Shown here: in pieces, positions 1-58,617 of the stretch
Layout: each line of letters opens with the position of its first letter
How positions within the stretch are numbered: position 1 is the stretch's first letter
Origin: Burkholderiales bacterium
GTDB taxonomy: Bacteria > Pseudomonadota > Gammaproteobacteria > Burkholderiales > SG8-39
Direction of reading: 5' to 3'
Length of the DNA: 58,617 nucleotides
Assembly (NCBI GenBank): GCA_014860355.1
Contig: JACZJV010000040.1
Location: 1 to 58,617 of the forward strand
The notes under the pieces: model-generated
The model's database searches: none
Told to the model about the DNA's origin: nothing
Seen by the model: the letters and a program-made list of their open reading frames with translations, nothing else
Made by a program: the position numbers and the translations under genes

Positions 1-468
1 CTCAAGGCGGCAGCCTCCGGTGCGCTGGAAAAACGGTGGGGGAAGACGAGGGGGCAACCGCCCCGTTAGTATTATTTTTGACTGCTGTAGTCAGATACCT
101 GACTTTGAAGTTTTGAATCCCCGAGTGGCGGGAGTGGGTCGTGATGCGACCGACGTCTCTTCGGGTTCATCGCCGGAAAGCGGTCAGTGAATTTCCGTTT
201 CCTGGAAGCGGCCACTCGTCACCGAGTACTCCCGACCCACTATTGGTAGTCCGTTCAGGTGGGGGAAAATCGTGACGGTAAAGGGGTGCGGCTGAAGGAT
301 AGGAAATTCCTTCGCGCCGAGGCGCCGAAACGCGCGCGGTGCTGGCGCGTTTCGCTTCGCCGAGCGGCGCTGCTGGGCACTATCGTTCAAGTTTGCGCCT
401 GGAAGGCCAGAATGCAAACGGCGTTATGGCAAATAAAGGTTTGCGTTGCCGTTGGGTTGAGCCGGGGG
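1..468. other. Left-edge stretch without a recognised gene
   Basis: I find no convincing coding sequence here. Short open frames exist on both strands, but none resembles a known family and none has a clear ribosome binding site. The only structure I can support is the dispersed repeat copy at 292-342. The 3' end of the alpha/beta hydrolase gene follows at 469. Confidence 0.5.
292..342 (+). repeat. Dispersed 51-bp repeat, copy A
   Basis: This copy matches the one at 1646-1696 over 51 bp with five mismatches, and the first 27 bp are identical. It contains the inverted repeat GAAGGA-8 nt-TCCTTC, and its second half is rich in CG dinucleotides. Both copies are open in the same relative reading frame (LKDRKFLRA). 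It may be a REP/MITE-like element, or a frozen remnant of one. The family is not known to me. Confidence 0.7.
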
Positions 469-1446
469 CTAGCCCGCCAACGCCGCCGTGATCGCGGCCA
501 GCGCCTCGGGGCGGACGCTCATTTCGGTATGTCCGAGTTTTGGAATGACGGTGATCGGAATATCGGTGCGGATCGATTGAAACAGCGGCGTGAATTGGTC
601 GGCGAAAAATAGTTCGTCTGCGCTACCGACCAGCACGGTCGTGGGTTTTGTTACTCGGCGGATATTATCGCGAAAATCCGCCATGGCCGCGAAGTTCTGC
701 ATGAGCCGGAAGGAATAGTTCGCGACAAACGTCCCGTCGTCGTTCGCGCGAACGGCGAAGGCCAGCACGGGCAATCCGTCAAACCAATGGATCCCGATTT
801 TATTGAGGATCGTCAGCGCAACGATGCGCGGAATATAGGGCACCGCCCACCCGCCGGTGCCGGGGCGAATCGTCGGCGCGTTGTGGGGGAGAGCCGGCGA
901 AATCAGAATATAGCGATCGAACGGGCCGCCATCCGGCGCGCCTGCGATGCGCAGCGCAAACCCGCCGCCCGAGGAAAACCCCATAAGCGTGGCGCGCGCA
1001 TTCGGGAAGTTTTTGCGCAAAAGCGCCATCAAATCGGCGATGTCGTTGTCCAATTGCCCGATATAAGCGATATCGCCGTGCGGTCCCGATGCGCCATGGC
1101 CGCGCATGTCCAATGTGAAGACTGTATATCCCGCGCCCTGCGCGGCCTTGGCGAGCGGATGCAGCGACGCGCTGTGGGCGGACGAACCGTGAACGATGAC
1201 GGCGATTCGCTCGGCGCCTCCCGGGTAGGTACGATAGGCCAGCGGCGTGCCGTCGCGCGCGGCATAGGTTTGCGTCGGCGGAAGGTCGCTGTAGTCGACT
1301 GCGGCGAAAGGGGCACCGATGGAGGTTAGTGGCGGAGGCGCCGGTGCCGTTCCGAAAATGATAGCGCCTGCCAATCCGACGATCAGTACGACGAGCGTGA
1401 CGAGGGCGCCGCGAAGGGCGACGTGGATCATTCGTTTGGCGGTCAT
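469..1446 (-). CDS. Membrane-anchored alpha/beta hydrolase
   Basis: This is a 325-residue alpha/beta-hydrolase-fold protein of the monoglyceride-lipase/lysophospholipase type. A hydrophobic segment at residues 8-28 should anchor it in the inner membrane or act as an uncleaved signal. The hallmarks are the RGHGASG turn, the nucleophile elbow GFSSG, a late Asp in VGSADELFF and the catalytic His in LGHTEMS. The reading frame stays open upstream to 1986, but that extension runs antisense across the galD and DUF1330 remnants and looks non-coding. I therefore chose ATG 1446, which directly precedes the membrane segment. The substrate cannot be read from the sequence. It transcribes away from the scarred locus at 1.57-1.91 kb. 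Confidence 0.85.
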   Translation of the reverse strand: MTAKRMIHVALRGALVTLVVLIVGLAGAIIFGTAPAPPPLTSIGAPFAAVDYSDLPPTQTYAARDGTPLAYRTYPGGAERIAVIVHGSSAHSASLHPLAKAAQGAGYTVFTLDMRGHGASGPHGDIAYIGQLDNDIADLMALLRKNFPNARATLMGFSSGGGFALRIAGAPDGGPFDRYILISPALPHNAPTIRPGTGGWAVPYIPRIVALTILNKIGIHWFDGLPVLAFAVRANDDGTFVANYSFRLMQNFAAMADFRDNIRRVTKPTTVLVGSADELFFADQFTPLFQSIRTDIPITVIPKLGHTEMSVRPEALAAITAALAG

Positions 1447-1573
1447 TTGTCCGAACTCGCGGGGAGGAAAGGACGGAACGACGCCCCCCCGGGTGGCGGC
1501 ATTCAACGGTATCGCCATATTAGCCCGAACTGGGCAACATCGCGCAAATATTGATAAAAGGAACGAGGCATTC

Positions 1574-1708
1574 ATGCAACCCAAAATCCCCTGCGTTATG
1601 ATGCGTGGCGGCACGTCGAAAGGGCCGTTCTTCAAGGCGTCCGACCTGAAGGATAGGAAATTCCTTCGCGCCCACGCCCCGAAACGCGGGCGATGCCACC
1701 GCTGGTAG
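1574..1708 (+). pseudogene. Truncated galD/prpF-type isomerase (5' end only)
   Basis: A good ribosome binding site (AGGAACGAGG) precedes ATG 1574. The first 24 codons give PCVMMRGGTSKGPFFKASDL, which is the N-terminus of the PrpF/4-oxalomesaconate tautomerase (GalD) family of about 350-400 residues. After residue 24 the homology stops exactly where the dispersed repeat begins at 1646. The frame then runs through the repeat to a TAG at 1706-1708. The product would be a 44-residue stub, so I call it a gene remnant. The missing body is not elsewhere in the window. Confidence 0.75.
1646..1696 (+). repeat. Dispersed 51-bp repeat, copy B, at a gene fusion scar
   Basis: This is the second copy of the repeat at 292-342, with five mismatches over 51 bp. 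It sits exactly between the truncated galD/prpF start and the truncated DUF1330 gene. Its last four bases supply the ATG that opens the DUF1330 remnant. The arrangement suggests that recombination or insertion at this repeat removed the rest of both genes. Confidence 0.7.
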
Positions 1709-1914
1709 CCAAGCATGGCGGAGACTATCTGGCGCACGGTGGGAAGTTCGAAGTTCTCACGGGGGATTGGAAGCCGAACCGTATCGTCCTCTTCAAGTGG
1801 CCTAGCCGCGAGGCGCTCCGTGCCTTCATGTCTGACCTCGGCTATCAGGAGTGGAACAACCTCCGTGAATCGGTGAGCACGGCCAACAACCGCCTGCTCA
1901 TTGAGGGTCTGTAG
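1693..1914 (+). pseudogene. DUF1330 protein lacking its N-terminus
   Basis: The 73-residue frame begins MPPLVAKHGGDYLAHGGKFE and continues with GDWKPNRIVLFKWPSREALRAF. This is the C-terminal three quarters of a DUF1330 protein (normally about 95 residues, ferredoxin-like dimeric alpha-beta barrel fold). Roughly the first 20-25 residues are missing. The apparent ATG is created by the end of the dispersed repeat. Without the first strand the fold would probably be incomplete, so I treat it as a remnant, although translation from ATG 1693 cannot be excluded. Confidence 0.7.
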
Positions 1915-1947
1915 CCGGTAGAACTTGCGAATGTCTGCTTTTGTTAA

Positions 1948-2012
1948 GGCTTGTAGGACGCCTGCCCTGACGCAGAGGTGGCGCAACGCAGTGGGCAGGC
2001 GTCGTACAAGCC
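1948..2012. repeat. Long imperfect palindrome (REP/terminator-like)
   Basis: GGCTTGTAGGACGCCTGCCC at 1948-1967 pairs with GGGCAGGCGTCGTACAAGCC at 1993-2012, with one mismatch in 20 bp and a 25-nt loop. It lies 33 bp after the DUF1330 remnant stop. There is no T-run, so intrinsic termination is uncertain, and a REP-type extragenic palindrome fits better. The following stretch to 2219 holds nothing I recognise. Confidence 0.75.
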
Positions 2013-2219
2013 TCGAGGGAGGAAACCGCGGAATGCCACGCGGTGGCGGCGAGAACGAACCTCTGGTGTATTCGAAGGCTGGACGCTAGCACCGGGATTT
2101 CTGCTCATCCCGACCAGCAATGCGCCAGCGCGCGGACTAGCTGATCGAACCTTCAGGCTGGCCGACCACAATAATCTTGACCGGCGGAAAGGATGATTGT
2201 CGCGCCCCAGATCGCATCT

Positions 2220-2738
2220 CTAGTGTACGGTCGCGCCGTATCGCTCGATTAGGGCGAGCAGGGCGAAGGCATCAAACTTCGCCGCCAGTAAGGCAAGCTC
2301 GCAGGTCCCCACGTTCCGAATGCCAAGACTCAGCACCACCGGGTCAGCGTCGGCGTTGTCCATTAGCACGGCGTAGCGGGTACCAGGATGCTTGCCGAGC
2401 AGGTCGAGCAAGCGCCGCCGCCGATCATTCGCTGCTCCGTCACGGTCACGGTCGCAGGTCAACGGTTTCTGCGCGTCGCTTCGGGTGTTGTTGTTTTCGG
2501 CCGTTGCAGCCGTTGCAGACGTGCGCGCTAGTATTGACGCGGGTTTCCGTGATACGTCACTACCGTTGCCAGCCGTTGCAGCCGTTGCAGGACTCGCGCA
2601 GCGCCTTTGGGTTGATACGGCTGCAACGTCAGCCGTATCCGTGCCGTTGCAGCCGAAAGCCGCGCCAGCATTGGGCTGCACGGCTGCAACGGGTGAAACG
2701 TCATTTTCCAGCGTTGCCAGCAGAGACTCAAGCGACAC
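2220..2738 (-). CDS. Small hypothetical protein downstream of the DUF927 gene
   Basis: A 172-residue protein of unknown function. I chose GTG 2738 because it overlaps the stop of the DUF927 gene (GTGTCGCTTGA), has AGG 7 nt upstream, and mirrors the GTG/stop overlap at the other end of that gene. Residues about 15-80 are low-complexity Ala/Thr/Ser sequence encoded by CCGTTGCAG repeats. The C-terminus (LLDLLGKHPGTRYAVL ... LALIERYGATVH) is compact and looks like the conserved small protein often found after DUF927 primases in integrative elements. That recollection is from family knowledge, and no domain name is assigned. It is probably translationally coupled to the helicase. Confidence 0.65.
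   Translation of the reverse strand: MSLESLLATLENDVSPVAAVQPNAGAAFGCNGTDTADVAAVSTQRRCASPATAATAGNGSDVSRKPASILARTSATAATAENNNTRSDAQKPLTCDRDRDGAANDRRRRLLDLLGKHPGTRYAVLMDNADADPVVLSLGIRNVGTCELALLAAKFDAFALLALIERYGATVH
2501..2692. repeat. CCGTTGCAG iteron-like repeats
   Basis: The 9-mer CCGTTGCAG occurs at 2501, 2510, 2573, 2582 and 2644, and in inverted form (CTGCAACGG) at 2684-2692. Near-matches lie at 2563 and 2621. Two pairs are head to tail with no spacer. The repeats lie inside a coding sequence, where they give Ala/Thr-rich residues. The density beside a primase/helicase gene makes a replication or protein-binding role possible, but simple coding repeat expansion is equally plausible. Confidence 0.7.
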
Positions 2739-5469
2739 GATCGTTACCTGTGAGCTTGCTTGAGTCAATTGCGTAGAGCTTTGCTCCACGGCCACCAATG
2801 CGAAAGAATCGGGCCCGCTCGCCGTTCGCTTGCGGCTTTGGCAATACTTCTGATGACTGCAAAACATCAAGCGCCCGCTTGAAGTCAAAACCCTTCAAGG
2901 CTTCGCGCAGGCCGTCTGCCGTGAAGAGATACCCGCGCCCTTCGCTCGAATCGCTCCACCAGCCGGCCCGGTCAAGAATCTTCGGTTCGCTTGGCGCGTC
3001 CACGCTTGAAAAGCGCCCGTCGCCGTGCCGTTCAATGAAACTGGATACGCGCTCAAGGATTTGCCGCCGCTCGTCATTGCCGCGCCCGCGTGTTGCCTGC
3101 CATGCCTTGAAGCACTCGGCCGCCGCCTGGATCGCTTCGCCTTCCGGCCATCGGCTTATCCCGTACTCGGTCGCCACCTCGCCCGCAATCGCCAGCAATG
3201 CGAATCGTGCAGCGGCTCGCCGGTCCTGCCCCTCGCCCTCTTTGGCGCAAAACGCAGGCAGCGCCTTGAGCCGCTCGAGCAGGGTGCAGAAGTCCCGATC
3301 ATCGCGGCTGAGCTTTTCGAGGAATGCCCGCCCGGCGTGCCCATAGTGCGTTGCGGACTCGCGCTTGATCGCATCAGAGAACGCCTGCCCGCTCGGTAGG
3401 TCGTGCAAGTTGTCCCAAGTACCGAAGGTGCGCGCCGCCGCAATATCGAGCAGTCGCACCGATTGCCCAGCCTTCGCCCGGTGTCCGCCCTCAAGCATGG
3501 TGGTGCCTATAGTGCGCTCGCCACTGGAGAGCACAAAGCAGCGCCAGCGCGTGATTGGCCTTGCCTTGCCAGTGCGCCCGGCGCGCTGCTTTCCGATGCC
3601 GTTGCCCAGCGCGTACACGATCGCGCCGACTTCGCGCGGATCACATTCGCTGATCTCGTCAAGCGCCAGCAGGCAATCATTGAACAGCGCCGCCGCGCCT
3701 TCCATGCCGTTCGCGGTCGCGCGCCAGCTTCGCCGAAAACTCGGCCCGCCCCAGGTCGCGCAGGCCGCCTCAATCGCCGTGGTCTTGCCGCTCGACGAGT
3801 CGCCCACATAATGCAGACCGCCGCCCTCGGCATTGCATCGCGCGAGCATCGGCCCGGCGAAGGATGCCGACAACGCGAGCACCAGCATCGGATTGCCAAC
3901 AGCGCGCGCCGCTATGCCAGCCTGCCAGCCTTCGAGCGTACCCTTTGTCGTATGCGCTTCGTGTCCGCGTTCGCCGGATTGAAAAATTACACCCGACGCA
4001 TTCGGCCCGATCACCGCTTCGGGAAGCACGAAGGAATTACCGCACCATCCGACTTGCATAGCACAGTTTATTCGCCGTGTCGGTGGCCTCGCTTGCAGAT
4101 AGGTGGCGAGCAGGTTCCGCGCTTTCGTAGTCGGGTCGATTTCAACGCCCATCGCCAGCAGCTCGCCGCGCATCTCATCGCCTGCGCCGCGTAGCAGTTC
4201 CATCGGCATTGCCCATTGGCGCCAGCGCTTCAACGTGTTCCTGAATCGCAGCAACCGCCCGAAATTGTTGTCTTGCTCATCGAACGTCACTGCCTCGACG
4301 TGCAACGGCGAGCATACCCATGCTTGCGTCGTGTTGCCCTCATTATCTGTCCCGAAGTGCCAGACCCCCGGCTTGAATCTCTCGCCGGCAGTTTCCAGCC
4401 AGTCATCGAACACGCGAAAGGCTGGCCTATCGGTTGCGCCTGGTATCGGCCTTTCCGCCTTGCCGGTTCCCGTCGCCTGCGCTGCGTTCCCCGGTACGCC
4501 AGGCGTTTCAGATTCAAGCGCTGGCAGGCGTACTGCGTCCGGTTGATGCTCAGGCGCTTGCGGCGCGCTCGCGCGTGCGACGGCCTGTTCTACGGCTTCC
4601 AGCCCGCAGTGCTGCGCCATGTCGTTAAAGTCGGTCGCACCCTGCGCTCGATCGTTGCCGAAGTCTGGAATTGCCACCAGCCCGCCGACAGATCGTGCCG
4701 CCGCCGTCGCCATGGTGATTCCAGGATTGCCTTCCGTCGCCGCGTCATCGTCGGCACACACGATCAAGCGCAGCTCCGGCAGCTTCGAGCGCAGCGCCTG
4801 CGCTACCGGCTCAAGGTTGCCCGCGTAGAAGGCTACCGCCACCGGATAGCCGGTTGCCTCGTGAATCGTCGCACCCGTTGCAAAGCCTTCAGCGATGCAC
4901 CATGCCGCGGCACCCTCTGGATTGCCCATGCTGAAGTAGCACCCGGCCACACGCCCGCCGGTCAGGAATCGTTTGTTGCCATCCGGCCCGATGAATTGCA
5001 GGCTTTGCAGTTCGCCCCCGTAGTGCATCGGGATCACGAGCGCGTCATGGTGCTGGCGTGCGCCGTGCGCTTTGATCCCCTTGCGGGTCAGGTAGGCATG
5101 ATTTGCCGTTGCCGGTTTCGCTGCCTTCCATATCGCGGTCGCCTTCTTTTCAGCTTTGGCCTTGCGCTTCGCTTGCTCGGCGTCGCGTTCGCGCCGCATG
5201 GTGTCCAACTTTGTCCGGTGTGCAGCTTCCTCGGCAGGGGTCAAGCTGCGTCCAAGATCCGCCTGCCACGATTGGGAGAGGCCAGTACGCCAATCGCCGA
5301 AGCTCCCGGCGGGGATGCCCTCGGCGTGCAGCACATAAAATCCCGCATCATCGCCGCGCTTGCCGTTGCTGGCGAACCTGTGCAGTTTGCCATCGGCGTC
5401 GATCGCCTCCGGAGGAACCAGTCCGGCGGATCGGATTGCATCGCGGAACTGTCCGACAGAATCAGACAC
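2728..5469 (-). CDS. Toprim-domain primase / DUF927 superfamily helicase
   Basis: A 913-residue replication protein of integrative elements. The N-terminal part holds a Toprim-like primase domain, with the motif residue in IAEGFATGATIHEA near residue 190 and the acidic LIVCADDDAATEG near 233. The C-terminal DUF927 region carries a P-loop (GDSSSGKTT, about residue 556) and a Walker B (LLALDEIS, about 600), as in the D5/P4-alpha type ATPases. It probably primes and unwinds the element's own DNA. The longer frame opens at a TTG (5484). I prefer GTG 5469, which overlaps the stop of the preceding gene (GTGTCTGA). It is the third gene of the AlpA-led minus-strand operon. Confidence 0.88.
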   Translation of the reverse strand: MSDSVGQFRDAIRSAGLVPPEAIDADGKLHRFASNGKRGDDAGFYVLHAEGIPAGSFGDWRTGLSQSWQADLGRSLTPAEEAAHRTKLDTMRRERDAEQAKRKAKAEKKATAIWKAAKPATANHAYLTRKGIKAHGARQHHDALVIPMHYGGELQSLQFIGPDGNKRFLTGGRVAGCYFSMGNPEGAAAWCIAEGFATGATIHEATGYPVAVAFYAGNLEPVAQALRSKLPELRLIVCADDDAATEGNPGITMATAAARSVGGLVAIPDFGNDRAQGATDFNDMAQHCGLEAVEQAVARASAPQAPEHQPDAVRLPALESETPGVPGNAAQATGTGKAERPIPGATDRPAFRVFDDWLETAGERFKPGVWHFGTDNEGNTTQAWVCSPLHVEAVTFDEQDNNFGRLLRFRNTLKRWRQWAMPMELLRGAGDEMRGELLAMGVEIDPTTKARNLLATYLQARPPTRRINCAMQVGWCGNSFVLPEAVIGPNASGVIFQSGERGHEAHTTKGTLEGWQAGIAARAVGNPMLVLALSASFAGPMLARCNAEGGGLHYVGDSSSGKTTAIEAACATWGGPSFRRSWRATANGMEGAAALFNDCLLALDEISECDPREVGAIVYALGNGIGKQRAGRTGKARPITRWRCFVLSSGERTIGTTMLEGGHRAKAGQSVRLLDIAAARTFGTWDNLHDLPSGQAFSDAIKRESATHYGHAGRAFLEKLSRDDRDFCTLLERLKALPAFCAKEGEGQDRRAAARFALLAIAGEVATEYGISRWPEGEAIQAAAECFKAWQATRGRGNDERRQILERVSSFIERHGDGRFSSVDAPSEPKILDRAGWWSDSSEGRGYLFTADGLREALKGFDFKRALDVLQSSEVLPKPQANGERARFFRIGGRGAKLYAIDSSKLTGNDRVA

Positions 5470-5722
5470 AGGGCACCCCCGCAAGCCGAAGCATGCCGAG
5501 TGCTACGCCTACGCAAGCCTCGCGTAGCAGTTTCCCCGACCGGGCGCAACGCCCCGATCGCTCTTCGAGCCAGTATTCGACTACCCGCACCCGCCCAAGT
5601 CGTGCATCTATCAGCCTGCCTTGCGTCTGGTTGAGCTTGGCGGGATCATCCAGCTCGATACGCGGGAGATGTGCGCTACCCGCGCCTGCGAGGCCGGCCG
5701 GACCTTGTCTTTTGCGGGACAT
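5462..5722 (-). CDS. Small hypothetical protein in element operon
   Basis: An 86-residue basic protein that I do not recognise. The stop of the AlpA-like gene, a GTG and ATG 5722 follow one another directly, and the 3' end overlaps the GTG start of the Toprim/DUF927 gene. Tight packing on both sides argues that it is translated. The N-terminus is Lys/Arg-rich (MSRKRQ). The middle (DDPAKLNQTQGRLIDARLGR) is hydrophilic, and the last 25 residues are mildly hydrophobic. No domain is assigned. Confidence 0.55.
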   Translation of the reverse strand: MSRKRQGPAGLAGAGSAHLPRIELDDPAKLNQTQGRLIDARLGRVRVVEYWLEERSGRCARSGKLLREACVGVALGMLRLAGVPCV

Positions 5723-5725
5723 CAC

Positions 5726-5956
5726 TCACCGCTTCGCCGTGGGGGCGGGGTTGCGGCTGCGCTCGACCTGTGCAGCGATCCAGCGTTCGATGTCCTCCTC
5801 GAGCCAGCCCACGGCGCGCGGTCCCAAGGACACTTGGGCGGGAAACTCACCCGTCCTGATCCTCAGGTAGATCGTGCTTCGGGATAGCCCGGTGCGTGCC
5901 TTTACCGTGGTCAGGCGCAGGATGGTAGCGATGGATTTATGGAAATTATCGGTCAT
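5726..5956 (-). CDS. AlpA-family regulator (helix-turn-helix)
   Basis: A 76-residue DNA-binding protein of the AlpA/prophage CP4-57 regulatory family, a MerR-like winged helix. The core reads LRLTTVKARTGLSRSTIYLRI, followed by GEFPAQVSLGPRAVGW and LEEDIERWI, which is the canonical AlpA pattern. ATG 5956 has a good GGAA ribosome binding site. In P4-like and CP4-57-like elements such proteins regulate integrase or excision genes and the early operon. Here it is the first gene of the operon that reads into the Toprim/DUF927 helicase. Confidence 0.9.
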   Translation of the reverse strand: MTDNFHKSIATILRLTTVKARTGLSRSTIYLRIRTGEFPAQVSLGPRAVGWLEEDIERWIAAQVERSRNPAPTAKR

Positions 5957-7487
5957 TGTGATTCCTTCGTGGTGGTGGTTGTACGCACGGAAATCATTCC
6001 ACAGGAAGGAGCCGATGCGGCGCCGAATCGGCTCCTCATCGAAGCCTCAAAACGACCTTGACAGCGTCAAGAACGTCCATCGCGGTCTTAGGGCGACGCG
6101 CGAAACTCCGATCGGCGCGCAGAGCTCACAGGCAAACCACTGGACGCGGAATTCTCCTCGTACAGCGATGGCGCGAAGGGCATATGGGGCGGCGACAACT
6201 CCGGGTCCCGGACGCAGCGGCAATTTTTACGCAGGCGAGAATCCCACGCGATGTCAATAGGGATTCGGAGCTTCATTGAGGCACGATTCGGTGAAAGACG
6301 GCTGAAGAAAGCGCTTACGCTACCAGCAGGGATGGGGCCATCGCCCGGACGCGGACCCAAGACGCCGCAACCGCGCCGGAGACGAATGACAGTTGCATTT
6401 TTGCGGAACTCATCGAATGTCGATGGGTCACAGGCGTAACAACTCGCGCATTTACGCTGGCTGAGTCAGCCCGGTTGATGCCCGTCATCGCATCGCCCGC
6501 TCGAAAAGAGCGCCATGAAACCGGCCAGATCTCCTGCAAGCCGGTGGCCGAAAGGCCGGGAGATGGTTGTCAGCTGTTCCTCACCATTCGGGCTCCAGCG
6601 CCCGGACTTCGTGCGCCGACGATGGACGGTAGCAGTCCTCACCGGCCTGCGCCATCCGACTTCTTCACGCGCAGTCGCGCCGCTGCGGCAACAGCGCAGC
6701 CTTGCGGCAATTCTGCTGCGGCAAAAAGCATCGTCACTGCCGGCTTGCTGGTAGTGACGATGCGCACAGGTCCAGTATCGGCGCGGGTGTTCAGCCGATA
6801 TTGCCCGTGCCGCAGCCACGTGACGGGCTCCCTGGCGCGTCACACCGTACAACCGCGCAATGCGGTTCGTCCATCTGCCCGTTCCTCGACGGGCGTCGTT
6901 TGATCCCGCGCGCAACCCCGCGCACGCCCCGAGCCTTGGGTAATGGCTCAATCCGATGGACCGACTTCCAACAGGAAAGCGCCATCGATGCCAATGCCGC
7001 GTGCCGCGGCGGCAAGCAGCAAACGAAACGGCACGAATCGGGCGTGGTGTCCCCGAGTCCCTCGTAGATTTCGCTCTGCTTGGCAGGCGAGACGGACAGA
7101 AACACTAAGCTGACAGGCAGCACACACCAGCATCATCAGGGCAGCAACAATCGATCACGCAGAATTGAAAAGGAACGGAGGGCACCGAATGAATTGACGG
7201 CGAATCGGCTGCACAAGGACTGCAGATTGACTGCGACGGAACTGCAGTCTGAGCGTAGGAGTATTGCGCATTCGTGATCCGCAAGGGCATGGATGTCAAG
7301 CGACAAGGCGCCGGAGGGCGGCGTTTTCCACGGCGACGGGCGCGCGGCGCCTCATACGCACGCGTAGCGCCCGGCGCGGTGGGAAACGCCATGACGGTCC
7401 GGCCTGCGGAACGGTTGAATCGGGATGCCGCGCCAGTCGGGCTAGCGTTCCCGGGGTTCGTCCCGCCGGACTAAGCGCGGAAAACGT
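5957..7487. other. 1.5-kb element interior without recognised genes
   Basis: The stretch lies between the AlpA-like gene and the integrase. Open frames of 60-160 codons exist on both strands. None has a recognisable domain, a consistent ribosome binding site or a plausible hydrophobic pattern, and they overlap one another. The AlpA operon promoter must lie near 5960-6050. The rest may be decayed cargo or contain small RNAs that cannot be judged by eye. Confidence 0.5.
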
Positions 7488-8711
7488 TCATGCCGCGTTA
7501 CCGTGCAGCGCTATAACCTCGGCCCCGGCCTTGAGCTTGTCCAGATAATCGGCCCATTGCTGCATCATCCTCCGGCGCTCTGGCAGGTGTTCCGCGAAGT
7601 TATAAGCGGCCGAAACCTTGTTGCGCTCGCCGTGCGCGAGTTGCCGCTCGATTGCGGCATGAGGCAATCCAAGTTCGTGCAGTAGCGTTGATGCCATGCT
7701 GCGGAATCCGTGTCCCGTCATTTCATCCTTGGCGTATCCCAATCGGCGCAGCGCCGCGTTCACGGTGTTCTCGCTCATGGGCCTGGCACCGCCGCGTTCG
7801 CTCGGAAAGACATAACGCCCCATCCTGGTCAACGGCTGAATCTCGCGCAGGATAGTGATTGCCTGGACTGACAGCGGCACGATGTGCTGCTCTTTCATCT
7901 TCATCTTGCCCGCTGGAATGCGCCATTCTGCCTTTTCTAAATCAAATTCCGTCCACTCGGCATGACGAAGCTCGCCTGGGCGAACAAATACCAGCGCAGC
8001 TAGGCGCAGCGCGCACCGGGTAGTGAATGCCCCGGTAAAGCCATCAATCGCCCACAATAGACCGCCTACGGCCTTGAGATCAGTCACCGAAGCATGGTGC
8101 TGCACATCTTCCGGCGGCAAGATGTCTTTCAATTCGATGTCCCGCGAGGGATCGCGGCTTACCAGGCTGCGTCCTACGGCATAACGGAAAATGCGCCCCA
8201 TGTAGTTATGCACTCGCCGGGCAATGTCCAATGCGCCGCGTTGCTCAATGCGCTCGATTACTTTAATTAGGTCGGACGCCGCTAGACCTGCAATTGGCCT
8301 CGCACCAATCCACGGGAAAACATCCTTTTCCAGAAACGTGAGTAGCTTGGCCTTCGTGTTCTCTGCGAGCATCGGCGCTGTCTTGGCGTACCACTCACGC
8401 CCGATGACCTCGAAGGTATTCGCTGCCAGACCTGCCCGCGCCGCCTTGGTGGACTTCCGCCGTTCGCTGGGGTCTATGCCTTCGGCGAGCAGCTTTCGCG
8501 CTTCGTCGCGCTTCTGCCTAGCGCTGGCGAGCGACGTCGCAGGGTACGCCCCCAGGGCAAGCCGCTTTTCCTTGCCCCCGATGCGGTACTTCAAACGCCA
8601 CAGTTTTCCACCGGATGGGGAGACCTCAAGATATAGCCCGCCGCCGTCAAAAAGGCGAACAGATTTCGTGCTGGGTTTGGCCTTGCGAATCGCTGTATCA
8701 GTAAGCGGCAT
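7488..8711 (-). CDS. P4-type tyrosine recombinase (integrase)
   Basis: A 407-residue site-specific recombinase that should catalyse integration and excision at the adjacent tRNA-Leu. The N-terminal DUF4102 arm-binding domain is clear (LTDTAIRKAKP, LFDGGGLYLEV, LGAYPATSLASAR). A core-binding SAM-like domain covers about 100-190, and the catalytic domain contains Arg in RPGELRHAEW (about 242), HGFRS (about 333-337), His in QLAHGERN, and the Tyr in AAYNFAEHLPERR (about 370). All expected catalytic residues are present and the length is normal, so it looks functional. It starts at ATG 8711 and reads away from the tRNA. Confidence 0.95.
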   Translation of the reverse strand: MPLTDTAIRKAKPSTKSVRLFDGGGLYLEVSPSGGKLWRLKYRIGGKEKRLALGAYPATSLASARQKRDEARKLLAEGIDPSERRKSTKAARAGLAANTFEVIGREWYAKTAPMLAENTKAKLLTFLEKDVFPWIGARPIAGLAASDLIKVIERIEQRGALDIARRVHNYMGRIFRYAVGRSLVSRDPSRDIELKDILPPEDVQHHASVTDLKAVGGLLWAIDGFTGAFTTRCALRLAALVFVRPGELRHAEWTEFDLEKAEWRIPAGKMKMKEQHIVPLSVQAITILREIQPLTRMGRYVFPSERGGARPMSENTVNAALRRLGYAKDEMTGHGFRSMASTLLHELGLPHAAIERQLAHGERNKVSAAYNFAEHLPERRRMMQQWADYLDKLKAGAEVIALHGNAA

Positions 8712-8736
8712 TTTGCACCTTGCCTGAGCCTCTAAA

Positions 8737-8787
8737 ATGCCCCCATGCGTAAAGGGTATGCCCCAAATAATGCCCCCTTATGCCCCC
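8737..8787. promoter_or_regulatory. Cluster of ATGCCCC repeats upstream of integrase
   Basis: ATGCCCC(C) occurs at 8737, 8758, 8770 and 8780, all in the same orientation, within 76 bp of the integrase start. Short direct repeats between an integrase gene and its tRNA target are often arm-type sites for integrase or excisionase. That role here is inferred from position only. Confidence 0.45.
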
Positions 8788-8806
8788 GGATGTCAACGAA
8801 CTACCC

Positions 8807-8886
8807 CGGACTGCTTCGGCAAAGAAAAAGGCCGTAAGCCTTGTATTTACTTAGGATTACGGCCTTTATCGGACTACTTCGGACTG
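8807..8886. promoter_or_regulatory. Candidate attachment-site structure beside tRNA-Leu
   Basis: An 11-bp perfect stem (AAAGGCCGTAA at 8827-8837 with TTACGGCCTTT at 8857-8867) is flanked by direct repeats CGGACTGCTTCGG (8807) and CGGACTACTTCGG (8870), plus a partial third copy at 8880. It occupies the gap between integrase and tRNA. It could terminate the tRNA transcript, bind recombination proteins, or both. The flanking repeats favour a recombination role. Confidence 0.5.
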
Positions 8887-8891
8887 TCTCT

Positions 8892-8978
8892 TGGTGCCGG
8901 GAGGGGGAATCGAACCCCCATGACCGTAAAGTCGCGGGATTTTGAGTCCCGTGCGTCTACCAATTCCGCCATCCCGGC
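8892..8978 (-). tRNA. tRNA-Leu (anticodon CAA)
   Basis: An 87-nt class II tRNA with encoded CCA. The acceptor stem is GCCGGGA/TCCCGGC, the anticodon arm CGGGA-CTCAAAA-TCCCG gives anticodon CAA for UUG, there is a long variable arm, and the T arm is GGGGG-TTCGATT-CCCCC. The 3' end faces the integrase, so this gene is the likely attachment site of the element. The gene is intact, as expected if the element restores the 3' sequence. Confidence 0.97.
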
Positions 8979-9009
8979 CGCGCCTCGCAATCGAGCGCGA
9001 GGGAGGCGA

Positions 9010-9038
9010 ATTATGCTCTAATTGGCGCCTCGCCTCAA
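9010..9038 (-). promoter_or_regulatory. Sigma70-type promoter of tRNA-Leu
   Basis: Reading the minus strand, a -35 of TTGAGG (9033-9038) and a -10 of CATAAT (9010-9015) are separated by exactly 17 bp. The mature tRNA begins 31 bp downstream of the -10. This is close to consensus and well placed for the tRNA. Confidence 0.75.
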
Positions 9039-9054
9039 CCGAGACGGCCCCGTA

Positions 9055-11204
<2,150 letters not shown>

Positions 11205-11221
11205 CAGCACCCCAATGCTGT

Positions 11222-11227
11222 TATAAT
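11222..11227 (+). promoter_or_regulatory. TATAAT -10 element before yajC
   Basis: A perfect TATAAT lies 34 bp before the yajC start, between tgt and yajC, and could start a separate Sec transcript. I see no strong -35 at 17 bp, so the promoter is tentative. Confidence 0.45.
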
Positions 11228-11260
11228 TCAACGTTGTTTCGACTCAAAACGGAGATACCC

Positions 11261-11599
11261 GTGCTGATATCTTTAGCGCACGCCCAAGCCGCTTCGGGCG
11301 CAGGCGGCTTCCTGGGTGGCGAGGGGATCATGGGCCTGCTGCCCATCATCCTCATGTTCGGGCTGCTGTATTTCCTGATGATCCGCCCGCAGATGAAGCG
11401 CGCCAAGGAACAGAAGGCCATGACCGACGCGCTGCAAAAAGGCGACGAGGTCATCACCGCCGCCGGCCTGGTGGGCAAGGTCACCAAAGTGGGCGAGGTC
11501 TACATCAGCCTGGAAATCGCGCCCGGCACCGAAATACAGATGCAGAAAGGGGCGGTGCAGACCCTGCTGCCCAAAGGCGCGATCAAAGCGATGTCGTGA
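11261..11599 (+). CDS. yajC: Preprotein translocase subunit YajC
   Basis: A 112-residue inner-membrane accessory of the SecDF complex. After a short N-terminus there is one membrane segment (GLLPIILMFGLLYFLMI), then the family signature RPQMKRAKEQKAMTDALQKGDEVIT and a KGAVQTLLPKG tail. The start is GTG 11261, placed by the ribosome binding site GGAGATACCC. The upstream TTG alternative lacks one. Confidence 0.95.
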   Translation: MLISLAHAQAASGAGGFLGGEGIMGLLPIILMFGLLYFLMIRPQMKRAKEQKAMTDALQKGDEVITAAGLVGKVTKVGEVYISLEIAPGTEIQMQKGAVQTLLPKGAIKAMS

Positions 11600-11672
11600 A
11601 ACGCGAGGTCCGACGCGCCGAGCGCGCTCAGCCCTCGTCCCCAACGCTGCACCCTCGACTGGTTACCCCACA

Positions 11673-13535
11673 ATGAACCGCTATCCCGTTTGGACCTATG
11701 TCATCGTCGCCTGCGCGCTGGTGCTGGGGTTCACCTATACCCTGCCGAACTTTTTCGGCGAATCGCCTGCAGTGCAGGTCTCCAGCGTCAAGGTCACGGT
11801 AAAAGTCGACTCGGCGCTGCTCGCGCGCGTGGAAGACGCGCTGAAAGCGGCAAACATCGTCAGCCATGGCACTTTCATTGATCCCAACAGCGTCAAGGTG
11901 CGCTTCGCCGATACCGATACCCAACTGAAGGCCAAGGACGTACTCAGCCAGAGCCTCAACCCCGACCGCGACAACCCCTCCTACGTCGTCGCCCTCAACC
12001 TGCTTTCCTCTTCGCCCGCCTGGCTCACCGCCATTCATGCCCTGCCCATGTACCTCGGACTGGACCTGCGCGGCGGCGTGCACTTCATGCTGCAGGTAGA
12101 CATGAAAGCGGCCGTGACCAAGCGGCTGGAGAACCTTGGCGGGGATATCCGCACCCAGCTGCGCGACAAGAACCTGCGCCATTCGGGCATCAGCCGCGAA
12201 GGCAACGTCATCGTGATCAGGTTCCGCGACACCGAAACGCGCGCCAAGGCACGCGAGGTGCTCGCGGACAACCAGCCCGACCTCTTGTTCTCCGAGCAGG
12301 ATCTGGGCAGCAGCGATTTTCGCCTGACCGGCACGATCAAGCCCGAAGCGATCAAGCGCACGCAGGAGTCGGCGCTGAAGCAGAACATCACCACGCTGCA
12401 GAACCGCATCAACGAACTGGGCGTGTCCGAGCCCATCATCCAGCAGCAGGGTGCCGACCGCGTCGTGGTGCAATTGCCCGGGGTGCAGGACACGGCCAAG
12501 GCGAAGGAAATTCTGGGACGCACCGCGACCCTGGAAATACGCATGGTGGACGAGACAAACAGCAATCCGGCGACGCTGCTCGCCGCGGAACAGGGACAGA
12601 TTCCCTTCGGCACCGAGCTCTATACCGAGCGCGGCGGCAGGCCTTTGCTGGTGAAAAAACAGGTGGTCCTGACCGGCGACCGCCTCACCGATGCCCAGCC
12701 CGGCTTCGACAGCCAGACGCGCGAGCCTTCGGTCAACATGACCCTGGACGGACCGGGCGCGCGCATATTCAAGGACGTGACGCGCGACAACGTGGGCAAG
12801 CGCATGGCCATCCTGCTGATCGAAAAAGGCAAGGGCGAAGTCATCACCGCACCGGTGATCCGCAGCGAGATCGGCGGCGGGCGCGTGCAGATCAGCGGCA
12901 GCATGAGCACCTCGGAGGCGACCGACCTGGCGCTGCTGCTGCGTGCCGGCTCGCTCGCCGCACCGATGGAAATCGTCGAGGAACGCACCATCGGCCCCAG
13001 CCTGGGCGCCGACAACATCCGAAAGGGCTTCCATTCCACGCTCTGGGGATTCATTGCGATCGCCGTGTTCATGAGCATGTATTACGTCGTGTTCGGGCTC
13101 ATTTCGGTGCTGGCGCTCTCATCCAACCTGCTGCTGCTGGTGGCCATCCTGTCGCTGCTGCAGGCGACGCTGACGCTGCCCGGCATCGCCGCAATCGCGC
13201 TCACCCTGGGCATGGCCATCGACGCCAACGTCCTGATCAACGAGCGCATACGCGAAGAAATGCGCAACGGGGCCACGCCGCAGGCGGCGATCCACGCGGG
13301 CTACGAGCGCGCATTCGGCACCATTCTGGACTCCAACGTCACCACGCTCATTGCGGGCCTGGCGCTGCTGATCTTCGGCTCCGGTCCGATCCGCGGTTTT
13401 GCCGTGGTCCACGTGCTGGGCATCCTCACCTCGCTCTTCAGCTCGGTGGTGATCTCGCGCGCAGTCGTCAATCTGAGCTATGGCTCCAGGCGCAGGCTGG
13501 ACAAGCTGGCGATCGGGAATACGTCGTGGAAATAA
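11673..13535 (+). CDS. secD: Protein translocase subunit SecD
   Basis: A 620-residue inner-membrane protein that uses the proton motive force to complete Sec-dependent export. It has an N-terminal membrane anchor (residues about 7-25), large periplasmic P1 domains including LGLDLRGGVHFMLQVD, and six C-terminal transmembrane segments. These carry the RND-type signature LGMAIDANVLINERIREE and the GFAVVHVLGILTSLFSS segment. It is full length and typical. It is separated from secF by an unusually structured 235-bp gap. Confidence 0.97.
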   Translation: MNRYPVWTYVIVACALVLGFTYTLPNFFGESPAVQVSSVKVTVKVDSALLARVEDALKAANIVSHGTFIDPNSVKVRFADTDTQLKAKDVLSQSLNPDRDNPSYVVALNLLSSSPAWLTAIHALPMYLGLDLRGGVHFMLQVDMKAAVTKRLENLGGDIRTQLRDKNLRHSGISREGNVIVIRFRDTETRAKAREVLADNQPDLLFSEQDLGSSDFRLTGTIKPEAIKRTQESALKQNITTLQNRINELGVSEPIIQQQGADRVVVQLPGVQDTAKAKEILGRTATLEIRMVDETNSNPATLLAAEQGQIPFGTELYTERGGRPLLVKKQVVLTGDRLTDAQPGFDSQTREPSVNMTLDGPGARIFKDVTRDNVGKRMAILLIEKGKGEVITAPVIRSEIGGGRVQISGSMSTSEATDLALLLRAGSLAAPMEIVEERTIGPSLGADNIRKGFHSTLWGFIAIAVFMSMYYVVFGLISVLALSSNLLLLVAILSLLQATLTLPGIAAIALTLGMAIDANVLINERIREEMRNGATPQAAIHAGYERAFGTILDSNVTTLIAGLALLIFGSGPIRGFAVVHVLGILTSLFSSVVISRAVVNLSYGSRRRLDKLAIGNTSWK

Positions 13536-13770
13536 CAGCCCGTTACGCAATGGGAGGACACCTCCCTCCTTGCCCCCATGAAGCCGGGGGCCATTCGGCA
13601 ATTCTGCAATCGTCCCCAAGAACCACTGAGGGCTAGCCATGGAATTTTTGGCTTCGGCCGCGGCAAAAAGACCGCTTTCTAGGTGCCGCTTAACTTCGCT
13701 GCGCGAAGTTAGCCTGCGCCCAAAATCCCATAATCAACTATTCGCGCTAACGCGCGGCTGGGGTCGCTAG
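13536..13770. repeat. Structured secD-secF spacer with duplicated secF start
   Basis: The spacer holds three hairpins: GGGAGG-ACA-CCTCCC (13552-13566), GCCCCC ... GGGGGC (13572-13591) and a 9-bp stem TAACTTCGC-TGC-GCGAAGTTA (13691-13711). The start of secF (ATGGAATTTTT, 13771) is also present as an exact 11-bp copy at 13639-13649. Both copies are preceded by GCTAG, with two extra bases before the upstream copy. This looks like a roughly 130-bp insertion or partial duplication that carried the first codons of secF. Confidence 0.65.
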
Positions 13771-14703
13771 ATGGAATTTTTCAAGATCCGCAAAGACATC
13801 CCCTTCATGCGCTATGCGCTGGTGTTCAACATCATTTCGTTGATCACCTTCCTGCTGGCGGTGTTCTTCCTTGCCACCAATGGACTGCATTACTCGATCG
13901 AATTCACCGGTGGAACCGTGATCGAGGTCGCCTACGACCACTCTGCCGAAATCCAGAAGGTTCGCGCGACGCTGGAGAAGGCCGGCTACGCCGACACCTC
14001 GGTGCAGAACTTCGGCTCCTCGCGCGACGTGCTGATCCGCATGCCGCTGAAGGAAGGCCAGTCCAGCGCCGACCTGTCGAAGAAGGTCATGGATACCCTC
14101 GCGGCCGAGGACAAGAGCGTGCAACTGCGCCGCGTCGAATTCGTCGGCCCGCAGGTGGGGCGCGAACTGGCGGAGAACGGCGCGCTCGCGCTGGTCGTCG
14201 TCTGCCTCGGCATCATGGCCTATCTCGCGCTCAGGTTCGAGTGGCGCTTCTCCGTGGCCGCGATCATCGCAAACCTGCACGACGTCGTCATCATTCTCGG
14301 CTGCTTCGCGCTGTTCCAGTGGGAATTCTCCCTGCCGGTGCTGGCGGCCGTGCTGGCGGTGCTGGGCTACTCGGTGAACGAATCGGTGGTGATCGCCGAC
14401 CGGGTGCGCGAGAATTTCCGCAAGATGCGCAAGGCCTCGGTCACCCAGATCATCGACAACGCCATCACCAGCACCATTTCTCGCACCATCATCACCCACG
14501 GCAGCACCCAGGTCATGGTGCTGTCGATGCTGGTGTTCGGAGGCGCCGCGCTGCATAACTTCGCGCTGGCGCTGACCATCGGCATCATGTTCGGCATCTA
14601 TTCGTCGGTGCTGGTCATGGCGCCGATCGTGAAGTGGCTGGGCGTATCGCGCGAACAGTTCATCCGCGCGCCGAAGAAAGACAAGCAGGAGGCGGTCGTA
14701 TAA
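13771..14703 (+). CDS. secF: Protein translocase subunit SecF
   Basis: A 310-residue partner of SecD in the inner membrane. It contains the N-terminal motif MEFFKIRKDIPFMRYAL, the periplasmic GLHYSIEFTGGTVIEV, and the C-terminal transmembrane block with LGYSVNESVVIADRVRENFR. Length and motifs are normal. The ribosome binding site in front of ATG 13771 is weak (GGGGTCGCTAG), which may reflect the insertion in the upstream spacer. Confidence 0.96.
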   Translation: MEFFKIRKDIPFMRYALVFNIISLITFLLAVFFLATNGLHYSIEFTGGTVIEVAYDHSAEIQKVRATLEKAGYADTSVQNFGSSRDVLIRMPLKEGQSSADLSKKVMDTLAAEDKSVQLRRVEFVGPQVGRELAENGALALVVVCLGIMAYLALRFEWRFSVAAIIANLHDVVIILGCFALFQWEFSLPVLAAVLAVLGYSVNESVVIADRVRENFRKMRKASVTQIIDNAITSTISRTIITHGSTQVMVLSMLVFGGAALHNFALALTIGIMFGIYSSVLVMAPIVKWLGVSREQFIRAPKKDKQEAVV

Positions 14704-14746
14704 GCAGCGCGGCCGCACGGCGCCGCCCCTATCCTCGGGAGGCCGG

Positions 14747-15409
14747 ATGAACAGGATACTGGTATGGGACCTGCCGCTGCGGCTGTTTCACTGGCTGCTG
14801 GTGGCGCTCGTGGTCGTATCCGTCGTCAGCGCCAATATCGGCGGCAATGCCATGCAGATCCACCTGCTCAGCGGCTACACCGTACTCGCCCTGGTGCTGT
14901 TCCGCATACTGTGGGGTTTTCTCGGAAGCACCCACGCGCGCTTCGCTTCCTTCGTTCGCAGCCCCGCCTCCGCCCTCGCCTACCTGAAATCACTGCGCCG
15001 CGGCGACGCAGGCCGGCACCTCGGCCACAATCCCGCCGGCGCCTGGTCGGTGATCTTTATGCTGACGGTGCTGCTGGTCCAGGCAGGCACGGGACTGTTC
15101 GCCAACGACGACATCGCGACCGAGGGCCCGCTGGCGAAACTACTGAGCAAGGACCTGAGCGACCGCATCACCGGCATCCACCACCTCAACGTCAAACTGC
15201 TGTATGCGCTGATCGCCATGCATCTGGCGGCGGTGGCGTTTTACGTAATAGGCAAACAGGAAAATCTGGTGAAACCGATGATCACCGGTTTCAAGAACGT
15301 CGCAAACGGCAGCGACGGGGACAAGCAGCGTCCCGCGCGAATCTGGCTGGCGGCGGCGCTGCTGACTGTTTGCGCAGGAGCTGTCTCCCTGCTGGTCAAG
15401 TTCAGCTAA
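14747..15409 (+). CDS. Di-haem b-type cytochrome (cytochrome b561 family)
   Basis: A 220-residue integral membrane protein of the bacterial cytochrome b561/Ni-Fe-hydrogenase b-subunit family, expected to pass electrons between quinone and a periplasmic partner. The sequence begins VWDLPLRLFHWLLVALVV with a haem-ligand His and has the second His-bearing segment ALVLFRILWGFLGSTHARF. A third segment is AWSVIFMLTVLLVQAGTG, and ITGIHHLNVKLLYALIAMHLAAVAFY supplies further His. A final C-terminal anchor ends the protein. The convergent cytochrome c gene across the terminator may be a redox partner. Confidence 0.9.
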   Translation: MNRILVWDLPLRLFHWLLVALVVVSVVSANIGGNAMQIHLLSGYTVLALVLFRILWGFLGSTHARFASFVRSPASALAYLKSLRRGDAGRHLGHNPAGAWSVIFMLTVLLVQAGTGLFANDDIATEGPLAKLLSKDLSDRITGIHHLNVKLLYALIAMHLAAVAFYVIGKQENLVKPMITGFKNVANGSDGDKQRPARIWLAAALLTVCAGAVSLLVKFS

Positions 15410-15443
15410 GCCTGCTTTTCCCGCCGTCGGGGTTTTGCGCACC

Positions 15444-15476
15444 GAAAAAAGCCGGGGCAGGCCCCGGCTTTTTTTA
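15444..15476. terminator. Bidirectional intrinsic terminator
   Basis: An 8-bp GC stem (GCCGGGGC-AG-GCCCCGGC) is flanked by a run of A on the left and a run of seven T on the right, so it can terminate transcription from both sides. It sits between the convergent cytochrome b561 and cytochrome c genes. Confidence 0.92.
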
Positions 15477-15487
15477 CCAAAACAGGA

Positions 15488-15952
15488 TTACTTCTTCTTG
15501 CGAAAATCGTCGTGGCAGGCTTTGCAGGTCTTGCCGGTCGCGCCGAACTGCGCTTTGATGGCGTCCAGATTGCCGCCCTTGGCCACCTCGGCGAGTTTGC
15601 TCATTTCCTGTTGCATCTTGTCCGCGTCGGATTTGAATTTCGCCGCATTGGTCCAGATCTCCGGTTTGGCGGTGGTGTCACCGCTATCGGTACCGGCGAC
15701 AAAACCACCCCAGGGCATTTTCGACATCTGATCCGCCATAGCCGCATTCATGGCGACCTCGTCCTTGTCGTAGGGCTTCTCCCCCTTGACCACCGGCGCG
15801 ATGCGGCCGAAATGCTGGCCCATGATGAACATCCCGGACTGGCGGTACTTGATCGCGTCCTCCGCTTTCTTGAATGGCGCCTGCGCTTGCGCGCCGGCGG
15901 CGATGCCCAGGGCCAGCAACAAACCTACAACCAGCTGTGAAAATGACTTCAT
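15488..15952 (-). CDS. Class II c-type cytochrome (cytochrome c' family)
   Basis: A 154-residue periplasmic protein. A signal peptide (KSFSQLVVGLLLALGIAAGAQA) is followed by a helical-bundle sequence and a single C-terminal haem site CKACH at residues 143-147, as in cytochrome c'. ATG 15952 is preceded by AAGGAG and opens the signal peptide. The frame continues upstream into purB-antisense sequence that I discard. Possible roles are electron transfer or NO binding, which the sequence does not separate. Confidence 0.93.
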   Translation of the reverse strand: MKSFSQLVVGLLLALGIAAGAQAQAPFKKAEDAIKYRQSGMFIMGQHFGRIAPVVKGEKPYDKDEVAMNAAMADQMSKMPWGGFVAGTDSGDTTAKPEIWTNAAKFKSDADKMQQEMSKLAEVAKGGNLDAIKAQFGATGKTCKACHDDFRKKK

Positions 15953-16155
15953 GAAAACTCCTTCTGAGGGTTGTTTTGTCGAGGCCTTTTCCGGCCCAAT
16001 ATTTACCGCGGCCCGAATGTACCAAATTCCTGCCGGTCGGTCCTGGTCAACTCGCACCAACCGGCCGGGCGACCCTGTCACAGGGACTACCCGGGCTCTA
16101 GGCGCATACACAGCCGCATACGGTTTTATTCCGGGAAAGCGCAAAAAAAACGCCC

Positions 16156-17556
<1,401 letters not shown>

Positions 17557-17604
17557 TTACCATGCGCGCCCGGGCAATGCGCCGGAGCGCGCTGGCGCCG
17601 ATGC

Positions 17605-17610
17605 TATAAT
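17605..17610 (+). promoter_or_regulatory. TATAAT -10 element of the GST-like gene
   Basis: A perfect TATAAT lies 37 bp before the start of the GST-like gene in the divergent purB/GST spacer. The -35 region is not obvious. Confidence 0.5.
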
Positions 17611-17646
17611 TGCGCCCGTTGCAGTCGAGTCCGCGGCAAATACACC

Positions 17647-18291
17647 ATGAAATTACTCGGTACTCTCACCAGCCCCTATGTGCGCAAGGCACGGGTCGTG
17701 CTGGCAGAAAAGAGGATCGACTATACCTTCGAGCTGGAGGACCCCTGGGACGAAAAATCCAGGGTTGCCGACGCCAACCCCCTGGGCAAGGTTCCGGTGC
17801 TGGTGCTCGACGACGACAGCACCTTGTTCGATTCGCGCGTGATCGTTGAATTCCTCGACAGCGTGTCTCCGATCAGCCGCCTGATCCCGCACGACAATCG
17901 CGAGAAAATCGAAGTCAAGCGCTGGGAGGCGCTGGCTGACGGCGTGCTCGAAGCCGCAGTCGCGGTGGTGCTGGAGCGCCGCCGCGCGGCCAAACAAAAG
18001 AGCGACGCCTTTATCGAACGCCAGATGGACAAGATCGAGCGCGGACTGGCGGTGATGGCGAGGGATCTGGGGGAGCAGCCCTGGTGCACCGGCAATGCCT
18101 TTACCCTGGCCGACATCGCCTGCGGCGTTGCCCTGGGCTATCTCGACTTCCGCAACGGGACATACGATTGGCGCGTGCTGCACGCGAACCTGGCGAAACT
18201 GGCGGCAAAACTGGCGGAGCGCCCGTCATTCGCCGACACCGCGCCGCGCGAAGCGCAAACACCTGCTCCGGCGTCGCGCAAGAAAAACTGA
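17647..18291 (+). CDS. Glutathione S-transferase-like protein
   Basis: A 214-residue cytosolic protein with an N-terminal thioredoxin fold and an all-helical C-terminal domain. MKLLGTLTSPYVRKARVVL gives the GST N-terminal motif, NPLGKVPVLVLDD the cis-proline, and LFDSRVIVEFLD the glutathione gamma-glutamyl contact. It resembles the YibF-type/stringent-starvation-like GSTs. The last 20 residues are a charged and Ala/Pro-rich tail. The substrate is unknown. It converges on mnmA. Confidence 0.9.
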   Translation: MKLLGTLTSPYVRKARVVLAEKRIDYTFELEDPWDEKSRVADANPLGKVPVLVLDDDSTLFDSRVIVEFLDSVSPISRLIPHDNREKIEVKRWEALADGVLEAAVAVVLERRRAAKQKSDAFIERQMDKIERGLAVMARDLGEQPWCTGNAFTLADIACGVALGYLDFRNGTYDWRVLHANLAKLAAKLAERPSFADTAPREAQTPAPASRKKN

Positions 18292-18341
18292 ATCGGGCTG
18301 CGTGCTGCCGTCTGCGCCGGCCATGGCGCCGCCACCCCGGC

Positions 18342-19526
18342 CTACTGTATCACCCCTCCGCCCAGGCACACTTCGCCCTGGTACAGCACCGCCGATTGCC
18401 CCGGCGTGATCGCCCATTGCGGCTGCTCGAATACGAGTTCAAGCAGATCATCCTCGAGGCGGCCTATGCGGCAGGGCGCGTCGGCCTGCCGGTAACGCGT
18501 CTTCGCCGCATATGCGGGTGCCGCATCCGGCGCGCCGCCGCTCACCCAGGACAGGTCCGCGGCGCGCAGCACGCGCTTGAGCAACAGCGGATGGTCGTGG
18601 CCGGATACCACCACGAGTTCATTCTTCTCCATGTCCTTGCCCGCGACATACCAGGCCTCCCCCTCGCTCCCGCCGCCTTTCACCCCGCCTATGCCTATGC
18701 CCTTCCTCTGCCCCAGGGTGTAGAAAGCGAGACCCACGTGCTCTCCGATCACCCGTCCCTCGGCGCTGCGGATCGGGCCGGGCGTGTGCGGCAGATAGCG
18801 GTTGAGGAATTCGCGGAACGGACGCTCGCCGATGAAGCAGATGCCGGTGGAGTCTTTCTTGGCATGCACCGGCAGGCCGGCCTCCCTGGCGATCCTGCGC
18901 ACCTCGGTTTTCTGCAGCAGCGCCAGCGGAAACATTGCGCTTGCGAGCTGAGCCTGGCTCAGGCGGTGCAGAAAATAGCTCTGGTCCTTGCTCCTGTCCG
19001 CCGCTTTGAGCAGCTCGAAGCGACCTGCTCCAACGCCGGCGTCCACAGGACGGACACCGGCACCGCTTTCACCAACGCCGGCGTTGACACGACGGACGCC
19101 GGCACCGCTTTCACCAACGCCGGCGTCCACACGACGGACGCCGGCGTAGTGCCCGGTGGCGATGCGCCCGGCGCCGAGCGCGGTGGCGTGGTCGAGAAAG
19201 GCGCGGAACTTGATTTCAGCGTTGCACAATACGTCCGGATTGGGTGTGCGCCCGGCCTGATACTCGGAGAGGAAGGCGCTGAATACGCGCTCCTTGTATT
19301 CGGCGGCGAAATTGACCGCCTCCAGCTCGATGCCGATCACATCCGCGACGGCAGCGCAATCGATCAGGTCCTGGCGCGTGGAGCAATACGCGTCATCGTC
19401 GTCGTCCTCCCAGTTCTTCATGAACAGGCCGACGACGTCGTAGCCGGCGCGCTTCAACAGCAGCGCGGCCACCGACGAATCCACTCCGCCGGACATGCCG
19501 ACGATGATTTTTTCCCTGGTGCTCAT
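18342..19526 (-). CDS. mnmA: tRNA-specific 2-thiouridylase with internal tandem repeat
   Basis: MnmA (394 residues) thiolates U34 of Lys, Glu and Gln tRNAs using ATP and relayed sulfur. The PP-loop is GMSGGVDSS (10-18), the sulfur-relay cysteines are in [10 protein letters not shown] (C101) and STGICFIG (C230), and GHYA and DQSYFLHRL are present. Most MnmA proteins are about 360-370 residues. The excess is a perfect-frame insertion of nearly three 14-residue repeats ([14 protein letters not shown]) at 129-168, between GHYA and FELLKAAD. This is normally a short surface loop, so activity is probably retained. ATG 19526 is the start matching the family. Confidence 0.95.
19031..19150 (-). repeat. 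42-bp tandem repeat inside mnmA
   Basis: Units start at 19031, 19073 and 19115 with a period of exactly 42 bp, and the third unit is partial. Only a few substitutions separate the units. The period is a multiple of three, so copy-number change keeps the mnmA frame. This is a candidate VNTR. Confidence 0.9.
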
Positions 19527-19616
19527 GGCGCAACGAGGGGGATAGCGACCTTCGGGACGCCTCCTCCCCGCATTCCCCTGTAATTGCCCTCGCAATATCG
19601 ATCCTGTGCCGGATTC

Positions 19617-20180
19617 CTAATAGACATTGGGCGTCTTTCCCGCGAGCCAGTCTTCGAAGGGCAACACCAGCGCAGGCTGCCCATTGTCGAAAAACCAGCT
19701 ATCGACGATAAATACCTTCTGCGTTTCGCGCTCGCGGATGCGCGCGGCCCAGTGGTCTGCGATGATGAAGCGCGTGCGCATGAACGGCTCCAGCACCTCA
19801 TGCAACCGGAGCCAGCCCCGCGCCTGCAACAGCGCGAGAAAGGCGCTGGTATTGGTCGAATGGTCGATGCAGTCCATCCTTCCATTATCCCCGCCGTCGG
19901 CGTAATTGCCGCCCCGGTCGTGCCGGACCGGTGTCTGCTCGCCCGCGATCGCGTACATGCGGCCGATGACCACGGAGATCGCCTCGCGCTCGGCTGCGGC
20001 ATCACCCGCCGCCGCGAGTTGCAGCCGCAGGGGCTCGAGCTGCGCGTCGCTGTAGAGCACCGGCGCCTTGGCATGACAGCCGTAGTTGTAGCAGATCGTC
20101 AGTTCCTCGGCGTGCGCGCTCAATCCGGTCAGGGCGAGCGCGCACAGCAGCGCAAGTCCGCGCGCGGCGCCGCTACGCAT
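19617..20180 (-). CDS. Secreted hypothetical protein, possible papain-like fold
   Basis: A 187-residue protein with a signal peptide (ARGLALLCALALTGLSAHA) and a conserved-looking mature part. MDCIDHSTNTSAFL contains a Cys and His, FIIADHWAARI a His, and VFIVDSWFFDNG an Asp. The spacing resembles a Cys-His-Asp arrangement of transglutaminase-like or papain-like proteins, but that is my inference. It overlaps the upstream NUDIX gene by 8 bp (stop TAG inside its first codons), so it is co-translated with it. I do not recognise a named family. Confidence 0.8.
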   Translation of the reverse strand: MRSGAARGLALLCALALTGLSAHAEELTICYNYGCHAKAPVLYSDAQLEPLRLQLAAAGDAAAEREAISVVIGRMYAIAGEQTPVRHDRGGNYADGGDNGRMDCIDHSTNTSAFLALLQARGWLRLHEVLEPFMRTRFIIADHWAARIRERETQKVFIVDSWFFDNGQPALVLPFEDWLAGKTPNVY

Positions 20181-20631
20181 GATCGATCAGTACATCCAGC
20201 GGATAACGCCTGCCGGCGAGATAGTCCTCCATGCAGCGCAATACCAGCGGGCTGCGGTGGCGCTCGCGCGAGGCGCGTATCTCTTCGGCGTCGAGCCACA
20301 GCGCGCGCACGATGCCTGCATCGAGCCGGCGCCCGGCCTCGTGCCCGCCCAGTTCGCCGCAGAAGGCGAAACGCAGATAGCTCACGCCCGCGCCGGCGGC
20401 CGAGTCCGGCTTGCCCCAGCGGTAGATGCCCACCAGTGCGCTAGGCTGAAAATGCCAGGCCGATTCTTCCAGCACTTCGCGGCTGCAGCCCGCAACCAGC
20501 GATTCGTGCCGTTCCAGGTGCCCGGCCGGCTGGTTGTACACGAGTCGGCCCTCGTCCTCCTCCTCGACCAGCAGGAAGCGCCCGCCGCGCTCTATTACCG
20601 CGGCCACCGTGACGCCGGGTCGCGGATCCAC
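20173..20631 (-). CDS. NUDIX hydrolase (NudJ-like)
   Basis: A 152-residue nucleotide or thiamine-pyrophosphate hydrolase. The NUDIX box starts at G37 (GHLERHESLVAGCSREVLEE), with the usual Gly near the end replaced by Ser. The N-terminal VTVAAVIERGGRFLLVEEE and the segment around YRWGKPD match NudJ. The start is GTG 20631, two bases after the aminotransferase stop. In many proteobacteria nudJ lies next to mnmA, and here only the small secreted protein separates them. Confidence 0.9.
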   Translation of the reverse strand: MDPRPGVTVAAVIERGGRFLLVEEEDEGRLVYNQPAGHLERHESLVAGCSREVLEESAWHFQPSALVGIYRWGKPDSAAGAGVSYLRFAFCGELGGHEAGRRLDAGIVRALWLDAEEIRASRERHRSPLVLRCMEDYLAGRRYPLDVLIDHA

Positions 20632-20633
20632 GC

Positions 20634-21836
20634 TCAGCGGCTGTTGCTGCGGATGAATTCTGCCATGCGCGCGACGCCTTCCTTGATGGCCTGGTCGGAG
20701 GCCGCATAGGAAAAGCGGATGTGCTGTCCCTCGTCGGGCACGCGCGCGCCGAAATGAATGTCTGCGAGCACCGCAACGCCTGCTTCATTGAGCAGGCGCT
20801 TGCGCAGCTCCTCCGAATCCCTGGCGCCCGTCATGCGGCAGGCTTCGGTGACGTTGGGCCAGGCGTAAAACGCGCCGCCGGGCAGTTTGCAGCTCACGCC
20901 CGGCACCTTGTTCAACAATCCCACGATCAGGTCGCGCCGCGAAAGGAAGCTCGCGCGCATTTTGCGCGGCTCGTCCTGCGGCCCGTTGAGCGCCTCCAGC
21001 GCCGCCCATTGGCTGATATGCGAGGCGCAGGAGTCGGTGTTGGTTACCCAGCGCACGAAATGCGGCGCGAGGACGGGATTCGACGTGAATCCGATGCGCC
21101 AGCCGGTCATGGCCCAGGTCTTGGAGGCCCCGTCGGAAATGATGGTGCGCTCGTACATTCCCGGCAAAGACGCGATCGAGGCGAATTCGCCCTCGTAGAG
21201 CAGGCGCGAATAGATTTCGTCGGCGAAAATCCAGATGTCGGGATGCCGATGCAGCACGGCGGCGATGTCCTCCAGATCCTTCTTGGTCAGGATGCCGCCG
21301 GTCGGGTTGTGCGGCGAATTGAGGATCAGCAGCCTGGTCCTGGGGGTGATCTTCGCCTCGAGCTCGGCCGGATCGAAAGCGAAGTTGCGCGCCTCGCGCA
21401 GATACAGCGGCACCGGCACCGCACCGCAGGCGAGGATCTGCGACTCGTAGATCGGAAATCCCGGATTGGGATAGATCACCTCGTCGCCCACGCCGTAATC
21501 CGTGGTGCACAGGATGCTGTAGGCAATGAACGGCTTCGCCCCCGCGCCGATCACCACATGCTCCGGATCGATGGACAGGCCGCGCAGGCGCCCCATGTCC
21601 GCGGCCGCCGCCGTGCGCAGCTCGGCGATCCCGGCCGAAGGCGTGTAGCCGTGGCGCCCCTCGCGTATCGCCCTGACCGCGGCGTCCTGGATGTTCGCGG
21701 GCGTATGAAAATCCGGCTGCCCGATGCAGAAGGAAATGATGCTCTTGCCCTGGCGCTGGAGTTCGTTCACCTCGGCCAGCACGACAAAGGCGTTCTCGGT
21801 GCCGAGCTCGGCGCTGCGGCGGCTGCTTGCTGGCAT
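20634..21836 (-). CDS. Class I/II PLP aminotransferase (alanine/aspartate type)
   Basis: A 400-residue fold-type I aminotransferase. ISFCIGQPDFHTP is the N-terminal motif, GYTPSAGIAELR follows, SPHNPTGG binds the PLP phosphate region, FADEIYSRLLYEG carries the Asp/Tyr pair, and SDGASKTWAMTGWRIGF contains the Schiff-base Lys. RFSYA near the C-terminus has the carboxylate-binding Arg. ATG 21836 gives the family-like start. It leads the minus-strand run aminotransferase, nudJ, secreted protein, mnmA. The exact amino donor is not readable. Confidence 0.93.
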   Translation of the reverse strand: MPASSRRSAELGTENAFVVLAEVNELQRQGKSIISFCIGQPDFHTPANIQDAAVRAIREGRHGYTPSAGIAELRTAAAADMGRLRGLSIDPEHVVIGAGAKPFIAYSILCTTDYGVGDEVIYPNPGFPIYESQILACGAVPVPLYLREARNFAFDPAELEAKITPRTRLLILNSPHNPTGGILTKKDLEDIAAVLHRHPDIWIFADEIYSRLLYEGEFASIASLPGMYERTIISDGASKTWAMTGWRIGFTSNPVLAPHFVRWVTNTDSCASHISQWAALEALNGPQDEPRKMRASFLSRRDLIVGLLNKVPGVSCKLPGGAFYAWPNVTEACRMTGARDSEELRKRLLNEAGVAVLADIHFGARVPDEGQHIRFSYAASDQAIKEGVARMAEFIRSNSR

Positions 21837-21936
21837 GCTGGTATCTTTCAAGGAACCTCGGAATCGCAATTTTATCCCATGTGGCACGGTCGCTGTCCGC
21901 GGCTGCTATCATTCGCGAAAACATGCGGAGGTACCC

Positions 21937-22902
21937 ATGCTGATCAGTTGCGTAGCCTATGAGGACGGCAAGAAACTCGGCGACATCGACAAGAAGGACA
22001 TCAGCGTCTATGTGCGCCGTCCCGGATGCCTGCTCTGGGTCGCACTCTACGAAGCCGACCTCAACGAACTGTCCGAAATGCAGAAGGAGTTCGGCCTGCA
22101 CGAACTGGCCGTGGAGGACGCGAGCCACGGGCACCAGCGGCCCAAAATCGAGGAATACGGGGACTCGCTCTTCGCCGTGCTGCACACGGTCGACGTGGAG
22201 GATGGGGAAATCAAGATCGGCGAGGTCGATGTCTTCGTCGGCCCGAATTACCTGCTGTCGGCGCGCAGCCGAACCAAGCATGGATTCGCCACCGTGCGCG
22301 CGCGCTGCGAGCGCGAACCGCACCTGCTGCGTCAGGGCTCCGGTTTCGTCTTCTACGCGCTGATGGACTCCATTGTCGACCGCTACTTTCCGGTGCTCGA
22401 CGTAGTCGAGGACGACCTCGAGCGGGTGGAAGAGCGGATTTTCTCCGGCAGCTCGGCGCGTTCGAACATCGAGTCGCTGTACGAATTGAAGCAGAAGCTG
22501 ATGACGCTAAAGCACGCGGCCGGGCCGCTGCTCGAAGCCTCCAGCAAGCTGCACGGCGGCAGGGTGCCGCAGGTCTGCGCTGCGACCCAGGAATATTATC
22601 GCGATGTGTACGACCACCTGATACGCATCAACCAGTCGATCGACAGCCTGCGCGAGATGGTGACCACGGCCATATCGGTGAACCTGTCGCTGATCACGCT
22701 GCAGGAAAACGAAACCACCAGGCGCATAGCCGCGTACGCGGCCCTGGTGGCCGTGCCGACCATGATCGCCGGCGTCTACGGCATGAACTTCAAGAGCATG
22801 CCGGAGCTATCCTGGGCTTACGGCTACCCGCTCGCACTCGCCATCATGGCTATCCTGGACACCGTGCTGTTTCACCGGCTGCGCAAGGCAGGCTGGCTGT
22901 AG
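21937..22902 (+). CDS. corA: CorA-family magnesium/cobalt transporter
   Basis: A 321-residue CorA-type channel. A large cytoplasmic domain with long helices ends in two transmembrane segments, the first followed by the selectivity motif YGMNF and a periplasmic SMPEL loop. The start ATG 21937 has a strong GCGGAGG ribosome binding site. A longer frame to 21724 lies antisense to the aminotransferase and is discarded. It could carry Mg, Co or Ni. Confidence 0.95.
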   Translation: MLISCVAYEDGKKLGDIDKKDISVYVRRPGCLLWVALYEADLNELSEMQKEFGLHELAVEDASHGHQRPKIEEYGDSLFAVLHTVDVEDGEIKIGEVDVFVGPNYLLSARSRTKHGFATVRARCEREPHLLRQGSGFVFYALMDSIVDRYFPVLDVVEDDLERVEERIFSGSSARSNIESLYELKQKLMTLKHAAGPLLEASSKLHGGRVPQVCAATQEYYRDVYDHLIRINQSIDSLREMVTTAISVNLSLITLQENETTRRIAAYAALVAVPTMIAGVYGMNFKSMPELSWAYGYPLALAIMAILDTVLFHRLRKAGWL

Positions 22903-23016
22903 CGCGCGGCGACAGGCGGGTACAACCAGCCCTTGGAAGCTGCAGCTTGCTGAATTGGAACGGGTTGGTTCAGAATCATTGAAATCCGGTATCGACGCGG
23001 GAACTGCGGGTATCAT

Positions 23017-23046
23017 TGCATATACTGGGCACCAGTACTATATGCA
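23017..23046. promoter_or_regulatory. Interrupted palindrome before the winged-helix gene
   Basis: TGCATATACTGG and CCAGTACTATATGCA form an inverted repeat (8 + 4 bp arms, 3-base bulge), 45 bp upstream of the winged-helix gene. It could be an operator, possibly for autoregulation. No terminator-like T-run follows. Confidence 0.45.
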
Positions 23047-23090
23047 GCCTGTTTTCGTTAACCTTTCATTAACTTAACAATTACGCATCC

Positions 23091-23696
23091 ATGGGCCGAA
23101 GCAACAAGTTCGATTATCGGGCCGCCATCCAGATGACCCTGCTTGCACACCCGGACGGACTTTCCCTGGACGAACTGGTTGAGCACTCAGGACTCAAGGT
23201 CGACCGTTCGACGCTGTTCCGCCACCTGACCCGGCTCATTGCAACGGGGCGCGCGCAGCGCGTAGGCAAGGCGCGCGCGTCGCGCTATCGACCGCTGGAT
23301 CCTGGGCGGGCCGCCGCGGACCCGGATCCGGCCGATCCCCGCCACCCGGCAACGGGGCAGGAACCAGAGGCGCTCCAATACCCGCTACCGGATGAGGCGC
23401 CCGGTGCAGACGCAGAGCCGTATCCAGTCGATGGTGCTGAGGCGAAAAATGTTCCGGACTGGACCCCGGCGCATGAGGCGGCGGTGAAAAAAGCGGTGCG
23501 CACCGTCGTACGCGAATGGAAGCGCTGTAACCGCCTCAACCTGCAGATCTACCTTTCGCTCCTGGTAAAACCCGAACAGGTGAATGAACTGGTCGCGGTG
23601 GTGGAAAAGGAACTGGCTGGCTTGCATCAAGACAATCTGGACAGCTTCGGTCTTACGCCAGCCGAGTTCGCGCGCTACGTTCCGCCGGCATTGTGA
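23091..23696 (+). CDS. Winged-helix DNA-binding protein, function unknown
   Basis: A 201-residue protein. Residues 8-65 read as a winged helix-turn-helix (IQMTLLAHPDGLSLDELVEH, STLFRHLTRLIATGRAQRV, then basic RASRYRPL). A Pro/Asp/Glu-rich linker covers about 68-118. The C-terminal part (HEAAVKKAVRTVVREWKRCN ... YLSLLVKPEQVNELVAVVEK) looks helical. I know no named family. The upstream spacer is AT-rich with a palindrome, consistent with its own regulated promoter. Confidence 0.8.
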   Translation: MGRSNKFDYRAAIQMTLLAHPDGLSLDELVEHSGLKVDRSTLFRHLTRLIATGRAQRVGKARASRYRPLDPGRAAADPDPADPRHPATGQEPEALQYPLPDEAPGADAEPYPVDGAEAKNVPDWTPAHEAAVKKAVRTVVREWKRCNRLNLQIYLSLLVKPEQVNELVAVVEKELAGLHQDNLDSFGLTPAEFARYVPPAL

Positions 23697-23721
23697 AGCG
23701 TCTGTCCGATAGCCTGATGTC

Positions 23722-24966
23722 TCAACCGGCTTTCGCCAGCACCGCCTGCAGCAGCACGTTGCAGCCGGCCGCTAGATCTTCCGGCTTGGCGTTTTCGATT
23801 TCGTTGTGGCTGATACCGCCCTCGCAAGGCACGAAAATCATCGCGGTGGGTGCCACACCGGCGACGTAGACGGCGTCATGGCCGGCGCCGCTGACTATGT
23901 CCATGTGGCGATAGCCCAGCCCCGCCGCTGCGGCGCGCACCGCGTCCACGCACGCCTGGTCGAAATGGCAGGGCGGAAAAAAAACCGTCTGGCGGATTTC
24001 TATTTGCAGCCCATGTTCCTGCGAGATCCTCGCGGCCGCCGCGCGCAAGCCCTGCTCCATGCGGTCCAGGCCGGCAACCGCGGTGTCGCGAAAATCCACC
24101 GAGAACACCGTTTCCCCGGGCACGACGTTGCGCGAGTTGGGCCGGTTCACGATCATGCCGACGGTGCCGCGCGCGTGCTCGGTGGCCTTGCCCAGCCGGT
24201 TGACCTCCTGAATCAGAAAGCTTGCGCCGAAAAGCGCGTCGCGGCGCAAGTGCATGGGCGTGGGACCGGCGTGCGCGTCCATGCCCGTGACCGTGACTTC
24301 GAACCAGCGCTGGCCCAGCGCCCCGGTCACCACGCCGACGGTATTGCCGGTGTTCTCCAGCAGCGGCCCCTGCTCGATGTGCGCCTCGAAATACGCCGCC
24401 AGCGGACGTCCGCCTACACTCGCCGCGCCAGCATAGCCGATAGCATCCAGGGCGTCGCCGAACGATATCCCCTCGGAATCGCGCGCCGCGCGTATTTCCT
24501 GCACCGTATGCACACCTGCAAACGCGCCCGAAGCACCCATCACCGGCAGGAAGCGCGAGCCTTCCTCGTTGGTCCACATCGCCACTTCGAACGGAACTTC
24601 GGTCTCTATCCCGCGATCGTTCAGGGTGCGCGCCACTTCCAGCGCCGCCATCACGCCGTAGCAGCCGTCGAAGCGTCCGCCCGAAGGTTGGGTGTCCAGG
24701 TGGCTGCCCGAGACCACCGGGGGCGCGGCATTGTTGCGTCCGCGGCGGCGCGCGAAAATGCTGCCGACGCCATCCACGCTGACCGAGAGCCCGGCCGCCT
24801 TGCACCACGAGACAAACAGGTCGCGCCCCTGCCGGTCCAGGTCGGTGAGGGTCAGGCGCTTCACCCCTCCCTTGGGCGTGGCGCCGATTTTCGCCATCTG
24901 CATGAGCGATTCCCACAGGCGCTCGGCGTCGATTCGTATGTCCGCGGGTCTGGATGCTGCCGCCAC
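23722..24966 (-). CDS. M20-family Zn amidohydrolase (beta-ureidopropionase type)
   Basis: A 414-residue binuclear metallo-amidohydrolase of the allantoate amidohydrolase / N-carbamoyl-amino-acid hydrolase group. Metal-binding motifs are SGSHLDTQPSGGRFDG, WTNEEGSRF and EAHIEQGPLLE, with the later GAGHDAVYVAG and PCEGGISHNE. The dimerisation domain (GQRWFEVTVTGMDAHAGPTP) is present. With the neighbouring omega-aminotransferase and methylmalonate-semialdehyde dehydrogenase it most likely converts N-carbamoyl-beta-alanine to beta-alanine in reductive pyrimidine catabolism. The GTG start 24966 follows a GGAGG site and lies 24 bp after the aminotransferase stop. Confidence 0.92.
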   Translation of the reverse strand: MAAASRPADIRIDAERLWESLMQMAKIGATPKGGVKRLTLTDLDRQGRDLFVSWCKAAGLSVSVDGVGSIFARRRGRNNAAPPVVSGSHLDTQPSGGRFDGCYGVMAALEVARTLNDRGIETEVPFEVAMWTNEEGSRFLPVMGASGAFAGVHTVQEIRAARDSEGISFGDALDAIGYAGAASVGGRPLAAYFEAHIEQGPLLENTGNTVGVVTGALGQRWFEVTVTGMDAHAGPTPMHLRRDALFGASFLIQEVNRLGKATEHARGTVGMIVNRPNSRNVVPGETVFSVDFRDTAVAGLDRMEQGLRAAAARISQEHGLQIEIRQTVFFPPCHFDQACVDAVRAAAAGLGYRHMDIVSGAGHDAVYVAGVAPTAMIFVPCEGGISHNEIENAKPEDLAAGCNVLLQAVLAKAG

Positions 24967-24990
24967 GATTTCTCGCCTCCGATTCAGTTG

Positions 24991-26325
24991 TCAGTTCAAT
25001 CCGCGAACGGCTTCGGCCGTGACGCCGAACATCTCGTCCAGGTGCTTCTTCTCCGCGATCAGCGGCGGACAGAAGGCGATGTTGTCGCCTATCGGACGCA
25101 CGAACACGCCGCGGTCCCAGCATTTTTCGAACACCTCCTTCGCGCGCGCGCCCGGTGCGCCCGCGCGCGGCGCGAACTCGATCGCGCCGATCAGGCCGAG
25201 GTTGCGGCAATCGACCACGTGCGGCAGCCCCTTGAACGAGTGCACCCCGTTCTCGAACTCCGCGGCCAGCGCCTGGGCGCGCGTGAGCAGGCCCTCCTCG
25301 GCGTAGGTATCCAGCGTGCCCAGCGCCGCGGCGCTGGCCAGGGGATGCCCGGAATAGGTGTAGCCGTGGAAAAAATCGATGCCGTTGCCGGCGGCTTCCA
25401 TGAACGTTTCGTAAATCTGCTGCTTCACGATCACCCCGCCCATCGGCACCGTGCCGCTGGTGATGCCCTTGGCGAAAGTGATGAGATCGGGCGTGACGCC
25501 GAAATATCCGCTCGCGAACGGCTGGCCCAGGCGCCCGAAACCGGTGATCACCTCGTCGAAAATGAGCAGGATGCCGTGCTTGTCGCAGATCTGGCGCAGC
25601 CGCTCGAGATAGCCCTGCGGCGGGATCAGCACGCCGCCCGCGCCCGATACCGGCTCCACGATCACCGCGGCGATATTGGAGGCGTCGTGCAAGGGGATGA
25701 TGCGGTTCTCCAGTTCGTCGGCGAATTCGGCGCCTGCGGCCGGCTGGCCGCGCGAGTAGGCGCTGCGCGCCGGATCATGGGTGTGGCGCAGGTGATCCAC
25801 GCCGGGAATCATCAAGCCGTAGGCCTTGCGATTGGCGGGGACCCCGCCCACCGATATGCCGGCGAGGTTCACCCCGTGATAGCCGCGCTCGCGCCCGACG
25901 AAGCGCGTGCGCGTGCCCTCGCCCTTCAAGCGGTGGAAGGCGAGCGCTATTTTCAGCGCCGTGTCCACTGCCTCGGAGCCCGAATTGACGAAGAACACCT
26001 GCTCCATGCCCTCGGGCGCAAGTCCGGCGATGCGGCGCGCCACCTCGAAGGGCAGCGGGTGACCGACCGAAAAAGAGGAGGAAAAATCGAGGATGCCGGC
26101 CTGCTTGCGTATCGCCTCGACGATTTTCGGGCGGCAGTGTCCGGCGTTGACGCACCACAGCGTCGCCAGGCCATCGAGCACTTTCTTGCCTTCGACCGTG
26201 GTGTAGTACATGCCTTCGGCCGAAGCGATCATGCGCGGCGCGAGCTTGAACGCGCGGTTGTTCGTGTAGGGCATCCAGTAATGCTCGAGGTCGAGCGGCT
26301 GCGGGGACTGTTGCGGAGGGTTCAT
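24991..26325 (-). CDS. Class III omega-aminotransferase (beta-alanine:pyruvate type)
   Basis: A 444-residue PLP enzyme. HYWMPYTNNRAFK is the typical N-terminus of beta-alanine:pyruvate transaminases. NSGSEAVDTALKIA, FDEVITGFGRLG and the Lys in ITFAKGITSG are the cofactor motifs, and HGYTYSGHP is the phosphate-binding Thr region. In this operon it would turn beta-alanine into malonate semialdehyde. Length and motifs are complete. Confidence 0.94.
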   Translation of the reverse strand: MNPPQQSPQPLDLEHYWMPYTNNRAFKLAPRMIASAEGMYYTTVEGKKVLDGLATLWCVNAGHCRPKIVEAIRKQAGILDFSSSFSVGHPLPFEVARRIAGLAPEGMEQVFFVNSGSEAVDTALKIALAFHRLKGEGTRTRFVGRERGYHGVNLAGISVGGVPANRKAYGLMIPGVDHLRHTHDPARSAYSRGQPAAGAEFADELENRIIPLHDASNIAAVIVEPVSGAGGVLIPPQGYLERLRQICDKHGILLIFDEVITGFGRLGQPFASGYFGVTPDLITFAKGITSGTVPMGGVIVKQQIYETFMEAAGNGIDFFHGYTYSGHPLASAAALGTLDTYAEEGLLTRAQALAAEFENGVHSFKGLPHVVDCRNLGLIGAIEFAPRAGAPGARAKEVFEKCWDRGVFVRPIGDNIAFCPPLIAEKKHLDEMFGVTAEAVRGLN

Positions 26326-26394
26326 GGTCTATCCTTCAGTTACTGCGGGCCGCTGCCGGCAATCGCGGACGCCGGCAGCCGGAATCCCGCAGGG

Positions 26395-27918
26395 TCAGCC
26401 CAGCGTCGGCATGTTGAGGCCGGCAGCCGGCGTGTCTTCGTGCGGCCAGCGCGTGGTCACAGCCTTGGTGCGGGTGTAGAACTTGACGCCCTCCATGCCG
26501 TGCATGTGCAGGTCGCCGAACAGCGAAGCCTTCCAGCCGCCGAAGGAGTAAAACGCCATAGGCACCGGAATGGGCACGTTCACGCCCACCATGCCCACCT
26601 GGACCTCTTCCTCGAAGCGGCGCGCCGCGCCGCCGGAGTTGGGGAATATCGCCGTGCCGTTGCCGTAAGGATTGGCGTTGACCAGCGCTATCGCCTCCTC
26701 CAGCGTGTCCGCGCGCAGCACGACCAGAACCGGGCCGAAGATCTCGTCCTTGTAGATCTTCATCCCGGGCTTGACCTGATCGAACAGCGTCGTGCCGAGA
26801 AAAAAACCGTTCTCGTAGCCCGCGATCTTCTTGTCGCGTCCATCGAGCACCAGCTTTGCGCCCTCGGCCACGCCTATGTTGATATACCCCTGAACCTTGT
26901 CGCGATGGGCCAGGGTGACCAGTGGCCCCATTTCCACGCCCTCGGCGTCGCCGGGGCCGACCTTGATTTTCGCGGCCTTGCGCGCGAGCATGTCGACCAG
27001 CGGATCGCCGATGGCGCCCACCGCGACCACCGCGGAGATCGCCATGCAGCGCTCGCCCGCCGAACCGTAGGCCGCGCCGATCAGCGCGTCGGCGGTAAAT
27101 TCCAGATCCGCATCCGGCAGCACCACCGCATGGTTCTTCGCCCCGCCCAGAGCCTGCACCCGCTTGCCGTTCCTGGCGCAGGTTTCGTATATGTATTTCG
27201 CAATCGGCGTGGAGCCGACGAAGGAAACCGCATGTATGCCCGGATGGTTCAGGATGGCGTCCACTGCTTCCTTGTCGCCGTGCACCACGTTGAACACGCC
27301 GTCGGGCAATCCCGCCTGCCGGAAGAGTTCGGCCATTCTCATGCTGGTCGAGGGCACTTTTTCCGAAGGCTTGAGGATGAAGGTATTGCCGCAGGCGATG
27401 GACACCGGGAACATCCACAAGGGCACCATCGCCGGAAAATTGAACGGCGTGATGCCGGCGCACACCCCCACCGGCTGGCGCAGCGTGTGGCAATCGACGC
27501 CGGTGCCGGCGTTCCCGCTGTGCTCGCCCTTCAGCAGGTGCGGGATGCCGCAGGCAAACTCGATCACCTCGATGCCGCGCTGCACGCTGCCCAGCGCATC
27601 GGGGAGCGTCTTGCCGTGCTCCTCCGAGGCGAGTTGCGCGAGTTCCTTTTGATGGGCCTGCATCAGCGCGAGAAATTTCTGCATCACGCGCGCGCGCCTG
27701 AGCGGCGGCGCGCTGCCCCAGCCGGGGAGCGCGGCGCCAGCCGCCTTGACCGCCGCGTCGATGTCCCCGGCGTCGGCGAAAGTAACGCGCCGGACGACCC
27801 TGCCGGTGGCCGGATTGGTCACCTCGCCCGTGCGCAGGCTGGTCGAGGCATGTGCGCCTCCGTTGACCCACGAGGGCACGCCGGGAGGCGTGACCGCCTT
27901 TTCATTGGGATGGTTCAT
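26395..27918 (-). CDS. mmsA: Methylmalonate/malonate-semialdehyde dehydrogenase (acylating)
   Basis: A 507-residue CoA-dependent aldehyde dehydrogenase. GITPFNFPAMVPLWMFP, the nucleotide motif SFVGSTPIAKYIYE, the catalytic Cys in GSAGERCMAIS and the C-terminal SLFGDLHMHG are characteristic of MmsA. It would oxidise malonate semialdehyde to acetyl-CoA, finishing pyrimidine/beta-alanine breakdown, and may also serve valine catabolism. It is the first gene of the three-gene minus-strand operon. Residues about 22-33 (GAHASTSLRTGE) look like an inserted palindromic coding repeat compared with the usual N-terminus. Confidence 0.95.
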   Translation of the reverse strand: MNHPNEKAVTPPGVPSWVNGGAHASTSLRTGEVTNPATGRVVRRVTFADAGDIDAAVKAAGAALPGWGSAPPLRRARVMQKFLALMQAHQKELAQLASEEHGKTLPDALGSVQRGIEVIEFACGIPHLLKGEHSGNAGTGVDCHTLRQPVGVCAGITPFNFPAMVPLWMFPVSIACGNTFILKPSEKVPSTSMRMAELFRQAGLPDGVFNVVHGDKEAVDAILNHPGIHAVSFVGSTPIAKYIYETCARNGKRVQALGGAKNHAVVLPDADLEFTADALIGAAYGSAGERCMAISAVVAVGAIGDPLVDMLARKAAKIKVGPGDAEGVEMGPLVTLAHRDKVQGYINIGVAEGAKLVLDGRDKKIAGYENGFFLGTTLFDQVKPGMKIYKDEIFGPVLVVLRADTLEEAIALVNANPYGNGTAIFPNSGGAARRFEEEVQVGMVGVNVPIPVPMAFYSFGGWKASLFGDLHMHGMEGVKFYTRTKAVTTRWPHEDTPAAGLNMPTLG

Positions 27919-28523
27919 TCGCTAGTCCTATAGAAAGGGAGCGCTCCGCCCGCCGGAAATCGCCCCTGCCAGCGTGCCAGCGAGCGGCAAAACACGTGAT
28001 ATCCGCGTACGAAATCATACCACGGCGTAAGCGCGCCGGAATTCGCATGGCGCATGGTGGTATGACATCCTGCGATTCAATATTTGCCGCACTTCCATGG
28101 CCTGCGCGGCTCGGGCGCAGGGCGCAGCCAGCGTGACTGGCAAGACATTGCGCCCCCTCGCCAAACCCGCTCCCGGCGCCGCCGGAACGACGACCTAGGC
28201 GCTTTCTGGCATAATCGGGCCAGAAAACGAATTGTTATGCGCAATGCCGCGCCAAATAGTACATCGTGCAGCAAGCGCCCCGCGCCGTCTTCGCTTACAG
28301 GTCGCGGAAATATTGCAGGCACCATTCCTTCCCCGTGTCCTGATTGACGTGGCAGCGGAACCGGGGTAGCAGCTAGATCAAATCGTGCGCGCGGAGTCGC
28401 CGCGCTTGTACATACCCGGCGATCCCGCGCGCCTGAGGTCGGCAGGCGCGCCGATGGCGCCTGTTTTTTTCCAGGTCGCAACTCAGCGCAACTCAATTTC
28501 GCCTGGCCTGATAGGGAAAGCTC
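27919..28523. other. 605-bp divergent spacer between mmsA and otsA
   Basis: No credible gene is seen. It must hold the promoters for the catabolic operon (minus) and the trehalose operon (plus). A perfect 8-bp inverted repeat lies at 28203-28226. Open frames here are GC-driven and lack recognisable domains. Confidence 0.55.
28203..28226. promoter_or_regulatory. Palindrome TTTCTGGC-8-GCCAGAAA
   Basis: A perfect 8-bp inverted repeat with an 8-nt centre that contains ATAAT. It lies about 300 bp upstream of otsA and mmsA, between the divergent operons. It could be an operator overlapping a -10 element, or a hairpin. The regulator is unknown. Confidence 0.45.
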
Positions 28524-30755
28524 ATGAGACTGTCATTGCGCTTCGTCCTGCCCCTGATGCTGGTACTGGCAGGCATCGCCTATGCCGTCGCCCCGATGGT
28601 CGACCGATTGACCCTGAGCTGGTTCGTGCGCGATCTGGACAGCCGCGCGGCGCTGGTCGCCAACACCTTGCAGGAGCCGCTGCAGGAACAGTTGACGGCA
28701 GGCAGGAAGGCCAAGACCATTGAATTCTTCAACCGCATGACGCGCGACGAGCGCCTGTTTGCGATCGGCTATTGCGCCGCACCGACGGGAAAGGCCCTGG
28801 CTACACGCTCGCTTCCGGCGGAGGTCCGCTGCGACGAACTCAAGCGCTGGGCGGGGCCCAGCGATCACCTCCTGGCCAGCGATCAGGGTCCCCTGCACGT
28901 GACGGTGAAGCGGATGGCGAGCGACGCGGCGCCGGAAGGCCAGCTGGTGCTGGTGCAGGACATGAGTTTCATCACCCGCCGCAGCGAGGAAACCAAGCAG
29001 TACCTGTTCTACCTTTTCATGGGGCTCGCAGCGGTAGTCTCGCTGATCACGGTGATCATTGCGCAGCTGTCCTGGCGCGGCTGGGTCGCCGGCGTGCGCT
29101 CCCTGCTGCACGGCGAAGGACTGCTGCGGCAACCGGGTTCAGGTGCAGCCCCAGACCTGCCCGGGTTCAAGCCCATCGCGCGCGACCTGCAGCGGCTGAT
29201 CCGCGACCTGGAATCCGATGCACACTCGCGCGATGAGAACCAGATCACCTGGTCGCCCGAGTCCCTGCGCGCCATATTGCGCGGTGAACTGCGCGGCGAG
29301 GACATCATCGTCGTATCCAACCGCGAACCCTACGTCCACCAGCGCCGCGGCGACCGTATCGAGGTCCAGCAGCCGGCCAGCGGGCTGGTCACGGCAATGG
29401 AACCGATCATGCGCGCCTGCTCCGGAACCTGGATCGCGCACGGCAGCGGCTCGGCCGACCGCGATGTCGTCGACAAGCACGACCGCGTCGCGGTCCCGCC
29501 GCAGAAGCCCGCCTACCAAATCCGCCGCGTCTGGCTGAGCGCGGAGGAGGAGGCCGGCTATTACTACGGCTTCGCCAACGAAGGGCTTTGGCCGCTGTGT
29601 CACATCGCCCATGTGCGGCCCACCTTCCGCTCGGGCGACTGGGCCCAGTACGTCGCGGTCAACCGCAAGTTCGCCAAGGCCGTCGCCAGCGAGGCCAAGA
29701 CGAAGGACCCCATCGTCCTGGTGCAGGACTACCATTTTGCGCTGCTGCCGAAAATGATCCGCGAAGAATTGCCGGACGCAACGGTGATAGCCTTCTGGCA
29801 CATACCCTGGCCCAACCCCGAGTCCTTTGCCATCTGCCCGTGGCGCGACGAAGTGCTGGAGGGCATGCTCGGCAGCAGCATCCTCGGTTTTCACACCCAG
29901 TCGCACTGCAACAATTTCGTCGACACGGTCGATCGCTTTATCGAAGCGCGGGTGGATCGCGATTCCTTCACCGTCTCCTTCGGCGGCAGGCTCACGGCCG
30001 TGCGCCGCTATCCGATTTCCATCGCCTGGCCGCCGGCGGCGGCGATGGTGGAAAAAGCGGTGCCGGACTGCCGCAGCAGCATTCGCCAGCTGAATGACCT
30101 GCCGCCGGGGCACAAACTCGGCGTAGGCGTCGACCGCCTCGACTACACCAAAGGCATCGTCGAGCGCTTTCGCGCGATCGAACGGCTGCTGGAACTCAAT
30201 CCCGGATGGATCGGCCGCTTCACCTTTGTCCAGGTCGCCGCACCGACGCGCGCGGGAATCGAGGAATATCAGCAGCACGAAGCGCAGGTGCGGGCCATGG
30301 CGACGCGCATCAACGGCCGTTTCACGCGCCAGGGACCACCGCCTATCGTGCTCAAGGTGGAGCACCACGAGCCGCGTGAGGTATATGAATATTTCCGCGC
30401 CGCCGATTTCTGTTTCGTGAGCAGCCTGCACGACGGCATGAACCTGGTGGCCAAGGAGTTTGTCGCGGCTCGCGACGATGACTGCGGGGTTCTGATCCTG
30501 TCCCAATTTACCGGCGCCGCACGCGAGTTACCCGAGGCCCTGATCGTCAATCCCTACGACGCCGACCAGTGCGCGGCTGCGCTGCATCTGGCGCTGACCA
30601 TGCCGGCGGAGGAGCAGCGCGACCGCATGCGCCTGATGCGCGGGCTGGTGGCCGAGTTCAATGTCTTCCGCTGGGCCGGCCGCATGTTGCTCGATGCAGC
30701 AGCGATGCGCCGTCGCGATCGCCTGAACGTAAAGACCGGGCGCGCGGAGGCGTGA
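28524..30755 (+). CDS. otsA: Trehalose-6-phosphate synthase with membrane sensor-like N-terminus
   Basis: A 743-residue protein, whereas ordinary OtsA is about 460-480. Residues 6-25 form a membrane segment, 26-160 a probable periplasmic domain, and 161-182 a second membrane segment followed by a HAMP-like linker to about 255. From about 260 to 735 it is a complete GT20 synthase. The motifs are [10 protein letters not shown], the glucose-6-phosphate site around [38 protein letters not shown] and [20 protein letters not shown]. It should make trehalose-6-phosphate from UDP-glucose and glucose-6-phosphate at the membrane. The N-terminus suggests direct sensing of an external stress signal. The stop overlaps otsB as GTGA. 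Confidence 0.93.
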
Positions 30756-31495
30756 GCACGGCACGCCGCCTGCCCGCGCCCCGCCTGGACTGGGCGTATT
30801 TTCTCGACGTCGACGGTACCCTGATCGACATCGCCGACACCCCTGAGGCGGTACACGTAGACAGCGCACTGCTCGACCTGATCTCGCGCCTGCAGCAGGC
30901 AAGCGGCGGCGCCGTGGCGCTGGTCAGCGGCCGCGCTGTGGCCTTTCTGGACCGGCGCCTGGGCAGGCTGCAATTGCCCATGGCCGGACAGCACGGACTC
31001 GAACGCCGCGATGCGGCAGGCCGACTGTGGACAAACGCTGCGCCGCCCGCGGCCAAGTCCGCGATCAAGGCCGCGCTGGCGCCGGTACTGGCGCGCCATC
31101 CCGGCCTGCTGCTGGAGGACAAGGGCCTGACCCTGGCGCTGCATTACCGGCGCTCGCCGCAGCTGGCGTCCTACGCGCATCGCCTCATGGCGCAGCTGGC
31201 GGCGGCCGCCGGCGCGGGGCTAGAGGTGCAGCGCGGCAGGCGCGTGGCGGAGATCAAGCCCGCAGGCGTGGACAAGGGCACGGCCATTGCCGCCTATCTG
31301 ACGGAACCGCCGTTCGCAGGCCGCCGCCCCGTGTTCATCGGCGACGACCGCAACGACGAACACGGCTTCGCCGAGGTGAACAGGCTGGACGGCGTCTCTG
31401 TCAAGGTGGGCAAGGGCGCCAGCTGCGCCCGTTTCCGCCTGCCCGATGTGGCGGCGGTAAGGCGCTGGCTGCTCGCCGCGCTTGCGCAAAAGTAG
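30752..31495 (+). CDS. otsB: Trehalose-6-phosphate phosphatase
   Basis: A 247-residue HAD-superfamily phosphatase that dephosphorylates trehalose-6-phosphate. Motif I is FLDVDGTLIDIA, motif II is in ALVSGRAVAFL, the cap starts with GQHGLERR, KPAGVDKGTA holds the motif III Lys, and GDDRNDEHGF is motif IV. The GTG start overlaps the otsA stop by 4 bp, so both enzymes are coupled. A longer frame inside otsA is rejected. Confidence 0.95.
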   Translation: MSTARRLPAPRLDWAYFLDVDGTLIDIADTPEAVHVDSALLDLISRLQQASGGAVALVSGRAVAFLDRRLGRLQLPMAGQHGLERRDAAGRLWTNAAPPAAKSAIKAALAPVLARHPGLLLEDKGLTLALHYRRSPQLASYAHRLMAQLAAAAGAGLEVQRGRRVAEIKPAGVDKGTAIAAYLTEPPFAGRRPVFIGDDRNDEHGFAEVNRLDGVSVKVGKGASCARFRLPDVAAVRRWLLAALAQK

Positions 31496-31531
31496 CAGGA
31501 TAGTTCCTGCGGATTTCCAGGAGCGTATCGC

Positions 31532-32206
31532 ATGAAAGATATTGCCAAGTTCATCGCCGGCTTCGAGCGCTTCCAGGAGAAGTACTTCCGCGACGAGCAA
31601 AGCGTGTTCTCGCGGCTGCGCCGGGGCCAGCGGCCGCGCGCCCTGGTGATTTCATGCTGCGACTCGCGCGTCGACCCTGCCATGCTCACCGGCGCTGACC
31701 CCGGCGATCTGTTCGTAGTGCGCAATGTGGCGAACCTCGTTCCACCCTACCGTGACGACTCCGAAGCGCCCGGAATCCGGGCCGCGATCGAGTTTGCCGT
31801 CAAGAACCTGGGTGTGGAGCACATCATCGTTCTGGGGCACTCCAGCTGCGGCGGCATACAGGCGCTGATGGAGGGCGAGGGCATCAGCGAGAACCGCTAC
31901 GAATTCATCGGTGCCTGGGTAGGCATCGCCAGGCGCGCGCGGGAACAGGTGTTGCGTGCACTGCCGCAGAAGCCGCCCGCGGTTCAGGCCAGGGCCTGCG
32001 AGCAGGCCGCGTTGCTGGTTTCCCTGGACAACCTGCTGTCGTTTCCATGGATACGCGAACGCGTCGACAAGAACGCGCTCGAACTTCACGCCTGGCATTT
32101 CGATATCGAGACCGGGGAACTGCTCGCGTATTCGGCGGAATCGGCGACTTTCAGCCCGCTGGTTCGCCAGCCGCGTCCCGATCAGGGTGCGGATACAATA
32201 GCGTAG
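31532..32206 (+). CDS. Beta-class carbonic anhydrase
   Basis: A 224-residue enzyme interconverting CO2 and bicarbonate. The zinc ligands are Cys42 (with the Asp44-Arg46 dyad in SCCDSRVDP), His103 and Cys106 (VLGHSSCGG). The length is normal. ATG 31532 is preceded by CAGGAGCG. It lies 36 bp after otsB and may share its transcript. Confidence 0.95.
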   Translation: MKDIAKFIAGFERFQEKYFRDEQSVFSRLRRGQRPRALVISCCDSRVDPAMLTGADPGDLFVVRNVANLVPPYRDDSEAPGIRAAIEFAVKNLGVEHIIVLGHSSCGGIQALMEGEGISENRYEFIGAWVGIARRAREQVLRALPQKPPAVQARACEQAALLVSLDNLLSFPWIRERVDKNALELHAWHFDIETGELLAYSAESATFSPLVRQPRPDQGADTIA

Positions 32207-32263
32207 CTTGGACACCATCGGCCCGGCCCCAGCGCCGCGCGATTTCACCCGAGTGCAAAGGAA

Positions 32264-33994
<1,731 letters not shown>

Positions 33995-34126
33995 GGCGGA
34001 TGTCCGCCCCTCCGCAGCTGCGTAGCGGTCCGCGCGTGCAGTCCGAGTATCTGATTTGTTGCGAGTGTGCGGGATAATTGGTCCGCCTATCCTTTGAACG
34101 ATCGCGCCACCCGGCTATTCGCACGA

Positions 34127-35734
34127 ATGTTCGAGACTTCGCCTCTGCGGCATGTCTCGTTTCGTCGCTTCTACATCGGCTCGGTGGCCGTTGCGCTGGG
34201 GTACACGATGCAGGCGACCGTGGCGGCATGGCTGATGGCGACGCTGACGCCGTCCGCTCTCATGGTTGCGCTGGTGCAGACCGCAAGCACCGCACCGTCC
34301 CTCCTGTTCGGCCTCCTTGCCGGCTCGCTGGCGGACATCGTCGACCGGCGCAAGATCATTCTGGTGACGCAGCTTATCCTGCTGGCGGCCACTGCGGCAC
34401 TCGGCGTCGGCGCGATGCTAGGCCTGCTTGGCCCCGCAGCCTTGCTCGCCGGCACCTTTCTGATCGGTGCCGGTTTCACTCTCTACCTGCCGGCGCAACA
34501 GGCGAGCATCAACGATCTGGTGGCGCGTGCCGACCTGCCGCGCGCGCTTGGTTTGGGCGCTGTCGCGTTCAACCTCGCGCGTGCGGTCGGACCTGCGCTC
34601 GCCGGCGCACTCGCGGCCTGGTTGGGCTCGGGCAGCGCCCTGCTCGCCAGCGCATTGTTTTTCCTGGTGATGATCGTCGCCGTGCGCGGCTGGCAAAGCG
34701 CGCCGCTGTCCATTCCGGGCGTGCCGGAAACGCTGCTGTCGGGGATCCTGAGCGGACTGCGCTACGCCAGGCATTCGCCGCCCATGCTCGCGCTCATAGT
34801 GCGCAACCTGAGCTTCTGCATTTGCGCAAGCGCGCTGTGGGCGCTGCTGCCGGTCATTGCGCGCGATCAACTCGGATTCGGCGCCGGCGGTTTCGGCCTG
34901 TTGTTCGCGAGCTTCGGCACCGGCGCGATCATTGGCGCCTTGTCCATCCCGCGCCAACTGCACCGCGTATCGCTCAATACCGTAGTCAGCGCGGGTGTCG
35001 TCCTGTGGGCGATCGCGACGCTGCTCATCGCCGCGACGCATACCACGGCCATTGCGCTGGCGAGCGCGTGCGCGGCGGGCGTAGCCTGGGTTTCCGTCCT
35101 CGCAAGCCTGTCGGCGGGCACACAGAGCACCGCGCCGGCCTGGGTGCGGGCGCGCGCCGTGGCGATGGGCCTGGTGGCCATGCAGACCAGCCTCGCACTG
35201 GGGAGCGTACTCTGGGGCTGGTTGGCGAGCGCCGAAGGAACGCGCGTGGCGCTAAGCGTCTCGGCGGGCACTATGCTCGTGCTGCTTGCACTGAGCTACC
35301 GCGTGCGCGTCAGGATGGGCGACGAAGCGGATGTCACGCCCAGCCTGCAACTGCCGGACCTCGCCATCGCAGTCGAGCCCTTGCCAGACGACGGACCGGT
35401 GTTGATTCAGGTCGAATACCAGATCAGTCCGGAAAACCGGGAAGCATTCCTCGGCGCCATACAGTCGATCGAACCCACGCGGCGGCGCAACGGCGCGAGC
35501 AATTGGCGGGTCTTTCGTGACCTGGGCGAGGATGGGCGTTTCGTCGAGCGTTTCATCATCACCTCCTGGGCGGAATACGTACGCCTGCGCACCCGCATGA
35601 CAGTCACGGACCGGCAGATTCAGGAGCGCGTCGGACAATTTCAGCGGCCGGGCGTCGCGATCCGGATTTCGCGCCTGATCGGCGCAACTTCGCGGGATGC
35701 GTTTCCGACGGCCGGCGACGCGAGTTCAGATTGA
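34127..35734 (+). CDS. MFS transporter with C-terminal ABM-like domain (EntS-like)
   Basis: A 535-residue inner-membrane exporter of the MFS_3/transmembrane secretion effector family. The N-terminus PLRHVSFRRFYIGSVAVALG and the loop GSLADIVDRRKIIL are typical, and 10-12 hydrophobic segments follow. After about residue 410 a soluble tail (VLIQVEYQISPENREAFLGA ... FIITSWAEYVRL) looks like an antibiotic-biosynthesis-monooxygenase-type ferredoxin-like domain, a known arrangement in this family. I prefer ATG 34127 over the upstream GTG 34067. The substrate is unknown. Confidence 0.88.
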   Translation: MFETSPLRHVSFRRFYIGSVAVALGYTMQATVAAWLMATLTPSALMVALVQTASTAPSLLFGLLAGSLADIVDRRKIILVTQLILLAATAALGVGAMLGLLGPAALLAGTFLIGAGFTLYLPAQQASINDLVARADLPRALGLGAVAFNLARAVGPALAGALAAWLGSGSALLASALFFLVMIVAVRGWQSAPLSIPGVPETLLSGILSGLRYARHSPPMLALIVRNLSFCICASALWALLPVIARDQLGFGAGGFGLLFASFGTGAIIGALSIPRQLHRVSLNTVVSAGVVLWAIATLLIAATHTTAIALASACAAGVAWVSVLASLSAGTQSTAPAWVRARAVAMGLVAMQTSLALGSVLWGWLASAEGTRVALSVSAGTMLVLLALSYRVRVRMGDEADVTPSLQLPDLAIAVEPLPDDGPVLIQVEYQISPENREAFLGAIQSIEPTRRRNGASNWRVFRDLGEDGRFVERFIITSWAEYVRLRTRMTVTDRQIQERVGQFQRPGVAIRISRLIGATSRDAFPTAGDASSD

Positions 35735-35794
35735 GGGCCTGCGCGGCGCGTCGGGTTGCCGGGAGTCCGGAGCCGGGCCCCCGGCACACGGTAC

Positions 35795-36058
35795 TTACCT
35801 GCCGATACACCGAAGGACGGTGCTGGCCTCGACGCCTAGTGCGCTGCGGTCCCGCAATATCTGGTTCAGATGTTCCTGCACCTGCCTGTACCGACGTTCG
35901 AAATCGTTGCGCGCGATATTCGATTCGCCCCGCGCCACCAGGTCCGGTGCTGCGCGATAGCGTCGTTTGAATTCGTCCCAGCTTATCGCGTCCGAGTTCA
36001 AATCCATGACGTTTCGTGCGAGCCGCTGCGCCATGGCCTCCGCGTCGAATTTTGCCAC
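35795..36058 (-). CDS. Small hypothetical protein
   Basis: An 87-residue charged, probably helical protein (AEAMAQRLARNVMDLNSDAI, then WDEFKRRYRAAPDL and FERRYRQVQEHLNQIL). GTG 36058 is chosen because GGGAGG lies 5 nt upstream, and the longer frame to 36172 has no such site. I do not recognise the family. The two similar blocks (FKRRYR and FERRYR) suggest an internal duplication. It stands alone between two transporters. Confidence 0.6.
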   Translation of the reverse strand: MAKFDAEAMAQRLARNVMDLNSDAISWDEFKRRYRAAPDLVARGESNIARNDFERRYRQVQEHLNQILRDRSALGVEASTVLRCIGR

Positions 36059-36365
36059 CTTGGCCTCCCTTACTTGACTATGACTATAGCCAAGCAATAC
36101 GCGTGCCCGACACAAGCAGTTTCCCAAGTTGTTGATGGTAAATGCATACATGCAGACGACCCGCTGACGCATGGCGTCAAACTACTGCCATTGATGATAA
36201 GAAATCGACTATCGCGTACGGTCCGGACGCGCAAGCCCAACTTTTCGGGCTGTTGTCGAAGTCGGCAATGGGCGCGGTGTCGGGTAACAATGCGGCTTCC
36301 AAAAAGGAAGGTATCATCGCCGCAGGACACGTAGAGACCCGCAGCGCTGACACCCGGACCACCCA

Positions 36366-37622
36366 ATGACATCGGACAGAAGAATCGGCGGCTGGTATTT
36401 CGGCTGGAACATCGTGGCCGCGGCAACGATAGTCACGCTGCTGACGGTGGGCATGCGCATGGGCGTCGGTCCATTCTTCCTGCCCATCGCCCAGGACCTG
36501 GGCTTCAGCCGCAGCCTGCTCGCGGCGATCGTCGCCATCGGCATGCTCTGCTACGGCATCGGTATGCCCATAGCCGGGCATCTCGTCAGCACGCGCGGGA
36601 CCCGCTTCGTGCTCTTGCTCGGCGCCGGCATGGTCGTCGCAGCGATCGTATGGACCGTGCTGGCACGCGACCCGGTCAGCTTTCTGTTGGCCTTCGGCGT
36701 TTTGCTTTCGCTGGGCTTCTCGTTCACCAGTCCCGTGGCGCTGACACCCGTGCTGAGCCGCTGGTTCAAGCGTCAGCGCGGCATGGCGCTGTTCTTCCTG
36801 TCGACGGGTTCGATGGCCGGCATAGCCATCATGACGCCGGCGCTCGCCTATGCGATCGGCGCGCTAGGCTGGCGCGGCACGATGCTCGGCTTCGCGGCGG
36901 TCTTCGCCTTGCTGATAGTGCCGGTCGCCTGGTTCGTGATTCGCGACGACGCGCCCGAGCTTGCGGATCTGTCGGCTGCGGCCGCGGCCGCAGCCGGGCC
37001 GCGCGGACCCGCTACCGCGGTCGCCGGCCTGAGCTGGCGCGAGGCGGTGCGCACCAGACCATTCTGGAAGGTCGCGCTGGGACTGTACGCTTGCGGCTAC
37101 AGCATGAATCTGCTGGGCACTCACGGCGTGCCTATGCTGATGGATCACGGCTTTGATCCTATGACCAGCTCCCTAGGCATAGGCATGATCGGACTGGTGG
37201 CGATCTTCAGCACGCTGGTCCTGGGCCGGCTCTCGGACATGCTCCCGCCGAAGAACATCCTGGCCGCGATCTATCTGGTCCGCGGCCTCGGCTTTTTCGC
37301 GTTGCTATTGGCAGGCACGAAAGTGGAACTGTATGTGGTGACTGCGATCGGCGGGATCGTCTGGGCCGGCAGCCTCGCGCTTTCGTCCGTCATATTGGCG
37401 GATGTCTATGGCACTCGTATCGTCGGCATACTCTACGGCTGGAGTTATCTGGTCCACCAGCTAGGCGGCATGATCAGTTCCTGGCTCGGCGGTTGGGCCT
37501 ACGAAGCCTATGGCAGCCACTGGATCGCCTTCGGCAGCGCAGGATTGCTGCTGCTCGCGGCCGCGGCGATTTCGCTGCGCCTGCCGGCGATGGGTGTGAC
37601 GCTTTCTCCCGCCTCCTCCTAG
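36366..37622 (+). CDS. MFS transporter (monocarboxylate/OFA-like)
   Basis: A 418-residue protein with twelve hydrophobic segments. The GWYFGWNIVAAATIV start, the GHLVSTRGTRFVLLLGA loop, SRWFKRQRGMALFFLSTGS and LGRLSDMLPPKNIL match monocarboxylate-type bacterial MFS proteins. The central loop is Ala-rich. No ribosome binding site is obvious before ATG 36366. The substrate is probably an organic acid, by family only. Confidence 0.9.
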   Translation: MTSDRRIGGWYFGWNIVAAATIVTLLTVGMRMGVGPFFLPIAQDLGFSRSLLAAIVAIGMLCYGIGMPIAGHLVSTRGTRFVLLLGAGMVVAAIVWTVLARDPVSFLLAFGVLLSLGFSFTSPVALTPVLSRWFKRQRGMALFFLSTGSMAGIAIMTPALAYAIGALGWRGTMLGFAAVFALLIVPVAWFVIRDDAPELADLSAAAAAAAGPRGPATAVAGLSWREAVRTRPFWKVALGLYACGYSMNLLGTHGVPMLMDHGFDPMTSSLGIGMIGLVAIFSTLVLGRLSDMLPPKNILAAIYLVRGLGFFALLLAGTKVELYVVTAIGGIVWAGSLALSSVILADVYGTRIVGILYGWSYLVHQLGGMISSWLGGWAYEAYGSHWIAFGSAGLLLLAAAAISLRLPAMGVTLSPASS

Positions 37623-37782
37623 CGCGTCGACCTGCCTTTTGACCGGATGGGGGCTTGCGCTACACGCATCTGCCGCGTGGTATAAACGGAAAAATGAATC
37701 ACGCCTCGAGCAGTCCAAAAAATAGAGCCGAATCAGGCCGACTGATCGATGAGAGCAACGCGGGCCCCGGACAGGAGGTGTC

Positions 37783-38226
37783 ATGAGCGCTATCGCCAAT
37801 CCCGATTTCGCCGAATGTGTCTCTGCCAGTTTCGGCAAGCAGACCGCGATGCATCTGATTCGGGCCACCCTGCCTGTAGTCGAACACGGGCGCACCGAAA
37901 TCCATCTTCCGCACTGGGACGGCATAGGGCAGCAGCATGGCTTCGTGCACGGAGGCGTGGTAGGGATGATCGCGGATACGGCCGCCGGGTATGCGGCTAT
38001 GACTGTGGTGCCCGCTGGCGCTTCGGTATTGACCGTCGAATACAAGATGAACCTGGTTGCACCTGCGGACGGCGAAAAGCTGGTTGCCCGAGGCCATGTT
38101 GTCCGCCGCGGCAGGACGCTGATCGTGACCAAGGCAGAGGTATTTGCGCTCAAAGATGGCAAGGAATCGCTTTGCGCCCTCATGCAGCAGACCATTATGG
38201 TCGTGCGCGGAAGAACGGAGAAATAG
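37783..38226 (+). CDS. PaaI-family hotdog thioesterase
   Basis: A 147-residue hotdog-fold acyl-CoA thioesterase. GQQHGFVHGGVVGMIADTAAGYA is the conserved substrate pocket with the catalytic Asp, and LTVEYKMNLVAPADGEKLVARG follows. A strong CAGGAGGTG site precedes ATG 37783. It probably hydrolyses aromatic or short-chain acyl-CoA. Confidence 0.92.
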   Translation: MSAIANPDFAECVSASFGKQTAMHLIRATLPVVEHGRTEIHLPHWDGIGQQHGFVHGGVVGMIADTAAGYAAMTVVPAGASVLTVEYKMNLVAPADGEKLVARGHVVRRGRTLIVTKAEVFALKDGKESLCALMQQTIMVVRGRTEK

Positions 38227-38379
38227 TCTGCGCTTCGGTGCCGGATAGTTGCATAGGCGTTGAAACGAACCGGCTTATTCCGGGATAATTGTCCCGGGCC
38301 CCGGCGGTTTAAGTGCGCGTCGGCCAATGCACGCTATCCGCAGCGACGGGCCGGTGCGGGCCGTCCGGCCTATCCCAGG

Positions 38380-38886
38380 TCACTTGATTCTGTCGGAACC
38401 GCCCGGAGGCTCTGCGGCGTAGTCCTTAATCTTGAAGACCTCGCGCACGATGCCGTCGGACGACAGCTGCACATAGAGCACGTAGGGCATCGCAGTGGTA
38501 TCCATGGGGTACTCCCAGACTTCGCGTTCGCGCCGCGGCAGCTGCGCGGTGTGCGCGGGCGGGCCGAACAATTCGCGCACCTCCCTGGCTGTCGTGGTTC
38601 CGAGTACCAGCTTGGCAATGTTGCCATCGGTGAGGCGCTGCTCCACCGCCTGCACCTTGCCGTCCGCACCGATCAGGACCGCGTAGGTTTCGCGGCCGGC
38701 CGGGCCGCGCGGATAATAGAGCACGCTGCCGCCGCCCGGCTTTTCCACCCGCTCGGCCGGTTTCCCCATCAGGGCTTCGGCCTCGGCGGCGGTGGATTTG
38801 CCGGCGACCAGGCTGCTGCCGGAATAGGAGGCGCAGCCCGCAAGCAGGCCCGCTGCAAGACATGTCGCAACGTAGAGGGTCTTCAT
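38380..38886 (-). CDS. Outer-membrane-type lipoprotein (SmpA/OmlA-like)
   Basis: A 168-residue lipoprotein with signal peptide and lipobox LLAGC (Cys18). Two similar blocks follow: KSTAAEAEALMGKPAERVEK and TTTAREVRELFGPPAHTAQL, each then a tyrosine-rich strand. This is the layout of BamE/SmpA/OmlA-like domains in tandem. Ser at position +3 and no Asp at +2 favour outer-membrane sorting. The specific role is unknown. Confidence 0.85.
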   Translation of the reverse strand: MKTLYVATCLAAGLLAGCASYSGSSLVAGKSTAAEAEALMGKPAERVEKPGGGSVLYYPRGPAGRETYAVLIGADGKVQAVEQRLTDGNIAKLVLGTTTAREVRELFGPPAHTAQLPRREREVWEYPMDTTAMPYVLYVQLSSDGIVREVFKIKDYAAEPPGGSDRIK

Positions 38887-39217
38887 GGTTTTCTCCGCAA
38901 AAGCCTCGATGAGGGGCCCGTTCAGACCTGGGAATTCGGCGCCCGCCTGGCTAGGTAATCAGGCTACCAGCCGGACAAAACATTCCAGCAAGCCGGCCTA
39001 CTTACGCGATCGGCCCGCCGCCCCCCTTACCGCAACGGGGTCGGACGGCCTATCGCAGATACATCGCCCTAGGCGAGCAGCAAACATGCGAGACCAATCG
39101 CCTATTCCATCGCAACTCCGCTATCGGTAAGCCGCAATCGGTAAGCACGACCGTCCGGTGTGGGTCAGCCTGGGTTTGCGTTTCCAAGCCGCCTGCGCCT
39201 GCCGGAATTTCGGCAGC
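38887..39217. other. 331-bp spacer, no gene seen
   Basis: This stretch contains no supportable gene. It holds the lipoprotein promoter region (minus) and the downstream side of the amidohydrolase gene. Short direct repeats such as ATCGGTAAGC (two copies near 39122-39145) are present without clear meaning. Confidence 0.4.
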
Positions 39218-40060
39218 CTAGCCTGACTTCGGCGACCAGGCATAGGCCTTGGCGCAGGCACCGCCCATCAGCATCGCCAGTTCGCTCTCGCTCAGTCGGT
39301 CGGTCTGGCGGAAGGCTTCTACCGCCTGATCGTAGCTGAGGACCGCGTAGGCGCGGGTCCAGTCGGTGCCCCACAGGCAGCGCTCGAAGCCCCAGGCGTC
39401 GAACACGCGGGCGAGCGGGTCCCAGATGTCCGCGTAGGGATACGGTTCCCGGGACAGGGTGCAGGCGCCGCTGACCTTGATCACCGCGTTCGGGCGCCTG
39501 GCGAGGTCCAGCACCTTCGGCAGGTCGGCCCAGGGCTGCGGCGGAGCGGGCGGCGTGCGCGGCTGCATGATGCCCAGATGGTCGATGATGAATCGCGTGT
39601 CCGGATGGCGGTCGATCAGCGCAGTGCCGGCGTCCAGGTTGCCCCAGCACAGCAGGTTGACCGGAAAGTCGTGCCTGACGGCTGCGCGCAGGATGCGGTC
39701 GAGGCCAGGGTCGTTCGGTTCACGTCCGGCTTCCCTGGTCATCATGATGCGGATGCCGACGGTGCCCGGCGTCTTCTTCCAGTCGGCGACGGCATCGGCG
39801 ACCGCCGGATCATCCGGATCGACCGGCTTGACGAGGGCGAACCGGCCGGGATGCATGCGTTGCACCTGCACCGCGTAGCTCGCGTCGTAGCGGTACATGG
39901 AAAAAGCGGAGATGAAGATCGCGCCCTCGACGCGGACCTTGTCCATCGCCGCGACCATCTCGTCACCCGTGACGTGATCGGGCCAATTCGGCACAGTGTG
40001 CCAAGGTCGGTCCGGCGTGTTCGCCGCATAAGCGTGGACCTGGGAATCGATGACCGCCAT
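39218..40060 (-). CDS. Amidohydrolase 2 family metal-dependent hydrolase
   Basis: A 280-residue TIM-barrel hydrolase of the amidohydrolase_2 (decarboxylase/lactonase) group. The N-terminal VIDSQVHAY replaces the usual DxHxH with a D-Q-H variant. Later motifs are FIIDHLGIMQP (metal/catalytic His), KVSGACTLS and CLWGTDWTRAY with the conserved Asp. The reaction could be hydrolysis of a lactone or decarboxylation of an aromatic acid. ATG 40060 has an AAAGGGG site 10 nt upstream. It is monocistronic. Confidence 0.9.
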   Translation of the reverse strand: MAVIDSQVHAYAANTPDRPWHTVPNWPDHVTGDEMVAAMDKVRVEGAIFISAFSMYRYDASYAVQVQRMHPGRFALVKPVDPDDPAVADAVADWKKTPGTVGIRIMMTREAGREPNDPGLDRILRAAVRHDFPVNLLCWGNLDAGTALIDRHPDTRFIIDHLGIMQPRTPPAPPQPWADLPKVLDLARRPNAVIKVSGACTLSREPYPYADIWDPLARVFDAWGFERCLWGTDWTRAYAVLSYDQAVEAFRQTDRLSESELAMLMGGACAKAYAWSPKSG

Positions 40061-40224
40061 CGGCGTAGCCCCTTTACCTCAATTGGTTTCGTGGCATTAA
40101 AGCAGGTCGCACCCGCCGCGTCCAGAAGGGGCCGGGCGCCCGGGACAAGAACCGACCCGTCGCGCCACTTCGCAGGTAGACTGTCCCTCGGTCCACGCCC
40201 AAAAACATTTCCTAGCGAGTTCGC

Positions 40225-40416
40225 ATGTCTACTCCCCCGCGTCGTCGTATCAAGTTCTGCGATGTTGCTCTCGGTCAGCGCTTCTATGACCCGATCAGCG
40301 CCGAATATTTCGTGAAACAGAGCGAGAGCCTGGCGGCCATGGTTACCGGCATGGGTGACGGCACCGTTCCCGACGAATTCGAAGCCGACGATATTGTCGG
40401 CATCGACTTGAATTAG
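40225..40416 (+). CDS. Small conserved-looking hypothetical protein
   Basis: A 63-residue acidic protein: RRRIKFCDVALGQRFYDPIS, then EYFVKQSESLAAMVTGMGDG and FEADDIVGIDLN. The sequence reads like a compact beta-rich domain and resembles small environmental betaproteobacterial proteins I have seen without a named family. ATG 40225 has a GCGAG site at 6 nt. Confidence rests on composition and codon use. Confidence 0.65.
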   Translation: MSTPPRRRIKFCDVALGQRFYDPISAEYFVKQSESLAAMVTGMGDGTVPDEFEADDIVGIDLN

Positions 40417-40473
40417 GCGATGGCGGCATGCACGGCGATTGAAGAGACCCCGAAGCGGATGGAAACAGGTGGA

Positions 40474-41055
40474 TTACTTCAGCCGCGAGAAATAGTGCGC
40501 CAGAGCCTTGAAATCCTGCTCCGCTATGCCGTACAGCGATGCTGCCATGATGGTGTCGCCGCCGGGGCGGCGGTTCTGGCGGTAGGCGAGCATCGCCTCG
40601 GCGAGGAACTCCTCGCGTTGGCCCGCAAGGCGCGGCATCTGTTCGCGGCCGCGGAAATCCGGCAGGTGGCAGCTAGCGCAGCGGTTGGCCGCCGCGACCG
40701 ACTTGCCGCGCTGGAATAGCTTCTTGTCGACCGGTTCCCTTGCCGGTTTCGCCTTCAGCGCGGAAAAATGTTTCGCCAGCGCGACGATTTCCCGGTCCGG
40801 CATGCCCTTGAGCAGGGATTGCATGAGCTGCGTGCCGCGGATGCCTTCGCGCGTCATGACCAGGTAGTTCTCGAGAAAAATCTGCGGCTGGGCGGCGATC
40901 GACGGCGTACCGGGCACTGCGGAATTGCCGTCCGCGCCGTGGCAGCCGGCGCAGCTGCGCAGATGCACGGCCAGGCGGTCCTCGGCCTGGCCGTGCGCGG
41001 CGGAAATCAAAAGGGCGGCGAGCAAGGCCCAGCGCCCCCTGCTTGCAAACAGCAC
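40474..41055 (-). CDS. Dihaem c-type cytochrome
   Basis: A 193-residue periplasmic cytochrome with signal peptide and two class I haem domains, CAGCH (35-39) and CASCH (126-130). Distal Met candidates lie in SLLKGMPDRE and DTIMAASL. The start GTG 41055 shares one base with the TAG stop of the sorbosone-dehydrogenase-like gene, so it is coupled and very probably the electron acceptor of that enzyme. Confidence 0.93.
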   Translation of the reverse strand: MLFASRGRWALLAALLISAAHGQAEDRLAVHLRSCAGCHGADGNSAVPGTPSIAAQPQIFLENYLVMTREGIRGTQLMQSLLKGMPDREIVALAKHFSALKAKPAREPVDKKLFQRGKSVAAANRCASCHLPDFRGREQMPRLAGQREEFLAEAMLAYRQNRRPGGDTIMAASLYGIAEQDFKALAHYFSRLK

Positions 41056-42278
41056 TATTTCTTCGGCGCGCTGTAGCTGATGCGGTAGATCGCCCCCAGC
41101 TGCTCATCCGATACGAGCAGCGAGCCGTCCGTCATCTGCGCGATGTACGCCGGCCGGCCCCAGAAAGTGTTTTTCTTCGGGTCCATGAAACCGGTCATGA
41201 ACGGCTTCAGCTTGGCGCTCTTGCCGTCGGCCGAAGGCCGCACGTTGATGACGTCGTAACCGAACTTCTTGCTGCGGTTCCATGAGCCCTTGCGCGCGAT
41301 GAACATCGTGCCCTGGTACTCCTTCGGGAACATCTCGCCGGTGTAGAACTTGACCCCCATGCCCGCAGCGTGCGGCCCGGTCGTGATCACCGGCAGCGTC
41401 ACGCCCTTGCAGGCGTCCTTCTTGCCCTTCGCGGTGTCGGGATCGATCACGCCCTTGGCGTGGCAGTACGGGTATCCGTAGTAGTTGCCCGGCTTGTCGA
41501 TGCGGTTGAGTTCGTCTTCCGGGCCCTTGTCGCCCAGCCAGTCGCGGCCGTGGTCGGTGAACCAGATTTCGCCGGTCTTCGGATTCCAGTCGAAGCCCTG
41601 CGTGTTGCGGATTCCGGTGGCGATCACCTCCATGTCGCTGCCGTCGGGGTTGTAGCGGCGCAGCTGCGCATACTCCTTCGGCGGTTCGCAGATGTTGCAC
41701 GGCGCGCCGAATGGCACGTAGAGCTTCTTGTCAGGACCGAAGGCGAGGTACTTCCAGTTGTGGTGCTGCTCGGGCGGCAGCTTGAACGCAGCGGTCAAAT
41801 CCACCGGCGCCACATCCGGCTTGTTCTCGATGCCGTCGAAGCGCAGCACCTTGTCGATCGCCATGACGTAGAGCGAACCGCCCTGGAAGGCGACGCCCGA
41901 GGGCTGCGTGAGCTTGTCCGCCACCACGCGCACGCTGCGCTTGTCGCCTTCGTCGGTGACCTCATAGACGCGGCCGATGCCGCGCGTGCCCATGTAGATC
42001 TTCTTGCCCGAGTCGCCGATGGCCATCGCACGCCCGCCGACCATGCCGGTGGCCCAGACTTCGACCTTGAAGCCCTTGGGCAGCTTGAGCTTTTTGAGCG
42101 GAATGTCGGCGGCCTCGGTCTCGGTCATCTTGCCCGGATTCGGCGCGAGCTTGGAATCCTTCAGCTTTTCCGGCTGGCCCTGCTTCCAGATGGGCGGCGG
42201 CTTGTCCTGCGCCAACGCCGCCTGAGCGGCGAATACGAGCATGCTTGCGGCAGCTAGCGCAACTGATTTTCTGATCAT
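41055..42278 (-). CDS. PQQ-type sugar/sorbosone dehydrogenase, periplasmic
   Basis: A 407-residue six-bladed beta-propeller of the glucose/sorbosone dehydrogenase family. A signal peptide ends at AALAQ. Motifs include KLPKGFKVEVWATGM, QPSGVAFQGGSLYVM, TGIRNTQGFDWNPKTGEIWFT with DHGRDWLGD, and GYPYCHAKG. PQQ binding is the family expectation. No pqq gene is in the window. ATG 42278 has an excellent GGGAGGTAA site. It is followed without gap by the dihaem cytochrome. Confidence 0.92.
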   Translation of the reverse strand: MIRKSVALAAASMLVFAAQAALAQDKPPPIWKQGQPEKLKDSKLAPNPGKMTETEAADIPLKKLKLPKGFKVEVWATGMVGGRAMAIGDSGKKIYMGTRGIGRVYEVTDEGDKRSVRVVADKLTQPSGVAFQGGSLYVMAIDKVLRFDGIENKPDVAPVDLTAAFKLPPEQHHNWKYLAFGPDKKLYVPFGAPCNICEPPKEYAQLRRYNPDGSDMEVIATGIRNTQGFDWNPKTGEIWFTDHGRDWLGDKGPEDELNRIDKPGNYYGYPYCHAKGVIDPDTAKGKKDACKGVTLPVITTGPHAAGMGVKFYTGEMFPKEYQGTMFIARKGSWNRSKKFGYDVINVRPSADGKSAKLKPFMTGFMDPKKNTFWGRPAYIAQMTDGSLLVSDEQLGAIYRISYSAPKK

Positions 42279-42637
42279 GAAATTACCTCCCATTGAAGAA
42301 ACGATAGGAAATTCGATCCTGCGTCATGTCGCGCGACAGGCCGACGGCGGTGGTTTTCAGCTCTTTTTGTGCCGCCTGGCGTCGTGCGGTTTGGATATTG
42401 CGCCCGCGCGCAGCCGATTGCAATGCCCGGAAGCTAGCCAGACCTGGCCCGCGTGGTCCGGTCTCAGAGCGCGAGCTCGGGGGGCGGGCGATGCCGGAAA
42501 CGAATCCCGCGGGGGGCTTCCGGTCGACCAGGTTGAATGCCGGACTCGACCGTGGCCGGACCCCTGCCCCGATCAGCAGAACGTCGGCAAACGGTTCGCG
42601 CGGCGGGATTAATCCGCTGCGGCGCTGCGAACCTGTA
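42279..42637. other. 359-bp spacer, no gene seen
   Basis: This stretch lies between the selenoprotein stop and the dehydrogenase start, both on the minus strand. I see no gene. It should contain the dehydrogenase promoter. A partial match (GATAGGAAATTC near 42302) to the dispersed repeat of the left end is probably chance. Confidence 0.4.
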
Positions 42638-42859
42638 TCAGAACTGGATCGTCTCCAGGTCGGAGTCCGAGGGGAAACGTCCCGTCACGTAGCGCGAGTA
42701 GACCAGCTTTTCATCTACGACGACATCGAACTGACCCGACTTTCCGGGTCGAACCTCAACCGGCCCGCGGCCGCGAGCCTCGATCCAGGCCTTCACACGG
42801 AGGGCCTCGGGTCTGTAGTTTCAGGCAGCGCAGTAATGGATGAGGATGGCCATGGTCAT
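42638..42859 (-). CDS. SelW/Rdx-family selenoprotein (in-frame TGA = Sec)
   Basis: Read through an in-frame TGA at 42821-42823, this gives a 73-residue protein. It begins MTMAILIHYCAAUNYRPEAL, with Cys10 and selenocysteine 13 exactly as in SelW, and continues with GKSGQFDVVVDEKLVYSR and TGRFPSDSDLE. CxxU followed by NYRPEA, then the G-F-V-D-LVYSR-GRFP pattern, is diagnostic of the thioredoxin-like SelW/SelT/Rdx family. Most bacterial members have CxxC. The codon after TGA continues the homology without a frame change, so a stop is unlikely. ATG 42859 is chosen, with a GAG at 4 nt; ATG 42853 is an alternative. It should act as a small redox protein. selA/selB/selD must lie elsewhere. Confidence 0.82.
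42787..42807 (-). promoter_or_regulatory. Candidate bacterial SECIS hairpin
   Basis: Starting 14 nt after the Sec TGA, AGGCC pairs with GGCCT around an 11-nt loop (CTCCGTGTGAA). Two further pairs are possible above a mismatch, leaving an apical CGTGT loop with GU. Distance and GU-containing loop match the known shape of bacterial SECIS elements that bind SelB. This was folded by eye. Confidence 0.6.
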
Positions 42860-42989
42860 CGTCTCGTTGGCGGCAATCGATTTCAGTACCGCACGTCGGC
42901 AGTTTAGCGCTTGCAGGTGGGAAATTCCAGTTGGCTCTGGGTCGCGGGATCGCGCCTGGCGTGGTCCGCGTGGTCCCGCGCCCCCTGGC

Positions 42990-43760
42990 CTAGCGCCCCT
43001 TCCAGACGGGCTTTCTCTTGTTGAGAAAAGCCTCCATGCCTTCGCGGAAATCCGCGCTCATATAGCACATGATGACCAGGTCGCTGCCTTCCTCGGGCTT
43101 GGTGCGCAGGCGGTAGATCGCCTCCTTGGTCGCCTGCAATGTGAGCGGCGCGAGGCTCGCCACCTCGCGCACGAGTTCTTCTGCGCGGCGCGCGAGCGCG
43201 GCGCCGTCCTCGACCAGCTCGCTCACCAGGCCCATCGCCAGCGCTTCATCCGCCTCGATCAGGCGAGCGCGAAACACCATGTCCTTCACCCGTGCCGGTC
43301 CCATGAGCGCGGTCAGGCGAGCGTAGTTGTTCATCGACAGGCAGTTGCCCAGGGTCTTCGCCACCGGGAAGCCGTAGCGCACGCTGCGCGCGGCAATGCG
43401 CAGGTCGCAGCAGGCCGCGATGCCCGCGCCGCCGCCGGTGCAGGCGCCCTGGATCGCGGCTATGGTCGGCACGCGGCAGCGCTCGAGCGCCCCGAGCACG
43501 CGGTCGATGCGGGCCTCGTAGTCGAGTGCGTCCTGCTCCTTGTCAAAGGCGCGGAACTGCGAAATGTCGGTGCCCGCGGCGAAGGCCTTTTCGCCCGCGC
43601 CGGTGAGCAGCATCGCGCGGATCGAGCGGTCCTGGTTCGCCTGCTCGCAGATCTCGGCGAGGCGGTCGTACATGGCGAAGGTGAGGGCATTCCTCGCCTG
43701 CGGCCGGTTGAAGGTCAGGTAGGCAACGCCGTCGCGCAGTTCGTAGAGCAGTTCGTCCAT
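42990..43760 (-). CDS. Enoyl-CoA hydratase/isomerase family protein
   Basis: A 256-residue crotonase-fold protein. The oxyanion-hole segments are KAFAAGTDISQF and IQGACTGGGAGIAACCDLRI. The residue usually acting as acid/base is replaced around TLGNCLSMNNYARL, so the exact reaction (hydratase, isomerase or other) is uncertain. ATG 43760 is chosen because it opens the conserved MDELLYELRDGVAYLTFNRP. The longer frame lacks homology. Confidence 0.92.
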   Translation of the reverse strand: MDELLYELRDGVAYLTFNRPQARNALTFAMYDRLAEICEQANQDRSIRAMLLTGAGEKAFAAGTDISQFRAFDKEQDALDYEARIDRVLGALERCRVPTIAAIQGACTGGGAGIAACCDLRIAARSVRYGFPVAKTLGNCLSMNNYARLTALMGPARVKDMVFRARLIEADEALAMGLVSELVEDGAALARRAEELVREVASLAPLTLQATKEAIYRLRTKPEEGSDLVIMCYMSADFREGMEAFLNKRKPVWKGR

Positions 43761-43861
43761 GGCTGATTCCAGAAAGTGTGGGAAAGGCATGATTCTCGCC
43801 GAAAAACGAGTCAATAGGGGTCACCCCATCGACTCTCCCGCGTTTGGCATAATAGGGAGCA

Positions 43862-44368
43862 ATGAACAAACATCTTGCTGTTCTTTTCCTGGCCTTGGCC
43901 ACCGCTCTCAGCGGCAATGTCCAGGCTACGCCGCTCGAAGAGATACACGGCGTGCCTGTGTCCAGGCTCGAGTTCGCCAGCTTCAAGCTCGAGCTTGCTC
44001 TCACAGGTATCAAGGACTGGCCATTCCCAATCGAAGGTGCCAGCGTTTCCTACAAGGTTGATCCGGACGAAATCGGGATAGTTGTCGCCCTGAAGATCGC
44101 CCGCGATGAAGCATTTCGCGCGGCCTGCGCCCGAACCCTGGGGCGAGTCCGCGAGTTTCTGTACGTGGATGCCAAGGGACATGCTCCCATGGGCCGGTCT
44201 TACCTGGGCTCCTACTTCCGCGGACCCTGGCGCGGCGACCTGCGCGAAGCCGCTTTGCGCACCCTGGATGCGAGTACGCTCATACGGGTTGATGTCGTCA
44301 ATCGCGGCAGTTGCCGGGCCGCGCTCATAAAAGCACCCATAAGGTTTGAGGCGGCTACCCCGAATTGA
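43862..44368 (+). CDS. Secreted hypothetical protein
   Basis: A 168-residue protein with a clear signal peptide (KHLAVLFLALATALSGNVQA). The mature part shows no recognised domain (FKLELALTGIKDWPF, VSYKVDPDEIGIVVALKIAR, FLYVDAKGHAPMGRSYLGSY). A single Cys pair (one in AACARTLG, one in RGSCRAAL) could form a disulfide. ATG 43862 has a GGGAG site. It stands alone between two minus-strand genes. Confidence 0.8.
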   Translation: MNKHLAVLFLALATALSGNVQATPLEEIHGVPVSRLEFASFKLELALTGIKDWPFPIEGASVSYKVDPDEIGIVVALKIARDEAFRAACARTLGRVREFLYVDAKGHAPMGRSYLGSYFRGPWRGDLREAALRTLDASTLIRVDVVNRGSCRAALIKAPIRFEAATPN

Positions 44369-44451
44369 TCGGGAAATCGCGCGGGAACTTGAAAGCGAAC
44401 CGGGGCATGCAAAGCGGCCTGCGCAAGCGCGCTGCGTCCGCCAGCCCGCGC

Positions 44452-45333
44452 TCAGGCTTTTGCTTTGCTGCTCACCCAGGCCGGGATGCGCACGCCGTCG
44501 ATGCCGCCATGCCCAGCATGCGCGGCCTGATCGAAAGCTTCCAGCACGCGCGCCGCGGTGGGCAGCTCGACGCCGAGGTGCTGCGCTTCTTCAAGCATGG
44601 TGCGCAGGTCCTTGCGCATGGAATCGAGGTCGAAGGCCGCGGGACCGGTGTCCTCCCCCGCCAGCGCCTTCGCCACCGCCGCGCCGCCATTCTTCAGCAC
44701 CGTCGCCGCACCCGAGGTATCGGAGAAGATTTCAACCAGCCGCGCCGGATCGATGCCCAGCGGCCTGGTCAGCGCGAGCGCCTCGCCGAAGGCCTGCCAG
44801 AACACGATCAAGGGCAGGTTGATCGCGAGCTTCATCGCCGCGCCCGCGCCCACCGGCCCGACGTGCTCGATGCGCCGGCACATCTGTTCCAGCAAGGGTC
44901 GCGCGCGATCGAGCGCAAGCGCGTCTGCGCCGACCAGGCCGAAGAGTTTGCCTTCCTTCGCCGGCCCGACGGTGCCGCCCACCGGGCACTCGACCAGCTG
45001 CGCGTGTTTTTTGGCGACCCACTCCGCGAGCGCGCGCTCGGTCTCGGGACGTACCGTGCTCATCTCGATGAAAAGCTTGCCCTTGACCTCGCCCGCAAGC
45101 AGCCCGTGCTCGCCGTAGTACACGGCGTCGATCGCCGCGGCATTGGTGAGGATGGTGATGATGACCTCGACGCTGCTCGCGAGTTCCGCCGGCGTGGCCG
45201 CGACCGTCGCGCCGGCCGCCACGCTTGCTTTCTCCGGTGTACGGTTCCACACCGTAAGCTGGTGGCCGAGGCCGATGAGCCTGGCGGCGATGGCGCTGCC
45301 CATGCGCCCGGTGCCGGCGATGCCAATATTCAT
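44452..45333 (-). CDS. Beta-hydroxyacid dehydrogenase (3-hydroxyisobutyrate type)
   Basis: A 293-residue NAD(P) enzyme. The Rossmann motif is IGIAGTGRMGSAIAARL, WNRTPEKA marks NADP-type recognition (Arg/Thr after the second strand), FIEMSTVRPET and CPVGGTVGPAKEGKL are the substrate signature, and the catalytic Lys lies in GAAMKLAINLPLI. It may reduce succinic or glyoxylic semialdehyde, or oxidise 3-hydroxyisobutyrate. ATG 45333 follows GGGGGAGAAG. Confidence 0.93.
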   Translation of the reverse strand: MNIGIAGTGRMGSAIAARLIGLGHQLTVWNRTPEKASVAAGATVAATPAELASSVEVIITILTNAAAIDAVYYGEHGLLAGEVKGKLFIEMSTVRPETERALAEWVAKKHAQLVECPVGGTVGPAKEGKLFGLVGADALALDRARPLLEQMCRRIEHVGPVGAGAAMKLAINLPLIVFWQAFGEALALTRPLGIDPARLVEIFSDTSGAATVLKNGGAAVAKALAGEDTGPAAFDLDSMRKDLRTMLEEAQHLGVELPTAARVLEAFDQAAHAGHGGIDGVRIPAWVSSKAKA

Positions 45334-45413
45334 TCTTCTCCCCCGTTCAATGTCGCGATCCCGGATTGCATCCTGTCAGTTCAAGCAATCGAAGAGCGCC
45401 ATCCGCGGAAGGC

Positions 45414-45845
45414 TCAAACCAGCCTTACCAGATGCCTGGCCGCCGCACCCTTCACCGCAGAGAGCGCGATACCGGAATCGAAGGTGACCATGCGCCCGCC
45501 ATGCTTGAGCGCCAAGGCCAACAGATAGGTGTCGGTAATCTGCCGCGCGCTATGCACCCGGGTGCCGTCCACGATTCTGTGATCGACGATGGACGTGTCG
45601 TCCGGCCAGAAAAGGTGGGCGGAATGATCCAGCGCGCCGCGCAGGCGTTCGATAATTTGCGCGGCGGGCCGCGTCCCGGGATAGGCGGCCTGCGACATGA
45701 TGCGTACGCAGCCATTCTGCGTAATCGGACAGGAAGCCCAGCCATGCTTGATATTGGCCTTCAGCCAGGACCATGCCGTTTCGTGGTGCGGGTGGGCCTG
45801 GTCAAGCAATCCGATCAGCACGTTGACATCCAGCAGCGCGCGCAC
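45414..45845 (-). CDS. vapC: VapC-type PIN-domain toxin
   Basis: A 143-residue PIN RNase. The acidic residues sit in LLDVNVLIGLLD, in IERLRGALDH/WPDDTSI and in QITDTYLLALALKHGG, where the central D-x-x-L motif is typical. FDSGIALSAVKG completes the site. It starts at GTG 45845, 13 bp after the antitoxin stop. It resembles the TA-system VapC group common in proteobacteria. Confidence 0.88.
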   Translation of the reverse strand: MRALLDVNVLIGLLDQAHPHHETAWSWLKANIKHGWASCPITQNGCVRIMSQAAYPGTRPAAQIIERLRGALDHSAHLFWPDDTSIVDHRIVDGTRVHSARQITDTYLLALALKHGGRMVTFDSGIALSAVKGAAARHLVRLV

Positions 45846-45858
45846 CCTGCCTGCTCTC

Positions 45859-46098
45859 CTAATACTCGCCGTCTTCGCGCAACTTGTTGATCAGCTCGTT
45901 GCTGACGATCCGCCCCGCTTTGGCAAACGGCCTGAAGCCGTAGACGGCTTTCGGTTCAGCCGACGCTGCCGTATGCGCGCCCGCCAGGCCCTTGCGCGCC
46001 AGTTCGGAAATGACCTGACCGGCCGTCTTTTTTTCCCGCCGCGCCAGATCCTTGGCTGCAAACAGCACGTCTTCTTCGATGTCGAGAGTGGTACGCAT
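45859..46098 (-). CDS. vapB: VapB-type ribbon-helix-helix antitoxin
   Basis: A 79-residue antitoxin. MRTTLDIEEDVLFAAKDLAR is the ribbon-helix-helix start, KKTAGQVISELARKGL follows, and the tail YGFRPFAKAGRIVSNELINK is the toxin-binding segment. I prefer ATG 46098, which opens the canonical RHH, over ATG 46116. It precedes and is coupled to the PIN toxin. GATGCGT repeats around the start (46092-46125) may be its operator. Confidence 0.85.
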   Translation of the reverse strand: MRTTLDIEEDVLFAAKDLARREKKTAGQVISELARKGLAGAHTAASAEPKAVYGFRPFAKAGRIVSNELINKLREDGEY

Positions 46099-46162
46099 CA
46101 AATCAGCGTATTGCATCACGCATCAGATGTCAATCCGGTCTGCCCCCAATAGCGCCGAATGC

Positions 46163-46531
46163 CTACACCGCGCTGCCGAAACCCTGGTCCTGTGCCCCTG
46201 CCGGTGCCTGCAGGCCGGCGAGCCGGCAGCCTTGGGCCACCGGTCCCTTGGGAAACAGCTCGTAGAGATACTTGATGCCGCCCTTGTGATGGAAGTGCTC
46301 GTCGAGCGCATCGTGCAGGTCACGCGCGCGCAGGACCGGTTCCTCGCTGCGCGCAAACAGCTCCTGCAAGCCACGAACGACCTCCCAATGATCCTCAGTC
46401 AGCGTCAGACCTTCCGTACGCGCGAATTTTTCAGCGTCTTCAGGGGACCAGTCGAAGGGAGCGCGGGGGAATCCGGGGTGAGGCCTGGGTTCGTGACCGG
46501 GGCGTATGGTATTTTCGGTTCCATGCGTCAT
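46163..46531 (-). CDS. DsrC/TusE-family sulfur carrier-like protein
   Basis: A 122-residue DsrC-fold protein: DWSPEDAEKFARTEGLTLTE, HWEVVRGLQELF and GIKYLYELFPKGPVAQGCRLAGL. It has only one conserved cysteine (C102). The C-terminal active-site cysteine 11 residues later, present in DsrC and TusE, is replaced by Ala113, and the chain continues QDQGFGSAV. It is therefore unlikely to be a normal persulfide carrier and may be a regulator or a distinct subgroup. Strong AGGAGG site before ATG 46531. Confidence 0.88.
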   Translation of the reverse strand: MTHGTENTIRPGHEPRPHPGFPRAPFDWSPEDAEKFARTEGLTLTEDHWEVVRGLQELFARSEEPVLRARDLHDALDEHFHHKGGIKYLYELFPKGPVAQGCRLAGLQAPAGAQDQGFGSAV

Positions 46532-46865
46532 GATTTACCTCCTATTGTCCAGGGCGTTTTCATATGTTCCGGCGGAATACCACAGGGCTTCCGCCCAGAC
46601 CCGGGTCGATCCGGTCTTTTCCAAGCAGCCGGCCCGGTAGTGCATTTTCTACGCTCTTTCTTGCGCGCATTCAAGCTGCCGCTAACGGGGCCAAACGGCG
46701 CAGCGGCCGCGTAGGCGGAAAAGTGCGATTGGCCCCTCCCGGCCGCTACAGCCCTGCGCTTGCAGGCATCCGGCGCTATAAAATCCGGCGCAGAACACAA
46801 ACCCGCCGGCATGCTCCGAACACCCGCGCACAGCGCATGTGCCTGGCTGCCGCTAGAATGCGCGG
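46532..46865. other. 334-bp divergent spacer before uvrA
   Basis: No gene is seen. It lies between the DsrC-like gene (minus) and uvrA (plus). A TATAAA-like element occurs near 46778-46785. I found no LexA-type box by eye. Confidence 0.4.
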
Positions 46866-52712
<5,847 letters not shown>

Positions 52713-53225
52713 CGGGAAATTTGCGGGTCCGCCCCTTGGTCCCCGAAGCGACTTGAAAAACGGGGATATTCGCAATGCATCCGCTCCGCCCCCCTCAAGC
52801 GGGTTCACGCTGAGCGAATGGCTAACAGCCGCAATGCATGCCGCATTGGAGCATGCCAACGGATGGAATCAACCTTTGGCGCGATGTGCCAAAAAATCTC
52901 TGGCCGCCTCGGTGCTGACGCCCACGGCGTGATACCACAGTGCCCGCTATGCAGCGGTTGCGGCCACTGGCGGCGGTTGGACGCACTTCGGCACGCGACC
53001 ATGACCGGACTCACGGATGCTTAGCAAATGGCTCAATTGAGCGACAGGTTTCCGACCGAGGCTGAAAATTTATTGGCCGTTCGTTCGAGCCCCGGGTCGG
53101 TTCCCCGGGCAGGTCAAAACTGGGCACTATTGGCGAATTAGAGTGGCTCGGGGTTAACGTCGCCATTGAGCCGCGCCGATAGGCGTAGGCTCAAATGGCT
53201 TTTTATGCTCCCTGTTGGCCATGTG
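52713..53225. other. 513-bp spacer, no gene seen
   Basis: This stretch follows uvrA and precedes the accessory patch. It is less GC-rich than its neighbours near 53030-53200. I see no supportable gene or terminator. Confidence 0.45.
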
Positions 53226-53540
53226 CTATTTCCCCGCTACATCCAGCAATGCTCTTGGATTGGAATGTGCAATTGCGAGCAGCGTACGTGCGGCACCGCT
53301 GGGCTGCTTGCGGCCTTGTTCCCAGCCCTGAAGCGTGCGCACCGAAACACCAAGCAGCTTGGCGAACTGCGATTGCGATAATCCCGTACGTTCGCGGGCT
53401 TCGGTCGCGGGCGACAGGACAACCTGAGTCTTTCCAGCTTTCATTTGCCGCACGGACTCAAGTAACTCGGCGGCAAGGTCACGCTTGGCCTCATAGGCCC
53501 GAAGCTTTGCACCAGTAAGCGGTTTAGTTTTCGAGGGCAC
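53226..53540 (-). CDS. higA: HigA-type Xre antitoxin
   Basis: A 104-residue protein with a C-terminal helix-turn-helix: RTGLSQSQFAKLLGVSVRTL then GWEQGRKQPSGAARTLL, the standard Xre pattern. The N-terminal part is Lys-rich and probably binds the toxin. The GTG start 53540 overlaps the 3' end of the toxin gene by 17 bp, giving toxin-first order as in HigBA. Confidence 0.9.
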   Translation of the reverse strand: MPSKTKPLTGAKLRAYEAKRDLAAELLESVRQMKAGKTQVVLSPATEARERTGLSQSQFAKLLGVSVRTLQGWEQGRKQPSGAARTLLAIAHSNPRALLDVAGK

Positions 53541-53835
53541 GACGGATTTCCTTTAGTTTAGGACCGGTAATGTTGTCTGTCTTGGCCTTCGCATACATAA
53601 GTAGAAGTACGACTTCTTCCTCGGCGGTACGCGTGAAGTAGATGATGCGAACACCCCCGGATTTACCAGTGCCAGCCCGCCGCCAGCGGATCTTTCGAAT
53701 ATCGCCAGAATGGGGTACCACGTCTCCGGCGCTGGGAAACTCGGCGATGTATGCCGCGAACTCGCCTCGCTCTTCCTCGCTCCAGTAAAGCGGCCATTGT
53801 TTCTGGAACACGGACGTTTCTACAACCGTGAACAT
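53524..53835 (-). CDS. higB: HigB/RelE-type toxin
   Basis: A 103-residue RelE/ParE-fold toxin: FTVVETSVFQKQWPLYWSEE, then PHSGDIRKIRWRRAGTGKSG, VRIIYFTRTAEEEVVLLLMY and AKTDNITGPKLKEIRRAL. These are typical of the HigB-2 type mRNA interferases. ATG 53835 is only 8 bp from a palindromic operator with an embedded TATAGT, so the transcript may be nearly leaderless. Confidence 0.9.
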   Translation of the reverse strand: MFTVVETSVFQKQWPLYWSEEERGEFAAYIAEFPSAGDVVPHSGDIRKIRWRRAGTGKSGGVRIIYFTRTAEEEVVLLLMYAKAKTDNITGPKLKEIRRALEN

Positions 53836-53842
53836 GGGGGAC

Positions 53843-53861
53843 TATACGCCCTAGGCGTATA
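53843..53861. promoter_or_regulatory. Palindromic operator of higBA
   Basis: TATACGCC-CTA-GGCGTATA is a perfect 8-bp inverted repeat just upstream of higB. On the minus strand a TATAGT -10-like element overlaps its edge. The HigA-type repressor would bind here and block the promoter. Confidence 0.7.
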
Positions 53862-53980
53862 ACTGTCCAGTAGCCAGATTCATGGGGCATAACGTGGTGC
53901 TGTGCGGCGGGCCGCGGCGGTGCCAAAAAATAATATGCCGCTTCCGGCCCGTCCGCACCAGCTAAAGTTAGCCGTCTTTC

Positions 53981-54301
53981 TCATGGGATCTCAACTTCGG
54001 CGTAGCTCCCTTCGGAAGCAGCGTCAACTGCACCAACGACCTCGGCTACAGCGCGCTGGATGCGTGGCCAGCTCGGAGTGGAAAGCACGACAACGGCGAT
54101 GCGCCGAGACTTCAGGTTCTGTTGATACTTGAGGTTCGAGTCCGTCGTAACGAGTACCTCGAAGCCTGACTTTTCGGCTGCGTCGAGTAACTCACCGTTC
54201 TTGAGTCTCGACCATTCGCGCTCGTAGGCGGTCGTCACTTCGTGGTGCGTCAGCGACTGCCGCAGCGGGACGGAGGCGCCCTGGTCGAAAAGTATGCGCA
54301 C
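53981..54301 (-). CDS. DUF5615 PIN-like protein (putative toxin)
   Basis: A 106-residue PIN-like protein: MRILFDQGASVPLRQSLTHH, then EWSRLKNGELLDAAEKSGFE, VLVTTDSNLKYQQNL and IAVVVLSTPSWP. These match DUF5615, usually found directly after a DUF433 protein. The GTG start follows the DUF433 stop immediately. Asp6 and the DSN motif are the expected acidic residues. It is probably the toxin or effector of a TA-like pair. Confidence 0.88.
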   Translation of the reverse strand: MRILFDQGASVPLRQSLTHHEVTTAYEREWSRLKNGELLDAAEKSGFEVLVTTDSNLKYQQNLKSRRIAVVVLSTPSWPRIQRAVAEVVGAVDAASEGSYAEVEIP

Positions 54302-54523
54302 TTACGCGGGAGCCAATGCACTCCGCGCGGCGTGCTCCAAGACCGTGCGAACCTGCTCGAGCGTCACGCCAGGGAACCACTCCACAAACTGGGACACCAG
54401 CGCACCGTCTTCAAGATTTTCAAACAGCGCTGCCACGGGCACGCGGGTACCACGGAATACCCAGGCGCCGCTGACGCGTTCCGGGTCGCGCTCCACCGCT
54501 GGACAGGAGGACCAGTCAATCAT
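54302..54523 (-). CDS. DUF433 protein (putative antitoxin)
   Basis: A 73-residue DUF433 protein: ERDPERVSGAWVFRGTRVPV, AALFENLEDGALVSQFVEWF and GVTLEQVRTVLEH, which is the winged-helix-like DUF433 core. ATG 54523 gives the family-typical start. It is followed without gap by the DUF5615 gene, and GTTGACA repeats lie 45-105 bp upstream. Confidence 0.88.
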   Translation of the reverse strand: MIDWSSCPAVERDPERVSGAWVFRGTRVPVAALFENLEDGALVSQFVEWFPGVTLEQVRTVLEHAARSALAPA

Positions 54524-54568
54524 GGCGAAATAGTACCACCGCGGGATGAAGACGGCTAACGTACAGTA

Positions 54569-54626
54569 GTTGACATTTGTAGTTGCCAATTTGAGATGAC
54601 AAACTTAGTTGACAGAAATTGTCAAC
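54569..54626. promoter_or_regulatory. GTTGACA repeats upstream of DUF433/DUF5615
   Basis: GTTGACA occurs at 54569 and 54608, the latter as part of a perfect palindrome GTTGACA-GAAAT-TGTCAAC (54608-54626). They lie upstream of the DUF433 gene on the minus strand. They are likely operator sites, perhaps for the DUF433 protein itself. Confidence 0.55.
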
Positions 54627-55201
54627 CCTGACGCCGCCGGTTGCGCCGCCGTTGCAGTCACACGGGAGCCTACGGATACGTAGCCTAGGCCAGGGCAGTA
54701 CCGTTGTCTATAGACCGAAAATTATGGTTCAGGGTCAAACAAGAATGGCTTTCGCGCTGCGGCCACGACCCAAGCCGCTCCAAATTCCGCCGTCGTACTG
54801 CCTAGACCTGTACCGGGATGGCTCCCCGACTGCGGCTCGAACCGAGGTTTCGAGATTGGATAACCGTCAATGGCCTCTGTCGCCGGGAGCGGCCGCTCGA
54901 TTTCCGCCAGGTCCTGCGGCCGCAGTGGGTCGACCTGAGTCGATGGCTGTAAGAAATTCAACGGCAGCTTACCAGTATCGAGCCGGCATTTGAAGTCAAA
55001 GTCCCCCGTCGCTGGTCCTGGCCGGCCGTTCTTCCATTCACCCCTCACCCGGCTGCGAACTTATACCATCAAGCTTTCTCGCGTGTGTAGTTTCCCCCGC
55101 CCGGAGATGGCATAATCGTCTGCCTGACCAGCTCGTCCAGCCTCATGGATTTGGGGCGCATCTGCGCTGGCAGTTCACGGCAGCATATTTCAATCGCGCC
55201 C
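54627..55201. other. 575-bp stretch with no convincing gene
   Basis: Open frames of about 110-125 codons exist on both strands, but they overlap one another and match nothing I know. A CATAAT element near 55112 may be the old promoter of the following pseudogene. Confidence 0.45.
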
Positions 55202-55482
55202 ATGCAACTCGACATCTTTGAGCACACGCGAGACGTGGTATTGCGCAACGCAGCCAGCTGGCCGAACTTGCGTGGATGGCCCCGCAGAGCGCACAGGCGC
55301 TGGCGCCACGATTGCAGCTGTCTAAGGCTGGCGCGAATACGTGCCCGGAATACTGCGCCCGCGTCGCGCTGGGCCTGCTATCGTCTGAACGCCAGGGACG
55401 GCATGCCGAACTCATCGAGGGCCGCAGGAAACTGCGCGATCTGCACCCGCCGCTATTCGCGCGCTACATGCAAGGCAGATAA
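55202..55482 (+). pseudogene. Internally deleted TPR-like hypothetical gene
   Basis: The first 17 codons (MQLDIFEHTRDVVLRNA) match the start of a betaproteobacterial family of several hundred residues. After about 55252 the matching frame shifts. LAELAWMAPQSAQALAPRLQ and then [20 protein letters not shown] with [11 protein letters not shown] give the C-terminus of the same family, ending at TAA 55480-55482. The middle of the gene is missing and the ends are out of frame, so I call it a pseudogene. It directly precedes the SEC-C gene. Family recognition is from memory. Confidence 0.65.
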
Positions 55483-55493
55483 AGGGATACTTC

Positions 55494-57695
55494 GTGCAAT
55501 GGCATGACATCCGCAGCGCGCTCTCGCGCATGTCGCCTCCGTTTCCGCTTGCGGCCGCGCAGCAGGCGCGTCAACGCTGGGATGAGCTGGCGCCGTTTTT
55601 CATAGCGGAGCTCGAACGCGTTGCCGCCGGCGGCTCGACACTGCGCGGCGAAATGGAGGAGGAGTACGACGGGCTGTTTTCCTTTGCCGCGTATCTGGCG
55701 GCGGAAAAACGCGATACCCGCGCCTACGCGCCGCTGGTTCGGACCTGCCATTGCTCCGGCGATCGCGCCGATGAACTGTTCGCTGACGACGCGGGCATCC
55801 AGCTCGGACGAATGCTGGCCTCGGTGTGTGACGGCGAGCTTGCGCCGATCAAGGCGCTGGCCGAGGATAGGGGCACGGACCTGTGGTGCCGCTACGCGGC
55901 CCTGCGCGCGCTGGTCGTGCGTGTGCTTGAAGGCGACGCTGATCGCGACAGCGTGCTTGCCTATATCGAGGCCTTGTGCGTAAGGGAAGCGAATGTCCTG
56001 CGGCAACCGGATGAGGTTGGTGAGCGCGACGACTTTTTGACCTGGGCGATCGATGCCGCCAGCGAACTCGGCCCCGCGCCGTTGCTGGAGGCCATACGCG
56101 GCTGGTTCGGCGAGGGGCTGATCGATCCGTCGGTCACGCCGCTCAAGTGGTTCGAGCAGACGGCGGCCATGCCCGTGCAGGACTACCTGGCTGAGGCTGC
56201 GGCGAACGAGGAGAACCGCTATATGCGCGATGCTCTGGATGAGATGGCGGGCTGGATGTGCTACGACCTCCACGAGTCCAGCCACAGCGGTGGCACGATG
56301 GTTCGTGACCGGCCCAAGGTCGGCCGCAACGATCCCTGTCCCTGCGGATCTGGCAAGAAATTCAAGAAGTGCTGCGGCAAGCAAGCGAACGAGCCGGCTG
56401 CAGACGTAGGCACGGATGGGGGTGTCGGCAAGGCGATCACGTGGTTGACCAGCCGCCACGCGAAAGCGGTCAAGACATCCATCGCGACCATGCTCTACGC
56501 AGGCCTGGACAAGGAAGAGCAGGCGAAGCTGCAGGACCTCGACGAGCACGACTGGGAGGGGGTGCAGATCAATGCGATGGAGTGGCTGCTGGCCGAAGGC
56601 AGCATTGCCGTCAAGGGAATGCAGCGCAATGTGGCAGAGCTGTTGCTTGGACCCGGCGGTCCGGCATTCGCGCCCGGCCAGCGGTCCTGGATCGAACAGC
56701 TACGCCGCCGGCCGCTGCGGCTATACACTATCACCGAAGTTCTACCGGGCACAGGCATGCGCCTGTGCGACGCGCTGGACACCGAGGCAACGCCGGTGAT
56801 GGTGCATGAAACGTCGGGCAGCGCGCATGCCCGGATTGGCAGCCTGATCGGCGTGCGCATCATGGAGCTCGATGGCCATCGCGAAATATCCGGCGCCGCC
56901 TATTCGTTCTCGCACCTGATGAATGCGGCGCTGCTGGCGCAATTGCAGGCCGCAGCCGACGACGCCGCCGTTCAGGGGGAAGAACTGAGCCATAGGCTGA
57001 GCGCGGTCATCCGCCATTGCTGGATCGCCCAGTACGCGAAGCCATTGCCGCTGCCGACCGTTATCGACTCCCATTCGGGCGATCCGATTCTGCTGATCAC
57101 CGATCACTATCGCGTCAAAGATTGGGATGGCCTTGCCGCGGCGCTGAAGACCCAGTCCGACGTCGAGGGTGAGCGCGCCTCCGGCTGGGCCAGGCGTTTC
57201 GAATGCGCCGACGGGCAGACACGCCAGAGCGTTTCGATCAATCTGGGCAAGAGCGAGGACAGGATCGAGCTGTTCTACAAGACCCAAAATTACGCTGATC
57301 AAGGTCGGCCCTGGTTCGAGGCGCTGGCGGGAAAATCGGTGGAATTCGCGGGCCGGGTATTGTCGGATCCCAGGAATGCCATGAAGAACCCGCCCACCGG
57401 CAAGACCGGATCGTCTGTGACGACGGTTCCGAACCTGCCTCCCGAAGTGCTCGCAGTAGCAATTGAACAGGCGCTGCATCGCAGCTACGCCAACTGGAGC
57501 GATGAACCGATTCCGGCGCTGGGTGGCAAGACACCGCGCCAGGCGCTGGCAACGGCCGCCGGACGCGAGCGGGTGCGCGGCCTGCTCAGAAGCTACGAAG
57601 CCGGTGAAAAGGCCCAGGCGGCGCAGCAGGGGCGGCGCGAAATCTCCTACGCGTTTCTGTGGGAAGCGCTGGGACTGGATCGCGCGTCACCGTGA
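55494..57695 (+). CDS. DUF1186/SEC-C zinc-binding protein
   Basis: A 733-residue soluble protein. Residues about 1-260 resemble DUF1186 (helical repeats, [35 protein letters not shown]). A SEC-C zinc motif follows at about 276-296 ([20 protein letters not shown]). The rest is a large domain of unknown function ending in a helical tail ([20 protein letters not shown]). SEC-C motifs bind zinc and often mediate protein or ribosome contacts. The GTG start 55494 has an AAAGGGA site. No partner is obvious. Confidence 0.88.
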
Positions 57696-57717
57696 CAGAC
57701 CGACGACATTTCGCGCA

Positions 57718-58617
57718 ATGAACACCGCCTATCGCACGCGCACCGCGATCATGGGCGCGGCCGGGCGCGACTTCCACAACTTCAACGTGGTCTATCGCGA
57801 CGATCCGGCGTTCGAGGTCGTCGCCTTCACCGCGGCGCAGATTCCGGGCATCACCGCACGCCGCTATCCCGCCGTGCTCGCAGGTCCGCTGTATCCCGAC
57901 GGCATAGACATCGTGCCGCAAGTGGAACTCGAAGCGCTGATCCGTGCGCGGGAAATCGAACTGGTCGTGTTCGCCTACAGCGACCTCGCCCACGCCGAGG
58001 TAATGCACCTAGCCTCGCGCGCGCTCGCCGCCGGGGCTGATTTCACGCTGCTCGGCCCGCAGCGCACCATGATAGCGGCGGGTGTGCCCGTAATCGCGGT
58101 ATCGGCAGTGCGCACAGGCTGCGGCAAATCGCCGGTCAGCCGCTGGCTGTCGCGCGAACTGCGCAATCGCGGGCTGCGCGCCGCGGTGGTGCGCCATCCC
58201 ATGCCCTACGGCGATCTCACGCGCCAGGGCGTGCAGCGTTTCGAAACGCGCGCCGATCTCGCGCGCGCGGCCTGCACCGTGGAAGAACGCGAAGAATATG
58301 AACCGCATCTCGCCGCCGGAAACATAGTCTATGCCGGCGTGGACTATGTCAGCATCATCGAGCAGGCCGGGCGCGAATCCGAGCTGATCCTCTGGGACGG
58401 CGGCAACAACGATTTTCCCTTCGTGCATCCCGACCTGCACATCGTGCTGGTCGACCCGCTGCGCCCCGGCCACGAAACCAACTACCATCCCGGCGAGACC
58501 GTGCTGCGCATGGCCGACATCGTGTTGCTGGCGAAAACCGATGGCGCCGAGGCCGGCGCGGTGCAGCAGGTGATGGATGCCGCGCGCCGCGCCAATCCCG
58601 GGGCGGCGATCGTGCGC
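57718..58617 (+). CDS. Cyclic 2,3-diphosphoglycerate synthetase-like P-loop protein (partial)
   Basis: The first 300 codons are present and the gene runs off the right edge. The start is NTAYRTRTAIMGAAGRDFHN. A P-loop follows in SAVRTGCGKSPVSRW, then VRHPMPYGDLTRQGVQRFE, LILWDGGNNDFPF, IVLVDPLRPGHE and VLLAKTDGA (NKxD-like). This is the pattern of the bacterial proteins annotated as cyclic 2,3-diphosphoglycerate synthetase/GTPase. The true reaction in bacteria is unclear. The ribosome binding site is weak. Confidence 0.88.
   Translation, partial: MNTAYRTRTAIMGAAGRDFHNFNVVYRDDPAFEVVAFTAAQIPGITARRYPAVLAGPLYPDGIDIVPQVELEALIRAREIELVVFAYSDLAHAEVMHLASRALAAGADFTLLGPQRTMIAAGVPVIAVSAVRTGCGKSPVSRWLSRELRNRGLRAAVVRHPMPYGDLTRQGVQRFETRADLARAACTVEEREEYEPHLAAGNIVYAGVDYVSIIEQAGRESELILWDGGNNDFPFVHPDLHIVLVDPLRPGHETNYHPGETVLRMADIVLLAKTDGAEAGAVQQVMDAARRANPGAAIVR

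Follow-up and report, generated by a model that had tools for sequence, protein, structure and literature searches.

The window, by which we mean the whole 58,617-nucleotide stretch of DNA analysed (Burkholderiales bacterium, assembly GCA_014860355.1, contig JACZJV010000040.1), carries on its minus strand a short gene of the Rdx family whose reading frame is interrupted by a TGA. A sequence-only reading of this DNA had proposed it to be an unannotated SelW-like selenoprotein gene, and the proposal was followed up here by computation, which gave the reading frame, family, fold model, UGA conservation, hairpin covariation and decoding genes. The features of the locus are as follows.

42638..42853, minus strand: selW-like gene (Rdx family), most likely 71 amino acids with one internal UGA; Pfam Rdx, TIGR02174 and a Met aligned with relatives
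42821..42823, minus strand: UGA codon, almost certainly read as selenocysteine (CxxU motif); same-codon TGA in relatives
42857..42859, minus strand: upstream in-frame ATG, the start taken in the earlier reading and probably not the main one
42785..42810, minus strand: putative bacterial-SECIS-like hairpin, +14 to +39 from the U of the UGA; folds, pair counts, covariation and invariant codons
42990..43814, minus strand: upstream neighbour, enoyl-CoA hydratase family by family searches; not beside SelW in the relatives' flanks examined
41055..42293, minus strand: downstream neighbour, glucose/sorbosone-dehydrogenase-like protein
40474-41055: cytochrome c-like gene, following the dehydrogenase-like gene

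Among the relatives' flanks examined, only those of the closest relative (L022, identical with L110) have the last two genes next to SelW. Gene context was considered as a clue to function and set aside, the neighbours not being kept beyond this relative and many of the relatives' contigs being short; because the neighbours do not stay beside SelW, no operon partner is proposed.

On the minus strand, the sequence passes an ATG at 42859 and another at 42853 before reaching TGC GCT GCC TGA, with this TGA at 42821-42823, and the read-through frame closes at a second TGA (42638-42640), both stops being as originally described. A mechanical listing of open reading frames without read-through gives in the same frame only a 52-amino-acid ORF from GTG 42796, which bears out the remark that conventional ORF calling misses the gene, an omission now corrected. 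Read-through from ATG 42859 yields 73 amino acids. The gene is most likely 42638-42853, with the motif C8xxU11, because ATG 42853 (residue 3 of the longer frame) is an invariant Met across 31 aligned sequences (drawn from 34, namely the window and the 33 true loci of the scan described below, with L043, L045 and L046 left out), while ATG 42859 is present in only three of the 18 rows inspected (the window, L022 and L024). The residue numbers of the motif in animal SelW are 10 and 13, and agreement with them depends on the upstream ATG 42859. The Cys-Ala-Ala-Sec motif, CAAU being the window's form of CxxU, accordingly stands as first read, and its numbering as 10 and 13 gives way to C8 and U11 from the conserved start.

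The read-through protein matches Pfam Rdx (PF10262) with 52.5 bits (E 5.8e-14; cut-off 22.6), and the segment following the TGA still scores 33.6 bits on its own (E 4.4e-8). It also scores above the cut-off of NCBIfam TIGR02174 (CXXU_selWTH; 43.8 bits vs 34.2). The top-scoring NCBIfam model is NF041051 SelTWH_Campy, with 64.5 bits over residues 6-68, short of its equivalog cut-off of 88; the window protein is related to that group, yet not a member by this cut-off. Eight PDB sequences are matched by the profile, among them SelW (2npb), C17orf37/MIEN1 (2ljk) and bacterial entries. An AlphaFold2 model (pLDDT 94.2, pTM 0.83) retrieved 23 PDB chains at E <= 0.001 in a fold search, all from the same eight entries, with matches to 2fa8, 2ojl, 2p0g, 3dex, 2oka, 2obk and mouse SelW 2npb. 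The six bacterial Rdx structures in this list match in sequence too and reach model-normalised TM values of 0.76-0.88, but share 20-29% identity in the fold alignments and have longer chains (103-108 residues); we take them to have Cys where the window protein has Sec. Together, the fold and the CxxU motif point to a small thiol/selenol oxidoreductase, which is most likely what the predicted SelW-like protein is.

Conservation of the interrupting codon was followed at three depths. A scan of public-genome contigs yielded 34 loci, of which 33 share a TGA at this codon; the exception (L055) is spurious and was dropped from later counts. The titles of the scan records name Burkholderiales, Betaproteobacteria, Reyranella and other Alphaproteobacteria, Binataceae and a few others. 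One record titled as a Klebsiella pneumoniae MAG (L048) has the same match position as contig C326 of G034, from the window's own family, and its title looks wrong. Among 98 genomes of that family, the window's own included, 19 have a SelW match, each with exactly one TGA (19/19). Of 396 genomes sampled from the phylum, 42 have a match, three with one TGA and 39 stop-free, and the three TGA-bearing matches (again including the window's own) have the three best scores. Cys occupies the Sec position in 27 of the 27 stop-free homologues read, out of the 39; TGA was translated as C in this reading, and the Cys call rests on those 27 being reported stop-free. A set of 52 loci, all with UGA, does not test conservation, since a U was already part of the pattern by which SelW was selected there.

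Comparing the window with six relatives gave dN/dS values of 0.10-0.22 for the 57 codons that follow the TGA and of 0-0.27 for just 10 codons before it, the latter with very few sites; by this measure, selection after the UGA is purifying. Homology on both sides of the TGA had been claimed from the outset, and the relatives indeed keep the in-frame TGA with conserved protein flanking it. Random residues at the TGA position and a lack of constraint downstream had been named as evidence that would count against the selenoprotein reading; what the homologues have is Sec (TGA) or Cys at this position, with purifying selection downstream.

The hairpin is predicted to have a core stem in which +19..+24 pairs with +30..+35, with an apical loop CGUGU at +25..+29 (window 42795-42799) whose G at +26 is invariant in 45 rows. 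A bacterial selenoprotein gene should have a hairpin close behind its UGA whose small apical loop contains a G, and this candidate element has that form. The comparison used 45 distinct rows, kept from 52 owing to overlapping contigs, of which 38 are distinct over 42 columns. In three pairs both partners change across rows, as from C-G to G-C and from U-A to C-G. In all, 89.9% of cells are paired, 32 cells are changed on both sides and the covariation score is 0.355 vs a shuffled mean of 0.113; none of 500 shuffles reaches the paired-cell share, the both-side-changed cells or the covariation score, with the caveat that related sequences may exceed shuffles without any structure. All measures drop when the pairing partners are shifted by 1 to 3 columns. 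The number of pairs with both-side change (reached by 460/500 shuffles) and the pair types (67/500) show no excess over shuffles. Pair +22/+32, which is C-A in the window, fails in 14 of the 38 distinct rows and pair +19/+35 in nine, and RNAalifold retained four of the six counted pairs.

The codons beneath the stem add to this picture. Within ten close sequences, the five core codons do not vary (GCC, CTC, CGT and AAG in 10/10, GTG in all eight having Val), and the other 54 codons after the UGA show synonymous variation in 40 and none in 14, one of these being Trp. The flanking +18/+36 position is G-C in four of the ten (window included), A-U in five and A-C in one, all changes being synonymous. 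Folded alone, the window hairpin is not unusually stable against shuffles in any of three stretches (z -0.49, -1.29 and -0.63), so the claim of a hairpin rests on the comparison. An Rfam scan matched no family to the hairpin, its sole match being a snoRNA family elsewhere and below the gathering score.

These data bear on an alternative reading, in which the real gene would be the 52-amino-acid ORF that starts from GTG 42796 after the UGA. Such an ORF is what mechanical listing offers in frame, and even with everything up to the UGA removed the Rdx domain is matched in part. It would, however, go without the first strand of the model and the CxxU motif; moreover, the residues before the UGA are conserved (by the above dN/dS on only 10 codons) and GTG 42796 sits inside the hairpin. 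We consider this reading very improbable, and return to a gene read through the UGA.

The machinery that such read-through demands is present. The window's own genome (5.09 Mb in 202 contigs, 99.17% complete, 2.66% contamination) contains selA, selB, selD and tRNA-Sec, whose absence had been named beforehand as counter-evidence. Two tRNA-Sec genes have a UCA anticodon by ARAGORN; four matches exceeded the gathering score, and two of these were rejected as tRNA-Ser. A match to the tRNA-Sec model within the window (8896-8978, minus strand; 40.8 bits vs a gathering score of 47) is probably an ordinary tRNA. Two selD genes score over the cut-off (L058 7048-8100 and L059 6342-8627), one of them forming the rear part of a 761-amino-acid ORF whose front resembles, by eye, NADH dehydrogenase. 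Of the stretches that match the formate dehydrogenase alpha model in this genome, 17 in all, not one contains a stop, so what usually accounts for the retention of selenocysteine is not evident here. With SelW and two UGSC-family genes described below, the genome has at least three predicted selenoproteins.

Within the family, selB accompanies 15 of the 19 SelW genomes vs 28 of the 79 others (Fisher p 0.0008), and any of selA, selB and tRNA-Sec is found in 16 of the 19 vs 33 of the 79 without SelW (p 0.0016). At the thresholds used, no selA, selB or tRNA-Sec was detected in the SelW genomes G009, G023 and G095 (59, 73 and 85% complete); G020 (96% complete) yielded neither selB nor tRNA-Sec, only a selA that is truncated at the end of its contig. 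In G027 (97% complete), there is one SelB, of the type later called C38, and a tRNA-Sec on the SelW contig; no selA match was obtained there at 1e-40. In the phylum sample, selB is present in both other TGA-bearing genomes, including G247 on a single contig, vs seven of the 39 stop-free ones; therefore, more than a single assembly underlies the finding.

It might still be asked whether the UGA is read as some other residue, such as Cys or Trp. Sequence by itself leaves room for other insertions at Sec codons, but the complete Sec machinery in the genome, the exchange of Sec and Cys at the position and the covarying hairpin close to the UGA all argue for selenocysteine and make a different residue highly unlikely. 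A pseudogene that arose by nonsense mutation from a gene for a Cys-containing Rdx protein would explain why a stop interrupts the frame in a family whose stop-free forms are common (39 of the 42 matching genomes in the phylum sample), but it is the least credible of the alternatives given that all 33 true scan loci, in records labelled Burkholderiales/Betaproteobacteria, Alphaproteobacteria, Binataceae and others, have TGA as the stop at this codon, that selection after the TGA is purifying and that the synonymous codons in the hairpin are invariant.

The locus is thus almost certainly a selW-like selenoprotein gene whose UGA is read as selenocysteine; that this organism decodes UGA in this way, as was first implied from the reading frame, is supported by its sel genes, the Sec/Cys homologues, the purifying selection and the covarying hairpin. 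From these data we infer Sec insertion and a redox activity with a reductant and a substrate, which may proceed in the following manner. The mRNA would be translated from ATG 42853, and at UGA 42821-42823 SelB with Sec-tRNA-Sec, bound to the hairpin just downstream, would insert selenocysteine. The 71-amino-acid product would take the thioredoxin-like Rdx/SelW fold, with the CxxU redox motif preceding the first helix, and might cycle between the selenolate/thiol and selenylsulfide forms.

Bacterial SelW-like selenoproteins have been in print since 2005 at the latest, and the window gene adds one member. Excerpts of the literature describe SelW-like as the most abundant family of the Sargasso Sea set, with 48 genes, an unclear function, a motif suggesting a redox role and a detected interaction with glutathione (PMC1088965), and count 427 SelW-like selenoproteins with CxxU in Global Ocean Sampling (GOS) samples (PMC2398784). 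For several families including SelW-like, organisms that contain Sec are stated to have hardly any Cys homologues or none at all (PMC1794560), and other excerpts list SELENOW-like with pfam10262 (PMC9312934), name a SELENOW-like protein (PMC13188914) or give a table row for Selenoprotein W like (PMC5029168). The SelW-like genes of the two marine sets (PMC1088965; PMC2398784) share with the window gene the CxxU motif, a SelW-related family, the in-frame UGA and a hairpin just downstream; the window gene differs only in sequence and host lineage, with no new architecture seen. What makes the finding of interest is its clean comparative evidence, together with a doubled decoding machinery.

Two SelB proteins over the cut-off, 53% identical, are encoded in the window's own genome on contigs C38 (L056) and C40 (L057), together with the two tRNA-Sec genes and one selA match, on C40. 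Each SelB adjoins a thioredoxin-reductase-like gene, with a UGSC-family gene containing an in-frame TGA within about 4 kb; the UGSC of C38 is fused to a second domain and scores above the Pfam cut-off and below the NCBIfam equivalog cut-off, and that of C40 stands alone and scores above both. In a tree of 37 of 47 SelB (10 gave no protein with the motif filter), the C38 type belongs to a nine-member group (support 100/100) and the C40 type to an eight-member one (100/99), with weaker support (82/88) at the node that unites both groups. Two SelB occur in four of the 98 family genomes, the window's own included. Tetranucleotide correlation with the window is 0.96 for each SelB locus vs 0.77-0.93 for ten loci of other genomes, with another locus of the own genome at only 0.92; this composition fits, without proving, an origin of both SelB sets in one genome and not in a mixed bin. 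Our search of open-licence literature found no paper on doubled SelB; two different complete operons with non-identical tRNA-Sec are reported, in an excerpt, for Photobacterium profundum 3TCK (PMC5330540).

Two parallel Sec-insertion systems may be imagined on this basis, with two SelB from separate clades, two tRNA-Sec and one SelA in common, each system linked with a UGSC and a thioredoxin-reductase-like partner of its own, and with the solitary SelW preferentially decoded by one of them. We regard this arrangement as unlikely; if true, it would mean that Sec decoding is split between two elongation factors in one cell. SelW co-occurs with a single SelB of either type (C38 type in G027, C40 type in G115), so that either of the two may read its hairpin. 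The invariant codons and covarying hairpins offer a clean test case for bacterial SECIS recognition, more so given two different SelB.

Three other features of the window were noticed by eye: a single 1948-amino-acid ORF at 46866-52712 (plus strand) that looks like a double-length UvrA, two short adjacent ORFs at 45414-46119 (minus strand) resembling a PIN-domain toxin and its antitoxin, and a small ORF at 46163-46531 (minus strand) resembling DsrC/TusE.
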